Source: Streptosporangiales bacterium
GTDB taxonomy: Bacteria; Actinomycetota; Actinomycetes; Streptosporangiales; WHST01
Assembly (NCBI GenBank): GCA_009379955.1
Contig: WHST01000021.1
Span: 1 to 64,000 of the forward strand
Direction of reading: 5' to 3'
Length of the DNA stretch: 64,000 bases
This document shows, piece by piece, positions 1 to 64,000 of the stretch. Positions within the stretch are counted from its first letter, which is position 1, and each line of letters opens with the position of its first letter. A program made the position numbers and the translations under genes. A model generated the notes under the pieces. It made no database searches. It was not told where the DNA came from and was given only the letters and a program-made list of their open reading frames with translations.

Positions 1-205
1 GCGTCCACGTCGTTGTTGGGTGCGCCGCGCCTGGCGACAGCGAAGCGTCCACGTCGTTGTTGGGTGCGCCGCGCCTGGCGACAGCGAAGCGTCCACGTCG
101 TTGTTGGGTGCGCCGCGCCTGGCGACAGCGAAGCGTCCACGTCGTTGTTGGGTGCGCCGCGCCTGGCGACAGCGAAGCGTCCACTTCACCGGTGGGGTGC
201 GCCGT
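1..205. repeat. 44-bp tandem repeat, four full copies plus a partial copy
   Basis: A 44-bp unit beginning GCGTCCACGTCGTTGTTGGG starts at 1, 45, 89 and 133, and the copies are identical by eye. A fifth degenerate copy starts at 177 and diverges after about nine bases. The array is cut by the left edge of the window, so the true copy number is unknown. It ends just after the stop of the leftward phosphodiesterase-like gene. Open frames across the array have no start context or domain and I do not call them genes. Confidence 0.95.
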
Positions 206-206
206 C

Positions 207-1013
207 TCAGAGTGCGGTGCCGTCCAGCCGCCAGTCGGCGTCGACCGGGACGCCCAGGTGGGTGAGCACCGTCGGCGCGATGTCGACGACCTCGACGGTG
301 CGGTCGGGGCGCGTGACGCCGCTGCCGCTCGCGAGCAGCCACGAGGTGCGCTCGACCTCGGACTGCCCGCCGTGCCCGCCGGCGTCGACGTGCCCGTGGT
401 CGGTGACGGCGAGCACGAGCCAGTCCTCGTCGGCGTACGTCTCGCGTGACCTGACCGCGCCGACGAGGAGCCCCACCTGCTCGTCGGCCTGCTCCACGGC
501 ACTGGTGTAGGCAGGCCCCGTGCCGTTCTCGTGCCCGCACTCGTCGACGGCGCCGATGTAGACGAAGGCGGCGTCGAGGTCACGGCGTCCGAGCTGGTCG
601 ACGGCGTCGGCGAGCACCCACAGGTCGGCCTCGGCGAAACCCTCGTTCACGGCGTCGCGGACGATCCGCCCGTCGATCTCCTTGCCGAAGATCTGCCCGA
701 GCGGCGCCCAGCCGAGCCCGGCGAAGGTGTGGCGTCCCGACCGGGTGAGGCGGGTCAGGAAGTCCGGGTGCGACGCAAGGTCGTTGCCGGCGAGGGTGTT
801 GTCGCGGACCAGGTGCCGGTCCGGCCACACTCCGGTGGCCACGGACGACCATCCGGGCCCGCTGACCGTCGGCTCCGGCTGCCGTGGGTACAGCGGCGAT
901 TGGACGAGGAAGCCGTCGGCCGCCAGCGCGTCGAGGCGCGGGGTGCGCGCCTCGAGCAGCGTGTCATACCTGACTCCGTCGATGCCGATGACGAGTGCCT
1001 TGGGCGTGGACAT
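207..1013 (-). CDS. alkaline phosphatase superfamily / type I phosphodiesterase-like protein
   Basis: A 268-aa hydrolase of the alkaline phosphatase/nucleotide pyrophosphatase superfamily. These enzymes use two metal ions and a Thr/Ser nucleophile on phosphate or sulfate esters. Visible are the N-terminal metal Asp in GIDGVRYD (D12), a nucleophile region EPTVSGPGWSS (about 47-57), VDECGH (156-161) and TDHGH (204-208) with a further His at 214. These fit the usual metal-ligand series. There is no signal peptide, so it is probably cytoplasmic. The substrate cannot be told; nucleotide, phospholipid and phosphonate esters are all possible. The ATG at 1013 is the natural start, and the gene is divergent from yraN across about 120 bp. 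Confidence 0.8.
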   Translation of the reverse strand: MSTPKALVIGIDGVRYDTLLEARTPRLDALAADGFLVQSPLYPRQPEPTVSGPGWSSVATGVWPDRHLVRDNTLAGNDLASHPDFLTRLTRSGRHTFAGLGWAPLGQIFGKEIDGRIVRDAVNEGFAEADLWVLADAVDQLGRRDLDAAFVYIGAVDECGHENGTGPAYTSAVEQADEQVGLLVGAVRSRETYADEDWLVLAVTDHGHVDAGGHGGQSEVERTSWLLASGSGVTRPDRTVEVVDIAPTVLTHLGVPVDADWRLDGTAL

Positions 1014-1133
1014 GTGGACAGTCTCCCCGCACGAGGCTCGCGGGTCCCGCTACGGCACGCGGATGTCCACAGTTCCGTCCCGCACCCTCGGGTTCGACCT
1101 CGCCGCGGCCGATGCTTCGGACGGAGGTGCGAG

Positions 1134-1523
1134 ATGGCGCGGACAGGACGGCGACACGACGAGGCGGCCGCGAGACGCGAGGCGCTCGGCGCGCGCGGCG
1201 AGCAGGTGGCGGTGGAGTACCTCGTCCGGCACGGCGGCGTGGTGCTCGCCCGCAACTGGCGGTGCCGGTTCGGCGAGATCGACGTCGTGGTGCGCGAGGG
1301 AGGAGCGATCGTGGTGTGCGAGGTCAAGACCAGGTCGGGCGAGGGATACGGCACGCCGCTCGACGCGGTGACCCCCGCAAAGGCGGCCCGGCTGCGCCGG
1401 CTCGCGCGGGAGTGGCTGCGCTGCTGGGACCGGCCGTGCGCGCAGTTGCGCATCGACGTGCTCGGCGTGCGCAGCCTGCCCGCCGGCGGATTCCTGGTCG
1501 AGCGCGTCCGCGGGGTGGCCTGA
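1134..1523 (+). CDS. yraN: UPF0102 family endonuclease-like protein YraN
   Basis: A 129-aa protein of the UPF0102/YraN family, which has a restriction-endonuclease-like fold. The motif pattern is visible: GEID in the first third, then CEVKTRS and a downstream Lys in TPAKAARL. This matches the E-D-ExK nuclease core. The ATG at 1134 is chosen because the family signature begins close after it and GGAGG lies about six bases upstream; the reading frame extends far upstream without family similarity. Its stop overlaps the start of yifB in the TGATG arrangement, so the two are translationally coupled. YraN next to yifB and dprA is a standard actinobacterial and proteobacterial arrangement. Its exact role is not settled. 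Confidence 0.9.
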   Translation: MARTGRRHDEAAARREALGARGEQVAVEYLVRHGGVVLARNWRCRFGEIDVVVREGGAIVVCEVKTRSGEGYGTPLDAVTPAKAARLRRLAREWLRCWDRPCAQLRIDVLGVRSLPAGGFLVERVRGVA

Positions 1524-3079
1524 TGACCGTCGCGCGGGCGTGGTCGGTCGCGGTGGTCGGCGTCGACGGCTACGTGGTCGAGGTCGAGGCCGACATCGCG
1601 CAGGGCCTGCCCGGCCTGCACTTCGTCGGCCTCCCCGACACCGCCGTCAACGAGGCGAGGCACCGGGCGCGGTCGGCGGTGGTCAACAGCGGCGAGGTCT
1701 GGCCGAACCGCCGGGTGACGGTCAACCTTTCGCCCGCGGGGCTGCGCAAGCAGGGCACGGCGTACGACATGGCCCTCGCGGCGAGCGTGCTCGCCGGCGC
1801 GGACGCGGTGCCACGCGATGCGCTGGCGAAGGTCGTGCTGCTCGGCGAGCTCGGCCTCGACGGCGCGGTGCGTGCCGTCGACGGCGTGCTCCCTGCGGTG
1901 CTCGCGGGCATGGCGGCGGGCTTCACGGCGTTCGTCGTGCCGCGGGACAACGAGGCCGAGGCCGGGTTGGTCCCCGACATCGACGTCCTCGGCGTGCGCA
2001 CCCTGCGCGACCTGCTGTGCCACCTCCGCGGGGAACCGTGCCCTGATCCGCCCGACGACGACGGCGCCCGCGGTGTCACCCGCACGGCGTACGGCGGCGG
2101 GCGGCTCGCCGTGGCGTCCGACAAGGACCTCTCCGACGTCGCCGGGCAGGCCGAGGGCCGGCTGGCGCTGGAGGTGAGCGCCACGGGCGGGCACCACCTG
2201 TTCCTGCACGGGTCACCGGGCGCGGGCAAGACCATGCTGGCGGAGCGGTTGCCCGGCATCATGCCGCCGCTCGACCGTGAGGCGGCGCTGGAGGTGACCG
2301 CGATCCACTCGGTGGCGGGCACGCTGCCCACCGAGCACGGGCTCGTCGAGACCGCGCCGTTCTGCGCCCCGCACCACACGGCGACCATGCCCGCCGTCGT
2401 CGGCGGCGGCAGCCGGCGCATCCGGCCGGGAGCGGTGTCGCTGGCACACCGCGGCGTGCTGTTCGCCGACGAGGCGCCGGAGTTCGCCGGCGGGGTGCTC
2501 GACGCGCTGCGCCAGCCGCTGGAGTCGGGGGAGGTGGTGATCGGCCGGCAACGGGAGACGGTCAGGTTCCCCGCCCGCTTCACGCTCGTGCTCGCCGCCA
2601 ACCCGTGCCCGTGCGCACTGGCGGAGGAGGACGGCAGCAGGTGCACGTGCACCTCCGTCGCCCGCCGCCGCTACCTCGGCAGGCTGTCGGGCCCGCTGCT
2701 CGACCGGGTCGACCTGAGCGTGTCCGTGCGCCCGCTCGCCCGTCTCGACCTGCTCCACGCGGTGACCGGCGCGGAGTCGACGGCGGCGGTGGCGGCCCGG
2801 GTGGCGGCGGCGCGCGACCGGATGGCCCGCCGGTTCGCCGGTGAGGGGTGGCGCACCAACGTCGAGCTGCCCGGGCGTGAGCTGCGGTCCAGGTTCACGC
2901 CGGTCGCCGACGGTCTCGCCCTGGTCGAGCGGCAGCTGGGCAAGGGGCGCCTCACGGCGCGCGGCGTCGTCCGGGTCCTGCGGGTCGCGTGGTCGCTCGC
3001 CGACCTCGCCGGTCACGACCGTCCAGGCACCGACGACGTCGCGACCGCGCTGACCCTGCGGCTCGGGGTGTGGTCGTGA
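1523..3079 (+). CDS. yifB: YifB/ComM family Mg-chelatase-like AAA+ ATPase
   Basis: A 518-aa cytoplasmic AAA+ protein of the ComM/YifB family. In naturally competent bacteria ComM acts as a helicase that promotes branch migration during integration of transformed DNA. The N-terminal Lon-protease-like domain runs to about residue 170 (GLPGLHFVGLPDTAVNE). It is followed by a Walker A GSPGAGKT near residue 233 and the family's Cys-rich NPCPCA...CTCT segment leading into SGPLLDRVD. The start at 1523 overlaps the yraN stop, and the end overlaps dprA by 4 bp. The context with dprA supports a DNA uptake or recombination role, although competence in this organism is unproven. Confidence 0.93.
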   Translation: MTVARAWSVAVVGVDGYVVEVEADIAQGLPGLHFVGLPDTAVNEARHRARSAVVNSGEVWPNRRVTVNLSPAGLRKQGTAYDMALAASVLAGADAVPRDALAKVVLLGELGLDGAVRAVDGVLPAVLAGMAAGFTAFVVPRDNEAEAGLVPDIDVLGVRTLRDLLCHLRGEPCPDPPDDDGARGVTRTAYGGGRLAVASDKDLSDVAGQAEGRLALEVSATGGHHLFLHGSPGAGKTMLAERLPGIMPPLDREAALEVTAIHSVAGTLPTEHGLVETAPFCAPHHTATMPAVVGGGSRRIRPGAVSLAHRGVLFADEAPEFAGGVLDALRQPLESGEVVIGRQRETVRFPARFTLVLAANPCPCALAEEDGSRCTCTSVARRRYLGRLSGPLLDRVDLSVSVRPLARLDLLHAVTGAESTAAVAARVAAARDRMARRFAGEGWRTNVELPGRELRSRFTPVADGLALVERQLGKGRLTARGVVRVLRVAWSLADLAGHDRPGTDDVATALTLRLGVWS

Positions 3080-4233
3080 GCGGGGCGGCGGGCACCGACG
3101 ACGAACGGCTCGCCCGGGTGGGGCTCAGCCGGGTCATCGAGCCGGGCGACGCGAGGGTCGGGCGGCTCGTCGCGGAGACCTCCGCCTGCGAGGTGTGGCA
3201 GGCGCTGTGCTCGAACGACCTGCGGGTCAGGGGCGTCGACGGCTATCGGCTGCGCCTCGCCGACGCCGACCCGGTCGCCGACCTCGACCGTGCGGCGACG
3301 GCCGGCATCCGGGTGGTGATCCCGGGCGACGCCGAGTGGCCGGTCGAGTTGGAGGCGTTCGAGGCCAAACGCCCACTCCTGCTGTGGGTCAGGGGCGAGA
3401 CCTCGCTCGCCGCGCTCACCCGGCGCGCGGTCGCGGTCGTGGGTGCCAGGGCGTCGACGGACTACGGCGAGTACGTCGCGGCCGAGCTCGGTGCGTCGCT
3501 GGCCGACCGTGGGTGGACGGTGGTGAGCGGCGGCGCCTATGGCATCGACGCCCGCGCGCACCGCGGGGCGCTGGCGGCGGGTGGCGCGACGGTCGCGGTG
3601 CTCGCGTGCGGGCTCGACGTGCCGTACCCGCGTGGCCACGAGCGGCTCTTCGACGAGGTCGCCGAGCGCGGGGTGCTGGTCGGCGAGCTGCCGCCCGGCT
3701 GCGCGCCGACGCGCTACCGCTTCCTCGAGCGCAACCGGGTGATCGCCGGCCTCGCCGACGGGGTCGTGGTCGTCGAGGCGGCCCTGCGCTCGGGTGCGAC
3801 CAACACCGCGCGCTGGGCCGAGCGGCTCGGCCGCCATGTGATGGCGGTGCCGGGCCCGGTGACGTCGCAGATGTCCGCCGGCTGCCACAACCTGCTGCGT
3901 GCGCACACCGCGGAGTGCGTCACCGGCGCTGCCGAGGTGGTCGAGATCGTCGGGCGGATCGGCGCCGACGCCGCACCCGTGGTCCGCGGTGCCGACCGCC
4001 CGCGCGACGCGCTGCCCGCCGACGCGACTCGCGTGCTCGAGGCCCTCCCGGCGCGGGGCACGTGCACGACCGACACCCTCGTGCGGCAGGTGGGACTCGA
4101 GGCCCGGCGCGTACTCGGGCTCCTCGGTGGGCTCGAGGCGACGGGATGGGTCGACCGGGCCGGCGACGGCTGGTGCCTCGGTGACGCCGCGCTGTCCGCG
4201 TCGTCCCGCGACACCCCGGGCGGAGGTGCTTGA
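3076..4233 (+). CDS. dprA: DNA-processing protein DprA
   Basis: A 385-aa DprA/Smf protein, which loads RecA on incoming single-stranded DNA. The Rossmann-like core shows GARASTDYGE, SGGAYGIDARAHR, VLACGLDVPYP and FLERNRVIAGL, then SGATNTARWA and MAVPGP. The C-terminal 60 residues look like the winged-helix tail common in the family. The GTG at 3076 overlaps the yifB stop (GTGA). Codons further upstream lie inside yifB and add no family sequence. It is the third gene of the yraN-yifB-dprA-xerC-whiG operon. Confidence 0.94.
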   Translation: MSGAAGTDDERLARVGLSRVIEPGDARVGRLVAETSACEVWQALCSNDLRVRGVDGYRLRLADADPVADLDRAATAGIRVVIPGDAEWPVELEAFEAKRPLLLWVRGETSLAALTRRAVAVVGARASTDYGEYVAAELGASLADRGWTVVSGGAYGIDARAHRGALAAGGATVAVLACGLDVPYPRGHERLFDEVAERGVLVGELPPGCAPTRYRFLERNRVIAGLADGVVVVEAALRSGATNTARWAERLGRHVMAVPGPVTSQMSAGCHNLLRAHTAECVTGAAEVVEIVGRIGADAAPVVRGADRPRDALPADATRVLEALPARGTCTTDTLVRQVGLEARRVLGLLGGLEATGWVDRAGDGWCLGDAALSASSRDTPGGGA

Positions 4234-5189
4234 CGTGGGCGGCAAGCGTACGCAGCGTGTCCGGTGTGACCTCCGCGCAGATGCCCGAACCGTTCGAGCG
4301 GTCGCTGCGCGAGTTCCGCCGGCATCTGTCGGCCGAACGGGGCCTCTCGCCGCACACGGTCCGGGCCTACCAGCGCGACATCGCGGATCTGCTGGCGTTC
4401 GCGGTCGAGCGTGGACGCACCGACCTCGCGGAGATCGACCTGCGCACCCTGCGAGGGTGGCTGGCCGGCATGGCCGCGTCCGGCCGGGCGCGCACCACGC
4501 TCGCCAGGCGCGCGGCCGCGGCCCGGGCCTTCACTGCGTACGCGGCCCGCCGGTCGTGGATCCCGACCGATCCCGGGGCGGGCCTCGCGTCACCCAAGCC
4601 GCACCGGGTGCTGCCCGGAGTGCTCGGCAAGGACGACGTGACCGCCGTGCTCGAGGCGATCGCGAGCGCGGACGACGGCACGCCTCTCGGCCTGCGTGAC
4701 AGGGCGGTGCTCGAGCTGCTCTACGCCACCGCCGTGCGAGTGAGCGAGCTGTGCGGCCTCGACGTCGACGACCTCGACCGCGAGCGTCGGGTGGTCCGGG
4801 TGATCGGCAAGGGCGACAAGGAGCGCAGCGTCCCGGTCGGCGTTCCGGCGGTGCGCGCCGTCGAGGAGTGGTGCCGTGCCGGCCGGCCGGAGGTGGCGTC
4901 CGCGCGCAGCGGCCATGCGCTCTTCCTCGGAGCGCGGGGCGGTCGCATCGACCCGCGCGCAGTCCGGCGCGTCGTCCACGAGCGGCTCGGCGTTGTCGAG
5001 GGTGTGCCCGACCTCGGCCCGCATGGTCTCAGGCACACGGCGGCGACCCACCTGCTCGAGGGCGGGGCCGACCTGCGAAGCGTCCAGGAGCTGCTGGGTC
5101 ACGCGACGATCGCGACCACCCAGATCTACACGCACGTGACGGTGGAACGGCTGAGAAAGGCGTATGACCAAGCGCATCCCCGAGCCTGA
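4230..5189 (+). CDS. xerC: tyrosine recombinase XerC
   Basis: A tyrosine site-specific recombinase of up to 319 aa, the XerC type that resolves chromosome dimers at dif with XerD. The N-terminal SAM-like core-binding domain shows LSAERGLSPHTVRAYQRDI. The catalytic domain has the Arg in ATAVRVSELCGL, the Lys in GKGDKERSVPV, the HGLRHTAATH box and the tyrosine of QIYTHV. The TTG at 4230 overlaps the dprA stop and has GGAGG just upstream, though the spacing is short. In-frame GTG 4266 or ATG 4281 would give a 302-307 aa protein of more typical length. The 3' end overlaps whiG by 26 bp. Operon position argues against a phage integrase. Confidence 0.88.
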   Translation: MTWAASVRSVSGVTSAQMPEPFERSLREFRRHLSAERGLSPHTVRAYQRDIADLLAFAVERGRTDLAEIDLRTLRGWLAGMAASGRARTTLARRAAAARAFTAYAARRSWIPTDPGAGLASPKPHRVLPGVLGKDDVTAVLEAIASADDGTPLGLRDRAVLELLYATAVRVSELCGLDVDDLDRERRVVRVIGKGDKERSVPVGVPAVRAVEEWCRAGRPEVASARSGHALFLGARGGRIDPRAVRRVVHERLGVVEGVPDLGPHGLRHTAATHLLEGGADLRSVQELLGHATIATTQIYTHVTVERLRKAYDQAHPRA

Positions 5190-5958
5190 CCGCCCGCCCC
5201 CCACCGAGCCGGGGGCACCGGGCGGCACGGGTGATGCCGACCTCGACGCGTACGTGCGTGACCGTGACGTCCTCGCGCGCAACCGCCTGCTCCTCCGTTA
5301 CGGGCGCCTCGTCGCGCGGATCGCGGCGCGGCTCGGCCCGCGGGTGCCGGCCCACCTCGACCGCGCCGACCTGATCTCGTCGGGCACGCTCGGCCTGCTC
5401 GACGCCCTGACCCGGTTCGACCCCGCCGCGGGCACGTCGTTCGAGAGGTTCGCGGCCGTACGCATCCGCGGGGCGATGCTCGACGAGGTGCGCGCCACCG
5501 GTGCCGCCGCCCCTCGCTCGTTCTGGGCCAAGCGCCGCGAGGTCGACCGCGTCGCGACCGCACTGGCCAACTCGCTCGGCAGGTCCCCGCTGGTCGCCGA
5601 GCTCTCGACGGCGACCGGGCTGACCCGGCGCGACGTCGTGCGCGCTCGGTCGGGCGACGAGCCCGAGCGGCGGCCGGACGACGAGTTGCTCGACCGGGCC
5701 GACCTCGCCCATGCGGCCGGGCTCGACCCGGAGGAGTCGGCGGTCGAGTCCGACGCTCGCGCGAGGCTGCGGTCGGCCGTCGACCGGCTGCCGGAGCGCG
5801 CGTACCGGATCGTCACCTGGTACTACCGCGACGGGTTGACCCTGGCCGGCATCGGCCTGCGGCTGGGCATCACCGAGAGTCGCGTCGCGCAACTGCACAC
5901 GGACGCGCTGGACGTGCTGCGGGCACGACTTCAGCGTCCGACCCGCCCTCCGGCGTGA
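5164..5958 (+). CDS. whiG: RNA polymerase sigma factor WhiG (sigma-28/FliA type)
   Basis: A 264-aa sigma-70 family protein of the FliA/WhiG branch. WhiG directs early sporulation genes in Streptomyces. Region 2 contains DLISSGTLGLLDALTRFDP (about 72-90) followed by VRIRGAMLDEVR. Region 3 contains the RSPLVAELSTATGL segment. Region 4 contains LPERAYRIVTWYYRDGLTLAGIG and a helix-turn-helix ending ESRVAQLHTDAL. The ATG at 5164 has a GAAAGG ribosome site and starts inside xerC. Synteny between dprA/xerC and rpsB is the usual place for whiG. A sigma-28 factor used for motility is the alternative, but no flagellar gene is nearby. Confidence 0.88.
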   Translation: MTKRIPEPDRPPPTEPGAPGGTGDADLDAYVRDRDVLARNRLLLRYGRLVARIAARLGPRVPAHLDRADLISSGTLGLLDALTRFDPAAGTSFERFAAVRIRGAMLDEVRATGAAAPRSFWAKRREVDRVATALANSLGRSPLVAELSTATGLTRRDVVRARSGDEPERRPDDELLDRADLAHAAGLDPEESAVESDARARLRSAVDRLPERAYRIVTWYYRDGLTLAGIGLRLGITESRVAQLHTDALDVLRARLQRPTRPPA

Positions 5959-6087
5959 GCGGGTGCGTTGTGGGTCGTGGGCGCCGCGGGCGTCCGCCGC
6001 CGGGTATCCTGACCGATGGTGGTGAGGCTCGGCCGATCCAGGCGCCGGCCGCCGTCAACCGGTGAGGCCACACGCGCGTCGACCAGA

Positions 6088-6146
6088 CTGTCGCGAGACC
6101 GCCGGAGGCGGCCAGCACTGTCGGAAGACCGCCGGAGGCACCAGCA
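6088..6146 (+). repeat. two 30-bp repeat units, inverted relative to the set at 7588-7677
   Basis: Two adjacent units of 30 and 29 bp share the core AGACCGCCGGAGGC. The first is about 28/30 identical to the reverse complement of the units at 7648-7677. They lie in the gap between whiG and the L,D-transpeptidase gene, about 50 bp before its start. The two sets face each other across that gene. Confidence 0.85.
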
Positions 6147-6197
6147 CCGCGGCGGGTGAGGATCATCGCGCCGGAGGACCACGATGGGGGAGCACAG

Positions 6198-7376
6198 ATG
6201 AGAGCGACTCGCGCAGTCGCCGTCGTGTCGTGTCTCGTTCTCGCCGCCGGATGCACCAGCGCATCCGGCGGTTCGGGCGACGGGTCGGGTCGCGGTTCCG
6301 CGTCCCCCTCGGCGACCGAGTCCGAGAAGCAGACCGGTCCGATCTCGGTGAAGATCACACCGGCCGACGGAGCGAAGAAGATCGCGCCGAACAAGCCGAT
6401 CAAGGTCAGTGTCTCCGGTGGCAAGCTCGAGTCCGTGTCGGTGAAGGGCAAGGGGAAGGTCGCCGGCACGACCGCGGCCGACGGCCTCTCCTGGCAGAGC
6501 TCGGGCACCCTGCACCCGTCGGAGTCGTACACCGTCAGGGTGAAGGCCCACAACGACGGCGGCGACAAGTCCGCGACCGCGTCGTTCCGCACGCTCTCGG
6601 TGAGCAACTCGGTCAAGGCCTCGATCGCACCTCTCGACGGCTCGACCGTCGGCGTCGGCCAGCCGATCGCGGTGTACCTGACCGACCCGGTCAAGGACCG
6701 CGCGGCCGTCGAGCGTGCGATGAAGGTCGTGGCGGACAACGACGTCGAGGGCTCCTGGCGCTGGTTCTCGTCGACCGAGCTGCACTACCGGCCGAAGGAG
6801 TACTGGCCGGCGCACACGAAAGTGAGGCTGAAGGCCCAGCTCGCCGGGGTCAGGGCCGCACCCGGTCTGTGGGGCGTGGAGGACCGCACGATCGACTTCG
6901 AGATCGGCGAGAAGCACCACAGCGTCGTCAACGCCAAGAAGCACACCATGGTGGTCAAGTCCGGCGACAAGGTGGTCAAGAGGATGCCGGTGTCGACCGG
7001 GAGCAACAAGTACCCGTCGAAGACCGGCATCCACGTCGTCTCCGGCAAGGCCGACCCGTACAAGATGGACTCGACCACCGCCGGCATCACCGGCAGCGAC
7101 GCCTACGTCACCACGGTCCGCTACGCCGTCCGCATCTCGAACTCGGGCGAGTTCGTGCACGCCGCGCCGTGGTCGGCCAGCAGCCAGGGCCGCCGCAACG
7201 TGTCGCACGGGTGCGTCAACGTGACCACCGAGCGGGCGCTGTGGTTCTACAACTTCTCCCAGCCGGGCGACATCGTCGACATCACCGGCACGCCGGAGAA
7301 GCTCACCTCCACCAACGGCTTCGGCGACTGGAACATCTCCTGGACCGCGTGGCAGAAGGGCTCGGCCCTCGACTGA
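6198..7376 (+). CDS. L,D-transpeptidase lipoprotein (YkuD domain)
   Basis: A 392-aa lipoprotein that probably forms 3-3 cross-links in peptidoglycan. The signal peptide ends in the lipobox LAAGC (Cys at residue 19). It is followed by a Ser/Gly-rich linker, Ig-like domains (about 45-245) and a C-terminal YkuD catalytic domain. The catalytic motif is complete: HAAPW, then SHGCVN with the active-site Cys. This is the domain order of mycobacterial Ldt proteins. The ATG at 6198 has GGGGAG about seven bases upstream. A longer in-frame start at 6156 would place 14 residues before the signal peptide and is unlikely. It stands alone, with 30-bp repeats upstream and a hairpin downstream. Confidence 0.92.
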   Translation: MRATRAVAVVSCLVLAAGCTSASGGSGDGSGRGSASPSATESEKQTGPISVKITPADGAKKIAPNKPIKVSVSGGKLESVSVKGKGKVAGTTAADGLSWQSSGTLHPSESYTVRVKAHNDGGDKSATASFRTLSVSNSVKASIAPLDGSTVGVGQPIAVYLTDPVKDRAAVERAMKVVADNDVEGSWRWFSSTELHYRPKEYWPAHTKVRLKAQLAGVRAAPGLWGVEDRTIDFEIGEKHHSVVNAKKHTMVVKSGDKVVKRMPVSTGSNKYPSKTGIHVVSGKADPYKMDSTTAGITGSDAYVTTVRYAVRISNSGEFVHAAPWSASSQGRRNVSHGCVNVTTERALWFYNFSQPGDIVDITGTPEKLTSTNGFGDWNISWTAWQKGSALD

Positions 7377-7392
7377 CGCCGCTCAGCGACCC

Positions 7393-7409
7393 GTGAGGGT
7401 GCCCCTCAC
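7393..7409. terminator. short hairpin between convergent genes
   Basis: GTGAGGG and CCCTCAC form a perfect 7-bp stem with a 3-nt loop, 16 bp after the transpeptidase stop. A second copy of the arm GGGGTGCCCCTCAC lies at 7427-7440. There is no T tract, as is common in GC-rich genomes. It may stop transcription in both directions. Confidence 0.5.
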
Positions 7410-7436
7410 CGTGTCCTGACGCGGTCGGGGTGCCCC

Positions 7437-7700
7437 TCACAGGTGCGGGCAGCGTGACACGGCCTGGTCGCACCGCGCATGGTCGTGCTCGGCGAGATCC
7501 TCGATCTCGGCGATCGCCGCGGCGAGCGTGAGACGGCCCCGCTCGTAGCGGTCGAGCACGGCGCGGATGCCCGCGACCGTGGCCCCCGACAGTGCTGACC
7601 GCCTCCGGTGGTCTTGTGACAGTGCTGGCTGCCTCCGGCGGTCTTCGGACAGTGCTGGCTGCCTCCGGCGGTCTTGCGACAGAGGACCGTCGGCGCTCAT
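7437..7700 (-). CDS. small unknown protein with three in-frame decapeptide repeats
   Basis: An 87-aa protein I do not recognise. Its ATG at 7700 overlaps the stop of the upstream M23-like gene in an ATGA arrangement, which supports translation by coupling. Residues about 7-38 are three decapeptide repeats of the form LSQDRRRQPA, encoded by an exact 30-bp DNA repeat. The remaining 49 residues start at GATVAGIRAVLDRYERGRL and look like an ordinary helical domain rich in Ala, Glu and Leu, ending with two Cys. No signal peptide or membrane segment is seen. The DNA repeat also occurs outside genes, so the peptide repeats may be a by-product of repeat insertion. Function unknown. Confidence 0.6.
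   Translation of the reverse strand: MSADGPLSQDRRRQPALSEDRRRQPALSQDHRRRSALSGATVAGIRAVLDRYERGRLTLAAAIAEIEDLAEHDHARCDQAVSRCPHL
7588..7677 (-). repeat. three exact-period 30-bp repeats inside a coding region
   Basis: Units at 7588-7617, 7618-7647 and 7648-7677 share GACAGTGCTG followed by a GCCTCCGG core. Units 2 and 3 differ at only two bases. The 30-bp period preserves the reading frame of the small gene 7437-7700. The same element, inverted, is at 6088-6146. Confidence 0.92.
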
Positions 7701-8449
7701 CGTCGACCGCCGGACCTGCGCACCTCCGCCGATCGATGCCGGTGCCGCCGCCGGTGCCACACCGCCAGAGCAGCACCCGTGGCCGCCACCGCGGCGGCTC
7801 CGCCGACGGCGGCGGTGCGGGACCCGTCGCCGCCCTTGGCGGCCGCACGTACCGGAGCGTCAGAGGTCGACCGTGCCCGTGGCGTCCCTTGCGTGCGCAC
7901 GGCGCGACGCTCGGCAGGCGGAGTGGTGACCGCGGCGCCGGGGGAGACGCCCCAGACCGGGACGAGCCTGGAGCGTCCCGGCCGCAGCACGCTCATCGGG
8001 TCGAGGTAGTCCTCGCCGCGCAGCAGCCCCCAGTGCAGGCAGCCGCGGCTCCCGCAGTGTGAGCCGCGACCGAGGACGCCGATCGGGTCGCCGGCCGCCA
8101 CCGATGCGCCGGCGCGCACGGTCGCCCGCACCGGTTGGTAGGTGGTGCGCAGGTCGCCGTGGGCAACGGTGACGACCCCGACGCCCGCCACCCGCCCGGC
8201 GAACGTGACCACGCCGGGCCCCGCGGCGAGGACGTCGGTGCCAGGCGTGGCGGCGAGGTCGACGCCGCGGTGACCCGCCGACCACTGCTCAGCCGGCGGG
8301 TCGAACGGCCGGAGCAGCCGCGGGGATCCCGGTAGCGGCAGCTGCCAGCCGGACGACGAGGGAGCGGCGTGGACGGACGACGCCAGGCCGACGCACAGGG
8401 CGGCTGCGAGGACGAGGACGGCGGCGAGGACAGACAGATGGCGGCTCAT
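7697..8449 (-). CDS. secreted M23/LytM-like peptidase-fold protein
   Basis: A 250-aa exported protein with a LytM/M23 domain. The ATG at 8449 starts a typical signal peptide (SVLAAVLVLAAALCVGLASS, cleavage near HAAP). A much longer frame upstream is rejected because it reads through the neighbour. The first metal motif is present as HRGVDL (near residue 60). The second, normally HxH, reads GCLHWG, so the first His is Cys. Family members near rpsB often show CLHWG, so metal binding may be lost or altered and the protein may act as an amidase activator. A transmembrane-like Ala/Val stretch and an Arg/His-rich end lie at the C terminus. It is coupled to the small gene downstream. Confidence 0.85.
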   Translation of the reverse strand: MSRHLSVLAAVLVLAAALCVGLASSVHAAPSSSGWQLPLPGSPRLLRPFDPPAEQWSAGHRGVDLAATPGTDVLAAGPGVVTFAGRVAGVGVVTVAHGDLRTTYQPVRATVRAGASVAAGDPIGVLGRGSHCGSRGCLHWGLLRGEDYLDPMSVLRPGRSRLVPVWGVSPGAAVTTPPAERRAVRTQGTPRARSTSDAPVRAAAKGGDGSRTAAVGGAAAVAATGAALAVWHRRRHRHRSAEVRRSGGRR

Positions 8450-8529
8450 GCTGTAGACGTCGGCACGACACGTGCGGGAGACGAGGGCAGCGGCGCGATC
8501 TGTGGAGAACCGGTGGAGTGGGGAGGCGC

Positions 8530-8925
8530 CTACCCGCCGGGCATGGCGAAGTAGGCGGCTATGGAGCGCTTGTAGCCGTCGGGCATGGGGAGGGACGACA
8601 CGTCGGCCTCGGAGAACAGGGCCAGCTCCTCGTGCTCCTCGGACACGACGAGGGTGCCGTCGTCGACGACCCGGCAGGCGTACGTCACCACGAACACGGT
8701 GCGGTCGGGACGCACCGGGTGGACCCACGCGTCGAGGATCGCGCCGGTCTCGACGCGCCAACCGGTCTCCTCGGCGACCTCGCGGACGACGCACTGCTCC
8801 GGCGTCTCACCGGGGTCGAGCTTGCCGCCGGGCAGCTCCCACTCGTCGCGCTCGTTGCGGCAGAGCAGGACGAGGCCGTCGCGGACGACGACGCCCTTGA
8901 CCGAGACCGGGAACCGCCGCGCCAT
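8530..8925 (-). CDS. Nudix hydrolase
   Basis: A 131-aa Nudix hydrolase with a complete Nudix box: GKLDPGE, seven residues, then REVAEETGW. Such enzymes cleave nucleoside diphosphates linked to another moiety; the MutT/ADP-ribose type is plausible but the substrate is not determined. The ATG at 8925 follows the stop of the cyclase-like gene by 8 bp, so it is the last gene of the leftward operon that begins with the GntR regulator at 12507. In-frame sequence upstream of 8925 is Arg/Pro-rich and does not resemble the family. Confidence 0.9.
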   Translation of the reverse strand: MARRFPVSVKGVVVRDGLVLLCRNERDEWELPGGKLDPGETPEQCVVREVAEETGWRVETGAILDAWVHPVRPDRTVFVVTYACRVVDDGTLVVSEEHEELALFSEADVSSLPMPDGYKRSIAAYFAMPGG

Positions 8926-8933
8926 CGTGCCGG

Positions 8934-9596
8934 TCAGCCGAGCCGGGCGAAGGCGCGGACAGGAAAGGACGCCATCCCGCGCACCCGGGGCGGCACCGCG
9001 TAGAGGGTGAACTCCTCGTCGCCGAGTGCCGCGAGGTCGCACAGGTGCTCCAGGATCAGCACGTCGCCCGCCAGCAACGTCGCGTGCGTCGGGCGGGCGC
9101 CGCCGGTGGCGGGTGCGGTGTCGTCGACGTTGAGCGAGTCGATGCCGACGAGCCGCGCCCCCGCCTCGACGAGACGGGCGGCGGCCTCGGCGGTGACGAA
9201 CGGATGCTCGCTCGACCCGTACCGCTCGGTGCCCCAGTGCCGGTCCCAGCCGGTGCGCACTAGCACGGCCCTGCCGGCCACGTCGACCCCGGCGAACGCC
9301 TCAGGACCGACGCCCTGGTCGGTGGCGTCGACGACCACACCCGGCAGGCCGGCGACGGCGTCGAGCGGCAGGTCGGCGATGTCGGCGCCGCCGCGCCGCG
9401 TGTGGGCCGGGGCGTCGAGGTAGGTGCCGGTGTTGCCCACCATGTCGACCCGCGCGATGGCGAACTCGTAGCCGGGCGCGTACACCTCGTGGGACGCGTC
9501 GTACGTCAGGTGCGGGGCGACGACGGCGGCCGGCAGGCCGGGGTAGGTGGTCATGCCGTCGGTGATCTCGTGGCTCAGGTCGACGAAGCGCGGCAT
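8934..9596 (-). CDS. cyclase / kynurenine formamidase-like hydrolase
   Basis: A 220-aa protein of the cyclase family (PF04199), which includes kynurenine formamidase and isatin hydrolase, metal-dependent amide hydrolases. It begins MPRFVDLSHEI, the usual N terminus. The signature HxGTHxDxPxH reads NTGTYLDAPAH: the final DAPAH is kept, but two upstream metal His are Asn and Tyr. This variant is common in a subgroup, and metal binding may differ. The ATG at 9596 lies 8 bp after the VOC gene. In-frame extension upstream would overlap that gene. The substrate is unknown; placement with sugar genes suggests a lactone or amide intermediate, which is inference. Confidence 0.82.
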   Translation of the reverse strand: MPRFVDLSHEITDGMTTYPGLPAAVVAPHLTYDASHEVYAPGYEFAIARVDMVGNTGTYLDAPAHTRRGGADIADLPLDAVAGLPGVVVDATDQGVGPEAFAGVDVAGRAVLVRTGWDRHWGTERYGSSEHPFVTAEAAARLVEAGARLVGIDSLNVDDTAPATGGARPTHATLLAGDVLILEHLCDLAALGDEEFTLYAVPPRVRGMASFPVRAFARLG

Positions 9597-9604
9597 CGGG
9601 TCTC

Positions 9605-9964
9605 TCACGACGGTTGGAGGAACTCGAGACGGTTGCCGAACGGGTCGTGCGCGTAGATCCGCCGGAAGCCGGGGAAGTCGGCGTCCCACCGCGCCGGCTG
9701 CCCCGCCCGAGCGAGGCGCTCCGCGAGACCGTCGAGGTCGGTGACGAGGATGCCGGGATGCGCCTTGCGCGCGGGCTGGAACCCGTCCTCGACGCCGAGG
9801 TGCAGCTCGACCCCGCCGGCGCGGAACCACGCGCCGCCGCGGGCGGCGAGCACGGGCGGCTTGTCGACCTCGGCCATTCCCAGCACGCCCGCGTAGAACG
9901 CCCTGGCCGCCGCCTCCTCACCGCGGGGCATCACCAGCTGCGCATGGTGCAGCGCGTCGAACAT
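9605..9964 (-). CDS. VOC (glyoxalase/dioxygenase fold) family protein
   Basis: A 119-aa protein of the vicinal oxygen chelate superfamily. It has two beta-alpha-beta-beta-beta halves: HHAQLVMPRGEEAAARAFY in the first and GILVTDLDGLAERLARAG with YAHDPFGNRLEFLQ in the second. The DPFGNRLE ending is the superfamily hallmark, with its Glu a probable metal ligand. Similar proteins act as glyoxalases, bleomycin-resistance proteins or unknown enzymes. It lies between the ROK-like gene and the cyclase-like gene with gaps under 30 bp, so it is co-transcribed with the GntR operon. Confidence 0.85.
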   Translation of the reverse strand: MFDALHHAQLVMPRGEEAAARAFYAGVLGMAEVDKPPVLAARGGAWFRAGGVELHLGVEDGFQPARKAHPGILVTDLDGLAERLARAGQPARWDADFPGFRRIYAHDPFGNRLEFLQPS

Positions 9965-9992
9965 CGGCCTTCCTCCACCCGGTCCGGTCACC

Positions 9993-10895
9993 TCAGCCCC
10001 GAGTCTGCACCACCGCGGCCAGCGCCGCGCCGATCAGACCTGCACGGGAGCCGAGTCGGGCGGGAATCAGCGACGGCGGATGCGGTCGGCGGGCAACGGT
10101 GTCGTCGTACGCCTGCCGCGCCGCGTCGGCGGCGGGTGTCGTCGCGGTGCCCAGGCCGCCGCCGAGGACGACCGCCGCGGGGTCGAGCACGGCGACGAGC
10201 CAGCCGAGCGCCGTGCCGACCGCGCGACCCGCGGACTCCAGCACGGCCGCCGCGCACGCGTCGCCCCCCGCGGCGCGCCGGGCGACGTCGACCGCGCCCC
10301 GGACGGCGTCGCCCGTCAGTGCCGAGTAGCGCTCGGCGACGCCCTGCCCGGACGCGTAGCGCTCCAGGTTGCCCTCCCAGCCGGCGTCGACCACCGACGA
10401 GACGCCGAGCTCGCCCAGGGCGATGGCCTCACCGCGTTCGCCGGTGAGGGGCCGGCCGTCGAGCACGACGGTGGACGACAGGCCGGTGCCCCAGGCGGCG
10501 TACAGCACCGAGCGGAGTCCCGCCCCCGCGCCGAGGACGGCCTCGCCGATCGCGCCGCAGCGCACATCGGACTCGACCACGCACGGCACGCCTGGCACCA
10601 CGGCCGCCAGCAGCCCGGCGGGCTGCCCGGTCCACGCGAGCACCTCGTGGCTGCGCAGCTCGCCCGCGCGGACGTACTCGGGGAACCCCGCGCCGACCGC
10701 GACGACCTCCCCGACTCCCGACGCGTCGCCGGCGAGCCGCCGCGCCACGTCGCGTGTCGTGCGCAGGCCAGGATCGGCACCGCCCGGCGCGGCGGTCGAC
10801 GCCTCCCTCGTGCGCAGCACCTCGCCGGCCGGCGTCACCAGGCCGCCGAGGACCTTGGTGCCGCCGACGTCGAGCGCGAGGACGACGGGCGTCAC
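9993..10895 (-). CDS. ROK family protein (sugar kinase-like)
   Basis: A 300-aa ROK-family protein. The N-terminal phosphate-binding loop is ALDVGGTKVLGG. The C terminus has PAAVVLGGGLG. ROK kinases phosphorylate glucose, N-acetylglucosamine or N-acetylmannosamine with ATP. The segment that normally holds a zinc-binding His and CxCGxxGC reads GELGVSSVVDAGWEGNLERY, with no cysteines, so the zinc site is missing. The protein may be a diverged kinase or a sugar sensor. The GTG at 10895 overlaps the cupin stop (GTGA), so expression is coupled. There is no N-terminal HTH, so it is not a NagC-type repressor. Confidence 0.85.
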   Translation of the reverse strand: MTPVVLALDVGGTKVLGGLVTPAGEVLRTREASTAAPGGADPGLRTTRDVARRLAGDASGVGEVVAVGAGFPEYVRAGELRSHEVLAWTGQPAGLLAAVVPGVPCVVESDVRCGAIGEAVLGAGAGLRSVLYAAWGTGLSSTVVLDGRPLTGERGEAIALGELGVSSVVDAGWEGNLERYASGQGVAERYSALTGDAVRGAVDVARRAAGGDACAAAVLESAGRAVGTALGWLVAVLDPAAVVLGGGLGTATTPAADAARQAYDDTVARRPHPPSLIPARLGSRAGLIGAALAAVVQTRG

Positions 10896-11776
10896 GGCCG
10901 CCAGCCGTCGGGCACCCTGCCCGACCCGGCGAGGTAGGTGGCCGGGTCGCCGTCGCGGACGAGCACCCGCGCGAGGCAGCCCACCGGCAGGTACGCGGCG
11001 TCGCCCGGCGCGAGGCAGTGCACCGTGTAGTCGCCGGCGTCGGGACGGTGGACGTCGACCCAGAGTCGCCCGCTCGTGACGACGAGCACGGTCTCGTCGT
11101 CGACCGGCCGGAAGTCCTCGACGTGCCCGGCCTCGACCCGTCCGCTGCGCACGGTCAGGTACTCGGTGTCGACGAGCGTGCCGAGCAGGTGGCTCGCGCG
11201 GTCCCCGGCGAACGAGAGCAGGGCGGTGGTGTCGTCGACGAGCCACAGCCGTCGCTCGGCCTCGCGCTCCGCCCGGGCGAACGGCCAGCGGCCGTCGTAC
11301 CTGCCATCGCGATAGTGCACCGTCTCGGGTGGGTGCTGCAGCTTCGCATAGTCCGACGCCGTGCCCCGGCTCGGCGGCGGGGAGAAGAACTCGAGCACGC
11401 GCACCGTGCCCAGGCCGGGGTTGAACGCGTGGTGCCAGGTGTCCCTGCGGAACAGCACCGCGGAACCTGCCGGGACGCGCTCCACCTCGCCGTGCCGCGG
11501 GTCGGCGATCACGAGCGTGCCCTCGAGCACGGCGTAGACGACGTCGCCGGCGAACACCGTTTGGTTGGTCGGGCTGTGCCGGAACCCGCCGCCGGTCGCG
11601 AGCTGGAACTCGAGCACGTGCAGCTGGTCGGACGAGACGTAGACGCGGTCGGTGACGAAGCCCGCGTCGCCGTCGCCCCAGACGTGGTGCGCCGTCTCGA
11701 CGTGGCGGACGATCGCGGGTCCGTCGAACGTCGGGCGCGGCGTCGACCGGCGACCGGTGGCGGGAGCGCCCGTCAC
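10892..11776 (-). CDS. bicupin domain protein
   Basis: A 294-aa protein with two cupin barrels. The first (about 40-130) has HVLEFQLATGGGFRHSP and a later WHHAFNPG. The second (about 205-285) has AGHVEDFRPVDDETVLVV and LAPGDAAYLPVG. The His-rich first barrel is likely to bind metal; the second has fewer ligands. It could be a sugar isomerase or a sensor. The GTG at 11776 overlaps the GntR regulator stop, and its own stop overlaps the ROK gene start, so the three genes are translationally linked. In-frame sequence upstream of 11776 lies within the regulator gene and is not used. Confidence 0.8.
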   Translation of the reverse strand: MTGAPATGRRSTPRPTFDGPAIVRHVETAHHVWGDGDAGFVTDRVYVSSDQLHVLEFQLATGGGFRHSPTNQTVFAGDVVYAVLEGTLVIADPRHGEVERVPAGSAVLFRRDTWHHAFNPGLGTVRVLEFFSPPPSRGTASDYAKLQHPPETVHYRDGRYDGRWPFARAEREAERRLWLVDDTTALLSFAGDRASHLLGTLVDTEYLTVRSGRVEAGHVEDFRPVDDETVLVVTSGRLWVDVHRPDAGDYTVHCLAPGDAAYLPVGCLARVLVRDGDPATYLAGSGRVPDGWRP

Positions 11777-12507
11777 GGCAGCTGCCGGAAGAGGTCGGCC
11801 TGGAACCGGTACGCGTCGCCGCGGTACTGCGTGACGCTGGTGAGCACGGGGACCCCCTCGGTGTCGTACGTGACCTCGGACCCCACGAGCACGGGATCGC
11901 CGGCGTCGAGCTCGAGCAGGGCGGCCGTCTCGGCGTCGGCGGCCGTGGCCTGGACGGCGAACGCGCTCCTCGCGATCGCCACACCGCACTCCTCCAGGGC
12001 GGCGTACAGCGAACGGTCGGTGAGGTCGGCGGTGTGCAGCGCCTCGACCCGCGACGCGACGACCACGGTGGAGTCGACGCAGACCGGTACGGCGTCCATC
12101 GACCTCACCCGGTCGATCCGCAGGACCGCGGCGGCCGGCGCGATGCGCAGCCGGTCGGCCTCCTCCAGCGACGCCTTGCCGAGCGTGAGGCGCAGGATCC
12201 GCGACCGCGGACGCAGGCCGCGCGCGGACGCCATCTCGGTGAAGCTCTGCAGTACGCTCGGCGGCTCGCCGAGGACCTCGGCGGCGACGTACCAGCCGCG
12301 CTTGGCCGACCGGCGCAGCATGCCCTCGTCGGCGAGGCGGATCAGCGCCTGGCGCAGGGTCATGCGGCTGACGCCGAGCTGCGCGGCGAGGTCGCGCTCG
12401 CTCGGCAGCTTGCTGTGGTGGACGCCGCGCCGGATGTCGTCCGCGAGTCGCTCGTACGCCCGCGCCGCGACGCCGGACGCGGCGGAGGAGGACGGAGGTG
12501 ACGACAC
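11773..12507 (-). CDS. GntR family regulator, HutC/UTRA (DasR-like) type
   Basis: A 244-aa transcription regulator. The N-terminal winged HTH (about 15-75) contains LPSERDLAAQLGVSRMTLRQ and DEGMLRRSAKRGWYV. The C-terminal UTRA ligand-binding domain includes VLRIDRVRSMDAVPVCVDS and a final SVTQYRGDAYRFQADLFR. UTRA regulators bind sugar phosphates or related metabolites and typically sit beside their operons. The start is the GTG at 12507. It heads the leftward operon and is divergent from the ABC importer operon, so it probably controls both. A half-perfect DasR-type palindrome lies at 12533-12542. Confidence 0.88.
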   Translation of the reverse strand: MSSPPSSSAASGVAARAYERLADDIRRGVHHSKLPSERDLAAQLGVSRMTLRQALIRLADEGMLRRSAKRGWYVAAEVLGEPPSVLQSFTEMASARGLRPRSRILRLTLGKASLEEADRLRIAPAAAVLRIDRVRSMDAVPVCVDSTVVVASRVEALHTADLTDRSLYAALEECGVAIARSAFAVQATAADAETAALLELDAGDPVLVGSEVTYDTEGVPVLTSVTQYRGDAYRFQADLFRQLP

Positions 12508-12532
12508 ACGGGGAAGCTACCAGATGGCCCTA

Positions 12533-12542
12533 GGTATAGACC
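12533..12542. promoter_or_regulatory. candidate GntR/UTRA operator
   Basis: GGTATAGACC is one base from the perfect palindrome GGTCTAGACC, the core of DasR/NagR-type operators. It lies in the 117-bp gap between the divergent regulator and importer genes. A further copy of the half-site TGGTCT occurs at 12574-12579. This supports shared control of both operons. Confidence 0.55.
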
Positions 12543-12624
12543 AGAGAACGTTTCGAGGTAGGACTGGACTATCTGGTCTGCTCTGGGTCAGGATGACCCC
12601 TCGGACCAAGTTCCAGGAGGACAC

Positions 12625-13977
12625 GTGCAGACGACCCGCCTCGGCCTCGGGATTCTCGCCGCGACAGCGCTGCTGGTCACGGCCTGTGGCGCGCCCGGCA
12701 CCCCCGCGACGGAGCGCTCGGCCGACGCGACGACGATCGACGCGCCCCTCACCAAGGAGGACGTCGCGAAGCTCGGCGACGTCACGCTGCGGGTCTGGGC
12801 GGACTCCGGTGACAAGGCCACCCTCGACCACTACGTGCCGCGGTTCGAGAAGGACTTCCCCAACGTCGACGTGCAGGTGACCATCAAGAGCTTCGACGAC
12901 CTCACCAAGACCGTCGTCAACGCCATGAACGGAGACAACCCGCCGGACGTCGCCCAGGGCAACCAGGGCTACCAGGTCGACGGCGCGCTCGTGCAGGCCG
13001 GGCTCGTCCGCCCACTCGACGACGTGGCGGAGGCGTACGGCTGGGCCGACGACTTCGAGGGCTACCCGCTCGACCAGTTCCGGTGGAACGACAAGGGCAC
13101 CCAGTGGGGCTCGGGCAAGCTGTACGGCATTTCGCCGGTCACCCAGTACATCGGTGTGTTCCACAACGAGCGGCTGCTCGACAAGGCAGGGGTGCGGCCG
13201 CCGAAGACGTACGAGGAGCTCGAGGCGTCGCTGCCGAAGATCGCCGCGTCGGGCACGACGCCGATCGAGTTCGGCAACTCCGACAAGCAGGCGAGCATGC
13301 ACCTGTTCGGCGCGCTCGCCGGTCGATGCCAGGCGGCGGACGACGTCAACGACTGGGTCGCCGGGGTCAAGGGCACGTCGTTCGTCGACGACTGCAACAG
13401 GAGCGCGGCCGGCACCCTGCGCGACTGGGTGAAGAAGGGCTACGTCTCGTCCGGCTACGACGGCGTGACGATGGACGACGCGGCCGTCCGGTTCGCCAAG
13501 GGCTCCGCCGCGTACTACATCGGCGGTGACTGGCTCGCCCAGCAGATCTCGCCGCACGGCAAGCAGTTCGGGTTCACCGTGCCCACGGGTGCGAACGACA
13601 AGCGCGTCATCACCGGTGGGTCCGGCATGGGCTGGCACATCAGCGCGAAGTCGAAGAGCACCGAGGCCGCCGCCGCGTTCATCGCCGGACTCCACGAGGC
13701 CGACTACGCGCAGGCGCTCGTCGACCAGGTGCGGGTGCCGATCGTGGAGGCCGACGTGAAGGCCGAGGACCCGTTGCTGGACGACGACCTCGTCGCGGCT
13801 CGGGCACTGCTCGACGACAACGGCCAGACCGCGTACCTGGACTGGTCGACCGACACGATGTACGACGAGTTCGGGTCGAGGCTGCAGGAGCTGCTCGCCG
13901 GTCGCATCGGCCCCGACGAGTTCCTGCGGGCGGTGCAGGAGAACTGGTCCGCGTTCCAGGAGACGAAGACGTCGTGA
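12625..13977 (+). CDS. ABC transporter substrate-binding lipoprotein (sugar type)
   Basis: A 450-aa extracellular solute-binding protein of family 1, the receptor of a sugar importer. The N terminus is a lipoprotein signal with LLVTACG (Cys about residue 19). The body shows the family pattern, such as VTLRVWADSGDKATLDHYVPRF read in two parts, DVQVTIKSF and NGDNPPDVAQGNQG. Preference is probably for an oligosaccharide or amino sugar but is not readable from sequence. The GTG at 12625 has AGGAGG upstream. The gene overlaps the first permease by 4 bp. Confidence 0.92.
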   Translation: MQTTRLGLGILAATALLVTACGAPGTPATERSADATTIDAPLTKEDVAKLGDVTLRVWADSGDKATLDHYVPRFEKDFPNVDVQVTIKSFDDLTKTVVNAMNGDNPPDVAQGNQGYQVDGALVQAGLVRPLDDVAEAYGWADDFEGYPLDQFRWNDKGTQWGSGKLYGISPVTQYIGVFHNERLLDKAGVRPPKTYEELEASLPKIAASGTTPIEFGNSDKQASMHLFGALAGRCQAADDVNDWVAGVKGTSFVDDCNRSAAGTLRDWVKKGYVSSGYDGVTMDDAAVRFAKGSAAYYIGGDWLAQQISPHGKQFGFTVPTGANDKRVITGGSGMGWHISAKSKSTEAAAAFIAGLHEADYAQALVDQVRVPIVEADVKAEDPLLDDDLVAARALLDDNGQTAYLDWSTDTMYDEFGSRLQELLAGRIGPDEFLRAVQENWSAFQETKTS

Positions 13978-14843
13978 GGCGCGGTCGTCTCTGGAGACCT
14001 CTCTTCATCGTCCCGGCGCTCGCGGTGTACGCGCTGTTCGTGCTGTGGCCGCTGACCCAGACCGTGCGGTACTCGCTGTACGACTGGGACGGCATCACCG
14101 TCGCCACCCCCGTCGGAGCGCGCAACTACGTCGAGGCCCTGTCCGACCCGGCGATCCGCGACGCGCTGGTGCACTCGCTCGTCTTCGTCGTGTTCTACGC
14201 GATGCTGCCCGCCGCGGTCGGACTGGTGATCGCCGGCGTCTTCGCCAGGATCCGCGTGCGCGGCATGACGTTCTTCCGCGCCGTGCTCTTCGTCCCGCAG
14301 GTGCTCGCCACGGTCGTCGTCGCGGTGTCGTGGCGCTGGATCTACGCCGAGGACGGGCCGCTCAACCAGGTGCTCGGGCTCGTCGGGCTCGACCGACTCG
14401 CCCGGGCCTGGCTCGGCGGCTTCACGACCGCGCTGCCCGCCGTCGGGCTCATCGGCACGTGGATCATGTCCGGCCTCTGCATGGTGCTGTTCGTCGCCGG
14501 CGTGCAGAAGATCCCGCGCGAGCTGTTCGAGTCCGCACGCATCGACGGGGCAGGACCGCTGCGCGAGTTCGCGACCGTCACGCTGCCGCACCTGCGCGGC
14601 GAGCTGATGGTCGCGCTCGTCTTCACCACGACGTTCGCGCTGCGCAACTTCGACATCGTGTGGAACACGACGTCCGGCGGACCCGGAGACTCCACCAAGG
14701 TGGCGAGCATCTTCATCTACCAGGACGCCTTCGTGTCGCGGTCGGTCGGCTCCGCGTCGGCGACCGGGGTGCTGCTGACGGCGGTCATCCTCGTGGTGAC
14801 AGGCGCGATCATGCTGGCGTTCCGCGACAGGAGTGCGGCGTGA
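13974..14843 (+). CDS. ABC sugar transporter permease (MalF-like)
   Basis: A 289-aa inner-membrane permease with about six transmembrane segments, beginning with LFIVPALAVYALFVLWPL. The cytoplasmic EAA loop that contacts the ATPase reads ELFESARIDGAGPLREF (about 183-199). It overlaps the binding-protein gene (GTGA) and the second permease (GTGA). It pairs with the next gene to form the channel. No ATPase gene is in this operon; actinomycetes often use one shared MsiK-type ATPase, and that is likely here. Confidence 0.93.
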   Translation: MRRGRLWRPLFIVPALAVYALFVLWPLTQTVRYSLYDWDGITVATPVGARNYVEALSDPAIRDALVHSLVFVVFYAMLPAAVGLVIAGVFARIRVRGMTFFRAVLFVPQVLATVVVAVSWRWIYAEDGPLNQVLGLVGLDRLARAWLGGFTTALPAVGLIGTWIMSGLCMVLFVAGVQKIPRELFESARIDGAGPLREFATVTLPHLRGELMVALVFTTTFALRNFDIVWNTTSGGPGDSTKVASIFIYQDAFVSRSVGSASATGVLLTAVILVVTGAIMLAFRDRSAA

Positions 14844-15670
14844 GGACGAGCCGCACCGAGCGCCTGCTCGGCTACGCCATCCTGGTCCTGGGTGCCGTGG
14901 CCGCGGTGTACCCGTTCGTGTCGATCCTGGCGCTGGCGACGAGCCGGCCGGGGGAGCGGGTCAGCGGATTCGCCGTACCGACGAGCCTCTACCTCGGCAA
15001 CTTCACCCGGGCGTGGACCGAGGGCGCCTTCAGCTGGGCACTGACGTCGAGCCTGGTCGTCGCGGTGTGCGTCGTGGTGGGCACGATCGTGCTCGCCGTG
15101 CCCGCGGCGTACGCCTTCGCGCACGCCAGGGGAGTGGCACTCGCCGCCGTCTTCACGCTCATGACGGTCGGGTTGGTGATGCCGTACGAGGCGCTGATCA
15201 TCCCGCTGTACGAGATGTTCCGCGGCTGGGGCCTGCTGAACACCTGGTGGGCGCTGATCCTGCCGCAGATCGGCCTGTCGCTGTCGTTCGCGATCCTGTG
15301 GCTGCGCACGGCGTTCCGGCAGGTGCCGCCGAGCCTGGAGGAGGCGGCGTCGATCGACGGCGCGTCGCGGCTGCGCACGCTCGTGTCCGTGCTCGTGCCC
15401 GTCGTCCGGCCGGCGGTGCTCACGCTCGCGACGCTGCTGTTCCTCTTCGCCTGGAACGAGTTCCTGCTCGCGCTGGTGCTCGTGCCCGACGAGCGGCACG
15501 TGCAGACCGCGCCGCTCGCGCTGTCGTTCTTCGCGGGCAACCGCAGGAACAACGACCCCGCCGTGACCGCCGCCGCGGCCGTCCTCGTGGCGCTGCCGGT
15601 GCTGATCGCGTACGTCTTCCTCCAGCGCCGCTTCATCAGCGGCATGCTGGCCGGTGCCGTCAAGGAGTAG
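14840..15670 (+). CDS. ABC sugar transporter permease (MalG-like)
   Basis: A 276-aa permease with six predicted membrane segments, beginning with LLGYAILVLGAVAAVYPF. The EAA loop reads SLEEAASIDGASRLRTL (about 170-186), followed by the conserved LFLFAWNEFLLALVL segment. The GTG at 14840 overlaps the previous stop. Frame extensions upstream lie inside the first permease and are not used. It completes the importer together with the binding protein and first permease. Confidence 0.93.
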   Translation: MRTSRTERLLGYAILVLGAVAAVYPFVSILALATSRPGERVSGFAVPTSLYLGNFTRAWTEGAFSWALTSSLVVAVCVVVGTIVLAVPAAYAFAHARGVALAAVFTLMTVGLVMPYEALIIPLYEMFRGWGLLNTWWALILPQIGLSLSFAILWLRTAFRQVPPSLEEAASIDGASRLRTLVSVLVPVVRPAVLTLATLLFLFAWNEFLLALVLVPDERHVQTAPLALSFFAGNRRNNDPAVTAAAAVLVALPVLIAYVFLQRRFISGMLAGAVKE

Positions 15671-15679
15671 AGGAGCCAG

Positions 15680-16498
15680 ATGTCCGTCCCTGTCACCGTC
15701 TTCGCCTCCCCGGAGGAGCTCGGTCGCGCGGCAGCACGCGAGGTCGCCGACGGCATCGCGGCCGCGTACGACGCCGGATCCTGGTACGTGCTCGGCTGTC
15801 CGGGCGGTCGCACGCCGCGCACGACGTACCAGGCGCTGGCGGACGAGGTCGCGCGGCGCGGGCTCGCGCTCGACCACGTGGTGATCGCGATGGTCGACGA
15901 CTACGTGTCCGTCGGACCCGGGGGCGAACGGCGGCGGGTGCCGATCGAGGCGAGCTACAGCTGTCACCGCTTCGCGCGCGACGAGATCCAGGCGCCGCTC
16001 AACGCGGCGAGCCGCGGGTCGCGCATCCCGGACGACCACGTCTGGCTGCCCGACCCGGCCGCGCCCGAGGAGTACGACATCAGACTGAGCGAACGCGGCG
16101 GGGTCGCGCTGTTCCTGCTGGCGAGCGGCGCGGGTGACGGCCACGTGGCGTTCAACCCACCGGGTGCCGGGCGCGACACCCGCACGCGCGTGGTGACGAT
16201 CCCGGCGAGCACCAAGCGCGACAACCTCGGGACGTTCCCCGAGTTCGGGTCTCCCGGAGAGGTCCCCGACCACGGCGTCACCGTCGGTGTCGAGACCATC
16301 GTCGGCTCCGCCCGGCGGCTGCTCATGCTCGTCCACGGCACGCACAAGCGCACGGCGCTGGCCCGGCTGGCGGCGGCGGACGCGTACGACCCGTCGTGGC
16401 CCGCGACGGTCGTCGCCGAGGGCGCCGACGCGGACATCTACGCCGACGCGGCCGCGGCGGCCGGCCTCGAGCGGATGGACGCCGTGAGCCATGGCTGA
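15680..16498 (+). CDS. NagB/6-phosphogluconolactonase-like sugar-phosphate isomerase
   Basis: A 272-aa protein of the glucosamine-6-phosphate isomerase/deaminase family. Motifs are GCPGGRTPRTTY near residue 39, VDDYV near 73, GAGDGHVAFNPPG (catalytic Asp-Gly-His, about 151-163) and HGTHKRTALARL in the last quarter. The DGHxAFN element is the deaminase active site. This suggests conversion of an amino-sugar phosphate, though divergence from canonical NagB leaves the substrate open. AGGAG precedes the ATG. It overlaps the dehydrogenase gene by 8 bp. Confidence 0.85.
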   Translation: MSVPVTVFASPEELGRAAAREVADGIAAAYDAGSWYVLGCPGGRTPRTTYQALADEVARRGLALDHVVIAMVDDYVSVGPGGERRRVPIEASYSCHRFARDEIQAPLNAASRGSRIPDDHVWLPDPAAPEEYDIRLSERGGVALFLLASGAGDGHVAFNPPGAGRDTRTRVVTIPASTKRDNLGTFPEFGSPGEVPDHGVTVGVETIVGSARRLLMLVHGTHKRTALARLAAADAYDPSWPATVVAEGADADIYADAAAAAGLERMDAVSHG

Positions 16499-17606
16499 CG
16501 GCAGGCCGGTCAGGATCGGCGTCGTCGGGCTCGGGCTGATCGCCCAGGCGGTGCACCTGCAGAACCTGCACACCCTGCGGGAGCAGCTGCCCGTCACGTA
16601 CGTCTGCGACCTCTCGGCCACCCTCGCTGCGCAGGTCGCGGCGGAGTGGGGCGTGCCGTGCCACACCGCCGACATCGACGACGTCCTGGCGTCGCCGGAC
16701 GTCGACGCCGTCCTCCTCCTCACGCCCGGCACGCACGCGGAGCTCGCGTACCGCGCCCTGCGCGCCGGCAAGCACGTGCTCGCCGAGAAACCCCTCGCGC
16801 ACACGGTGCGAGAGTGCCGCGAGCTCGCGGCGCTGGCGGGCGAGGCGGGTCTGGTGCTGCAGGTCGGCTACATGAAGATGTACGACCCCGCGGTTACACG
16901 CGCACGCGCCGAGCTGCCCGGCGTCGGCGTGCCGCGGTTGGTCCGGGTGACCGTGCTCCACCCGGCCGACGAGCCGCAGGCCGCGCACCAGCGGCAGGTG
17001 CGCCACCGCGACGGCGACCCCGGCGCTGCCGCCGCGGCTGTCGCGTACGAGAGGGCGCGTCTCGACGAGGCGCTCGGCGCGATCGGCGACCCGTATCGCG
17101 CGCTCTACGACGAGGTGCTGAACGGGTCGGTGTGCCACCAGCTGTCGCTGCTGCGCTCCGTCTTCGGTGAGGCGCCGCTGCGCTGGTCGTACGCGCAGCT
17201 CGGCACGTCCACCGCGGGCGCCCGGCTGGAGGAGCCGCCGCAGCTGCAGGCGGTGGGCACGCTCGGCGAGTCCCAGCTCGTGCTGTCGTGGAACTGGCTG
17301 CCCGACTATCCCGAGTACGAGGAGGAGCTCGCGGTGTTCGGCTCCGCGGGCCGGCTGCGACTCGCGCTGCCCGGGCCTTACCTGCGCGACCACCGGGCCG
17401 AGCTCGTGGTCGAACGGCTGGACGGCGACGACCGTGCTGCGACGAGGTTCCGCGCCGACCACGGCACCGGGTTCACCAGGGAGCTGCAGGCGTTCCACCT
17501 GGCCGTGGCGTCGGGTGGGCCGGTGCTGTCGACCGCGGCCGGTGCGGCGTACGACACCGACGCGCTGCAGCGCCTCGTCCACGTCCTCGCCGGCGACGGC
17601 TCATGA
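16491..17606 (+). CDS. Gfo/Idh/MocA family oxidoreductase
   Basis: A 371-aa NAD(P)-dependent sugar dehydrogenase. The Rossmann nucleotide site is IGVVGLGLIAQAVH (residues 9-22), and the catalytic Lys motif is AEKPLAHT (about 98-105). The C-terminal domain is an alpha/beta barrel-like substrate domain. Such enzymes oxidise or reduce sugars, inositols and related compounds. It overlaps both neighbours (8 bp with the isomerase, 4 bp with the TIM-barrel gene), so it is a core step of the imported sugar's pathway. Confidence 0.9.
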   Translation: MADGRPVRIGVVGLGLIAQAVHLQNLHTLREQLPVTYVCDLSATLAAQVAAEWGVPCHTADIDDVLASPDVDAVLLLTPGTHAELAYRALRAGKHVLAEKPLAHTVRECRELAALAGEAGLVLQVGYMKMYDPAVTRARAELPGVGVPRLVRVTVLHPADEPQAAHQRQVRHRDGDPGAAAAAVAYERARLDEALGAIGDPYRALYDEVLNGSVCHQLSLLRSVFGEAPLRWSYAQLGTSTAGARLEEPPQLQAVGTLGESQLVLSWNWLPDYPEYEEELAVFGSAGRLRLALPGPYLRDHRAELVVERLDGDDRAATRFRADHGTGFTRELQAFHLAVASGGPVLSTAAGAAYDTDALQRLVHVLAGDGS

Positions 17607-18523
17607 GCGTGCGCCCCTCGATCGGCACCGCGCCCGTCAGCTTCGGGATCTTCGGCGCGCTCACACCGGACGACCTCGGCCGCGCGCCGGCGCGGGTGCT
17701 CGAGGCGATGGCCGAGGCCGGGTACACCGGCAGCGAGCTCGGGCCACCAGGCTTCTTCGGCACGCCGGAGCGGACGAGGCGCGCGTACGCGGCCGCGGGC
17801 CTGCAGGTGCTCGCCGCCTACGTGCCGCTGCACCTCGCCGCGTCCGACGAGGTCGTGCGGCACGATCTCGACGCGATGCGCCGCACGCTGGAGGAGCTGG
17901 CGACCGCGGGCGGCCCGGGCGCGCTGGCGGTGCTCGCCGACGAGGGCGACGCGGGGCTGGTCCGCGACCCGTTCCGCGCCGGCGACCGGTCGCGGGGGCT
18001 GGGCACCGGCGCCTGGCGGCGCGCGGTGGACCGCCTGGAGGCGGCCCGGGGGCTCGCGCACGCGCACGGCGTCGAGGTGTCGTTCCACCCGCACTACGCG
18101 ACCTACGTGCAGGAGAGCTGGGAGATCGACCGCCTGCTGGCGACCACCGACCTCCCGCTGTGTCTCGACAGCGGTCACTTCCACGCCGGCGGCGCCGATC
18201 CCGCGGCGTACGCGGCACGGCACGCCGGCCGGATCAACCACGTGCACGTCAAGGATGTCCACGACGCGGTGCTGCGCAGGGCCGAGGCCGACCGTGACCC
18301 GGACCTCGAGGGCTGGTGGGCCGGTCTCGCCTGCCCGCTCGGCACCGGCGACGTCGGCCTCGGCTCGTTCCTCTCCGCGCTGTGGGACGCCGGGTACGCC
18401 GGCTGGCTGGTCGTGGAGCAGGACCGGGCCCCCGTCACGCCGGACACCTGGGACTCCGTCAACCGCGACCAGCGGCACAACCGCGCCTGGCTGGAGGGTG
18501 CCTGGCCGCCTCCCCGCACCTGA
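17603..18523 (+). CDS. sugar phosphate isomerase/epimerase-like TIM barrel (IolE/xylose isomerase-like)
   Basis: A 306-aa AP-endonuclease-2/xylose-isomerase-like TIM barrel. Metal-site segments are visible: SFHPHYATYV (about 153-162), LCLDSGHFHAGG and INHVHVKDVHD. The start and these motifs resemble 2-keto-myo-inositol dehydratase (IolE), which works with Gfo/Idh inositol dehydrogenases; a sugar epimerase is an equal alternative. The ATG at 17603 overlaps the dehydrogenase stop (ATGA). It is the last gene of the importer operon. Confidence 0.85.
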   Translation: MSVRPSIGTAPVSFGIFGALTPDDLGRAPARVLEAMAEAGYTGSELGPPGFFGTPERTRRAYAAAGLQVLAAYVPLHLAASDEVVRHDLDAMRRTLEELATAGGPGALAVLADEGDAGLVRDPFRAGDRSRGLGTGAWRRAVDRLEAARGLAHAHGVEVSFHPHYATYVQESWEIDRLLATTDLPLCLDSGHFHAGGADPAAYAARHAGRINHVHVKDVHDAVLRRAEADRDPDLEGWWAGLACPLGTGDVGLGSFLSALWDAGYAGWLVVEQDRAPVTPDTWDSVNRDQRHNRAWLEGAWPPPRT

Positions 18524-18557
18524 CACCGCCCGCGCGCAGGTGATGGTGCCGGTCGCG

Positions 18558-18563
18558 TAGACT
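18558..18563 (+). promoter_or_regulatory. candidate -10 element of the rpsB promoter
   Basis: TAGACT matches the TANNNT consensus of major actinobacterial promoters. It lies 195 bp before rpsB and about nine bases before a 7-bp hairpin, which would then sit at the 5' end of the mRNA. No convincing -35 is seen. Confidence 0.45.
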
Positions 18564-18571
18564 TGCCGCAG

Positions 18572-18589
18572 CGACCTCTCTGGAGGTCG
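18572..18589 (+). other. 5' leader hairpin upstream of rpsB
   Basis: CGACCTC and GAGGTCG form a perfect 7-bp stem with a 4-nt loop, at the predicted transcript start. It could protect the mRNA end or take part in S2 autoregulation. Confidence 0.5.
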
Positions 18590-18723
18590 ACTTCGCACGC
18601 CCGGTGACCGCCGCACATCTCGGCGGGCTCGCCTCTCGGTCCTGTGACAGCCGTCCAGGTCTTGGCGGGTCCGGGCGTCAGGCGCGGCACGCCACCTTGG
18701 CGGGTCGCGGACGAACCGAGGCG

Positions 18724-18737
18724 GCGCCTTCGGGCGC
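18724..18737 (+). other. UUCG-tetraloop hairpin just before the rpsB ribosome site
   Basis: GCGCC-TTCG-GGCGC is a 5-bp stem closed by a stable UUCG tetraloop. It ends three bases before GAAGGAGAGG, the rpsB ribosome binding region, so it may shape start-site access. It is a candidate element for S2 feedback control. Confidence 0.55.
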
Positions 18738-18757
18738 GGAAGGAGAGGTGCGCGGCT

Positions 18758-19951
<1,194 letters not shown>

Positions 19952-19953
19952 AC

Positions 19954-20000
19954 CCGCGCACGTCACCACCAGCCAAGCCCACCCAGACCGCCGTGCGCGG
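19954..20000 (+). other. hairpin between rpsB and tsf
   Basis: CCGCGCACG and CGTGCGCGG form a perfect 9-bp stem around a 29-nt loop, beginning 2 bp after the rpsB stop. It may act as a partial terminator or RNA-stability element that sets the S2:EF-Ts ratio. Confidence 0.55.
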
Positions 20001-20036
20001 ACCGGGCAGATCACCGTGTAAGGACGAGAACCCGAG

Positions 20037-20900
<864 letters not shown>

Positions 20901-20992
20901 TGCCCTGCCACGTCCGAGGGTCGGCGCCCCGGGACGGTTCGCCATGAGGCACACTGCCGTGAGACCGCCTGACGAGCTGGAGGGACGCTCCC

Positions 20993-21796
20993 GTGGAGAA
21001 CCCGGCCGACCGAGAGGCACCCGCGGACACGTCCGCGAGTGACGACCAGGCGATCCCCGTCGAGCGCGAGAAGTACCACACCGCATGGCGGCGGGTCCTG
21101 CTCAAGGTTTCCGGCGAGGCGTTCGCGGGTCCGGAGCCCCTGGGCATCCACCCGCCGACCGTCGAGACCATCGCCGACGCGGTGGCCGAGGTGGTCCGCG
21201 AGGGCGTCGAGACCGCGATCGTCGTCGGCGGCGGCAACATGTTCCGCGGCTCGATGCTCGCGGCCAGGGGCATGGACCGTGGCCGGGGCGACTACATGGG
21301 CATGCTCGGCACGGTGATCAACTGCCTCGCCCTGCAGGACCGGTTGGAGAAGCTCGGGATCGACACCCGGGTGCAGACCGCCATCACCATGGGCCAGGTC
21401 GCGGAGCCGTACATCCCGAGGCGGGCGACGCGGCACCTCGAGAAGGGCCGGGTCGTCATCTTCGGCGCCGGCCTTGGTGCGCCGTACTTCTCGACCGACA
21501 CGTGTGCGGCGCAGCGCGCGCTCGAGGTCGGTGCCCAGGCCGTCCTCAAGGGCACGCAGGTCGACGGCGTCTACGACGCCGACCCGCGCACGCACCCCGA
21601 CGCGGTGCGGTTCGACCGCCTCGACTACTCCGAGGTGCTGAGTCGCAGCCTGAAGGTCATGGACGCGACGGCCATCAGCCTCTGCATGGACAACGACCTA
21701 CCGATCGTCGTCTTCGACCTGATGGGCCCGGGCAACATCGTGCGAGCCGTTCGTGGTGAGAAGATCGGGACGCTCGTCGCACCGGTGGCCAGGTGA
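20993..21796 (+). CDS. pyrH: UMP kinase
   Basis: A 267-aa amino-acid-kinase-fold UMP kinase, converting UMP to UDP. The core starts after about 33 residues: [35 protein letters not shown] and [23 protein letters not shown]. The N-terminal 33 residues are an acidic extension not needed for the fold; a start nearer the core is not obvious, and GTG 20993 has GGAGGG upstream. It sits between tsf and frr as in other actinobacteria. Confidence 0.95.
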
Positions 21797-21826
21797 GGCG
21801 AGAGACGAGCTAGGAGCTGAGCAGCC

Positions 21827-22384
21827 GTGATCGACGAGACACTCTTCGAGGCCGAGGAGAAGATGGAGAAGGCCGTCGAGGTCGCCAAGGACGACTTCGC
21901 CGCGATTCGCACCGGGCGTGCGCACCCGGCGATGTTCAGCAAGATCTACGTCGACTACTACGGTGCGCCGACGCCGCTGAACCAGCTCGCGTCCTTCCAC
22001 ATCCCGGAGGCGCGCATGGTCATCATCACGCCCTACGACAAGTCGTCGCTCGACGCCGTCGAGCGGGCGATCAGGAACAGCGACCTCGGCGTCAACCCCA
22101 CGAACGACGGCACGATCGTCCGCATCGTGTTGCCCGACCTCACCAAGGAGCGGCGCAAGGAGTACATCAAAGTCGCCCGCACCAAGGCCGAGGACGCCAA
22201 GGTGGCGATCAGGAACGTCAGGCGCCATGCCAAGGACGCCCTCGACAAGCTGGTGAAGGACGGCGAGACGGGCGAGGACGACGTCCATCGGGCAGAGAAG
22301 GAGCTCGAGGACGTCACCCACAAGCACGTCGCGCAGATCGACGAGGTGCTCAAGCACAAGGAAGACGAGCTCTCCGAGGTATGA
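21827..22384 (+). CDS. frr: ribosome recycling factor
   Basis: A 185-aa RRF, which splits post-termination ribosomes with EF-G. It shows the family landmarks: [17 protein letters not shown] near residue 24, then [19 protein letters not shown] in the middle and [19 protein letters not shown]. The ending KEDELSEV is typical. The start is GTG 21827 with TAGGAG 11 bases upstream. It lies 30 bp after pyrH and 22 bp before cdsA. Confidence 0.97.
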
Positions 22385-22406
22385 GGGGCGCGGAGAGTAC
22401 TCGGCG

Positions 22407-23309
22407 TTGAGTCGCGATCACCGGGACACCGAGCTGGACGGCTCGTCGCGGGCCGCCGAAGGCCCTGACGGGGTCTCCGCCGACCAGCCATCGAAGACGA
22501 AGAGGTCGGGGCGCAATCTCGCCGCCGCGTCCGTCGTGGGCGTGCTCTTCGGCGCCGTGGTCCTGGTCCTGCTCTACTTCCTCAAGCCGGTCTTCCTGGT
22601 CGTGATCCTCGGGTTCGGCTGCGTCGGAGTCTGGGAGTTCGCCGGCGTCCTGCGCAACCGGGGCATCGCCGTCCCGTTGCCGCCGCTGATCGCGGTGGTC
22701 CTCGCCGACGTCCTCGCGGCGTACTTCTTCGGGCTCGCGGGTCTCGCCGTTGCCGTCGCCGTCGGCGTGCTCGCCCTGCTGACCTGGCGCATGGCGGCCG
22801 GTGTCGAGGGATACGTGCGCGACGCCACCGCGTCGGTGACCGTCGCCGCGTACGTGCCCGTCCTCATCGCCTTCGCGTCCCTGCTCCTGGCGCCCGACGA
22901 CGGCGCGCACCGGATCGTCATCTTCATCGCCGTGGTGTTCGCGAGCGATATTGGCGGCCTGACGTTCGGCGTCCTGCTGGGCCGCCACCAGCTCGCCCCC
23001 GTCATCAGCCCGAAGAAGTCGTGGGAGGGCCTGATCGGCTCGGTCCTCTTCGCCGCCGGCATCGGCTCCTGGCTGGTCTGGTGGCTGCTCGACGGGGCGT
23101 GGTGGATCGGCATCGTGGTCGGCGTCCTGGCCGCTCTGGTCGGCACCTGCGGTGACCTGGTCGAGTCGGTGATCAAGCGCGACCTCGGCGTCAAGGACAT
23201 GTCGTCGCTGCTCCCTGGCCACGGCGGCGTGATGGACCGCCTCGACTCCCTCACCGCCGCCGCCCCCGCGGTCTGGGCCACCCTGGCCCTCCTCGCCCCA
23301 CCGGGCTGA
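22407..23309 (+). CDS. cdsA: phosphatidate cytidylyltransferase
   Basis: A 300-aa multi-pass membrane enzyme that makes CDP-diacylglycerol. After a hydrophilic leader of about 36 residues there are roughly eight membrane segments. The C-terminal signature reads GDLVESVIKRDLGVKD with PGHGGVMDRLDS, matching the CDP-DAG synthase pattern. The start appears to be TTG 22407 with GGAGAG ten bases upstream; no ATG lies in frame nearby. It is convergent with the SUFU-domain gene across 41 bp. Confidence 0.94.
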   Translation: MSRDHRDTELDGSSRAAEGPDGVSADQPSKTKRSGRNLAAASVVGVLFGAVVLVLLYFLKPVFLVVILGFGCVGVWEFAGVLRNRGIAVPLPPLIAVVLADVLAAYFFGLAGLAVAVAVGVLALLTWRMAAGVEGYVRDATASVTVAAYVPVLIAFASLLLAPDDGAHRIVIFIAVVFASDIGGLTFGVLLGRHQLAPVISPKKSWEGLIGSVLFAAGIGSWLVWWLLDGAWWIGIVVGVLAALVGTCGDLVESVIKRDLGVKDMSSLLPGHGGVMDRLDSLTAAAPAVWATLALLAPPG

Positions 23310-23350
23310 CCGCGCACGCCAGGACCCGCCCAGTGACGATGGACGAGGTG

Positions 23351-24718
23351 TCAGTCGTCGGCGCGGTTGGAGTCCTGGGCCTCCATGGGGGCGTCGGCGT
23401 CGGGGGCGGGCTCGTCGTCGGCGGCCTTCGGGGTCGCCTGCTTGGCGGTGTCCTCGACCTCGTCGTCGTTGCCTGCAACCGCGTCGACAATCGCGTCTGC
23501 GTCTGCGTCGGTGTCGTCGTCCGCGTCGGGGCCCGACGCAGCGTCTTCGTCGTCCGCGTCGGGGCCCGCCGCCGCTTCCTCGTCGTCCGCCAGGTCGTCG
23601 TCCGCCTCGCCGAGCGCGGGGTCGGCCGGCGGGGTCGCCGGCTTGCCTGCGTCGCCCGCCACCCAGGTGCGGCCGGCCGCGCGGAGCTGGGCGAGGAGCG
23701 CGTCGACGCCCTCCGCCCTGGCGGTGGTGATCTCCTCCTCCGTCACCGGCACCAGCCACAGGAACCTGACGGGGTCGCCGAAGATGTTGTGCCCGCCGAG
23801 GTCGGGCGCCGCGGGTCCCGGCAGGAGCGTCGGCTCGTCGAGGAGCAGGACGCCCGCGAACGGCTCACCGACGGGGAAGCCGGTGCCCGGCCACCGGACG
23901 GTGTGGCGCGAGCCGATCCAGGTGGCAGCGCGCCAGGGGTGGCGGGCGAGCCAGCGGAGCAGGACGAGGTCGACGTCGCCGCGGCCGAGGCCGGCGACGG
24001 CGAGCTCGATGCGCGAGTAGGGTCCCGGCTCGTCGACGTACTGCTCGACGGCGGGCATCCGCTGGGCGCTCATGCCGACGGTGACGGCGACGTGCTCGTT
24101 CTCGGTGCCGTGGCGACCGGCGACGACGGGTGGGTTGCCCTGGCCGAGCGGCCACACCTGCTGCGCCTGGCCGAGCCTCGTCGCGACGTGCTGCGCGACG
24201 TCCTGCTGGTACTCCTGCCACGCCTCCTGCCGTGCGCGCCAGGCCCAGTAGCCGCGGGCGCGCTCGGCGCGGGGACCGAATTGCTCGATCGCGCTCTGCA
24301 GCGGCGCCGCCGAGGGGCTCGGCGCGACGGCCTCCCTGGCGTAGCCGGGCAGCGTCTCCGGCCCGGCCCACCCGGGAAGCACGGCGAGCATGCCGTCGGC
24401 GTCGAAGAGTGCGACGCCGTCACCCTCCTCGAACCACACGGCCTCGACCCTGTCGAAGTGCGGACGTCCGCTCGGGTTGCGGGTGGTCTCGGGCGGGACC
24501 GAGAGCTGGACGTCGGGCGTGGGGCCGCGGTGCGCGGCCAGCCACAGCGCGGTCACCTGCCCGCCCGAGCCGTCGAACAGCTGGGCCCAGGTCTCCGTGC
24601 CGTTGGTGGCGACGAGGACGCGGCGGCTGCCGTACGGGCTCGTCTCGTCGAGCAGCGTGCGCGGCGCACCGTCGGCCGGGGCGTCGTCGCGTGCTCGTCG
24701 CTTTCCGAAGATCGCCAT
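23351..24718 (-). CDS. suppressor-of-fused (SUFU) domain protein with Asp-rich tail
   Basis: A 455-aa protein. The region around residue 310-350 reads [20 protein letters not shown] and [10 protein letters not shown], which resembles bacterial SUFU-domain proteins, often linked to immunity-type or unknown roles. The N terminus starts [13 protein letters not shown] conserved-looking middle domain contains [15 protein letters not shown]. The last 85 residues are strongly acidic, with repeats such as [19 protein letters not shown]. There is no signal peptide. ATG 24718 is chosen because the upstream frame extension runs into rlmN's promoter and is not protein-like. It is divergent from rlmN. Confidence 0.7.
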
Positions 24719-24830
24719 AGGACGAAGGGTAGTGTCCCGTGTGGTGAAAGACCCGGACGGACCGGCCGTCGGGGGGCGTTTTCCGACCGCGTTGGCGCCG
24801 GACGAGACGCATCGGAGAGAATTGGCCGTG

Positions 24831-25967
24831 ATGTCCGTTCCCGCAGAGCCGGCTGCCTCCGGCGGCTTCGCAGAGATCACGTTCCGTCCGCCCGGGCGCC
24901 CCAAGCCCCCGCGGCACCTCGCCGACCTCGACGTCGCCGGCCGCCGCGCGGCCGTCGCCGAGATGGGGGAGCCGGCGTACCGCGCAGACCAGCTCTCGCG
25001 TCACTACTTCTCCCGCCTCACCGAGGAGAGGGACGCGATGCCCGACCTGCCGGCGGCGTCGCGCGACCGGCTCGTCGACGGCCTGTTGCCACCCCTGCTC
25101 ACCGAGACACGCACCGTCGACTGTGACAACGGCACGACCCAGAAATCGGTGTGGCGGGCCTTCGACGGCACGATGATCGAGTCGGTGCTCATGGTCTACC
25201 CCGACCGGGCGACCGTCTGCGTGTCGTCGCAGGCCGGGTGTGGGATGAAGTGCCCGTTCTGCGCGACCGGCCAGATGGGCCTGACCCGTAACCTGTCGAC
25301 CGCCGAGATCGTGGAGCAGGTGGTCGGGGCGGAGCGGCGGATGCGCCGAGGTGACGTGCCCGGTGCCCTCGGCAGGGTCAGCAACATCGTGTTCATGGGC
25401 ATGGGCGAGCCGCTCGCGAACTACCGGCGCGTGGTGGCGGCGGTTCGCCGGATCACCGATCCGGCGCCGGACGGCCTGGGCATCTCCCAGCGTTCGGTGA
25501 CGGTGTCGACGGTCGGCCTCGCCCCGGCGATCAGGCAGCTCGCCGACGAGAGGATGCAGGTGCGTCTCGCGGTGTCGCTGCACACTCCGGACGACGAGCT
25601 GCGTGACACGTTGGTGCCGGTCAACGAGCGGTGGTCGGTCGCCGAGGTTCTCGAGGCGGCCCGCTACTACGCGGACACCAGCGGTCGGCGGGTATCCATC
25701 GAGTACGCCATGATCCGGGATGTCAACGACCAGCCGTGGCGGGCCGAGCTCCTGGCGAGGCTGCTGCGTGAGCATCTCGGCCACCTGGTGCACGTGAACG
25801 TGATTCCGTTGAATCCGACGCCGGGCAGCAGATGGGACGCGAGCCCGAAGCCGGTCGAGCGCGAGTTCGTGCGCCTCGTCAACGCCGGGGGAGTGACCTG
25901 CACCGTGCGCGAGACCCGTGGCCAGGAGGTCGCCGCGGCCTGTGGTCAGCTGGCGGCCGAGAGCTGA
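24831..25967 (+). CDS. rlmN: 23S rRNA (adenine-2503-C2)/tRNA-37 methyltransferase RlmN
   Basis: A 378-aa radical-SAM methyltransferase that methylates A2503 of 23S rRNA and A37 of some tRNAs. The 4Fe-4S motif is CGMKCPFC (CxxxCxxC), near residue 138. Other family elements are [49 protein letters not shown] and [13 protein letters not shown]-terminal Cys in [12 protein letters not shown] provides the methyl-carrying residue. ATG 24831 (or GTG 24828) follows GGAGAGA. It ends the conserved housekeeping block; the dxr gene usual in relatives does not follow. Confidence 0.95.
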
Positions 25968-25998
25968 CGGAGGCGTCGCACCGGCTGCCGAGGCCCGC

Positions 25999-26013
25999 CC
26001 CGTCTCCGACGGG
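25999..26013. terminator. hairpin between convergent rlmN and acyl-CoA dehydrogenase genes
   Basis: CCCGTC-TCC-GACGGG forms a 6-bp stem with a 3-nt loop in the 48-bp gap between the two stops. It may serve both directions. No T tract. Confidence 0.45.
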
Positions 26014-26015
26014 CG

Positions 26016-27179
26016 TCATCCCACGGTGGCCTTGCCGGTGAGCAGGGACTTGGCGATGACCGTGCGCAGCACGTCGTTGGTGCCTTCGCCGATGGCCATC
26101 AGCGGTGCGTCACGGTACAGCCGCTCGACCTCGAACTCCTGGGAGTACCCGTACCCTCCGTGGACACGCATCGAGTCGAGGGCGCAGTCGAGGGCCGTCT
26201 CCGAGGCGAAGACCTTGGCCATGCCGGTCTCGGTGTCCATGCGGTTGCCGGCATCCATCTGCGACGCCGCCCAGTAGGTCAGCAGGCGAGCGGCCTGCAG
26301 CCGGGTGGCCATCTCGGCGATACGCAGTTGCACGGCCTGGAAGTCTCCGATCGGGTGACCGAACGCCATCCGGCTGCGTGCGTACTGGAGCGCTTCGTCG
26401 TAGGCACGTTGGGACACCCCGATGGCGCGGGAGGCGACGTTGATCCGTCCGGTCTCCAGTGACGACAACGCCTGTTGCATGCCCTTGCCCTCGACACCAC
26501 CGAGCAGCTGATCGGCGTGGACACGGACGTCGGTGAGCACGACCTCGCAGGACTCCGGGCCCTTGTAGCCGATCTTGGGGATGTCCCTGGTGACCTCGTA
26601 GCCGGGTGTGTCCGCGTCGACGAGCAGGATGCTCATGCCCCGATGTGCCGGTTCCGCCGCGGGATCGGTCTTCACGAGCACCGGTAGCGGATCGGCGTAG
26701 CGGGCGTTGGTGATCCACGTCTTGGTGCCGTTGACGACGTAGTGGTCGCCGTCGCGGCGTGCCGTCGTCGCGATGCCCTGCAGGTCGGTGCCCGCGCCAG
26801 GCTCGGTGAGCGCGATGCCGGTACGGCGCGCGCCGGTGGCCAACTCGGGAAGGTACGTCCGCTGCTGCTCCTCCGTGCCGTGCCTGGCGATCATCCAGCA
26901 CGACACCGAGTGGCTGCCGAGTATCCCGGCGATCCCCATCCAACCTCGGGAGATCTCCTCGAACGTCAGCGCGAAGGACACGCTGTCGGCGCCCATCCCG
27001 CCGTAGGACTCGGGGACGAGCAGGCCGAACAGCCCGAGCTCGCGCATCTTGTCGACGATCTCCGACGGATAGCGGCCCGCACGCTCCCAGTCCCTGGCGA
27101 CCGGGATGATCTCCTTGTCGACGAAGGAACGCAGCGAGTCGCGGTAGAGGCGTTGCTCCGTACTGAGCTCGAAGTCCAT
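26016..27179 (-). CDS. acyl-CoA dehydrogenase
   Basis: A 387-aa FAD-dependent acyl-CoA dehydrogenase that introduces an alpha-beta double bond. It shows GIALTEPGAGTDLQGI (FAD/substrate region, about 126-141), VNGTKTWITNARYADPLPV, then RSRMAFGHPIGDFQAVQ and the final HGGYGYSQEF. The carboxyl-terminal EGTNDVLRTVIAKSLL contains the catalytic-base Glu position used in short- and medium-chain enzymes. ATG 27179 is the first Met of the family start MDFELSTEQ; the frame upstream is in the CoA-transferase gene. It is the last gene of a leftward MaoC-CoA transferase-dehydrogenase operon. Confidence 0.93.
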   Translation of the reverse strand: MDFELSTEQRLYRDSLRSFVDKEIIPVARDWERAGRYPSEIVDKMRELGLFGLLVPESYGGMGADSVSFALTFEEISRGWMGIAGILGSHSVSCWMIARHGTEEQQRTYLPELATGARRTGIALTEPGAGTDLQGIATTARRDGDHYVVNGTKTWITNARYADPLPVLVKTDPAAEPAHRGMSILLVDADTPGYEVTRDIPKIGYKGPESCEVVLTDVRVHADQLLGGVEGKGMQQALSSLETGRINVASRAIGVSQRAYDEALQYARSRMAFGHPIGDFQAVQLRIAEMATRLQAARLLTYWAASQMDAGNRMDTETGMAKVFASETALDCALDSMRVHGGYGYSQEFEVERLYRDAPLMAIGEGTNDVLRTVIAKSLLTGKATVG

Positions 27180-27186
27180 GGGTCTC

Positions 27187-28395
27187 CTAGTCGGACGGTG
27201 GGGTGCCGAACGCGCCGTCGGCGGAGAGGGTGGCGACGGTGTCGTCGTCGTAGCCGAGGATCGCGCGCAAGATGTCGCTGGTGTCCTCACCGAGTTGAGG
27301 CGCACGGCGATGGTGCCGCGGCGGGCTGCCCACCCGTGCGGGCGAGCTGACCTGTCTGACCTCGCCGAAGCGCGGGTGATCGGTCGAGACGACGAGCTCT
27401 CGCGCGAGCGTGTGCTCCTCCCGCAACGCGTGGGCGACGTCGTTGACCGGCGCGCACGGCACCGAAGCAGTGCGCAGCAGGGAGAGCCACTCGGTGACGG
27501 TGCGCTGGATCAGGACGGCGTCGAGGATGTCCTCGAGCTCAGCGCGGTGAGCGGCCCGGTCGGGGAACGTGGCGAAACGTGGATCCGTCGCGAGCTCGGG
27601 CCGGCAGACGACGTCGAGAAGCCGTCGCCAGAACTTCTCCTTCGGGCAGGCGATGATGAGCCAACCGTCCTTGGCCGGGAACGCCTGGAACGGGACGAGG
27701 GACGGGTGCGCCGAGCGGCGTGTGCGCACGGGCGTGTAGCCGTCGGTGAGATGCCATGTCGCGGGGTACGTGAGCAGGCTTATCGCCGTGTCGTACAGGC
27801 TGATGTCGCAGTCCATCCCGACGCCGTCACGGCGAGCGGCGTGGACACCGGCGAGCAGTGACAGCGCGGCGACGAACCCGCCGCTGTAGTCGACGAGCGA
27901 AGGCCCGGTCTTCTCCGGTGGGCCGTCCGGGTCGCCGGTGAGCGACATCCAGCCCGCATATCCCTGCAGCACGTAGTCGTAGCCCGGTTCGGCCGCCCGC
28001 GGACCGGTCATGCCGAACCCGGAGAGCGAACAGCACACGATCCGCGGGTTGAGGTGCCTGAGGTCGTCGTAGCGGATGCCGAGCTTGGCCGGCACGTCCC
28101 CCCGCAGGTTGGAGTACACGACATCGGAGTGCCGGACCAGATCCTCGAACACCGCGCGGCCTGCCGCGTTGCGGACGTCGAGGGAGATGCTGCGCTTGTC
28201 GCGGTTGAACGATTCGAAGAACAGTGAGTCCTGGCCCTCGGCGTACGGCGGCACGTACCTGCCGACGTCGCCACCGACGGAGGGGTCCTCGACCTTGATC
28301 ACCTCGGCACCGAGATGCGCGAGGTGCAGCGAGCCGAACGGACCGGCGCCGTACTGCTCGAGCGAGAGGATCCTGATGTCCTCCAACGGCTTCAT
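27187..28395 (-). CDS. CoA transferase (CaiB/BaiF, class III)
   Basis: A 402-aa class III CoA transferase, moving CoA between acids through an aspartyl-CoA intermediate. It begins PLEDIRILSLEQYGAGPFG. The conserved nucleotide/CoA region is HLGAEVIKVEDP, and the catalytic Asp is in GPSLVDYSGGF (about residue 168). Later landmarks are DGWLIIACPKEKFW and VPCAPVNDVAHAL. ATG 28395 lies 3 bp after the MaoC stop, and the acyl-CoA dehydrogenase starts 7 bp after its own stop. It probably activates the pathway acid to its CoA ester. Confidence 0.93.
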   Translation of the reverse strand: MKPLEDIRILSLEQYGAGPFGSLHLAHLGAEVIKVEDPSVGGDVGRYVPPYAEGQDSLFFESFNRDKRSISLDVRNAAGRAVFEDLVRHSDVVYSNLRGDVPAKLGIRYDDLRHLNPRIVCCSLSGFGMTGPRAAEPGYDYVLQGYAGWMSLTGDPDGPPEKTGPSLVDYSGGFVAALSLLAGVHAARRDGVGMDCDISLYDTAISLLTYPATWHLTDGYTPVRTRRSAHPSLVPFQAFPAKDGWLIIACPKEKFWRRLLDVVCRPELATDPRFATFPDRAAHRAELEDILDAVLIQRTVTEWLSLLRTASVPCAPVNDVAHALREEHTLARELVVSTDHPRFGEVRQVSSPARVGSPPRHHRRAPQLGEDTSDILRAILGYDDDTVATLSADGAFGTPPSD

Positions 28396-28398
28396 GGG

Positions 28399-28938
28399 TC
28401 ACGGCTCCAGTGGCTTCTTGGCCTGCGGGAACGTCGTGCGGGCGAGGTCGGCCCCCCGCTTGTGCACGTAGAACGTCCGCACGAACGACAGTGTCTCGTC
28501 ACCATGCTGGTTCAGCGTGCGCGTCTTGACGGTGACGATCCCCGCCTGCGGCCTGCTGGCGGACTCCCGCTTCGCCAGCACCAGCGACTCCGACCACAAG
28601 GTGTCTCCCGCGAAGACGGGATGCGTGAGCGCCAGCTTGTCCAGCCCGAGATTGGCGAACGCGTTCTGGGTGGTGTCGGTGACGCTCTGTCCGATCGCGA
28701 TCGCGATGGTCAGCGTCGACACCACCAGCGGCCTGCCGAACTCGGACGCCCGTCCGGCCTCCGCGTTGAAGTGCACCTCGTTGGTGTTCATCGTGAGCAG
28801 GGTGAACCACGTGTTGTCGGTCTCGGTCACCGTGCGGCCGAGCGGATGCCGGTAGACGTCCCCGATCTCGAAGTCCTCGTAGAACCGCCCCCGCCAGCCA
28901 GGCGAGATCGTCGAGGGCGCGTCGCGGTGCTGGGTCAC
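28399..28938 (-). CDS. MaoC-like hotdog-fold hydratase
   Basis: A 179-aa MaoC-type dehydratase/hydratase. It contains FYEDFEIGDVYRHPLGRTVT, then DNTWFTLLTMNTNEVHFN (the N..H active-site element of the R-hydratase family), and HPVFAGDTLWSESLV. It probably hydrates the enoyl-CoA made by the neighbouring dehydrogenase. This subtype is similar to mesaconyl-CoA hydratases, but the substrate is not certain. The start is GTG 28938. A 19-bp motif shared with the downstream PrpD promoter lies 17 bp upstream. Confidence 0.87.
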   Translation of the reverse strand: MTQHRDAPSTISPGWRGRFYEDFEIGDVYRHPLGRTVTETDNTWFTLLTMNTNEVHFNAEAGRASEFGRPLVVSTLTIAIAIGQSVTDTTQNAFANLGLDKLALTHPVFAGDTLWSESLVLAKRESASRPQAGIVTVKTRTLNQHGDETLSFVRTFYVHKRGADLARTTFPQAKKPLEP

Positions 28939-28954
28939 GACCGAAGTCTAAAAG

Positions 28955-28973
28955 TCGGACGTTTGATGGTCAA
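28955..28973. promoter_or_regulatory. candidate FCD-GntR operator, copy A
   Basis: TCGGACGTTTGATGGTCAA matches the copy at 29897-29915 as TCGGACGTTTnnTnGnCAA, and both are followed by GCCT within two bases. The A/T-rich flank AAAA precedes both. It lies between the MaoC and FCD-GntR genes, where the regulator would bind. In copy A, TTGA and TCAA form a small dyad. Confidence 0.65.
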
Positions 28974-29053
28974 TGCCTGTTGCGGTAGCGTGAGATCATT
29001 CGGGCTTCAAGGCCGGTACGCTGCGACGCCGGTGTGAACGACCTGACGGAAGT

Positions 29054-29881
29054 GTGGCACCGACCATGACCTCGAACGGACCGCCGCGGACCGCCGGCGA
29101 ACCGGTGGAGACCGCAACGCTGCGCGGAAAGCAGGCGGCGGCGACGCGCCTGCGGGTGCAGCGCGTGCGTCCCGCCTACCGGCAGGTCGCCGACGAGCTG
29201 CGTTCGCAGATCGTGGTCGGCGTGCTGGCCGCGGGAGAGCGGCTGCCGACCGAGCCCGAGCTCGGGGGGATGTTCGGTGTCAGCAGGGGAACCGTTCGCG
29301 AAGCCCTTCGGGTGCTCGCCAGTCAGCATCTGATCGAGACGACTCGCGGTGTGCACGGTGGATCTTTCGTCGCGGCGCCCGACCCCGCAAGGCTGATCGA
29401 GGACGTCGGTGGGGCGCTCGGCGTGCTGGTCATGACCCCGCAGCTGTCGGTCGCCGACATGCTGGAAGCACGACTGCTGCTGGAACCGGCCGCGGCCAGG
29501 CTGGCGGCCGAGCGAGCGGACGAGGACACCGTCGAGGCTGTCAGGGTCGCCGCTCGTGCTCCGCGGGACGCGAGGGATCCGAGCGGGTTCGCACCGCACA
29601 TCGACTTCCACACCACGGTGCTGATGGCCACCGGCAACCTCATGCTCGCCATGATGCTGCAGCCGGTCAGCGATGTGCTGCGCGTCCGGCTCGAGCGGGC
29701 GAAGGCCGATGATCGTTCGCTGTGGGACGGGATCGACGCGTGCCACGTGACGATCGCGGACGCCATCGCTGCCGGCGACGCCACACGGGCGCAGGACCTG
29801 ATGCGCGAGCACCTGGTCGAGTTGCGGCCGCTGTACGAGCAGATCGACAACCTGCATGCGACGTCCGAGCCCGGCGCCTGA
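29054..29881 (+). CDS. FCD-domain GntR family regulator
   Basis: A 275-aa FadR-subfamily regulator. The winged HTH (about 40-105) reads QVADELRSQIVVGVLAAGER then LGGMFGVSRGTVREALRVLA. The C-terminal FCD ligand-binding helical domain has LEARLLLEPAAARLAAE and FAPHIDFHTTVLMATGN, with metal-binding Asp/His residues. FCD regulators respond to organic acids or acyl compounds. GTG 29054 or ATG 29066 could be the start; neither has a strong ribosome site. The motif copies on either side of the gene suggest control of both the leftward CoA arm and the rightward PrpD-HyuAB arm. Confidence 0.87.
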   Translation: MAPTMTSNGPPRTAGEPVETATLRGKQAAATRLRVQRVRPAYRQVADELRSQIVVGVLAAGERLPTEPELGGMFGVSRGTVREALRVLASQHLIETTRGVHGGSFVAAPDPARLIEDVGGALGVLVMTPQLSVADMLEARLLLEPAAARLAAERADEDTVEAVRVAARAPRDARDPSGFAPHIDFHTTVLMATGNLMLAMMLQPVSDVLRVRLERAKADDRSLWDGIDACHVTIADAIAAGDATRAQDLMREHLVELRPLYEQIDNLHATSEPGA

Positions 29882-29896
29882 GTCGACCAAAAAAAC

Positions 29897-29915
29897 TCGG
29901 ACGTTTACTTGCCAA
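29897..29915. promoter_or_regulatory. candidate FCD-GntR operator, copy B
   Basis: TCGGACGTTTACTTGCCAA is the second copy of the motif found at 28955-28973. It lies 15 bp after the regulator stop and 107 bp before the MmgE/PrpD start, in the promoter region of the rightward operon. Confidence 0.65.
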
Positions 29916-30021
29916 GCCTCAGGGCGTATGCGAATGTACTGGGGCATGGGGCAGGTCGTCACGGTTCCCCGCCACGACCCGTGACCTCTCCCCTCGTGTC
30001 AACGTGAGGTGGTGTCGATCG

Positions 30022-31407
30022 ATGTCCGGAGCGGCGACGACTGCTGCCGAGGTGGGCGCCTTCGCGGCGGAGTTGCGGTACGAGGACCTGCCGCACGACG
30101 TCGCCGAGCGGGCACGCCATCTGGTGCTGGACTCCGTCGGCATCGCATTCGCCTCGACCGCGTTCGACTTCTCGAAGCGAGCGGCGGACGCGCTGAACGG
30201 CTTCGGTGCCGGCGACTGCCCGGTGATCGGGATGAGGCACCGGCTGCCCGTTCGCGACGCGGCGACTCTCAACGGCGTGCTGATCCACGGCCTGGACTTC
30301 GACGACACGCACACCGCCGGCATCGTGCACGTCACCGCCGGCGCGTTCCCCGCCGCCCTCGGCGCGGGATGGCATCACGAGAGGTCGTGCCGCGACGTGC
30401 TGGTCGCGTACGTGCTGGCGGTCGAGATCGCGGCACGGATCGGAATCGGTGCGAGAGGCGGGTTCCACGACGCCGGCTTCCATCCGACCGGCGTTGCAGG
30501 CGCCTTCGGTGCCGCCGTCGCGGCCGGCAAGCTGGCCGGCCTCGACGCGCCGGGGATCGCCTCCGCGCAGGGAGTCGTCGGCTCCATGGCGGCCGGCCTG
30601 ATGGAGTTCCTCGAGGACGGCTCCTGGACCAAGCGGCAGCACCCGGGCTGGGCCGCGGCATGTGGACTCAACGCCGCCGCGCTCGCCGGCGCCGGCTGGG
30701 TCGGCCCGCCGGCCGTCTACGAGGGCAGGTTCGGGCTCTACGCGACTCACCTCCCCGGCGTCGTGACCGACGCACAGGCCGTCTCGCGCGATCTCGGCTC
30801 GGTCTGGGAGCTGACGGCCACGGCCGTGAAGCCCTATCCGGCCTGCCACTTCACGCACGCGTTCATCGACCTGACCCTTGCCCTGCTCGGCGAGTCCGGC
30901 GCGAGCGCGTCCGACATCGAGAGCATCCGGTGCCTCATCCACCCAATCCCCGGCAAGGTCGTGTGCGAGCCGGCCGAGAACAAGCGCCGGCCGACGAGCG
31001 ACTACGACGCGAAGTTCAGCCTCGCCTACCTCGTCGCGGCCGCCGCGACCCGCGGCCGGCTCACGCTGACCGAGCTCGAGGACGACGCACTCGCCGATCC
31101 CGCCATTCTCGCCCTGTGCGACCGGGTGGAGGTCGCCGATGATCCGGACAGCGCCTTTCCCGATGCCTATTCGGGATTCGTCGAGATCACGCTGACGGAC
31201 GGGCGCCGGCTGGCCCGCCGCGAGCAGATCAATCGTGGCCACGCGGACCGGCCGCTGACCAACGAGGAGATAGTGGAGAAGTTCCGGGGAACGATCGGAA
31301 CGGTGACCGACAAGAGGACCGCGGACCGGGTGTACGAAGCGGTGATGACACTCGGCGCGGACGTTCCGGCACGACAGCTCGCCGAGCGGTGCCGGCTCGA
31401 AGAGTGA
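30022..31407 (+). CDS. MmgE/PrpD family protein
   Basis: A 461-aa protein of the MmgE/PrpD superfamily, which includes 2-methylcitrate dehydratase, cis-aconitate decarboxylase and iminodisuccinate epimerase. Landmarks include LVLDSVGIAFAS, AATLNGVLIHGLDFDDTH, GFHPTGVAGAFGAA and KPYPACHFTHAFID. The family acts on polycarboxylates, often eliminating water or CO2. Exact reaction not determinable. ATG 30022 has GAGGTGG nine bases upstream; the longer frame before it overlaps the regulator. It is the first gene of the rightward operon. Confidence 0.87.
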   Translation: MSGAATTAAEVGAFAAELRYEDLPHDVAERARHLVLDSVGIAFASTAFDFSKRAADALNGFGAGDCPVIGMRHRLPVRDAATLNGVLIHGLDFDDTHTAGIVHVTAGAFPAALGAGWHHERSCRDVLVAYVLAVEIAARIGIGARGGFHDAGFHPTGVAGAFGAAVAAGKLAGLDAPGIASAQGVVGSMAAGLMEFLEDGSWTKRQHPGWAAACGLNAAALAGAGWVGPPAVYEGRFGLYATHLPGVVTDAQAVSRDLGSVWELTATAVKPYPACHFTHAFIDLTLALLGESGASASDIESIRCLIHPIPGKVVCEPAENKRRPTSDYDAKFSLAYLVAAAATRGRLTLTELEDDALADPAILALCDRVEVADDPDSAFPDAYSGFVEITLTDGRRLARREQINRGHADRPLTNEEIVEKFRGTIGTVTDKRTADRVYEAVMTLGADVPARQLAERCRLEE

Positions 31408-31478
31408 GCGGCCGCGGCCTGTCTCCGGACAGGTGACGAGCCGGTTGCCATCTCCGTCAACGACGAGGAGACGCGTTC

Positions 31479-32991
31479 ATGGCCAAGACGGGCAAGGCCG
31501 TCCGGGGCGCAGCAGAGCAGCGATCGTTCGACCTGCTCATCGGCGGGACATGGGTCGAGTCCCGGTCCGGTGCGCGGTTCGAGACGATCAATCCGTACGT
31601 CGGGGCGGCCTGGGCGACCGTGCCGTACGCGGACGAACTGGATGTCGACGATGCGGTGCGTGCGGCGAACGCCGCGCTGTCCGGGCCCTGGGGCACGATG
31701 ACGGCCTCGGCACGGGGAAGGCTCGTTCGCCGGCTCGGGGAGCTGATCGGCGAGCACGCGGACGAACTCGCCGTCATCGAGACGACCGACAACGGGAAAC
31801 TGCTGCGGGAGATGACCGGTCAGCTGCAGTCGCTGCCTGACTGGTACGACTACTTCGGCGGAATGGCCGACAAGCTCGAGGGCAGCACGCCTCCCGCGGT
31901 GAAACCGTCGATGTTCGCCTACACCCGGTACGAGCCGGTCGGCGTCGTCGGCGCGATCCTGCCCTGGAACAGCCCGCTGCTGTTACTGACCTTCAAGCTC
32001 GCGCCCGCGCTGGCCGCCGGATGCACGTTCGTCGTCAAGCCAGCCGAGCAGACTCCTGCGTCCGCGCTGGCGTTCGGTCGGCTCGTCGAGGAAGCGGGCA
32101 TCCCGCCGGGTGTGTTCAACGTGGTGACCGGCGATGGTGAGACCGGACGTCTCCTGGCCAGTCATCCCGGCGTCGACAAGGTCGCGTTCACCGGCTCGAC
32201 GGCGAGCGGGATCAGCGTCATGAAGTCGGCGGCCGACCACCTGGCGAAGGTCACGCTGGAGCTCGGTGGGAAGTCGCCGAACATCGTGTTCGCCGACGCC
32301 GACCTCGAGGCCGCGGCGAACGGCGTGATCGCCGGTATCTTCGCCGCGACAGGGCAGACCTGCATCGCGGGAAGCAGGCTGGTGGTCGAGGACTCCGTGC
32401 ACGACGAGCTCGTCGACCGGATAGCCGAGCGGGCGCGCACCGATCAAGCTGGGAGACCCGCTCGAGCAGGACACCGAGATGGGACCGGTCGCGTTCAAGG
32501 AGCAACTCGACAAGATCCTGTCCTATGTCGACATCGGCTCGTCCGAGGGTGCGACCGTCCGGTGTGGCGGCAAGCGAGCCGGCAGCGAGAACCTGAGAGA
32601 CGGCTACTTCTTCGAGCCGACGATCCTCACGGACGTCCGTAACGACATGCGGGTGGCACAGGAGGAGATCTTCGGCCCGGTCCTGTCGGTCGTCCGCTTC
32701 TCCGACGAGGACGACGCGGTCCGGATCGCCAACGACACCCGGTACGGACTCGGTGCCGGCGTGTGGACGACCAATGTCGCGCGGGCACACCGGATGGCCC
32801 ATCAGGTCAGAGCCGGGACCGTGTGGGTCAACTGCTATCGGGTTCTCACCTTCAACGTGCCGTTCGGTGGCTATAAGCAGAGCGGTATCGGGCGCGAGAA
32901 CGGTATCGACGCCATACGCGAGTACACCGAGACCAAAGCGGTGTGGATAAACCTGACCGACGAGACAAGGGATCCCTTCGTCCTCGGCTGA
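31479..32991 (+). pseudogene. aldehyde dehydrogenase interrupted by a +1 frameshift
   Basis: An NAD(P)-dependent aldehyde dehydrogenase split over two frames. The first part, from ATG 31479, has VGAILPWNSPLLL, KPAEQTPASA, the glutamate motif LELGGKSPN and the catalytic Cys in ATGQTCIAGSR. It then leaves the family at about 32441. Reading one base later gives IKLGDPLEQDTEMGPV, the expected continuation, and EEIFGPVLSVV to the stop at 32991. One extra base near 32442 explains this. Joined, it would be about 503 aa, the normal length. It is either a recent mutation or a sequencing/assembly error; both active-site residues lie before the shift. Confidence 0.85.
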
Positions 32992-33102
32992 ATATCGAAT
33001 AAGAACGATCACCACGAGACGAGTTGCGTCGCACACTCGTCTACTCCGTGCGGCCAATTGTTCCACCGGTCATGCCCGGTTCGCTATCAGGTAGGAGAAG
33101 TG

Positions 33103-35172
33103 ATGCCGAAATATCATCTCGGTATCGACGTCGGTGGGACGTTCACCGATGCGGTGCTGGTGTCGTTGGACGACGGTTCTGTCAGCAGGTGCAAGGTGCG
33201 CACCACACCCGAGGATCAGTCGGTGGGGGTGCTCGACGCGATCAGCGAGTTCGACATCTCGCCGAGCGACATCTCGATGTTCAGTCACGGCAATACCGTG
33301 GCGATCAACGCGCTGCTGGAGCGCAAGGGCCCGAAGACGGGACTGATCTGCACCGAGGGCACCCGCGACATGCTCGACATGGGCGGCCTGGTGCGTCCAC
33401 CCGGGGACGAGCTCTACGACGCGACCTGGACCAGACCGCACCTGGAGCGCCCGCTCGTGCACCGCCGCTACATCCGCGACATCAGGGAGAGGCTGATCTC
33501 CGACGGCTCGGTGCACGTCGGGCTGGACGAGGACTCGGTGCGCAAGGAGGTGCAGTTCCTGAAGGACGAGGGTGTGGAGTCGGTCGCGATCTGCCTCCTG
33601 CACGCGTACGTCAACCCCGCACACGAGAACAGGGTCGAGGACATCGTTCGAGAGGTGATGCCGGACGCCTACGTGCAGGCCTCGTCGATCCGACCGGTCA
33701 TCGGTGAGCTGGATCGGACGTTCACCGTCGTCCTGAACGCCTACACGGGCCCGGTGATCGGCAGGTATCTCAACCGGCTCCGCGATCGGTTGAAGGAGAT
33801 CGGTTACGACGGCGACGTCCTGGTGACCCAGATGAACGGCGGTGTGCGCACGCTCGAGCGCACCATCGAGGAGCTGCCCGGCTACACGATCCAGTCCGGC
33901 CCGACAGCGGGGTTGCTCGGGGCCGAGGCATACGCCCGCGAGATCCTCGACGAGAAGAACTTCCTCTGCGTCGACATCGGCGGGACCAGCACCGACATCG
34001 GCCTGGTCGACGACGGCCAGGCGCTCAAGACCGACGACTGGGAGCTGGAGTTCGGTATCCGGCTCGGGTTCCCGGCTCTCGACGTGCGCAGCATCGGCGC
34101 CGGCGGTGGCAGCATCATCCAGCTGGACGAGCTGGGCACGCTACGCATCGGCCCGGAGAGCGCCGGCGCGGTACCCGGCCCCGCGTCGTACGGCCGCGGC
34201 GGCATCGAGCCGGCGATCACCGACGCGCTCGTCGCGATGGGCATCGTCCAGCCCGAGCTCTTCCTCGACGGCAGGATGGAGTTGTCCCGCGATGCCGCGG
34301 TGGCCGCGCTCGAGACCGTCGCCGAGCCGCTGAGCATGACCGCGCTCGAGCTTGCGTGTGGTGTCTTCGATCTGATGAACGCACAGATCGAGCAGGAGAC
34401 CAGCAAGATCATCTTCGAGCGGGCGGTCGATCCGAAGGACTTCGTCCTGCTCGCGTACGGCGGTGCCGGCCCGGTACATGCGGCCAGCATCGCCCGCATC
34501 GCGGGCATCAGCAGGGTCGTCATCCCGTACTTCCCTGGCGGGTTCAGTGCGCTGGGCATGGTCGTCGCACCGCTGCGGGCCGAGCACGCGGTCTCGGTCG
34601 TCGGCCAGATCGACGTCATCGGGCCGGAGCGGCTCCAGGAGATCTTCGAGAAGCTCGGCGCGCAGGTGACCGGCGACCTGACGAGCCAAGGGGTCGACGT
34701 CGAGGACGTGACGATCGAGCGGTCGCTGCACGGACACTACGTCGGGCAGGGCTTCGCGAACAGGATTCCGTTCACCGGCTGGCCGGTGACGACCGAGGCG
34801 ATCGAGGAGTGGAAGCAGGGCTTCCACGCGTTCTACGACAAGTCCTACGGCTATTCGGCACCGGAGTCGCCGATCGAGGTGACGACCATGACCGTCTCCG
34901 GCAGCGGGCGACCTGGCCGGATGCCGGTGACGAGGATTCCTTCCGGCGGAGCGCAACCGGACGAGGACGCCCTGGTCATGGTCAGGGACGTGTGCCTCGA
35001 CGGCAGGACGTGGCAGCAGATGCCCTTCTACCACCGCACGGCACTGCGGGCCGGCAACCGCATCGAAGGACCGGCTGTCGTGGACGACGGATTGTCCACG
35101 ATCCTGGTCACCCCCGAGTCGACGGCCTCGGTCGATGACTACGGCGACGTCATCATCGACATCCGGGCTTGA
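33103..35172 (+). CDS. HyuA-like subunit (hydantoinase A / ketone carboxylase / oxoprolinase family)
   Basis: A 689-aa ASKHA-fold ATPase-like subunit. It begins HLGIDVGGTFTDAVLV, the phosphate-1 loop. The middle has IQSGPTAGLLGAEA, VDIGGTSTDIGLV and SIGAGGGSI, followed by PGPASYGRGG and LLAYGGAGPVHAA. This family covers N-methylhydantoinase A, 5-oxoprolinase, caprolactamase and the large subunits of acetone and acetophenone carboxylase. ATP-driven phosphorylation of the substrate or its enolate is the shared chemistry. ATG 33103 has TAGGAG five bases upstream. It forms a pair with the HyuB-like gene 17 bp later. Confidence 0.9.
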   Translation: MPKYHLGIDVGGTFTDAVLVSLDDGSVSRCKVRTTPEDQSVGVLDAISEFDISPSDISMFSHGNTVAINALLERKGPKTGLICTEGTRDMLDMGGLVRPPGDELYDATWTRPHLERPLVHRRYIRDIRERLISDGSVHVGLDEDSVRKEVQFLKDEGVESVAICLLHAYVNPAHENRVEDIVREVMPDAYVQASSIRPVIGELDRTFTVVLNAYTGPVIGRYLNRLRDRLKEIGYDGDVLVTQMNGGVRTLERTIEELPGYTIQSGPTAGLLGAEAYAREILDEKNFLCVDIGGTSTDIGLVDDGQALKTDDWELEFGIRLGFPALDVRSIGAGGGSIIQLDELGTLRIGPESAGAVPGPASYGRGGIEPAITDALVAMGIVQPELFLDGRMELSRDAAVAALETVAEPLSMTALELACGVFDLMNAQIEQETSKIIFERAVDPKDFVLLAYGGAGPVHAASIARIAGISRVVIPYFPGGFSALGMVVAPLRAEHAVSVVGQIDVIGPERLQEIFEKLGAQVTGDLTSQGVDVEDVTIERSLHGHYVGQGFANRIPFTGWPVTTEAIEEWKQGFHAFYDKSYGYSAPESPIEVTTMTVSGSGRPGRMPVTRIPSGGAQPDEDALVMVRDVCLDGRTWQQMPFYHRTALRAGNRIEGPAVVDDGLSTILVTPESTASVDDYGDVIIDIRA

Positions 35173-35189
35173 AGGGAATCGACGACACC

Positions 35190-37181
35190 ATGGACTCCGG
35201 TGCACAGGCAGTGATGACTGCCAAGACGATCAAGAGCGACTACGACCTCGACCTGGTGACCGCCGAGACCATCAGAGCGGGTCTGATCGAGACGACTCGG
35301 CACATGCGCAACAACCTGGTGCGCAGCGCCTTCTCCAACGTGGTCCGCGACATCCTCGACTTCGGTGTCGCCGTGCACAGCGTGAGCGACGAGGGCAGCG
35401 AGATGGCGGCGATCACCGAAGGGTGCTGCCACTTCGCGTTCACTCACCAGCACATGACGAACATGGTCCTGGACGAATGGGGCTACCAGAACCTCGGTCC
35501 GGGCGACACGCTGTTCTGCAACGACCCGTGGCGCGGCTCGATCCACTTCCTCGACGTCAACCTGTTCCGTCCGGTCTTCTGGAAGGACGAGATCGCGTTC
35601 GTCCTGACCGATGCCACGCACATCACCGACATCGGTGGCCCCGTCGCAGGGGGGTTCAACGCCGGCGCGACGACGCACTTCGAGGAGGGCCTGCGGGTTC
35701 CTCCCACGCTGATCACCTCGGCCGGCAAGCCGGTCAGGTCGACGATCAACCTCCTGCTGGAGAACACCCGCACCCCGTTCGAGAACCTCGGTGACCTGCG
35801 TGCGCTGTTCGGCACGCTCCGGGTCGGCGAGGCCAGGCTGTCCGCGCTCCTGGAGCGGTACGGCATCGATGCGGTGAAGGCCGGCGCGCGGTACTCGCTC
35901 GATCTCGCCGAGAAGCGCATGCGTCGTGCGATCGAGGCGATTCCCGACGGGGTGTGGGAGGGCGAGGAGTTCATCGACGACGACGCGATCGGTGACGACC
36001 CGATCCGGTTGCATGCCTCGGTCCGCAAGGTCGGTGACTCGGTCGAGGTCGACTACTCGGGCAGCGACCGGCAGCCGCTCGGGGCACTGATGACGTGCTG
36101 GGAGGAGACGAACCGGTCCCTGATCGGCTCGAAGATGATCCTCGATCCGCGGCACCCGATGAACGCCGGCGCGATGCGGCCGTTCCACGTCCTCGCACCT
36201 GCCGGTTCCGTCGTGATGGGCCTGCCGCCCGCCAGCCAGAGCATGCACACCGAGGTCGCCGCGCACGCGTGCAACCTGATGCTCTCGATCTTCGGGCGCA
36301 TGGGCGGCGAGCAGGCGATCGCGGTGGAGAGTGCCAACACCCACGTGCACGTGTTCGGCGGGATCGACTCCCGGCCCGGCCGCGAAGGCACGCCGTGGGG
36401 CCAGATCCTCGCCGCCGGGGCGTCGTGGGGCGGCACGAACACCAACGACGGGATCAGCTTCAACATCACCGCGATCTTCAACATCGCCGACAACACGATC
36501 GAGCTGCTCGAGCGCGACAATCCGGTGGTCGTCAGGGGCCGCAACCTGCTGATGGATGCCGCGGCAGCCGGCAAGTTCCGCTCCGGGTTCGCCAACGCAC
36601 TCATGGTCGAGTGTCTCGGTGACGCGGCCTCCTCGTCGCATCTGCTCGACTCGGGCCGGTTCGTCAGGGACGGCCTCGACGGTGGGGGCGCGGGCATGAC
36701 GGCCTACCTGTACATGATCAACCGGCAGGACGACGGCTCGGTACGCCAACGCCACGGGCTCGTGCCGATGGAGGACCTGGAGCCGCTCGCCGGCAAGGTC
36801 GACGAGACCGGTGCGCCCGACCCGGAGTTCGGCGAGTGGTGCCGTGACACGAAGTTCAAGACGCTCAAGCTCACCGGGAACCCGATCAAGAAGGGCGATG
36901 TGGTCTTCATCATCTGCTCGACCGGCGGCGGGTACGGCAGTCCGCTCGAGCGTGACCCGGAGGCGGTGCGGCTCGACGTGTGGAACGAGAAGGTGTCCAT
37001 CGACTTCGCGAAGCGGGCGTACGGCGTCGACATCGACGCGGAGACGCTGACCGTCGACGAGGTCGGGACCAAGATGCTGCGCGAGGATCTGCGCGGCCGC
37101 GAGTCCGCCGGCGACTGGAAGCCACCGGTAGCCGGATTCCGGCCCTGGCCGCAGACCTGGTCCGAACTCGAACGACTCTGA
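35190..37181 (+). CDS. HyuB-like subunit (hydantoinase B / ketone carboxylase family)
   Basis: A 663-aa partner of HyuA. It has LFCNDPWRGSIHFLDV (about 109-124, the metal-site region of HyuB), THITDIGG, then the C-terminal GGGYGSPLERDPEAV typical of the family. In acetone or acetophenone carboxylase this subunit hosts the carboxylation chemistry; in hydantoinases it hydrolyses the phosphorylated ring. Sequence alone does not separate these. ATG 35190 is chosen over TTG 35169, which gives a poor N terminus. The gene is followed 22 bp later by the zinc-ribbon gene. Confidence 0.9.
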   Translation: MDSGAQAVMTAKTIKSDYDLDLVTAETIRAGLIETTRHMRNNLVRSAFSNVVRDILDFGVAVHSVSDEGSEMAAITEGCCHFAFTHQHMTNMVLDEWGYQNLGPGDTLFCNDPWRGSIHFLDVNLFRPVFWKDEIAFVLTDATHITDIGGPVAGGFNAGATTHFEEGLRVPPTLITSAGKPVRSTINLLLENTRTPFENLGDLRALFGTLRVGEARLSALLERYGIDAVKAGARYSLDLAEKRMRRAIEAIPDGVWEGEEFIDDDAIGDDPIRLHASVRKVGDSVEVDYSGSDRQPLGALMTCWEETNRSLIGSKMILDPRHPMNAGAMRPFHVLAPAGSVVMGLPPASQSMHTEVAAHACNLMLSIFGRMGGEQAIAVESANTHVHVFGGIDSRPGREGTPWGQILAAGASWGGTNTNDGISFNITAIFNIADNTIELLERDNPVVVRGRNLLMDAAAAGKFRSGFANALMVECLGDAASSSHLLDSGRFVRDGLDGGGAGMTAYLYMINRQDDGSVRQRHGLVPMEDLEPLAGKVDETGAPDPEFGEWCRDTKFKTLKLTGNPIKKGDVVFIICSTGGGYGSPLERDPEAVRLDVWNEKVSIDFAKRAYGVDIDAETLTVDEVGTKMLREDLRGRESAGDWKPPVAGFRPWPQTWSELERL

Positions 37182-37203
37182 TCGACTGGAAGGCGAATCC
37201 ACC

Positions 37204-37527
37204 ATGGGCTGGCAGCATCGATACACCCAGCAACCTCCCGCCGAGGCGCAGATCCACGTCGAGCGCGTTCCCGTCGACGGGCAGACCTGCCCGCGCTGCG
37301 GCGGCGTCGACATCCGGCGCTACCCGATCGCGAACCATCTCGGGCCGCGTATCGCCACGAAGTGCCAGACGTGCTTGTACGCGCTGGCGATCGAGCGGCC
37401 GAAGGAGGAGGACAACTGGCCGCCGTTCCGCTCGGTGACCTATGACTGGGAGGCGTCTCCTGCCGAGCGCGCGTCGCGAGAGCTCTCGTTGCGTGACGCC
37501 GGCTTCGCGAAGAAGGCGTCGGGATGA
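37204..37527 (+). CDS. small zinc-ribbon protein of the HyuA/HyuB operon
   Basis: A 107-aa protein with a four-Cys zinc ribbon: CPRCGG (about 31-36) and CQTC (about 58-61). The rest is soluble and has no known catalytic motif. Acetone carboxylase gamma and the small acetophenone carboxylase subunit are similar small zinc proteins encoded beside HyuA/HyuB-like subunits, so this is a candidate third subunit. That is an inference from size, zinc ribbon and position, since overall similarity is not visible by eye. GGAAGG precedes the ATG. It overlaps the first alcohol dehydrogenase by 4 bp (ATGA). Confidence 0.8.
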   Translation: MGWQHRYTQQPPAEAQIHVERVPVDGQTCPRCGGVDIRRYPIANHLGPRIATKCQTCLYALAIERPKEEDNWPPFRSVTYDWEASPAERASRELSLRDAGFAKKASG

Positions 37528-38672
37528 CGGCGATGCCAACGTCCGTCGGCATCCCCAAGACCAGCAAGGCCGCAGTCATCACGGCGTTCAACGAACCGCT
37601 GGAGATCCGGGAGATCCCGATCCCCGACATCGAGCCGGGTGCACTGCTCGTCAGGATCGAGGCCGCGTCCATCTGCGGCACCGACGTGCACCTGTGGGAC
37701 GGCTCGCTCGGCGCCAGTCAGCCGATCGACCTTCCCGTCATTCCCGGGCACGAGATGGTGGGCAACATCGTCGCCTTCGGCGACGGCGCGCACACCGACT
37801 CGGCCGGTGCCGGACTCGAGCTCGGCGACCGGATCGTGTTCACCCACGCCGGCTGCGGGAAGTGCCACCACTGCGTCATCACGGGACAGCCGAGCCTGTG
37901 CAGGCAGCGGAGGTACTACATCTTCAGCAACTGCGAGCAGCCTCCGTACCTGGTGGGTGGTTTCGCCGAGTACTGCTATGTCTTCCCGACCTCGGGCCGG
38001 ATCAAGGTGCCCGACGACGTCAAGACCGAGTGGGCATCGGCCGCGAGCTGCGCGCTGCGTTCGGTCGTCAACTCCTTCCAGCGCCTCGGCACGATCGAGC
38101 CGTGGGAGACCGTCGTGATCCAGGGCGCGGGTCCCCTGGGACTGTTCGCCACCGCCGTTGCCAGTCACTCCGGTGCCGGGCGCATCGTCGTGATCGGGGA
38201 CCCGGAGAGCAGGCTCGCTCTCGCTCGGAGCTGGGGAGCGACCGACACCATCTCGGTCGCCGACCATCCCGAACCCGAGAGCAGGGTCCAGGCCGTCCGG
38301 GAGCTGACCGGAGGTGCCGGTTCGGAGATCGTCATGGAGTTCTCCGGCGCCCGTACCGTCTTCGGTGAGGGTCTCGACATGGTCCGCGACGGGGGCCGCT
38401 TCGTGATCATCGGTCAGGTCGGCCCGCAGGAGTGCCTCATCCGCCCCACGACCGTCACCCGGCGTCAGCTGACCATCCTCGGCTCCTGGTCGGGGGAGGC
38501 GGCCCAGTACTGGCGTGCCCTACAGTTCCTGAGCCGCACCAAGCACAAGTTCGACTTCGACCAACTGCTGTCGAACCGGTACCACCTCGACGAGATCAAC
38601 GTCGCGATGGCGAAGATGCAGTCGTACGAGGAGATCAAACCGATCGTCCTGCCCAGCCTCGCGGCCGGGTAG
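37524..38672 (+). CDS. zinc-dependent alcohol dehydrogenase (MDR family) 1
   Basis: A 382-aa medium-chain dehydrogenase. Catalytic zinc ligands are in CGTDVHLWDG (about residue 51) and GHEMVG. The structural zinc lobe reads CGKCHHC with a fourth Cys eight residues on. The NAD(P) fold has VVIQGAGPLGLFA (about 195-207). It likely oxidises a secondary alcohol or a polyol; the HyuA/HyuB context suggests an alcohol-to-ketone step. It begins inside the zinc-ribbon stop (ATGA) and is followed by a related dehydrogenase. Confidence 0.9.
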   Translation: MTAMPTSVGIPKTSKAAVITAFNEPLEIREIPIPDIEPGALLVRIEAASICGTDVHLWDGSLGASQPIDLPVIPGHEMVGNIVAFGDGAHTDSAGAGLELGDRIVFTHAGCGKCHHCVITGQPSLCRQRRYYIFSNCEQPPYLVGGFAEYCYVFPTSGRIKVPDDVKTEWASAASCALRSVVNSFQRLGTIEPWETVVIQGAGPLGLFATAVASHSGAGRIVVIGDPESRLALARSWGATDTISVADHPEPESRVQAVRELTGGAGSEIVMEFSGARTVFGEGLDMVRDGGRFVIIGQVGPQECLIRPTTVTRRQLTILGSWSGEAAQYWRALQFLSRTKHKFDFDQLLSNRYHLDEINVAMAKMQSYEEIKPIVLPSLAAG

Positions 38673-38691
38673 GCGGAAGGACGACGAGGAC

Positions 38692-39774
38692 ATGGCCAGA
38701 GGACGGCTCGCCTACCAGACCCAGCCCGGCACGGTCGAGATCCGCGAGTACGAGCTACCGACGCCGAGGGCGGGAGGGCTGCTCCTGGAGACCGTCGCCG
38801 CCGGCATCTGCGGGTCGGACGTGCACATCTTCGCGGGCAAGCATCCGCTCAAGAAAATGGCGCTCGGACACGAGATCATCGCCAGGGTGACCGATCCCTC
38901 GACGCGGCCGCTGGACAGCGCCGGGGTCACCCTGTCCGAGGGTGACCGGGTCTCGGTGGTGTACTTCCAGGGCTGCCGGCACTGCCCGGCGTGCGCTCGT
39001 GGCGACTACGAGCTGTGCACCACGGGGTACGCCAAGTGGATGCAGTCGCCTGACGAGTTCCCGCATTTCGTCGCCACCTGCGGCACGCATTACTACCTCG
39101 ATCCGACGCAGGCGTTCTTCAAGGTGCCGGACGACGTGTCCTCACGAGCGGCGACGAGTGCGAACTGCGCGCTGTCCCAGGTGTTCTGCGGTGTCGACCG
39201 CGCTCAGGTGCGGGCCGGCAACCACGTCGTCATCCAGGGAGCCGGTGGGCTCGGCCTCTACGCCACGGCGGTGGCCAAGGAACGTGGCGCCACGGTCACC
39301 GTGCTGGACGGGGCCGACAACCGGTTGGAGACCGCGAAGCAGTTCGGGGCCGACCACGTCGTGTCGCTGAACGAGCATCCGACCGTCGAGGAGCGACGTG
39401 ACCTCGTCTTCGACCTCACCGAAGGGGAGGGTGCGGACATCGCGTTCGACCTCACCGGCGTGCCGGAGGCGATCGTCGAGGGCGTGCGGCTCCTGCGGAC
39501 CGGTGGGTGCTACATCGAGATCGGCAACGTGCTTCCAGGGACGAGCATCGAGTTCGACTTCGCTGATGCCGCGAGGCGCGCGATCACCATCGTTCCCGTC
39601 ATCCGCTACGCCCCTCGCTACCTGAGGGAGTCGTTGCGGTTCCTCTCCAGGAACGCGCACACGTTGCCGCTCGAGCAGATGATCGACAGGACGTTCTCGC
39701 TCGACGAGGTGACGACGGCGATGGAGGAGTCCCGGCTGCGCAGGCTCAACAGGGCGGCGATCAGTTTCGAGTAG
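38692..39774 (+). CDS. zinc-dependent alcohol dehydrogenase (MDR family) 2
   Basis: A 360-aa medium-chain dehydrogenase related to the preceding one. It keeps CGSDVHIFAG, GHEIIA, the structural zinc lobe CRHCPAC with its fourth Cys, and VVIQGAGGLGLYATA. The two may act on successive or alternative alcohols, or form a mixed oligomer. It starts 19 bp after the first dehydrogenase and is the last gene of the rightward operon, followed by a strong terminator hairpin. Confidence 0.9.
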   Translation: MARGRLAYQTQPGTVEIREYELPTPRAGGLLLETVAAGICGSDVHIFAGKHPLKKMALGHEIIARVTDPSTRPLDSAGVTLSEGDRVSVVYFQGCRHCPACARGDYELCTTGYAKWMQSPDEFPHFVATCGTHYYLDPTQAFFKVPDDVSSRAATSANCALSQVFCGVDRAQVRAGNHVVIQGAGGLGLYATAVAKERGATVTVLDGADNRLETAKQFGADHVVSLNEHPTVEERRDLVFDLTEGEGADIAFDLTGVPEAIVEGVRLLRTGGCYIEIGNVLPGTSIEFDFADAARRAITIVPVIRYAPRYLRESLRFLSRNAHTLPLEQMIDRTFSLDEVTTAMEESRLRRLNRAAISFE

Positions 39775-39802
39775 GTGCTCGGCGAAGGCGTCGTCCGGAA
39801 AA

Positions 39803-39841
39803 GGGGCGTTCGGCCGCCCCCGAGCTGCGGCCGAACGCCCC
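39803..39841. terminator. 15-bp stem hairpin terminator
   Basis: GGGGCGTTCGGCCGC (39803-39817) and GCGGCCGAACGCCCC (39827-39841) form a perfect 15-bp stem with a 9-nt loop. It lies 28 bp after the second alcohol dehydrogenase and before the convergent FCD regulator, so it can end transcription from both sides. Tail T tract is absent. Confidence 0.85.
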
Positions 39842-39966
39842 TGGAACGCACGCGAACACGCTGTGCGCGGGGACGAACGATACGCGACGGGACGATTCAC
39901 CCGTCAGTGACCCCCCGGTCACGGTCGATGACGAGCAGGCGGCCCGGCGACGGCCGGTGAGGGCCG

Positions 39967-40791
39967 TCAGCGGAAGGTGCCGAAGATGGCCGCGAAGTCG
40001 TTGGCGCCAGGGGTCGGGATGTCGCCGGTCTTGGCGGCCGCGCGCACCTCGCCGAAGAGCGCGCCGATGTGCCGGATCACGGCCTCCCGCGCCGCGGCCG
40101 CGTCGCGGTGGACGATGGCGGCCAGCACGGCGCGGTGGTGCGGGTCGAAGCGCTCCTCGGCGCGGGCGAGTGCCAGGGTGTGCACGCGGAACCCGACCAG
40201 GCGGGGGACGAGCGGCAGGTAGGCCTGCAGCAGCAGGTCGTTGTGCGCGGCGCGGACGATCGCCTCGTGGACGAGCTCGTCGGTGTGGATCAGCTCGTCG
40301 CGGTCGCCCTTCCCGCGTGCCGCCTCGTGCTCGCGGCAGCGCGCGGCGAGGGTGTCGATGTCGGCCTGGGTGGCGCGGACGCACGCCAGCCCGGCGGCCG
40401 CGAGCTCGAGCGCGAGGCGTACCTCGAGGACCTCGGCGGTGGCGGGTCCCTCGGTCACGCTCCAGTGCGTGAACTGCGGCGTGCGGTCGGCGCCGGCGGG
40501 CTGCCGGACGAACGTGCCACGCCCCCTGACCACCTCGACCACGCCGAGCGTGTGCAGCTTGCGGATCGCCTCGCGCAGCGAGCTCCGGCCGACCTGGAAC
40601 TGACGGGCGAGCTCGGGCTCGGACGGGAGCCGGTCGCCGGGGCGCAGTGTGCCGGACTCGATCTCCGCCGTGAGCCGGTCGGCCACGGTGTCGGGGACCG
40701 ATCGGCGCTCGAGCGGCTGGTACCGGACCGGCCCGTTCGCGGCGTCGCCCCCGTCGTCGAGCTCCGGTGCTCTCGTCGTCACGGAGACCAT
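39967..40791 (-). CDS. FCD-domain GntR family regulator (second locus)
   Basis: A 274-aa FadR-subfamily repressor. HTH region: VADRLTAEIESGTLRPGDRL then ELARQFQVGRSSLREAIRKL. The FCD domain shows LALELAAAGLACVRA, IHTDELVHEAIVRAAHND (metal-ligand region) and a final HIGALFGEV. ATG 40791 has GGCAGG just upstream; an in-frame start at 40845 would place the operator inside the gene. It is divergent from the LLM-to-Mo hydroxylase operon, which it probably represses. Confidence 0.87.
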   Translation of the reverse strand: MVSVTTRAPELDDGGDAANGPVRYQPLERRSVPDTVADRLTAEIESGTLRPGDRLPSEPELARQFQVGRSSLREAIRKLHTLGVVEVVRGRGTFVRQPAGADRTPQFTHWSVTEGPATAEVLEVRLALELAAAGLACVRATQADIDTLAARCREHEAARGKGDRDELIHTDELVHEAIVRAAHNDLLLQAYLPLVPRLVGFRVHTLALARAEERFDPHHRAVLAAIVHRDAAAAREAVIRHIGALFGEVRAAAKTGDIPTPGANDFAAIFGTFR

Positions 40792-40817
40792 CCTGCCATC
40801 CCATGGAGCTTGACTGA

Positions 40818-40826
40818 TGTCAGACA
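40818..40826. promoter_or_regulatory. FCD-GntR operator
   Basis: TGTCAGACA is a perfect palindrome with an A centre. On the reverse strand TTGTCTGACAT fits the TnGTnnnACnA consensus of FadR-type operators. It lies 26 bp upstream of the regulator and 51 bp before the LLM gene, fitting autorepression and control of the rightward operon. Confidence 0.7.
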
Positions 40827-40877
40827 ACAGATTAATTTTCGGCAATCGGGGTCGTGAGACGAGAAGGGCGGGCGCGG

Positions 40878-41930
40878 ATGGGCGCTGCGCGGGTCAGGAT
40901 CGGCGTACGCATCCCGCCGTGCCGCCGTGCCGACGAGGTGGCGGCCGAGGTCGCGCGGGCCGAGCGGCACGGGTTCGACGTCGCGTGGGTCGCCGACTCC
41001 CAGCTGCTCCGGCGCGACGTCTACGCGGTCATGGCGGTCAGCGCGCTGGCGACCGAGCGCATCACCCTCGCCACCGCCGTCACCAACGTCGCGACCCGCG
41101 ACCCGAGCGTCGTCGCGAGCGCGATCAACACCGTCGCGGAGCTGGCGCCCGGCCGCGTGCTCCTCGGGCTCGGCACCGGCGACAGCGCGGTCAAGCCGAT
41201 CGACAGGCGGCCGACGACGCGCGCGGAGCTGCGCTCGGGGATCGAGGCGGTGCGCACCCTGCTGCGCGGCGACGAGCAGCCGTACGGCGACCGCCGGGTG
41301 CGCCTGCGCGACGCGGCGGGCGACGTCCCCGTCCACATCGCGGCGAGCGGACCCCGCACGCTCCGGCTCGCCGGTGAGATCGCCGACGGCGTCGTCACGC
41401 TGGCGGGCATCTCCCCGGAGACGCTGTCCCGTACGCACGCGGCGGTCCGCGAGGGCTGCGACGACGCCGGGCGCGAGATCGGCTCCGACGTCGAGCTCAC
41501 GGTCGGTGCATTCTGCAAGGTGACCGACGACATCGAGCGTGACGCCGCGGTCCTGAAGCCGATCTGCCTGCACATGGCGACGATCGGCGGCCAGGAGTTC
41601 CTGCGCATCGCGGGGATCGAGCTCGACGCGCCGCCGCACGTGCCCGAGGTGTACCCCGACATGGTCCACGCCGAGGACTGGGACGCCGCAGTCGCGCACG
41701 CGTCGGCGTGGGTCACCGACGAGATGGCGGTGCGGTTCGCGGAGACGTTCTGCCTGTTCGGGTCGGTCGACGAGATCCTCGCCAGGGCGAGGCGCGCGAT
41801 CGGGCTCGGGGCGACCGGCCTGTACCTCAGGCACGTCGGCAACTACACGCTGCCGACCGAGCTGATCGAGACGTTCGGCGCGGACGTGTTGCCCGCGCTT
41901 CGGGACGAGACCGCGGAGGTCATGCGATGA
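40878..41930 (+). CDS. LLM class flavin/F420-dependent oxidoreductase
   Basis: A 350-aa luciferase-like TIM barrel. It has RIGVRIPPCRRADEVAAEVA, HGFDVAWVADSQLL, then LATAVTNVATRDPSVVASA and VLLGLGTGDSA, typical of the family. The cofactor may be F420, which is common in actinomycetes, or FMN; the sequence does not decide. ATG 40878 is preferred over GTG 40854, which lacks a good ribosome site. It overlaps the M20-like gene by 4 bp (ATGA) and is the first gene of the second catabolic operon. Confidence 0.87.
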   Translation: MGAARVRIGVRIPPCRRADEVAAEVARAERHGFDVAWVADSQLLRRDVYAVMAVSALATERITLATAVTNVATRDPSVVASAINTVAELAPGRVLLGLGTGDSAVKPIDRRPTTRAELRSGIEAVRTLLRGDEQPYGDRRVRLRDAAGDVPVHIAASGPRTLRLAGEIADGVVTLAGISPETLSRTHAAVREGCDDAGREIGSDVELTVGAFCKVTDDIERDAAVLKPICLHMATIGGQEFLRIAGIELDAPPHVPEVYPDMVHAEDWDAAVAHASAWVTDEMAVRFAETFCLFGSVDEILARARRAIGLGATGLYLRHVGNYTLPTELIETFGADVLPALRDETAEVMR

Positions 41931-43111
41931 ACGACGGCGACTTCCTCGTTGACACGCTCGTCCGGCTCGCCCGGGTCCCCTCGGCCGTGCCGCTCGGCCC
42001 CGACACGCTGATCGAGCCGGACCACCCGACGCTGGTCACGTACGTGCAGGAGCACCTGCGCCCGGCGTTCCTCGGCGTCGGAGCGCGCGACGTGATCGAC
42101 CTGCCGCGCAACCAGCTCGCCGTGCGGTTCGGCGACGGTGACGGGCCGTGCCTGGCGCTGATGGCGTACACACCGACCCAGCACCACAACCTGATGCACG
42201 ACCCGTGGTCCGGACGTGTCCGCACGCCCGTCGAGCTCGGCGTCGACGAGCCCTGCGTCTTCGGTCAGGGCGTCACCCAGAACAAGGCGCACCAGGCATG
42301 CCTGCTCGACCTCGCCAGGCGACTCGTCGCCGACGGCACCGATCTCGAGGGCACGCTGTACCTCTGCGTCAACAACGAGGGCCGCAGCAGCCACGACTGC
42401 TCGTGGGCGATCCTCGACTCCCTGCCGCGCCGGCCCGACCTCGTGGTCCAGCTGTTCTGCACCGGTTTCAACGTGAACGTCGGCAACCGCGGGCGTGCCG
42501 ACGTCGTCGTCGACGTGCGCGGGGTGGCGACCCACTCGTCGTCGCCGCCGAAGGACGGCCGCGTCATCGATGCGGTCGCCGACGTCGTCGCCCTGCTGCG
42601 CGAGCACGACGCCGTCGTGGGCACCAGGTCGCATCCCGAGCTCGGCCGCGAGCAGGTGGTGCCGTACCAGGTCACGTACGACCCGATCGCGCCGCACACC
42701 CTGCCGGCGTCCGCGAGGATCACCGTCGACCGCCGGCTGGTGCCGGGCACCGACCCCGACGAGGCGGTCGACGAGCTGCGTGCCCTGTTCGACGGCGTGC
42801 GCCCACACGGCTGCGACGTCGACGTGCACAGGGGAGTCACGATGCTCCCCGCCTTCCTGCCGCCCGACAGGCGGGACGTGCTCGCGCCGCTCGACTCCGC
42901 GCTCCGCAAGCACAGGGGCACGGTCGAGCACACGATCCACGGGGGCAGTTTCGACGCGGGCGGCCCGTCCTCCCGCGGCATTCCCACCGTCATGTTCGGC
43001 GTCCCCGAGGAGGCCGACATGCTCGCGGACGACTTCGTCCGGCTCTCCGCCGTGCACACCGAGGCGGCGGTACTCCACGACACCGTGACGAACTTCTTCC
43101 GGCAACCGTGA
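41927..43111 (+). CDS. M20-like amidohydrolase/peptidase with altered metal ligands
   Basis: A 394-aa protein with the M20 fold: VVVDVRGVATHSSSP (dimerisation/lid, about 190-204) and a C-terminal DAGGPSSRGIPTVMFG. The canonical metal motif GRGxxDxK reads GQGVTQNKA, and the catalytic Glu-Glu pair reads NNEG. Thus the bridging Asp and one Glu are replaced. The first motif region AYTPTQHHNLMHD keeps two His and an Asp. It may use a different metal set or bind substrate without peptidase chemistry. ATG 41927 overlaps the LLM stop. Confidence 0.78.
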   Translation: MNDGDFLVDTLVRLARVPSAVPLGPDTLIEPDHPTLVTYVQEHLRPAFLGVGARDVIDLPRNQLAVRFGDGDGPCLALMAYTPTQHHNLMHDPWSGRVRTPVELGVDEPCVFGQGVTQNKAHQACLLDLARRLVADGTDLEGTLYLCVNNEGRSSHDCSWAILDSLPRRPDLVVQLFCTGFNVNVGNRGRADVVVDVRGVATHSSSPPKDGRVIDAVADVVALLREHDAVVGTRSHPELGREQVVPYQVTYDPIAPHTLPASARITVDRRLVPGTDPDEAVDELRALFDGVRPHGCDVDVHRGVTMLPAFLPPDRRDVLAPLDSALRKHRGTVEHTIHGGSFDAGGPSSRGIPTVMFGVPEEADMLADDFVRLSAVHTEAAVLHDTVTNFFRQP

Positions 43112-43154
43112 CGATCTTCTCCCGCAGTACTGACCCCTGGAAGGTGTCAGCGCC

Positions 43155-44480
43155 ATGGCAGTGACACAGCCCGTCCCCACCCGCAACAGTTCGGTCCGCG
43201 TGGTCGCGGCGAGCTTGGCGGGTACCACCATCGAGTGGTACGAGTTCTTCATCTACGGCACCGCCGCCGCGCTCGTCTTCGGCAAGCTCTTCTTCCCGAC
43301 GAGCGACCCGCTCGTGAGCACCCTGCTCTCACTGTCGACGTTCGCGCTCGCGTTCGTGGCGCGACCGATCGGCGGGATCATCTTCGGTCACTTCGGTGAC
43401 CGGCTCGGCCGCAAGTCGATGCTCGTCGTGACGCTGTCACTGATGGGCGGAGCGACGTTCTGCATCGGGCTGCTGCCGACGTACGAGACGATCGGCGTGG
43501 CCGCGCCGATCCTGCTCGTCGTGCTCAGGGTCGTCCAGGGGATCTCGCTCGGCGGTGAGTACGGCGGCGCCGTACTCATGAGCGTCGAGCACGCCGCCCA
43601 CGGGCGAAGGGGCTTCTTCGGCGCGCTGGTCCAGACGGGCGCGGCGTGGGGCCTGCTCCTCGCGAACATCGTGTTCCTCGTGATCTCGCGGCTGTCCGAC
43701 GCGGCGTTCGAGTCGTGGGGCTGGCGGGTGCCGTTCCTCCTCAGCGTCGTGCTCGTCGTGCTCGGCCTGCTCATCCGGCTGAAGCTCGCCGAGAGCCCGG
43801 ACTTCCAGAAGGTCAAGCAGAGTGGCGAGGTGCGGCGCACGCCGATCAAGGAGGTGCTCGCCAAGCACCCGGTGCGCGTGGCCCTGCTCTGCCTCGCCTA
43901 CGTGTCGTCCGGCGTGACGTTCTACATCGGCACGGTGTACTCGCTGAGCTACGGCGAGGTCCATCTCGAGGTCAGCAGGGACACCCTGCTCGAGCTCGTG
44001 CTCGCGGTCAACATCCTCACGATCATCGGGATCCCGTTCTTCGGCTGGCTCTCCGACCGGGTGAGCAGGAAGGCGATCTTCATCTGCGGGGCCGTGGGCA
44101 TGGCGGTCTTCCCTTACCTGTGGTTCATGACGCTCGACACGAAGTCGTTCGGCTGGATGCTGCTCGGCTTCCTGCTCCTCTTCCTCCCCTACACCGCGAA
44201 CTACGGCACGATGCCGGTGTTCTTCGCGCACGCGTTCCCTCCGGCCGTGCGCTACACGGGCCTGTCGCTGGGCTACACGCTCGGCACCGTCGTCGGCAGC
44301 GCGATGGCGCCGATCGTCGCCACGGCGATCCTCAACGCCACGGGCGACTGGCCGCTGATCGCCGTCTACATGAGCGGCGCGGGCATCGTGTCGGTGGTGG
44401 CGGCGATCTTCCTCACCGAGCGGTACGCCGCGCCGGAGCCGGTAGTGGCGGCGACCTCTCCGGCGGGTGAGTCGGCGTAG
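43155..44480 (+). CDS. MFS transporter, metabolite:H+ symporter (MHS) family
   Basis: A 441-aa membrane transporter with about 12 helices. The MHS hallmarks are GTTIEWYEFFIYG (helix 1), FGHFGDRLGRKSMLV (loop 2-3 signature), GISLGGEYGGAVL and GWLSDRVSRKAIF. Members import organic acids, sugars acids, ectoine and shikimate with protons. It lies 43 bp after the M20-like gene and its stop overlaps the FAD-subunit gene, so it supplies substrate to this operon. Confidence 0.9.
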   Translation: MAVTQPVPTRNSSVRVVAASLAGTTIEWYEFFIYGTAAALVFGKLFFPTSDPLVSTLLSLSTFALAFVARPIGGIIFGHFGDRLGRKSMLVVTLSLMGGATFCIGLLPTYETIGVAAPILLVVLRVVQGISLGGEYGGAVLMSVEHAAHGRRGFFGALVQTGAAWGLLLANIVFLVISRLSDAAFESWGWRVPFLLSVVLVVLGLLIRLKLAESPDFQKVKQSGEVRRTPIKEVLAKHPVRVALLCLAYVSSGVTFYIGTVYSLSYGEVHLEVSRDTLLELVLAVNILTIIGIPFFGWLSDRVSRKAIFICGAVGMAVFPYLWFMTLDTKSFGWMLLGFLLLFLPYTANYGTMPVFFAHAFPPAVRYTGLSLGYTLGTVVGSAMAPIVATAILNATGDWPLIAVYMSGAGIVSVVAAIFLTERYAAPEPVVAATSPAGESA

Positions 44481-45376
44481 TGACGGGATTGACGGACACG
44501 GCGGCTTTCCTGCGGCCGGCGACCCTCGACGAGGCGTGCGAGCTCAAGGCGGCACACCCCGACGCGACGCCGATCGCCGGTGGGACGGACCTGATGGTCG
44601 GGCTCAACTTCGGCCACACCAGGCCGGCGGCGCTGCTCGACCTGACGGCCGTGCCCGAGTTGCGCGCCTGGCGGCGCACGGACGACGCGGTCGAGCTCGG
44701 TGCGGGCGTGCCGTACGCACGCGTCGTCGCGGAGCTCGGCGACGACCTGCCGGGGCTCGCGCGTGCGTCCCGTACGGTCGGCTCCCCGCAGATCCGCCGC
44801 CGGGGGACCGTCGGGGGCAACATCGGCACGTCCTCGCCCGCGGGCGACGCGTTGCCGTCCCTGCTGGCCGATCGCGCGGTGATCGAGGTGCGGTCGGTGC
44901 GCGGGGTGAGGCAGGTGCCCGCGGGGGAGTTCTTCCTCGGACCGGGACGCAACGTGCTGGCCGACGACGAGATCGTCGTGTCGGTGCGCCTGCCGCGGGC
45001 GCGCGGACCTCAGCAGTTCGCGAAGGTCGGCACACGCAACGCGATGGTGATCGCCGTCGCGTCGGTCGCCGTCTCTCTCGACCTCACGGCGAACGCCGTC
45101 GCGTGCGCTGTCGGGTCGGCCGCGCCGACGGTGGTGGTGCCCGAGCCTGCCGAGACGTACGCCGCGGACCACCTCGACTGGAGCGGGCGTACGCCACTCC
45201 ACCCCGAGGTGGCGGCGCGGTTCGGTGAGCTGGTGGCAGAGGGGACGTCGCCGATCGACGACGTCAGGGCGAGCGCGGACTACCGCAGGCACGCGGTGAG
45301 CGTGGTCGCCCGCCGCCTGCTCGGGTGGGCGTGGGCGGAAGCGGTGCGGCCGCGTGGAACGGAGGGGACGCGCTGA
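44480..45376 (+). CDS. molybdenum hydroxylase FAD-binding subunit (CoxM/XdhB-like)
   Basis: A 298-aa FAD subunit of a xanthine-dehydrogenase-family enzyme. It contains HPDATPIAGGTDLMVGLNF near residue 25 and RRRGTVGGNIGTSSPAGDA (about 109-127), the two FAD-binding motifs, followed by a CO dehydrogenase C-terminal domain. It passes electrons from the Fe-S subunit to an acceptor. GTG 44480 overlaps the transporter stop, and its stop overlaps the Fe-S gene by 1 bp. Confidence 0.92.
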   Translation: MTGLTDTAAFLRPATLDEACELKAAHPDATPIAGGTDLMVGLNFGHTRPAALLDLTAVPELRAWRRTDDAVELGAGVPYARVVAELGDDLPGLARASRTVGSPQIRRRGTVGGNIGTSSPAGDALPSLLADRAVIEVRSVRGVRQVPAGEFFLGPGRNVLADDEIVVSVRLPRARGPQQFAKVGTRNAMVIAVASVAVSLDLTANAVACAVGSAAPTVVVPEPAETYAADHLDWSGRTPLHPEVAARFGELVAEGTSPIDDVRASADYRRHAVSVVARRLLGWAWAEAVRPRGTEGTR

Positions 45377-45831
45377 TGCGGGTCGGTCTGGAGGTCGACG
45401 GCAAGGCGAGAACCGCCGACGACGTCGAGGTGGGGGAGAGCCTGCTCTTCCTGCTGCGTGAGCGGCTCGGCCTGCCGGGGTCGAAGAACGCCTGCGAGCA
45501 GGGTGAGTGCGGGTCGTGCACGGTCTACCTCGACGACGAGGCGGTGTGCGCGTGTCTCGTCGCCGCGGGTCAGGCGGACGGACGTCGCGTCGTGACGGTC
45601 GCGGGCCTGTCCGGCGATGACGGGCTGCATCCCGTGCAGCAGGCGTTCCTCGACGCGGGAGCGGTGCAGTGCGGGTTCTGCACGCCCGGCCTCGTCGTGG
45701 CGGTCCACGACCTGCTGCGCCGTACGCCCGATCCCGGCGACGCCGAGATCCGTGAGGCGCTGGCCGGCAACCTGTGCCGGTGCACGGGCTACGAGAAGAT
45801 CTTCGACGCCGTCCGGGCGGCGGCCCGATGA
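45376..45831 (+). CDS. molybdenum hydroxylase 2Fe-2S subunit (CoxS/XdhA-like)
   Basis: A 151-aa iron-sulfur subunit with two [2Fe-2S] clusters. The plant-ferredoxin-type domain has CEQGECGSCTV, and the second domain has CGFCTPG with CRCTGYE. Length and both motifs match CoxS/HcrC proteins. ATG 45376 overlaps the FAD-subunit stop and has GGAGGGG upstream; the longer frame before it lies in that gene. Its end overlaps the large subunit by 4 bp. Confidence 0.94.
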   Translation: MRVGLEVDGKARTADDVEVGESLLFLLRERLGLPGSKNACEQGECGSCTVYLDDEAVCACLVAAGQADGRRVVTVAGLSGDDGLHPVQQAFLDAGAVQCGFCTPGLVVAVHDLLRRTPDPGDAEIREALAGNLCRCTGYEKIFDAVRAAAR

Positions 45832-48131
45832 CGACAGTCGCGCCACCGGCGGCACCGGCCGTCACCCGCACCCCGGACGGTGTCGGTGAGGCCGCACGCC
45901 GTCCCGACGGGATCGCCAAGGTACGCGGCGACTTCGCGTTCTCCTCCGACCTGCGGCACGACCGCATGGTGTGGGGCGCGACGGTGCGCAGCCCGCACGT
46001 GCACGCTCGGATCGTCACCGTCGAGGTCGACGAGGCGCTCGCGATGCCGGGGGTGCGCGCCGTGCTCACGGCGGTGGACGTCCCGGGCGTCAACAGGTTC
46101 GGCCTCGAGCAGCGCGACCAGCCCGTCCTCGCCGACGACGTGGTGCGGTACGCCGGTGAGCCGGTCGCGGTGGTCGCGGCCGACGACCCCGAGACCGCGC
46201 GCCGGGCCGTCGAGCGCGTGCGCGTGACATACGAGCCGTTGCCGGCGCTGACCGATCCCGAGATCGCGCTGTCCGGCGACGGCCCGCCGCTGCACGAGGG
46301 CGGCAACCTGGTGCGACACCTGCGGATCCGGCGCGGCGCCCCTCGCGCCGGAGCCGCGGTGGTCGTCACGGGCGAGTACGAGGTCGGCATGCAGGACCAG
46401 GCGTTCCTCGGTCCCGAGTCGTGCCTCGCGCTGCCCGCGGCCGACGGTGGCGTCGAGCTGCACTGCTCGACACAGTGGCTGCACGTCGACCAGGAGCAGC
46501 TCGCGGCGTGCCTCGCCCTCCCGCCGGACCGGGTGCGGCTCACCCTCGCCGGCGTCGGCGGGGCGTTCGGCGGTCGCGAGGACCTCAGCGTGCAGGCGCA
46601 CGCGTGCCTGCTCGCGCTACGAACGGGCCGGCCGGCGCGCATGGTGTACGGACGTGAGGAGTCGTTCGTCGGCCACGTGCACCGCCACCCCGCGCGCATG
46701 CGCTACGAGCACGGCGCCGACGCCGACGGGCGCCTGCTGTACGTGAAGGCCGACATCCTGCTCGACGGCGGCGCGTACGCCTCCACGTCCCACGCGGTGG
46801 CCGGCAACGCCGGCTGCTTCGCGGTCGGGCCTTACGAGGTGCCGAGCGTGGAGATCGACTGCCGTGCGGTCTACACGAACAACCCGCCGTGCGGCGCGAT
46901 GCGCGGCTTCGGTGCGGTGCAGGTGTGCTTCGGCTACGAGTCGCAGATGGACAAGCTCGCCGCCGCCGTCGGCATCGACCCCGTCGAGGTACGCCTGCGC
47001 AACGCCGTCGCGACCGGCTCGATGATGGCCACGGGGCAGCGCATCGAGGGACCCGCGCCGGTCGCCGAGCTGCTGCGCCGTGTCGAGGAGATGCCGCTGC
47101 CGCCGTCACTGCCCGCGTCCGGTGGGGCCGACGTGCGGCTGCTGCCCGGTGGCGTGGCGAACACCACGCACGGCGAGGGCGTACGCCGCGGCGTCGGCTA
47201 CGGCGTCTCGGTGAAGAACATCTGCAAGTCGGGAGGCTACGACGACTTCGGCACCGCACGGGTGCGGGTCGGCGTCGCCGGCGACGAGATCGTCGCGTCG
47301 GTCCACACGGCCGCTGCCGAGGTCGGGCAGGGGCTCGTCACCGTGCAGGCGCAGATCGTCAGGACCGAGCTGGAGATCCCGAGCGTCGTGGTGCTGCCCG
47401 CCGACACCGCGGTGGGTGACGCGGGCACGTCGTCGGCGTCGCGGCAGACCTGGATGTCCGGCGGCGCCGTCCGGCAGGCCTGCGTGGCCGTCCGCGGCCG
47501 CCTGCTCGACCGCGCGGCCACGGCACTCGCCGAGCCCGTGACCGGGCTGCGTCTCGCCGGCGGCCGGATCGTCTCTGACCGGTCGGGCCAGAGCGTCGAC
47601 CTGCGCGACCTGCTCGCGGTCGAGGACGTCGACGAGACCGCCGTCTTCCGGCACCGCACGACCGAACCGCTCGACCCGGAGACGGGCCAGGGCGACGCGC
47701 ACGTCGCGTACGCGTTCGCCGCCCACCGCGCGGTGGTCGACGTCGACGTCGAGCTCGGTCTCGTCCGGGTGGTGGAGGTCGCCTGCGCCCAGGACGTCGG
47801 CAAGGCGATCAACCCGCCGGCCGTCGAGGGCCAGATGCACGGCGGCATCGCGCAGGGCGTCGGCCTCGCGGTGATGGAGGAGATCAAGGTCAGGGACGGC
47901 CGGATCCTCAACCCGTCGTTCACCGACTACCTGATCCCCACGACGATGGACATGCCGAGTACCCGCCTCGACATCCTCGAGCTGCCCCGCGCCGACTCCC
48001 CGTACGGCCTGACCGGTGTCGGCGAACCCCCGCTGCTCTCCGCGCCCGCCGCGATCGCGGCCGCGATCCGCGCCGCCACCGGCCGCGAGGTGCCCCGCAT
48101 CCCGGTGACCCCCGACGCGCTGACGTCGTAG
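45828..48131 (+). CDS. molybdenum hydroxylase large (Mo-cofactor) subunit
   Basis: A 767-aa xanthine dehydrogenase-family catalytic subunit. Moco segments are GGAFGGREDLSVQAHA (about 245-260), CGAMRGFGAVQV, VEGQMHGGIAQGVG and the C-terminal GVGEPPLLSAPAAIAAA. The GEPP Glu is the catalytic base found in xanthine dehydrogenases and related hydroxylases. It inserts oxygen from water into heterocycles or aldehydes. CoxL-specific VAYRCSFR is absent, so it is not a CO dehydrogenase. ATG 45828 overlaps the Fe-S gene; the earlier in-frame Met lies inside it. Confidence 0.93.
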   Translation: MTTVAPPAAPAVTRTPDGVGEAARRPDGIAKVRGDFAFSSDLRHDRMVWGATVRSPHVHARIVTVEVDEALAMPGVRAVLTAVDVPGVNRFGLEQRDQPVLADDVVRYAGEPVAVVAADDPETARRAVERVRVTYEPLPALTDPEIALSGDGPPLHEGGNLVRHLRIRRGAPRAGAAVVVTGEYEVGMQDQAFLGPESCLALPAADGGVELHCSTQWLHVDQEQLAACLALPPDRVRLTLAGVGGAFGGREDLSVQAHACLLALRTGRPARMVYGREESFVGHVHRHPARMRYEHGADADGRLLYVKADILLDGGAYASTSHAVAGNAGCFAVGPYEVPSVEIDCRAVYTNNPPCGAMRGFGAVQVCFGYESQMDKLAAAVGIDPVEVRLRNAVATGSMMATGQRIEGPAPVAELLRRVEEMPLPPSLPASGGADVRLLPGGVANTTHGEGVRRGVGYGVSVKNICKSGGYDDFGTARVRVGVAGDEIVASVHTAAAEVGQGLVTVQAQIVRTELEIPSVVVLPADTAVGDAGTSSASRQTWMSGGAVRQACVAVRGRLLDRAATALAEPVTGLRLAGGRIVSDRSGQSVDLRDLLAVEDVDETAVFRHRTTEPLDPETGQGDAHVAYAFAAHRAVVDVDVELGLVRVVEVACAQDVGKAINPPAVEGQMHGGIAQGVGLAVMEEIKVRDGRILNPSFTDYLIPTTMDMPSTRLDILELPRADSPYGLTGVGEPPLLSAPAAIAAAIRAATGREVPRIPVTPDALTS

Positions 48132-48202
48132 CCCGCTGCCGGGTCACCGGTCGTCGTGGTGTCTTGACCGGAGCCGTCGAACACGAGAGCCTGCGCGGAT
48201 AC

Positions 48203-48216
48203 TGACAACGTTGTCA
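48203..48216. promoter_or_regulatory. LacI-family-type operator palindrome
   Basis: TGACAACGTTGTCA is a perfect 14-bp palindrome with the central CG typical of LacI-family operators. It overlaps a GATACT -10-like sequence and lies 24 bp before the GH92 start, so a repressor bound here would block transcription. No LacI-family gene is in the window. Confidence 0.75.
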
Positions 48217-48240
48217 CGCCGTCGGCGCGAAGGGGCCCCG

Positions 48241-51200
48241 ATGAGACGTCTCCGGTTGCCCGTCCTGGGACTCCTCACCGTGGGCGCCGTGCTCGCGGCG
48301 ACGTTCGGCGCCGCGCCCGTGGCGCTGGCCGAGGAGCCGAGCCCGTCGCCCGGCGGAGCCACCTCGCCGCCGAGCGGCAGGCGGACGAGCACCGCGACCC
48401 CGGGGCCGGACGAGCAGGTGCCGGCGGAGACCCCCGCCGTGCGCGGGTTCAGCACCTCGTTCGAGGAGGGTCAGCCGCAGCCGAGCTGGACCGACACGGT
48501 CGACGGCGCGAAGTCGTCGGGTGTCCGCGGTCCTGACCCGACGGGGATCGGTGGCAGCGTGATGGACTCCGTCACCGCCGTCGAGGCGAGCGACGAGAAC
48601 GCGGAGGGCGGCGAGGTCGCGGCGAACGTCACCGACGGCGACAGGTACACGAAATGGCTCACCTTCGAGTCCACCGGCTGGCTGAGCTTCACGCTCGACG
48701 CCCCGGAGCGCGTGGTGAAGTACGCGCTCACCTCCGCCAACGACGCGCCCGAGCGCGACCCCCGCGACTGGCGCCTGCAGGGTTCGACCGACGGCGAGTC
48801 GTGGGCGACGCTCGACGAGCGCAGCGGTGAGGACTTCGCGGAACGCTTCGAGACCAAGGTCTACGAGTTCGACACCTCGACCGACTACCGCTGGTTCCGG
48901 CTCGATGTCACCGCCAACCACGGCGCCGACATCGTCCAGCTCGCGGAGGTCGTGCTCTCCGACGGCTCGCCGCTGCCGCCGGCGGGACCGACCATGGAGT
49001 CGCGCGCCGACTCCGGGCCTACCAGCGCGTACAACGCGCGGTCGAAGACCGGCTTCACCGGTGTGCGGTCCCTGCGCTACGCCGGCCGGCACACCGCCGC
49101 CGGCCGCGCCTGGTCGTACAACAAGATCCTCGACGTCGACGTCCGGGTCACCGAGAGCACGTCGCTCTCGTACCGGATCTTCCCCGAGTTCGTCGAGGGC
49201 GACCTGCGCTACCCGAGCACGTACGCCGCACTCGACCTGGCGTTCACCGACGGCACCTACCTGAGCGACTTGCGTGCGCGTGACCAGCACGGCAACCGGG
49301 CGAGCCCGGCGGGGCAGGGGCGGTCGAAGTATCTGTCGACCAACCAGTGGAACGACGTCCGCGTCGACGTCGGCGCCGTCGCGAAGGGTCGGAAGGTCGA
49401 CCGCATCCTGGTGGCGTACGACGCGCCCGACGGGCCCGCCGACTTTCGCGGCTGGATCGACGACGTCGGCCTGGGCACGCCCAAGCGGGCCGCGACGCCC
49501 TCGCGCGACCATCCGTCCGACTGGGTGACCACGTTGCGAGGCACCAACTCCAGCGGGAGCTTCTCGCGCGGCAACAACCTCCCGGCGACGGCCGTGCCGA
49601 ACGGCTTCAACTTCTGGACCCCCGTCACCGACGCGGGGTCGACGTCGTGGCTGTACGACTACGCCAAGGGCAACGACGCGAGCAACAGGCCACGGCTGCA
49701 GGCGTTCGGCGTGAGCCACGAGCCGAGCCCGTGGATGGGTGACCGGCAGACGTTCCAGGTCATGCCGTCGAGCGCGACCGGGGTTCCGACCGCCGACCGC
49801 GACGCCCGCGCGCTGCCGTTCAGCCACGCCCGCGAGATCGCGAAGCCGCACTACTACGGCGTCACGTTCGACGACGGCACCAGGGTCGAGATGGCGCCCA
49901 CCGACCACGCGGCGATGATGCGGTTCACGTTCGCCTCCGACACCGGCACGCTCGTCTTCGACAACGTGAACGACGAGGGCGGTCTCACGCTCGACGAGGA
50001 CAACGGCGTGGTGACCGGCTACAGCGACGTGAAGAGCGACCTGTCCGCGGGTGCGGGACGGATGTTCGTCTACGGCGTCGTCGACGAGGCCGCGTCGGCG
50101 AGCGGGCGGCTCGACGACGGCGGCGGGGCGAACGTCGGCGGATACCTGCGCTTCGCGAAGTCGCGGCAGGTGACGCTACGCATCGCGACCTCGCTCATCG
50201 GCGTCGACCAGGCGAAGCGCAACCTCGAGCAGGAGATCGTGGCGGACGACTCGTTCGCGCAGGTGCGTTCGCGGGCCCAGCGGCTGTGGGACGACAAGCT
50301 CGACGTCATCGAGGTCGAGGGTGCGACGCCGGAGCAGCAGACGACGCTGTACTCCAACCTGTACCGACTCTTCCTGTACCCGAACTCCACGTTCGAGAAC
50401 ACCGGCACGAAGAGCCGACCCGTCTACGAGTACGCGTCGCCGGTGTCGCCGAAGACCGGCGAGGACACTCCGACGAAGACGGGCTCGAAGATCGTCCGCG
50501 GCAAGATGTATGTCAACAACGGCTTCTGGGACACCTATCGCACGGCGTGGCCGGCGTACTCGCTGTTCGCGCCGAAGCTCACCGGCGAGCTGGTCAACGG
50601 GTTCGTCCAGCAATACACGGACGGCGGCTGGGTGTCGCGGTGGTCGTCGCCGGGCTACGCCAACCTGATGGTCGGCACGAGCTCCGACGTCGCATTCGCC
50701 GACGCGTACCTCAAGGGCGTGCCGGGCATCGACGTGCAGGAGGCGTACGACGCGGCGCTGAAGAACGCCGCGGTGCGCCCGCCCGAGGCGAGCGTGGGAC
50801 GCAAGGGCCTCGACCAGGGGGCGTTCCTCGGGTACACGCCGCTGTCGACCGCCGAGGGCTACTCATGGTCGATGGACGGGTACGTCAACGACTTCGGCAT
50901 CGCCAACATGTCGAAGGCGCTGTACGACAAGGCGAAGCGGAGCGATCCGCGCCGGCAGGAGTATCTCGACAACCACCGCTACTTCCTCAACCGGGCGCGT
51001 GGCTACGTCAACCTGTACGACCCGACGCTCGGCTTCTTCCAGGGCAAGGACGACGCCGGCGTCTGGCACCGGTCGGCGGACGCGTACGACCCGCGCGACT
51101 GGGGCGGCGACTACACCGAGACCAACGGCTGGAACATGGCGTTCTCCGCACCGCAGGACGGCGCCGGTCTGATCGGCCTGTACGGCGGCAGGGCGGGTCT

Positions 51201-52284
51201 GGAGCGCAAGCTCGACAGGTTCTTCGCGACGCCGGAGACGGCCGAGCATCCCGGTGAGTACGGCGGCACGATCCACGAGATGCTCGAGGCGCGCGACGTG
51301 CGGCTCGGCCAGTACGGGCACAGCAACCAGCCGTCCCACCACATCCCCTACATGTACGACTACGTCAGGCCGGCGAAGACGCAGGCGCTGGTGCGCGAGG
51401 CGATGTCGCGGCTCTACGCGGGCAGCGAGATCGGGCAGGGTTATCCCGGCGACGAGGACAACGGCGAGATGTCGGCGTGGTGGCTGTTCAGCATGCTGGG
51501 GTTCTACCCGCTGCAGGTCGGCAGCCCGACGTACGCGGTCGGCTCGCCGCTGTTCACCAAGGCGACGGTGAACCTCGACAACGGCCGCAAGCTGGTGGTC
51601 AACGCGCCAGGCAACCGCGCCGGCACGCCGTACGTCGCGGGGCTGCGGGTGAACGGCAAGCGCTGGAACAAGACCTGGCTGCCCCACGACGCCCTCGCGA
51701 ACGGCGGCCGGCTCGACTTCACCATGTCCCCGCGGCCGACGTCGTGGGGTACCGGCAGGAACGCGGCCCCGCCCTCGATCACCGACCCAGGTGACCGTCC
51801 GATGACCTCGCACGACTCGATCGACGACGAGGGCGCGGCGTTCACCGGTCCCGGCGAGCAGGCGGGCGCGCTGCACGACGACGACTCGACGACGGTCGCG
51901 ACGCTGCCCGGTGACCGACCCACCGTCGCCCTCGGCCTGACCAAGGCGCGCAAGGTCGGCAGCTACACGCTGACGTCCGGTGCGTCGCCGGACGCGGCGC
52001 CGTCGGGCTGGGCGCTGCAGGGCTCCGACGACGGCGAACGCTGGACGACCCTCGACCGGCGGTCGGGCGAGACGTTCGCCTGGGGTGCGTACACGCGGTC
52101 GTTCACGGTGGCGAGACCGGGCTCGTACACCCACTACCGGCTGGCGTTCACCGGCGGCGGTGACGGCGTGACGCTCGCGGAGGTCGAGCTCACCGGCACC
52201 CCGCGCTACGCCTCGCCCGGCGAGCACCCGAGCGAGAACACCATGCGCACGCGTAAGAAGCCGACCGAGCGCAACTACGGCTGA
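48241..52284 (+). CDS. secreted GH92 alpha-mannosidase with two F5/8-type domains
   Basis: A 1347-aa exported glycosidase. After a signal peptide (LPVLGLLTVGAVLAATFGAA, cleaved near LAEEP) there is a Pro/Ser linker. A discoidin/F5/8 type C domain (about 110-250) has WLTFESTGWLSFTLD. The GH92 catalytic module follows (about 420-1165). Its signature GYPGDEDNGEMSAWW corresponds to the catalytic Asp region of calcium-dependent GH92 mannosidases, then VGSPTYAVGSPLF. A second F5/8 domain lies near 1200-1330. It probably removes alpha-mannose from outside glycans. ATG 48241 has AAGGGG upstream. A LacI-type palindrome precedes it. Confidence 0.9.
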   Translation: MRRLRLPVLGLLTVGAVLAATFGAAPVALAEEPSPSPGGATSPPSGRRTSTATPGPDEQVPAETPAVRGFSTSFEEGQPQPSWTDTVDGAKSSGVRGPDPTGIGGSVMDSVTAVEASDENAEGGEVAANVTDGDRYTKWLTFESTGWLSFTLDAPERVVKYALTSANDAPERDPRDWRLQGSTDGESWATLDERSGEDFAERFETKVYEFDTSTDYRWFRLDVTANHGADIVQLAEVVLSDGSPLPPAGPTMESRADSGPTSAYNARSKTGFTGVRSLRYAGRHTAAGRAWSYNKILDVDVRVTESTSLSYRIFPEFVEGDLRYPSTYAALDLAFTDGTYLSDLRARDQHGNRASPAGQGRSKYLSTNQWNDVRVDVGAVAKGRKVDRILVAYDAPDGPADFRGWIDDVGLGTPKRAATPSRDHPSDWVTTLRGTNSSGSFSRGNNLPATAVPNGFNFWTPVTDAGSTSWLYDYAKGNDASNRPRLQAFGVSHEPSPWMGDRQTFQVMPSSATGVPTADRDARALPFSHAREIAKPHYYGVTFDDGTRVEMAPTDHAAMMRFTFASDTGTLVFDNVNDEGGLTLDEDNGVVTGYSDVKSDLSAGAGRMFVYGVVDEAASASGRLDDGGGANVGGYLRFAKSRQVTLRIATSLIGVDQAKRNLEQEIVADDSFAQVRSRAQRLWDDKLDVIEVEGATPEQQTTLYSNLYRLFLYPNSTFENTGTKSRPVYEYASPVSPKTGEDTPTKTGSKIVRGKMYVNNGFWDTYRTAWPAYSLFAPKLTGELVNGFVQQYTDGGWVSRWSSPGYANLMVGTSSDVAFADAYLKGVPGIDVQEAYDAALKNAAVRPPEASVGRKGLDQGAFLGYTPLSTAEGYSWSMDGYVNDFGIANMSKALYDKAKRSDPRRQEYLDNHRYFLNRARGYVNLYDPTLGFFQGKDDAGVWHRSADAYDPRDWGGDYTETNGWNMAFSAPQDGAGLIGLYGGRAGLERKLDRFFATPETAEHPGEYGGTIHEMLEARDVRLGQYGHSNQPSHHIPYMYDYVRPAKTQALVREAMSRLYAGSEIGQGYPGDEDNGEMSAWWLFSMLGFYPLQVGSPTYAVGSPLFTKATVNLDNGRKLVVNAPGNRAGTPYVAGLRVNGKRWNKTWLPHDALANGGRLDFTMSPRPTSWGTGRNAAPPSITDPGDRPMTSHDSIDDEGAAFTGPGEQAGALHDDDSTTVATLPGDRPTVALGLTKARKVGSYTLTSGASPDAAPSGWALQGSDDGERWTTLDRRSGETFAWGAYTRSFTVARPGSYTHYRLAFTGGGDGVTLAEVELTGTPRYASPGEHPSENTMRTRKKPTERNYG

Positions 52285-52296
52285 TGAGCGCCGCCT

Positions 52297-52386
52297 CGAT
52301 TGATCACGTTCAGTTGGTGAGTACGCACCGAACACGGTCCATGCGCCATGTTCGGTGCAGCTTCACCAACTGAACGTGATCAATCG
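52297..52386. terminator. 90-bp near-perfect palindrome between convergent genes
   Basis: Outer arms of 24 bp (52297-52320 and 52363-52386) are perfect inverses and include TGATCACGTTCAGTTGG. Inner arms of 10 bp (52325-52334 and 52349-52358, GCACCGAACA) are also perfect. They are separated by symmetrical 4-nt bulges. It sits 12 bp after the GH92 stop and 22 bp before the stop of the leftward LOG-like gene, the position for a bidirectional terminator. It could also be a miniature inverted-repeat element. Confidence 0.85.
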
Positions 52387-52408
52387 ACAAGGGAGCAGGG
52401 GGTGCGGG

Positions 52409-53494
52409 TCAGAGGAGGGCGGGGACCTCGTCGATCGAGTCGACGAGGTGGATGCGGTCGGCCATGCCGCGGCCGGCGGCGAGTGACCGCAGCAGCGGCC
52501 AGGCGGGGAGGCGGTGCGTCCAGTGCTCGCGGTCGACGAGCACGAGGGGAGGGGCGTCGCCGGGGGCGTAGTAGTTCGGGGTGGCGGCCTGGAAGATCTC
52601 CTGGACGGTGCCTGCGGCGCCCGGCAGCACCACGACGCCCGCGGTGCACCTGGCGAGCAGGCCGTCCTCGCGCACCGCGTTGGCGAAGTACTTCGCGATG
52701 TGCGTGGCGAACACGTTCGGCGGCTCGTGGCCGTAGAACCAGGTGGGGATGCCGACGGTCAGGCCGGGCGGCTCGGGCCACAGGGCGCGCCGCACGGTGA
52801 AGCCCGCGAGCGCCCACGCGCCGATGTCGTCGGCGAAGCTCGGTGCGCTGGCGAGCTCGGTCAGCGCGTGCTCGAGCGCGTCGTCGCGGCAGTCGGCGAG
52901 GTGCGCGCCGAGGTTGGCGGCCTCCATCGCGCCGGGACCGCCGCCGGTCGCGACGACGAGGCCCTGACGGGCGAGCGTGCGCCCCAGGTGGGCGGCCTGC
53001 GCGTACGCCTCGCGCCCGCGGATAAGCGCGTGCCCGCCCATCACGCCGACGACCGGTCGACCGTCGAGCAGCTCGGTGAGGGCGTCGGACATCGCGTCGT
53101 CGTGGATCGACCGCAGCAGGGTGTGGAAGACGTCCTGCTGCGAGTCGGGGTCGCGGTACCAGTCGTACATCACGGCGTCCGGCGTGTCCGGGTAGCCCTT
53201 CTCCGCGAGCCCCTCGTAGAGCTCGTCCGCGCTGTAGAGCGTGGCGCGGTACGGGTCGAACGGCACACCGGGCACCTGCGGGAACACCAGGGCGCCGGTC
53301 GCCTGCAGGTGCAGCGCCGCTTCGGGCGCCATCGCGCAGCCGAGGAACACCGCGCCGTCGGTGTCGAGCGCGAGCAGCGTCGAGGTGTACGCGCGCAGGT
53401 CGAGGCCCTGCATCCGGGCGCCGTGCAGGTCGACGCCGCCGGTCGCGACGAGAGCCTCGAACTGCTCCGTCGTCTCGATCTCGATGCTGGCCAT
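52409..53494 (-). CDS. LOG/TIGR00730-like Rossmann-fold nucleotide-binding protein
   Basis: A 361-aa protein with a LOG (lonely-guy) type fold in its second half. It has TGGGPGAMEAAN (about 182-193) and LPGAAGTVQEIFQ (about 293-305), matching the PGGxGTxxE motif with Gly-to-Ala changes. LOG proteins cleave ribose 5'-monophosphates, including cytokinin nucleotides. The N-terminal 130 residues are extra and unlike canonical 200-aa LOGs. The start is ATG 53494; GTG 53500 is also possible. It lies downstream of NamZ on the same strand with 33 bp between. Confidence 0.78.
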   Translation of the reverse strand: MASIEIETTEQFEALVATGGVDLHGARMQGLDLRAYTSTLLALDTDGAVFLGCAMAPEAALHLQATGALVFPQVPGVPFDPYRATLYSADELYEGLAEKGYPDTPDAVMYDWYRDPDSQQDVFHTLLRSIHDDAMSDALTELLDGRPVVGVMGGHALIRGREAYAQAAHLGRTLARQGLVVATGGGPGAMEAANLGAHLADCRDDALEHALTELASAPSFADDIGAWALAGFTVRRALWPEPPGLTVGIPTWFYGHEPPNVFATHIAKYFANAVREDGLLARCTAGVVVLPGAAGTVQEIFQAATPNYYAPGDAPPLVLVDREHWTHRLPAWPLLRSLAAGRGMADRIHLVDSIDEVPALL

Positions 53495-53527
53495 CGGCAC
53501 ACGATAGGCCGACCGGCCGGGCGTGAC

Positions 53528-54829
53528 TCAGCGCGGGTAGAGCAGGTACCGCCTGCGCAGGCGCTCGAAGTCCTGCCGCTCCCCGCGCCACGCCTTCGTC
53601 ACGGCGTCGAGGTCGGCGCCGTCGTCGATCATCGTGCGCAGTCGCGGCGAGCCGGAGAGCTTGTCGATCCAGTACGGACGCACGGGATCGTAGTCGTCGT
53701 ACCGCCACTCGAAGTCGGCGTACCTCTTCGCCTCGATCAGCATGGCGGCGGCGGTCGCGACACCGTCGAATCGCCGCGGGTCGGTGAGGTGCACCTGGAC
53801 GCCTGCGCAGACCTCGCCCTCGTACTTGTTGAACGTCGGGTTGAAGTACGCCTCGCGGAACTGCACGCCGCGCAGGCCGTACGCGTTGAGCCGGTCGCCC
53901 CAGTGGTAGTCGAGCCAGGGTGCGCCGATCCACTCGAACGGTCGCGTGGTGCCGCGTCCCTCCGACAGGTTGGTGCCCTCGAAGTAGCACGTGCCGATGT
54001 AGACGGCGGCGCTGTCGACGGTGGGGATGTTGGGCGACGGCGCGACCCAGGGCAGGGAGAAGTCCTGCGCGACCATGGAACCGCGCCAGCCCCGGCACTC
54101 GACGACCGACAGGCGGTCTCCGAGCACCGTGTCGACCTCGTCGCGGAGGAAGACCCCGTCGTAGAACCTCGCGAGCTCGCCGACCGTCATGCCGTGGCGC
54201 TGCACGATCTCCTTCAGCCCGACGCCGGAGGTGAAGCCGGGCGTCATCAACGGTCCGTCGGCCTCGCCGCCGATCGGGTTCGGCCGGTCGAGCACGACGA
54301 ACGCCCGGTCCGACTTCGCCGCGGCGCACATCGCGTTGTAGAGCGTCCAGATGTACGTGTAGAAGCGCGCGCCGATGTCCTGGATGTCGAACACGACGGT
54401 CTCGACGCCGGCCTTGTCGTACATCTCGACGTACTTGTCGATGTTCGCGCCGTACGCGTCGTACACCGTGAGGCCGGTGCGCGGGTCCTCGCTCGTGCCC
54501 TCGGACCCGCCGGCCTGCGCGCTGCCGCGGAAGCCGTGCTCCGGCCCGAACACGCCGCCGATGTCGAGCCCGTCGTCCGCGTGCATCGCGTCGACGACGT
54601 GGCCGTGGTCGCGCAGTACGCCCGTCGGGTTGCTGACCACCCCGAGCCGCGTCCCGCGCAGCATCTGCCAGCCCGCGGCCTCGGCCACCTCGGCTCCGGT
54701 ACGGACCCGGCCGCCGCCGTGTCCGCCCTCCGCTCGCGCCGTGCCCGCCGTGGCGAAGACGGCCGATGCCGAGGCGACGGCGCCGGTCAGGACGGTGCGT
54801 CGGCCGAGACGGCCTCGCCGGTCGGACAT
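53528..54829 (-). CDS. namZ: exo-beta-N-acetylmuramidase NamZ (DUF1343/GH171)
   Basis: A 433-aa secreted protein of the DUF1343/NamZ family (GH171), which releases MurNAc from non-reducing ends of peptidoglycan. The twin-arginine signal reads GRRTVLTGAVA, cleaved near TARAEGG. Conserved blocks are FGPEHGFRG (about 92-100) and VFDIQDIGARFYTYIWTL (about 144-161), then PNPIGG and a C-terminal DPRRF. Length is normal. ATG 54829 has GAGGAG upstream. It lies two genes from nagZ, matching the B. subtilis namZ-nagZ partnership in MurNAc recovery. Confidence 0.9.
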   Translation of the reverse strand: MSDRRGRLGRRTVLTGAVASASAVFATAGTARAEGGHGGGRVRTGAEVAEAAGWQMLRGTRLGVVSNPTGVLRDHGHVVDAMHADDGLDIGGVFGPEHGFRGSAQAGGSEGTSEDPRTGLTVYDAYGANIDKYVEMYDKAGVETVVFDIQDIGARFYTYIWTLYNAMCAAAKSDRAFVVLDRPNPIGGEADGPLMTPGFTSGVGLKEIVQRHGMTVGELARFYDGVFLRDEVDTVLGDRLSVVECRGWRGSMVAQDFSLPWVAPSPNIPTVDSAAVYIGTCYFEGTNLSEGRGTTRPFEWIGAPWLDYHWGDRLNAYGLRGVQFREAYFNPTFNKYEGEVCAGVQVHLTDPRRFDGVATAAAMLIEAKRYADFEWRYDDYDPVRPYWIDKLSGSPRLRTMIDDGADLDAVTKAWRGERQDFERLRRRYLLYPR

Positions 54830-54839
54830 GGCGTGCTCC

Positions 54840-55706
54840 TCAGTGTCGTTTCCGCGGCACGGTGATGTCCGCGTACACGGGGCGGTGGTCGGATGCCTGT
54901 GTGGCGAGGGTGGAATCCGGCACGACCGCCCGGTGGACGCCGACGTTCGCGCCGCACACGAAGTCGATCCGCTTGACCGGCTCCGCGGCCGGGTAGGTCA
55001 GCCCTGGTGGCGTGCCGACGCTGCCGTAGCCGTCGACGAGATGCGTCCAGAGCGACGCCAGCTCGGGCGCGCCGGCCTCGGCGTTGAGGTCGCCGAGCAA
55101 CAGTTGCGGCGCGCGGCGCCCGTCCTCGCCCATGATCTGCACCGTCTCGTGCGCCTGGGTGGCCCGCACGGACGGGTCGGGCCGGTAGTCGAGGTGCGTG
55201 ACGTACACGTGCAGCAGCGCGCCGCGCGCCCGCACGATCGCCTCGCCGAAGCCGGGCGCCGGCTCCGGCACCGGGTCGGGGTCTTGCGTCGAGAGCCTGG
55301 TGATGTCGTGGTTCTCGAACGAGACGATGGGGAAGTGCGAGAGGACGGCGACGCCGTACTCCCGCCTCGGCTCGCCCGGTGTGAGCGGGTCGAGCGAGTA
55401 GATCGGCGCGAAGCGCACCCGCATGTGCAGGCGCCTGGCCAGCTCCGTGGCCGTGTCGCGCCACTCGCTGCGCGCGCTCCAGTGCACGTCGACCTCCTGC
55501 AGGCCGACGACGTCGGCGTGCGTCTCGCGGATCGCGGCGGCCGTCCGGTCGAGGTCGAAGCCACCAACCCCCGCGCCCGCGGCGATGTTGTACGTCGCCA
55601 CGCGCATCTTCACCGGTGGGGGACCGGCGGATGCGTGCGCCGCGGGGCCGGTGACGGTGAGCGCGGCGACGAGCAGTGCCGCACCGAGCATCCGGCCGAC
55701 GCGCAT
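54840..55706 (-). CDS. secreted endonuclease/exonuclease/phosphatase family protein
   Basis: A 288-aa exported protein. Signal peptide: LGAALLVAALTVTGPAA. The EEP fold is shown by VATYNIAAGAG (about 43-53), VGLQEVDVHW (metal Glu), LLGDLNAE (Asp/Asn) and SDHRPVYADI (catalytic His). Substrates of the family range from DNA to phospholipids and phosphoinositides. Export and cell-wall context favour a lipid or extracellular phosphodiester, but this is inference. ATG 55706 lies 11 bp after the nagZ stop; the longer upstream frame overlaps nagZ. Confidence 0.88.
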   Translation of the reverse strand: MRVGRMLGAALLVAALTVTGPAAHASAGPPPVKMRVATYNIAAGAGVGGFDLDRTAAAIRETHADVVGLQEVDVHWSARSEWRDTATELARRLHMRVRFAPIYSLDPLTPGEPRREYGVAVLSHFPIVSFENHDITRLSTQDPDPVPEPAPGFGEAIVRARGALLHVYVTHLDYRPDPSVRATQAHETVQIMGEDGRRAPQLLLGDLNAEAGAPELASLWTHLVDGYGSVGTPPGLTYPAAEPVKRIDFVCGANVGVHRAVVPDSTLATQASDHRPVYADITVPRKRH

Positions 55707-55717
55707 CGAGGCCGCCC

Positions 55718-57553
55718 TCACCAGGTCAGGCCGTGGCCGAACGGATAGAGCGTGCTGCCGGGTTCGTTCGCCCTGGGGACGTCGACGGGCAGCTTGCCGT
55801 GTGGCGTGATCTCGCCGTAGAGGGTCTTGGCGAGCGACTCCATGGCGACGCCGTTGTACGCGTAGGTGGCGACGTGCGTCTGTGCCTCGTCGTAGTACGC
55901 GATGTCGTACGGGTCGCGTACGGCGACCGTGACCACCGGTTTGCCGGTCGCGAGCAGCGCCTTCACCAGCTGTTGCTGCTTGCCGTCGGGGTCGGTCGGG
56001 CTGCCTTCTGGGTTGGTCACCTTCGTGTCCCACGCCTTCATCGTGAGGACGACGGTGACGTCGTTGTCGGCGGCTCGCTCGACGGCCTGGGTGATCGACT
56101 CGTCCGTCGGCTGCGCGGTGGTCGCGACCACCTCCGTCTTCGCGTCACGGCGTTCCAGCGACGACGCGAGTGCGGCGGTGGTCGTCGCGTCCCAGCCGGT
56201 CACCAGCATCTTGCGCGGCTCGTCGGCCAGCGGGAGCAGGTCGGCGTCGTTGCGCACCACGGTGGTGGTGCGGTCGGCGATCCCCTGGGCGCGTGCGAGG
56301 TTCTTCGGCGTACCGACGACGTCCATCACGCGCGACTCGTTCACGAACGGCCGCAGGATCTGGCCGTTCTTCCACTTCAACCGGAGTACGCGGTACACCG
56401 ACTCGTCGATGCGGCGCTCGGTCAGCTCGCCGTTCTTCACGGCCTCGATGACCGCGTTGTACGCGATGTCGAACTCGGGCGGGTTGAGCAGCACGTCGAC
56501 GCCGGCCTTGAGCGCGAGCACCGGCACGCGGTCGTCGCCGTACTTCTCGCGCACGCCGGTCATGCCGAGCGAGTCGGTGTAGACCACGCCGTCGTAGCCG
56601 AGCTCGCCGCGGAGCATGCCGGTCATGATCGGCTTCGACAGCGTCGCCGGGTCGCCCGACGGGTCGAGGGCGGGCACCTGGATGTGCGCGGTCATGATCG
56701 CGTCGATACCGGCGTCGATGGCGGCACGGAACGGCGGGGCGTCGAGACGGTCCCACTCCTCCCTGGTGTGCTCGATGATCGGGAACCCGTAGTGGCTGTC
56801 GGTGGCGGTGTCGCCGTGACCGGGGAAGTGCTTGGCCGACGACGAGATGCCGGCGTCGTCCTGGTAGCCCGCGACCTGCGCCGCGGTGAGCTGCGCGGCG
56901 AGCTGGGGGTCGGAGGCGTACGAGCGCACGCCGATCACCGGGTTGAACGGGTTGACGTTCACGTCGGCGACGGGCGCGAAGTCCTGCCTGATGCCCATCG
57001 CGGCGAGCTCGCGTCCCGTGATGGCGGCGGCGTTCCGCGCGTCCTTGACGCTGCGGCCGGCGCCGAGCGCCATGTTGCCGGGGAACTGGGTCGCGGGCGG
57101 GCCGACGCGGACGATCGCGCCGCCCTCCTGGTCGATCGACATGAGCAGCGGGACGTGCGAGCCGGACGAGATCGCGGCGCGCTGCAGGCCGTTCGAGAGC
57201 TCGGCGGCGTTCGTGGGGTGGCCGACGTTGTCGGCCCAGGCGAAGTACAGGACCCCGCCGAGGTGGTACTTCTGCACCACCTCGCGCGGGGTGGCGACCC
57301 CGTACGCCTTGACGTTCTCCGGGTGCGCGGTGTCGGCGGTGGAGCCGTACACGCGCGTGGAGAACAGCTGACCGACCTTCTCCGGCAGGGTCATGCGCGC
57401 GATGTGCGACTTGATCCAGCCGTGCATGCGCGCGTCGCCGGTGGGTGCGGCCAGGGCGGGCGCGCAGACCGTGACGGCGGTGGCGACGGCGAGGGCGGCG
57501 GCGCCGAGGCGGCCGGTGGCGCGGAGGCGGCGGATGGGACGGCGACTGGCCAT
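55718..57553 (-). CDS. nagZ: GH3 beta-N-acetylglucosaminidase NagZ-like (secreted)
   Basis: A 611-aa exported GH3 enzyme that removes GlcNAc from peptidoglycan fragments. After the signal peptide (ending ALAAPTG) the TIM barrel has LMSIDQEGGAIVRV, the NagZ-type catalytic dyad in AKHFPGHGDTATDSH (about 239-253) and the nucleophile Asp in VVYTDSLGM. A C-terminal GH3 domain follows, as in the two-domain B. subtilis NagZ (YbzD-type) that acts outside the cell. It heads the nagZ-EEP-namZ-LOG leftward operon. Confidence 0.92.
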   Translation of the reverse strand: MASRRPIRRLRATGRLGAAALAVATAVTVCAPALAAPTGDARMHGWIKSHIARMTLPEKVGQLFSTRVYGSTADTAHPENVKAYGVATPREVVQKYHLGGVLYFAWADNVGHPTNAAELSNGLQRAAISSGSHVPLLMSIDQEGGAIVRVGPPATQFPGNMALGAGRSVKDARNAAAITGRELAAMGIRQDFAPVADVNVNPFNPVIGVRSYASDPQLAAQLTAAQVAGYQDDAGISSSAKHFPGHGDTATDSHYGFPIIEHTREEWDRLDAPPFRAAIDAGIDAIMTAHIQVPALDPSGDPATLSKPIMTGMLRGELGYDGVVYTDSLGMTGVREKYGDDRVPVLALKAGVDVLLNPPEFDIAYNAVIEAVKNGELTERRIDESVYRVLRLKWKNGQILRPFVNESRVMDVVGTPKNLARAQGIADRTTTVVRNDADLLPLADEPRKMLVTGWDATTTAALASSLERRDAKTEVVATTAQPTDESITQAVERAADNDVTVVLTMKAWDTKVTNPEGSPTDPDGKQQQLVKALLATGKPVVTVAVRDPYDIAYYDEAQTHVATYAYNGVAMESLAKTLYGEITPHGKLPVDVPRANEPGSTLYPFGHGLTW

Positions 57554-57663
57554 GCGGGCTCCCGACGGCGAGGGCGGAGATCGGGGGAAACTTGCCCGGC
57601 CCGGCCGTTGACCTGGAACTTACCTACGGCTCGGCGTCGCGGTCAACGGCCCGCGGTGAGGTG

Positions 57664-59103
57664 TCACGTTCGGTTCATCCGCGAGTGGCGGTAGCCGTAG
57701 AGCGCGTACACGAGGATGCCGAGCGCGAACCAGCCGAGGAAGCGCAGCCAGGTGAGCGGCTGCAGGTAGGTGACCAGCCAGATCGACGCCACGATGCCGA
57801 TGGCGGGGACGACGGGCATGCCTGGGCAGCGGAACGCGCGGTCGAGGTGGGGCTCGCGGTAGCGCAGCACGATGACGGCCGCGCACACGACGACGAACGC
57901 GAGCAGGATGCCGATGTTGGTGAGCTCGGCCGCCTCGGCGATGGGTAGCAGGCCGGCGAGCACCGCGGACGCGCCGCCGAGGATCCAGGTGACCCGTGCG
58001 GGGACCTGCCGTCGGCTGGTCTTGGCGAACCACCGAGGCAGCAGGCCGTCGCGGCTGATCGCGTACCAGATGCGCGAGGCGCCGAGCATGAACGAGAACA
58101 TGACGGTGACGATGCCGAGTACCGCGCCGACGGCGATGACGGTGACCAGCCAGTCGAGGCCGACCGATTGGAACGCCTGTGAGAACGCGCTCTCCGGGTC
58201 GATCTCGGTGTACTTCTGCATGCCCGTGAGGACGGTCGCGGCGAGAATGTACAGCACCATCGAGATGACAAGGGAGTAGATCATCGCCTTGGGCAGGTTG
58301 CGTCTCGCGTCCTTCGACTCCTCGGCCGCCGTGCTCAGGGCGTCGTAGCCGAAGACCGCGAAGAACACCAGTGCCGCGCCCTGGAACGCCCCGCCCCAGC
58401 CGAACGGGAAGTACGGCTGCAGGTTGGTGCTCTTGACGAAGAAGGCGCCGACCACGATGACGGCGAGCACGATCACGACCTTGACGACGACCAGGACGGT
58501 CTCGATGCGTGCACCCGTACGGATGCCGCGGGTGAGCAGGAACGCGATGAGCAGGCACAGGACCATCGCGAACAGGTCGACTACGTGACCGTCGCCGGTG
58601 CCGGGAGCGCCGAGCATCCAGTTCGGCAGGTCGATGCCGAGCTGTTCGAGCAGGAAGTTGAAGTACCCGGACACGGCGATCGCGACCACCGCGACGATCG
58701 CGGTGTACTCGAGCAGGAGGTCCCAGCCGATCATCCAGCCGACGGACTCGCCGAGGACGACGTAGCCGTAGGTGTACGCGGAGCCGGACAACGGGATCAT
58801 GCCGGCGAACTCCGCGTACGAGAGTCCGGCGGCCGCACTCGCGATGCCGGCGACGATGAACGAGACCGTCACGGCGGGACCCGCGGTCTCGTTCGCCACC
58901 GTGCCGGCGAGGGAGAAGATGCCGGCGCCGATGATCGCGCCGATGCCGATGGCGGTGAGTTGCCACAGGCCGATGACCCTCGTCAGGCCCTGTCCCTCGC
59001 CCTGCTCCGCCGCCGCATCGATCGTGGCGGACTTGCGGCGGAAGATGCCCGTGCCGCTGCCGCGTGGTGCCGCGGGTGGGGTGCTGCCGGTCGACGTCGC
59101 CAT
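57664..59103 (-). CDS. APC-family amino acid permease
   Basis: A 479-aa membrane transporter with about 12 helices. It begins GLTRVIGLWQLTAIGIGAI then GAGIFSLAGTVANETAGPAV, the substrate-binding helix 1 region of the APC superfamily. Later segments include YAEFAGMIPLSGSAYTYGYV and FFAVFGYDALSTAAEESKD, typical of the cationic amino-acid (CAT/YfnA) branch. The substrate is unknown. It stands alone on the minus strand, 110 bp before nagZ, and is divergent from a methyltransferase. Confidence 0.9.
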   Translation of the reverse strand: MATSTGSTPPAAPRGSGTGIFRRKSATIDAAAEQGEGQGLTRVIGLWQLTAIGIGAIIGAGIFSLAGTVANETAGPAVTVSFIVAGIASAAAGLSYAEFAGMIPLSGSAYTYGYVVLGESVGWMIGWDLLLEYTAIVAVVAIAVSGYFNFLLEQLGIDLPNWMLGAPGTGDGHVVDLFAMVLCLLIAFLLTRGIRTGARIETVLVVVKVVIVLAVIVVGAFFVKSTNLQPYFPFGWGGAFQGAALVFFAVFGYDALSTAAEESKDARRNLPKAMIYSLVISMVLYILAATVLTGMQKYTEIDPESAFSQAFQSVGLDWLVTVIAVGAVLGIVTVMFSFMLGASRIWYAISRDGLLPRWFAKTSRRQVPARVTWILGGASAVLAGLLPIAEAAELTNIGILLAFVVVCAAVIVLRYREPHLDRAFRCPGMPVVPAIGIVASIWLVTYLQPLTWLRFLGWFALGILVYALYGYRHSRMNRT

Positions 59104-59200
59104 GACGGCCTCCGCTCGTCCGAGCCCGATCCTGCCGGCCGGGACGATACTCTCGGTCGCTCCGCGAGACCAGAGCGCGACGTACGCGTAATCTCATGGA

Positions 59201-59941
59201 GTGCTCGACTACGACTTGGAAGCCCGGCGGTACGACGAGACGCGCGGGGGAGACGTCAGGGCCGAGGCTGCGGCAGCCGCCGTCGGGAGCCTGCTCCCGG
59301 CCGGTGTCCTGCGGGTGCTCGACGCCGGTGCCGGCACCGGGATCGTCAGCGCCGCCGTCGCCCGGCGGGGCCACGAGGTGTTCGGCCTCGACCGTTCCTT
59401 CGGCATGCTGCGCTACGCGGCCGACCGCCTCGGTGGCCGGCGCATGTGCGCCGACGTCACGGCGCTGCCGGTGCGTGACGGCGCCTTCGACGCGGTCTAC
59501 CTGATGTGGCTGCTGCACCTGGTGCGGGATTCCGAGGCCGCGGTCGCCGAGTGCGTGCGCGTCCTGCGGCCCGGCGGCGTCCTGGTGACGAGTGTCGACG
59601 TCCACCTCGCGCACCAGGGTGTGCCCTCGGACGTGACGGCGGTGCTCGGACGGCACGCGACCGCCGGGTGGCCGGCGGACCAGCGCGACGGACGGCAGCG
59701 GGTGACCGCGGCGGCGCAGGCCGCGGGCGCGGTCCCCACGGCGGAGTGCACGTACCTCGGCTACGGCCGGGGCATGTCGCCGCGCGCCGCGGCGGCGAGC
59801 GCACGCCGCGGCGTCGACCTCGCGGCCTCCGTCGACGACGACCGCCGCGACGCCTGCGTCGCGGAGCTCGAGGCGCTGCCCGACCAGGAGGTCCGCCGTC
59901 CGGACCCCGACTACACGATGGTGTCGTTCACCCGCGTCTGA
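59201..59941 (+). CDS. class I SAM-dependent methyltransferase
   Basis: A 246-aa methyltransferase. Motif I is VLDAGAGTGIVSAAVARRGH (about 38-57), followed by FGLDRSFGMLRYA and DVTALPVRDGAFDAVYLMWLLHL (motifs II-III). The C-terminal 90 residues carry no known substrate motif. It belongs to the UbiE-like group; substrate unknown. GTG 59201 is the only plausible start. A TAATCT -10-like element is 12 bp upstream. Confidence 0.87.
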   Translation: MLDYDLEARRYDETRGGDVRAEAAAAAVGSLLPAGVLRVLDAGAGTGIVSAAVARRGHEVFGLDRSFGMLRYAADRLGGRRMCADVTALPVRDGAFDAVYLMWLLHLVRDSEAAVAECVRVLRPGGVLVTSVDVHLAHQGVPSDVTAVLGRHATAGWPADQRDGRQRVTAAAQAAGAVPTAECTYLGYGRGMSPRAAAASARRGVDLAASVDDDRRDACVAELEALPDQEVRRPDPDYTMVSFTRV

Positions 59942-59958
59942 GGCCGCCCTCCTGACCC

Positions 59959-60006
59959 CACGTGGACGCTTCGTATGGGCTATGGCCAATGCGATGCGTC
60001 CACGTG
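59959..60006. terminator. inverted repeat between convergent methyltransferase and CGNR genes
   Basis: CACGTGGACGC (59959-59969) and GCGTCCACGTG (59996-60006) are perfect 11-bp inverses, located 18 bp after one stop and 14 bp before the other. It is a probable bidirectional terminator and shares GCGTCCACGT with the tandem repeat at the left edge. Confidence 0.7.
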
Positions 60007-60019
60007 AGACTCGGGGTGG

Positions 60020-60610
60020 CTACCTGGAGGGGTTCAGCCGGCGTTCGCGGTAGGCCGCGGCCTTGACGCGGCTCTGGCAGGTCGTCGAGCAGAACCGGCG
60101 GGTGCCGTTGCGCGAGGTGTCGACGTAGACGCGGTCGCAGGCCGGCGCCTTGCAGACGCCGAGTCGGTCGGCGTGCTCGCCGCCGAGGACGACGGCGAGC
60201 CCGGTGGCGCAGCCGGCGGTCCAGCTGCTCACCAGGCGCCCGTCGTCGCCGTGGTAGTGCAGGTGCCACGGCTCGCCGTCGTGGCGGCTGAGCTGGGGGT
60301 GGGCGCCGCTCTCGGCGAGCAGCTCGTTGACCACCGTCGCGGCCGAGTCGACATCGCCGGCGTCGACGGCCGCGAAGACCGAGCGGAAGCGGTGGGCGAC
60401 CGCGGCGAGGCCGGCGGTGTCGGTCGGGCCGTAGACGTCCCGCGGCAGTTCGGGCCGTGCCCGGTGGGTGAGCGCCTCGGTGACCGCGACGCTCAGCGCC
60501 TCGCCGCCCGGTGCCTCGTAGGTCCGACCGCGCGCGGTGCCGGGGGTGACGACGTTCACCAGCCGGACGGTCATGGCGATGACCGCGTCGGTATGACTGT
60601 TGAAGTCCAC
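60020..60610 (-). CDS. CGNR zinc-finger / ABATE domain protein
   Basis: A 196-aa protein of the CGNR (ABATE) family, proposed stress-response regulators. The N-terminal ABATE part runs to about 150. The zinc finger reads CKAPACDRVYVD then RRFCSTTCQSRVKAAAYRER, giving four Cys. GTG 60610 gives the usual family start VDFNSHTDAVIAM; ATG 60574 is an alternative but cuts the first helix. It is divergent from the second methyltransferase. Confidence 0.85.
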   Translation of the reverse strand: MDFNSHTDAVIAMTVRLVNVVTPGTARGRTYEAPGGEALSVAVTEALTHRARPELPRDVYGPTDTAGLAAVAHRFRSVFAAVDAGDVDSAATVVNELLAESGAHPQLSRHDGEPWHLHYHGDDGRLVSSWTAGCATGLAVVLGGEHADRLGVCKAPACDRVYVDTSRNGTRRFCSTTCQSRVKAAAYRERRLNPSR

Positions 60611-60679
60611 TTGACCAGTCACGCCCTCTCGCCTAGTGTCGTCACCGTCAATCTCGGCTACGACAGTAACGGAGTGGGC

Positions 60680-61444
60680 ATGGTCTCCACCAGCACCGCC
60701 ACGGCATGGGTCCGCAGCTGGGACCGCCAGCAGGAGAGCTACCTGGCCGACCGAGAGGAGCGGTTCCAGGTGATCGCCGACGTCATCGAGGCGACGGCGG
60801 ACCGGCAGGACCCTCTCGTGGTCGACATCGGCTGCGGCCCCGGATCGCTCGGCGCCAGGATCCTCGACCGGCTGCCCGGCGCCCGCGTCGTCGGCGCCGA
60901 CAGTGACCCGGTGCTGCTCGGCCTCGGCGCCGGGGCGTACGGCGATCGTGGGAACCTCCGCTTCGTCGACACCGACCTGCGGGTCGACGGCTGGACCGCG
61001 GGGCTGCGCCTCGACCGGCCGGCGGACGCGGTGGTCAGCACGACGGCGCTGCACTGGCTCTACACCGACGAGCTCGGCCGGGTGTACCGCGACGTCGCGG
61101 GCCTGCTGCGCCCGGGCGGTGTGTTCGCCGACGGCGACCACATCTTCGCCGGCCCCGAGCAGCCAGGGCTCGACGCGCTCGGTCGCGCGGTGCGCGCGGC
61201 GCGGGCGGCGCGTGCCGGGGTGGAGCAGGACGCCGAGGCGTGGAAGCGCTGGTGGGACGAGATCGAGGCCGACCCGGAGCTCGCCGACCTCGTCGCCGAG
61301 CGCGGCCGCCGTCCGCTCGACCACAACATGGGCAGCGACGGTTACTACGACGTCAGGCTGCGGCTGCTGGCCGAGGCCGGCTTCGCCGAGGCCGGCACGA
61401 TCTGGCAGTCCGGCGACGACCGCGTCCTGGTGGCGCTCCGCTGA
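60680..61444 (+). CDS. class I SAM-dependent methyltransferase
   Basis: A 254-aa methyltransferase with motif I LVVDIGCGPGSLGARILDRL (about 43-62) and ALHWLYTDELGRVYRDVAGL then LRPGGVFADGDHIF. The GCGPG motif binds SAM. It resembles trans-aconitate methyltransferase-type enzymes, but the acceptor is unknown. ATG 60680 has GGAG five bases upstream. It is unrelated in sequence to the methyltransferase at 59201 beyond the shared fold. Confidence 0.88.
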   Translation: MVSTSTATAWVRSWDRQQESYLADREERFQVIADVIEATADRQDPLVVDIGCGPGSLGARILDRLPGARVVGADSDPVLLGLGAGAYGDRGNLRFVDTDLRVDGWTAGLRLDRPADAVVSTTALHWLYTDELGRVYRDVAGLLRPGGVFADGDHIFAGPEQPGLDALGRAVRAARAARAGVEQDAEAWKRWWDEIEADPELADLVAERGRRPLDHNMGSDGYYDVRLRLLAEAGFAEAGTIWQSGDDRVLVALR

Positions 61445-61464
61445 CGAGACGGTGCCGTGCGTGC

Positions 61465-61544
61465 TTCACCTCATGAACGTGGACTTCACCTCGTCCCTGC
61501 ATGAGGTGAAGTCCGCGTTGATCACGTCAACGTGATCAACGCGG
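61465..61544. terminator. compound inverted repeat with mutually exclusive hairpins
   Basis: Three perfect dyads occupy the 111-bp gap between convergent genes. TTCACCTCATG (61465-61475) pairs with 61500-61510. GGACTTCACCTC (61481-61492) pairs with 61503-61514. CCGCGTTGATCACGT (61513-61527) pairs with 61530-61544 across a 2-nt loop. The first two compete for the same right arm. The last shares TGATCACGT with the palindrome at 52297. Confidence 0.8.
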
Positions 61545-61555
61545 AGGGGGCGCGG

Positions 61556-62188
61556 TCAGAAGCCGAGGGACGCCTTGCGGAAGCGGTCGGTGTCGGCGGG
61601 GTCGCCGAGCACCTCGACGGTCGCCTGGTCGCCGCGGCCGTACGCGTAGAGGACGAGCTCGGACGCCGGGCCGCTGAGGGTGACGTACGACGAGCCGGGC
61701 CGTGCGCGCCAGAGCACGCCGTCGTCGCGCCGCAGCACGACGCCGGTGGGCGCCTTGCGGAGCAGTGGGCGGGCCATCATCCGGAGCCGCCGCCAGAGCT
61801 CCTCCTCGTTCGCCGCGGTCAGCGTGCGGGCGGACCAGTCGCCGCCGGCCCGGCGGACGTCCTCGTGGTGGACGTAGAACTCGATCGTGTTGACGGCGGC
61901 GTCGACCGGCGGCAGGGCGGCGGGTGACCACCGGGGCGGGCCGGAGCGCACGAGGTCGACGAGCCGCGGCCACGGGAGCCCGGTGTAGCCGCGCTGGATG
62001 CGGTCGGCCCGGGCGGCGAGGGAGCGGACGAGGAGGCCGGCGACGGCGTCCGGCCGCCGCTCCCGCAGGACGAGGTGTGCGGCGAGCTCGCTGGTGGTCC
62101 AGCCCTCGCACAGCGTCGGGGCGTCGGGACCGAGCTCGTCGAGCAGGTCGCAGAGGGCGGCGCGTTCGGTACGCGCGAGGCTCGTCAT
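61556..62188 (-). CDS. TIGR03085/mycothiol-dependent maleylpyruvate isomerase-like protein
   Basis: A 210-aa protein of the DinB/maleylpyruvate-isomerase-like metal-binding family, TIGR03085 branch. It shows LCDLLDELGPDAPTLCEGWT, a typical ELAAHLVLRERRPDA helix with metal His, and INTIEFYVHHEDVRRA-like VNTIEFYVHHEDV with further His. These would bind a divalent metal. Actinobacteria carry many copies of unknown role, some mycothiol-dependent. ATG 62188 is chosen since the upstream frame is unlike the family. Confidence 0.8.
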   Translation of the reverse strand: MTSLARTERAALCDLLDELGPDAPTLCEGWTTSELAAHLVLRERRPDAVAGLLVRSLAARADRIQRGYTGLPWPRLVDLVRSGPPRWSPAALPPVDAAVNTIEFYVHHEDVRRAGGDWSARTLTAANEEELWRRLRMMARPLLRKAPTGVVLRRDDGVLWRARPGSSYVTLSGPASELVLYAYGRGDQATVEVLGDPADTDRFRKASLGF

Positions 62189-62301
62189 GACGCACAGCGT
62201 AGTTCTCGTGCGGAGGAGTGCACGGAGCGGTAAGGAGCGACGCATCGGACTGTCCCTCACCTGAGCTACTGTCAAAGAGCCCACCACTGAAGAGGACCCC
62301 T

Positions 62302-64000
62302 GTGCCCCGTGACGACGTGATGCGGCGCGGTCTGCGCCTGCTCGCCACCGCCATCCGCGAGGAGCCGCGCATCTTCGTCGGCGCCCTCGTCGGCAGCGCG
62401 CTCTACGGCGGCATGACGGTGGCCAGCGCCGAGGCGATCGGCTGGGCGACGAGCAACGCCATCGTCCCCGCGTTCGAGGACGGACGCGTGCCTGCGGGTC
62501 TCCTGTGGGCCGGCGCCGCCTTCGTGGTCGCTGTCGCGCTGCTCAAGATCCTCGGCATCCTGGGCCGCAAGATCCTCGCCGGCGTGATGCAGTACCGCCT
62601 GATGGCGACCTACCGCCGTCGCGTGACCCGCCAGTACCTCCGGCTGCCGTTCGAATGGCATCAGCGCCACCCGACGGGCCAGCTGCTGTCCAACGCCAAC
62701 TCCGACGTCGAGACGCTGTGGAACGTCATCGCCCCGCTGCCGATGGCGCTCGGCGTGGTCGTCATGATCGTCGTCGCGATGGTGTCGATGTGGCTCACCG
62801 ACCCCGTGCTCGCGCTCGTCGGCATGTGCGTGTTCCCGCTCCTGGCCGGCGTCAACTACGTCTACCAGCGGCGGATGCGTCCGGTGGCGATGGAGTCCCA
62901 GCACCTGCGCGGTGCCGTGAGCTCCTCCGCCCACGAGAGCTTCGAGGGCGCGCTGGTCGTGAAGACCCTCGGCCGCGAGGCCGACGAGACGCGCCGGTTC
63001 CGCGCCGACTCCGACGCGCTCCGCGACACCAACATCAGGCTCGGTCGGCTCGCGGGCGTCTTCGACCCGATCATGGAGGGCCTGCCCAACCTCGGGATCC
63101 TCGTCGTGCTGCTGGTCGGCAGCGTGCGCGTCGACGCCGGCCTGCTCACCGCGGGCGCGCTGGTCAAGGTCGCCTACCTGTTCATCCTGCTCGCGTTCCC
63201 GATCCGCGCGTTCGGCTGGGTGCTCGGCAACCTGCCGCGGGCCGTGGTCGGCTGGGACCGCGTGAACTACGTCCTCGAGTCGCGTGGCGAGCTGCCGTTC
63301 GGCGAGGGCGAGGCCGGCGACGGAGGGCCGCCGCGGCTGCGGCTCGACACCGTCTCGTTCGCCTATCCGGAGGCCGACGGCGACGCGCTGAGCGACGTCA
63401 CCCTCAACGTGCCGTCCGGGCGCACGGTCGCGCTGGTCGGGCCCACGGGCGCGGGCAAGTCCACACTCGTCGGGCTGCTGTCCCGGCTGGTCGACCCGCG
63501 CGCCGGCAGCATCACCCTCGACGACGTCGACCTGCGCTCGCTGCGGCGCGGCGCGCTCTCCGAGACCGTTGCGGTCGTGCCGCAGCAGACGTTCCTCTTC
63601 GAGGACACCGTCCGCGACAACGTCACGCTCGGCGACGAGTTCACCGACGCCGAGGTGTGGGCCGCCCTCCGGCTCGCCCAGGCAGAACGCTTCGTCCGCT
63701 CGCTGTCCGACGGCCTCGACACCCTCGTCGGTGAGCGCGGCACCACGCTGTCGGGCGGGCAGCGCCAGCGGGTCGCGCTCGCGCGTGCGCTCGTCCGCCG
63801 GCCGCGGCTGCTCGTCCTCGACGACGCCACGTCGAGCGTCGACCCGCAGGTCGAGGCCCGCATCCTCGACGGGCTGCGCACCGGGCTGCGCGACGCCGAC
63901 GCCACCGTCCTCGTCGTCGCCTATCGGCAGTCGACGATCGCGCTCGCCGACGAGGTGGTCTTCGTCGACCGCGGCACGGTCGTCGACCGCGGCACCCACG
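62302..64000 (+). CDS. ABC exporter half/fused subunit, 3' end outside window, non-canonical NBD
   Basis: At least 566 aa of a fused TMD-NBD exporter, cut by the window end. The membrane domain has six predicted helices and the WHQRHPTGQLLSNANSDVE coupling region. The NBD has Walker A GPTGAGKST (about 381-389), Q-loop VPQQTFLFEDTV and signature LSGGQRQRVALARAL. Walker B reads LLVLDDATSSVD, with Asp in place of the catalytic Glu, and the switch motif reads AYRQST, with Tyr in place of His. This is the pattern of the degenerate subunit in heterodimeric exporters, whose partner should lie just downstream. GTG 62302 has AGAGGA upstream. Confidence 0.88.
   Translation, partial: MPRDDVMRRGLRLLATAIREEPRIFVGALVGSALYGGMTVASAEAIGWATSNAIVPAFEDGRVPAGLLWAGAAFVVAVALLKILGILGRKILAGVMQYRLMATYRRRVTRQYLRLPFEWHQRHPTGQLLSNANSDVETLWNVIAPLPMALGVVVMIVVAMVSMWLTDPVLALVGMCVFPLLAGVNYVYQRRMRPVAMESQHLRGAVSSSAHESFEGALVVKTLGREADETRRFRADSDALRDTNIRLGRLAGVFDPIMEGLPNLGILVVLLVGSVRVDAGLLTAGALVKVAYLFILLAFPIRAFGWVLGNLPRAVVGWDRVNYVLESRGELPFGEGEAGDGGPPRLRLDTVSFAYPEADGDALSDVTLNVPSGRTVALVGPTGAGKSTLVGLLSRLVDPRAGSITLDDVDLRSLRRGALSETVAVVPQQTFLFEDTVRDNVTLGDEFTDAEVWAALRLAQAERFVRSLSDGLDTLVGERGTTLSGGQRQRVALARALVRRPRLLVLDDATSSVDPQVEARILDGLRTGLRDADATVLVVAYRQSTIALADEVVFVDRGTVVDRGTH

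Follow-up and report, generated by a model that had tools for sequence, protein, structure and literature searches.

A HyuA-type gene, a HyuB-type gene and a gene for a small four-Cys zinc-ribbon protein, named ZnR here, lie one after the other on the + strand and are followed by two zinc-dependent alcohol dehydrogenase genes (ADH1 and ADH2), forming a tightly packed block (33103–39774). The start of ADH1 overlaps the ZnR stop by 4 bases, and no other gap within the block exceeds about 20 bases. The window, i.e., the whole stretch of DNA that was analyzed, is 64,000 nt long (GC 71%) and comes from a 6.6-Mb draft genome. The genes at the locus, with the basis of each assignment, are:

26016–27305, − strand: acyl-CoA dehydrogenase, divergent; a role in the same pathway is presumed (profile matches)
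27187–28395, − strand: CoA-transferase family III, divergent; presumed role likewise (profile matches)
28399–28938, − strand: MaoC-type hydratase, divergent; presumed same-pathway role (profile matches)
29054–29881, + strand: GntR/FCD regulator, probable local regulator (Pfam)
29722–31407, + strand: MmgE/PrpD-family protein, domain from about 30055, probable operon member (Pfam)
31479–32991, + strand: aldehyde dehydrogenase (ALDH), broken frame, probable operon member (ORFs, Pfam)
33103–35172, + strand: HyuA-type ASKHA ATPase subunit (Pfam, PDB relatives, motifs, trees)
35187–37181, + strand: HyuB-type metal subunit (Pfam, ligand columns, tree)
37204–37527, + strand: ZnR, small four-Cys zinc-ribbon subunit, subtype A, RYPIANHLGPR..KCQTC...EEDNWPPFR (sequence, relatives, predicted fold)
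37524–38672, + strand: zinc-dependent MDR alcohol dehydrogenase 1 (sequence, profile matches)
38692–39774, + strand: zinc-dependent MDR alcohol dehydrogenase 2 (sequence, profile matches)
39967–40845, − strand: second GntR/FCD regulator, downstream bound of the cluster (profile match)

The first-pass annotation had described a closely spaced trio with two zinc alcohol dehydrogenases, and the Pfam matches, the coordinates and the four Cys residues of the 107-amino acid protein agree with it. Profile matches also located the divergent CoA-transferase III, MaoC and acyl-CoA dehydrogenase genes and the MmgE/PrpD and ALDH genes that it had listed, with the correction that the ALDH frame is broken. 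The frameshift, near 32440–32460, leaves two ORFs (31479–32642 and 32479–32991) and represents either a draft-assembly error or a pseudogene. There are nine HyuA-type matches in the whole genome and one within the window. The operon includes no further subunit gene, so the alpha-prime and epsilon subunits of acetophenone carboxylase (Apc) have no counterpart there. No AMP-ligase was found among the genes scanned near the trio.

HyuA contains the Pfam domains Hydant_A_N, Hydantoinase_A and Hydant_A_C, and HyuB matched Hydantoinase_B with 359 bits; together, these domains place the pair in the hydantoinase/ketone-carboxylase superfamily. The ATP motifs of HyuA (DVGGTFTD, DIGGTSTD and GAVPGP) and the Asp-His-Asp-His metal ligand tetrad of HyuB, the latter known from CapB and the carboxylases (PMC8453981), are intact; both are common to all branches of the superfamily. 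Comparison with NCBIfam gave CapA as the best match of HyuA (491 bits, curated cut-off 1000), followed by ApcC (295) and ApcA (208), while HyuB matched CapB with 221 bits (curated cut-off 1000) and ApcD with 97. Among PDB entries, HyuA scored 388 bits with the N-methylhydantoinase 7hk5, 357 with 6yra, 311 with Apc and 275 with acetone carboxylase (Acx). The top matches of HyuB were also 6yra and 7hk5, with Apc and Acx far lower. We take 6yra, deposited as a 5-oxoprolinase, to be the structure of the caprolactamase CapAB from Pseudomonas jessenii.

The four Cys residues of ZnR are arranged as CPRC and CQTC, with 21 residues between the pairs. The AlphaFold model shows a zinc-ribbon core of three strands, predicted with confidence (core pLDDT about 96). 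The Foldseek matches listed for this model were generic zinc ribbons only, headed by a transcription-factor zinc ribbon (probability 0.84), and neither Apc nor Acx gamma was among them. In Pfam and NCBIfam, ZnR matched no model above cut-off. The first-pass annotation had likened the protein to the small subunits of the ketone carboxylases, but profile comparison with AcxC and the Apc small subunit revealed no detectable relation to gamma. PF08882, the gamma profile, did not match ZnR at E values up to 1, and hhalign of ZnR against the gamma family, assembled from several genomes and verified with 5l9w_C and 5svb_C, returned a probability of 10.5% over 15 columns. The nearest proteins by sequence are VdcD/ShdD (NCBIfam E 2.7e-4 for the best member, PDB E 0.19), and hhalign with a piece of ShdD gave a probability of 66%. 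The window genome also includes an Apc/Acx-like locus with two HyuA genes and with HyuB and a PF08882 gamma in one frame, apparently a natural fusion (L009 3376–6879, contig C171).

A contig scan with a single HyuA sequence as query gave no matches, and an alignment of four ZnR sequences was used instead. Across 84,980 species genomes, this alignment found 80 loci. HyuA was adjacent to ZnR in all 80, and HyuB was present too except in a few short or truncated loci; therefore, the association is not due to chance and the small zinc protein is, as had been supposed, a true conserved partner of HyuAB. Its identification as a fragment of a transposase or of a ribosomal zinc ribbon was rejected on account of the conservation beside HyuAB in the 80 loci. 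Subtype A, to which the window protein belongs, follows HyuB and has the conserved tail PEPEDxWPAWRSPxRDWPASR. Subtype B has four Cys residues and normally precedes HyuA, and subtype C (18 sequences), also located before HyuA, has lost all four Cys residues and kept the rest. The median spacing between ZnR and HyuAB, on either side, is 24 bases. Since subtype C persists without the zinc cysteines, zinc is not essential there and ZnR most likely has a structural role. In Apc gamma, the zinc is far from the active site and has likewise been proposed to be structural (PMC5214803).

Other arrangements were observed among these loci. A second trio in the window genome (L010 7149–7493, contig C25) has a Cys-less subtype C ZnR and lies beside CMD, SDR and AMP-ligase genes. 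Eight Nocardia loci (L053, L055, L056, L059, L062, L063, L065 and L066) carry subtype A and subtype B trios head to head within about 8 kb. Two Pseudonocardia loci (L139 and L145) represent a third deep ZnR lineage with the order HyuA-HyuB-ZnR and a divergent ribbon, GWCLVARC..CLHVLRREPSPTPFGF. The window member shares about 42% identity with its nearest relatives, and no ZnR was detected in two genus-mate genomes, one of them only 77% complete; these two facts suggest that the substrate of the window system may be one of its own.

In a HyuA tree of 113 sequences, all ZnR-linked proteins formed one clade (support 99), within which subtype A, including the window protein, was also a single clade (99); the gamma-linked proteins joined Acx and Apc at the opposite side. 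The ZnR-linked and subtype A clades had SH-aLRT values of 98 and 95 in a HyuA tree of 54 rows computed under a better model (LG+C20), and of 99 and 99 in the HyuB tree. The ZnR-linked HyuA clade is separate and has 7hk5 and CapA as neighbors on the hydrolase side, a term that denotes an unrooted split only because the trees were midpoint-rooted, and it is not inside any characterized hydrolase clade. Grouping this clade with Acx/Apc was rejected by the AU test (p=0.00019). The position that would have counted against the first-pass annotation, one among hydantoinases or oxoprolinases, was thus found in part: HyuA and HyuB are on the hydrolase side of the trees, but they form their own clade outside those families, and its sampled members all have ZnR.

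Because the 80 loci had been picked by ZnR, 40 more were fetched by HyuA alone as a control for bias, and 36 of them were included in the tree. ZnR was present in 5/5 clade members and in 0/31 non-members. ZnR distances correlated with those of HyuA and HyuB (Mantel r about 0.70 and 0.71, respectively, with 0/2000 permutations as high; 0.68 and 0.65 within subtypes B and C), a measure that keeps shared ancestry in and hence speaks for co-inheritance, not for contact. Co-inheritance of ZnR in the HyuAB clade also sustains the earlier view that the system differs from a standard two-gene hydantoinase. The clade ranges from Actinomycetota to Desulfobacterota and Chloroflexota, and is found in Pseudomonadota and others too.

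Neighbors within 7 kb were compared between 47 ZnR loci and 45 ZnR-less two-gene HyuAB loci, using classes assigned by single-query phmmer. Genes for SDR (30/47 versus 7/45, p 2e-6), AMP-ligase (23/47 versus 3/45, p 6e-6), ALDH (13/47 versus 2/45, p 0.004) and enoyl-CoA hydratase (8/47 versus 0/45, p 0.006) were more frequent at ZnR loci, and dipeptide-type ABC transporters were rarer (2/47 versus 11/45, p 0.007), all p-values being uncorrected for the 22 classes and the loci not fully independent. Amidohydrolases (0/47 versus 4/45) showed a trend only. The ZnR-less controls were partly annotated plasmid records, and plasmids gave few ZnR matches. According to Pfam, the genes directly downstream code mostly for SDR, zinc ADH, AMP-ligase, CoA-transferase III and luciferase-like proteins, with CMD and others too; no amidase, amidohydrolase or N-carbamoylase was found among the directly downstream genes scanned.

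ALDH lies within 7 kb of six of the seven subtype A loci. The gene order is HyuA-HyuB-ZnR-SDR-ALDH in Nocardia, the same followed by MmgE/PrpD in Rhodococcus koreensis (L077), HyuA-HyuB-ZnR-AMP-ligase in A. keratiniphila, HyuA-HyuB-ZnR-SDR-AMP-ligase in P. dioxanivorans and ALDH-ADH-HyuA-HyuB-ZnR-AMP-ligase in A. deserti. More than one ZnR locus is present in P. dioxanivorans, with several in strain CB1190. The MmgE, ALDH and ADH genes of the window, therefore, recur with the trio. The alcohol dehydrogenase setting pointed out by the first-pass annotation is found again in these relatives and in the downstream genes. Its remark that MmgE/PrpD and ALDH fit no described version was too strong, since ALDH accompanies most subtype A trios and MmgE/PrpD is also present in R. 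koreensis. ZnR-less HyuAB genes occur with MmgE/PrpD, CoA-transferase III, MaoC and acyl-CoA dehydrogenase in the window genome itself (L005, C75) and, together with a CoA ester lyase and an amidase, in a plasmid of R. rhodochrous BX2 (L110). Clusters of this type possibly specify an imide or lactam pathway. As the set also accompanies ZnR-less HyuAB, it is not specific and does not point to ketones in particular.

The window trio is a putative ATP-using HyuAB enzyme with a small zinc partner and probably activates ketones made from alcohols. We know of no characterized enzyme from the ZnR-HyuAB clade. The reading that we tentatively favor, with a confidence slightly short of even, is that HyuA, HyuB and ZnR act on a carbonyl and most likely carboxylate the ketone derived from the ADH reaction, as the neighboring genes suggest. 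By analogy with solved relatives (PMC5214803, PMC8453981), HyuA would use ATP to phosphorylate the enol(ate) of the carbonyl compound, or bicarbonate, and the activated intermediate would move on to react at the metal of HyuB. For ZnR, the solved relatives and the cysteine loss in subtype C suggest a non-catalytic role in structure or docking. The neighbors indicate that the substrate in the window would most likely be a ketone that the coupled ADHs form from a secondary alcohol, and that the most likely reaction would be carboxylation to a beta-keto acid followed by CoA activation and cleavage; a near alternative would be the opening of a cyclic ketone by ATP-driven C-C cleavage. Carboxylation is favored because the AMP-ligases beside the trio could activate the beta-keto acid, as in Apc clusters. 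For the window trio itself, ketone carboxylation may be proposed from the gene neighbors. The clade support, the co-inheritance, the SDR, AMP-ligase and ALDH neighbors and the intact ATP and metal sites speak for the ketone reading. Against it are the location of the clade on the hydrolase side, the higher HyuA scores with CapA and N-methylhydantoinase than with Apc/Acx, and a ZnR with no detectable homology to gamma. In addition, ALDH and MmgE/PrpD are unneeded for simple ketone carboxylation, and the window has no nearby AMP-ligase.

An ATP-dependent hydrolase of a cyclic amide (hydantoin, lactam, imide or 5-oxoproline-like), stabilized by ZnR and with its product processed by ALDH, CoA-transferase and beta-oxidation-type steps, would agree with the hydrolase-side location in both trees, with CapA/CapB and N-methylhydantoinase as top named matches, and with the ZnR-less clusters described above, one of which includes an amidase. 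We consider it unlikely, although a real contender, because the NCBIfam scores are far below the curated cut-offs and ZnR loci are rich in SDR, AMP-ligase and ALDH and poor in dipeptide-type ABC transporters, with the amidohydrolase trend in the same direction. Besides, ketone carboxylases have a small zinc subunit, whereas characterized hydantoinase-type clusters consist of two genes with no small subunit (PMC5214803). Hydrolytic C-C ring opening of an ADH-made cyclic ketone or 1,3-diketone, in which HyuA would phosphorylate the enol, water would attack at the HyuB metal and ALDH would oxidize the ring-opened acid or semialdehyde, accounts for ADH and ALDH in the window subclade and for a clade positioned among hydrolases. 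Nonetheless, it seems improbable: ordinary C-C hydrolases work without ATP, and no characterized HyuAB with hydrolytic C-C cleavage was found in the literature surveyed, which was non-exhaustive. There is a similarly small probability that ZnR is an independent protein traveling with HyuAB, e.g., for regulation or as a carrier of metal or substrate, as its generic Foldseek matches would allow; a structural subunit fits better the strict one-clade co-inheritance, the tight spacing and the persistence without cysteines, and the weak sequence match, VdcD/ShdD, is an enzyme subunit. A diverged true Acx or Apc, to which the core subunit type, the small zinc-binding protein and the alcohol dehydrogenase setting might point, is very improbable in view of the AU test, the missing PF08882 match and the low hhalign probability, by which the earlier analogy is not homology, as well as of the Cys-pair spacing and the separate gamma-bearing Apc/Acx relative on another contig of the window genome.

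No paper describing the HyuAB plus ZnR arrangement was found in the open-access literature. Returning to carboxylation, a broader proposal, plausible but rather doubtful, is that ZnR-HyuAB is a separate ketone carboxylase family that arose from the hydrolase side with its own non-gamma small subunit, in which case ATP-dependent HyuAB carboxylation of ketones would have evolved twice and would be far more widely spread than one would expect from the known enzymes. ZnR-HyuAB breaks the published rule (PMC5214803) by having a small zinc subunit, of another family, and yet being on the hydrolase side. In many genomes of Nocardia, Rhodococcus, Pseudonocardia and Amycolatopsis, genes that now bear the annotation 'hydantoinase/oxoprolinase' probably have another function. 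The Cys-less subtype C provides a natural test of the purpose of zinc. If the trio is a true ketone carboxylase, CO2 would be fixed onto ketones by a new route.

Among the known systems, the ATP-dependent N-methylhydantoinase (7hk5) resembles the window in its HyuA/HyuB domains and ATP motifs and is the top PDB match of HyuA; it differs in having no small zinc subunit and other gene neighbors, and the window HyuA is in a separate clade. The caprolactamase CapAB likewise consists of two core subunits with the ATP motifs and the metal tetrad and is the best NCBIfam match of both proteins, but it has no ZnR, and the window proteins score less than half of the curated cut-offs. This two-gene enzyme, a hydrolase, also needs bicarbonate (PMC8453981). 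The VdcD/ShdD subunit of hydroxyarylic acid decarboxylases (7ae4) is, like ZnR, a small zinc ribbon with similar Cys spacing; its partners belong to a different enzyme family, and the likeness may be one of zinc-ribbon form alone. Acetophenone carboxylase (5l9w) shares the alpha and beta core and a small four-Cys zinc protein, but has alpha-prime and epsilon subunits, belongs to a separate clade, and its gamma, in which 49 instead of 21 residues separate the Cys pairs, is not detectably related to ZnR. In known Apc clusters, one of the genes encodes a CoA ligase that acts on the product (PMC5214803), comparable to the AMP-ligases at ZnR loci. Acetone carboxylase AcxABC (5svb, 5m45) is set apart by its clade, by the low HyuA match and by AcxC, a 168-amino acid PF08882 gamma-related protein, and it resembles the window trio in having three subunits encoded in the order alpha-beta-small.
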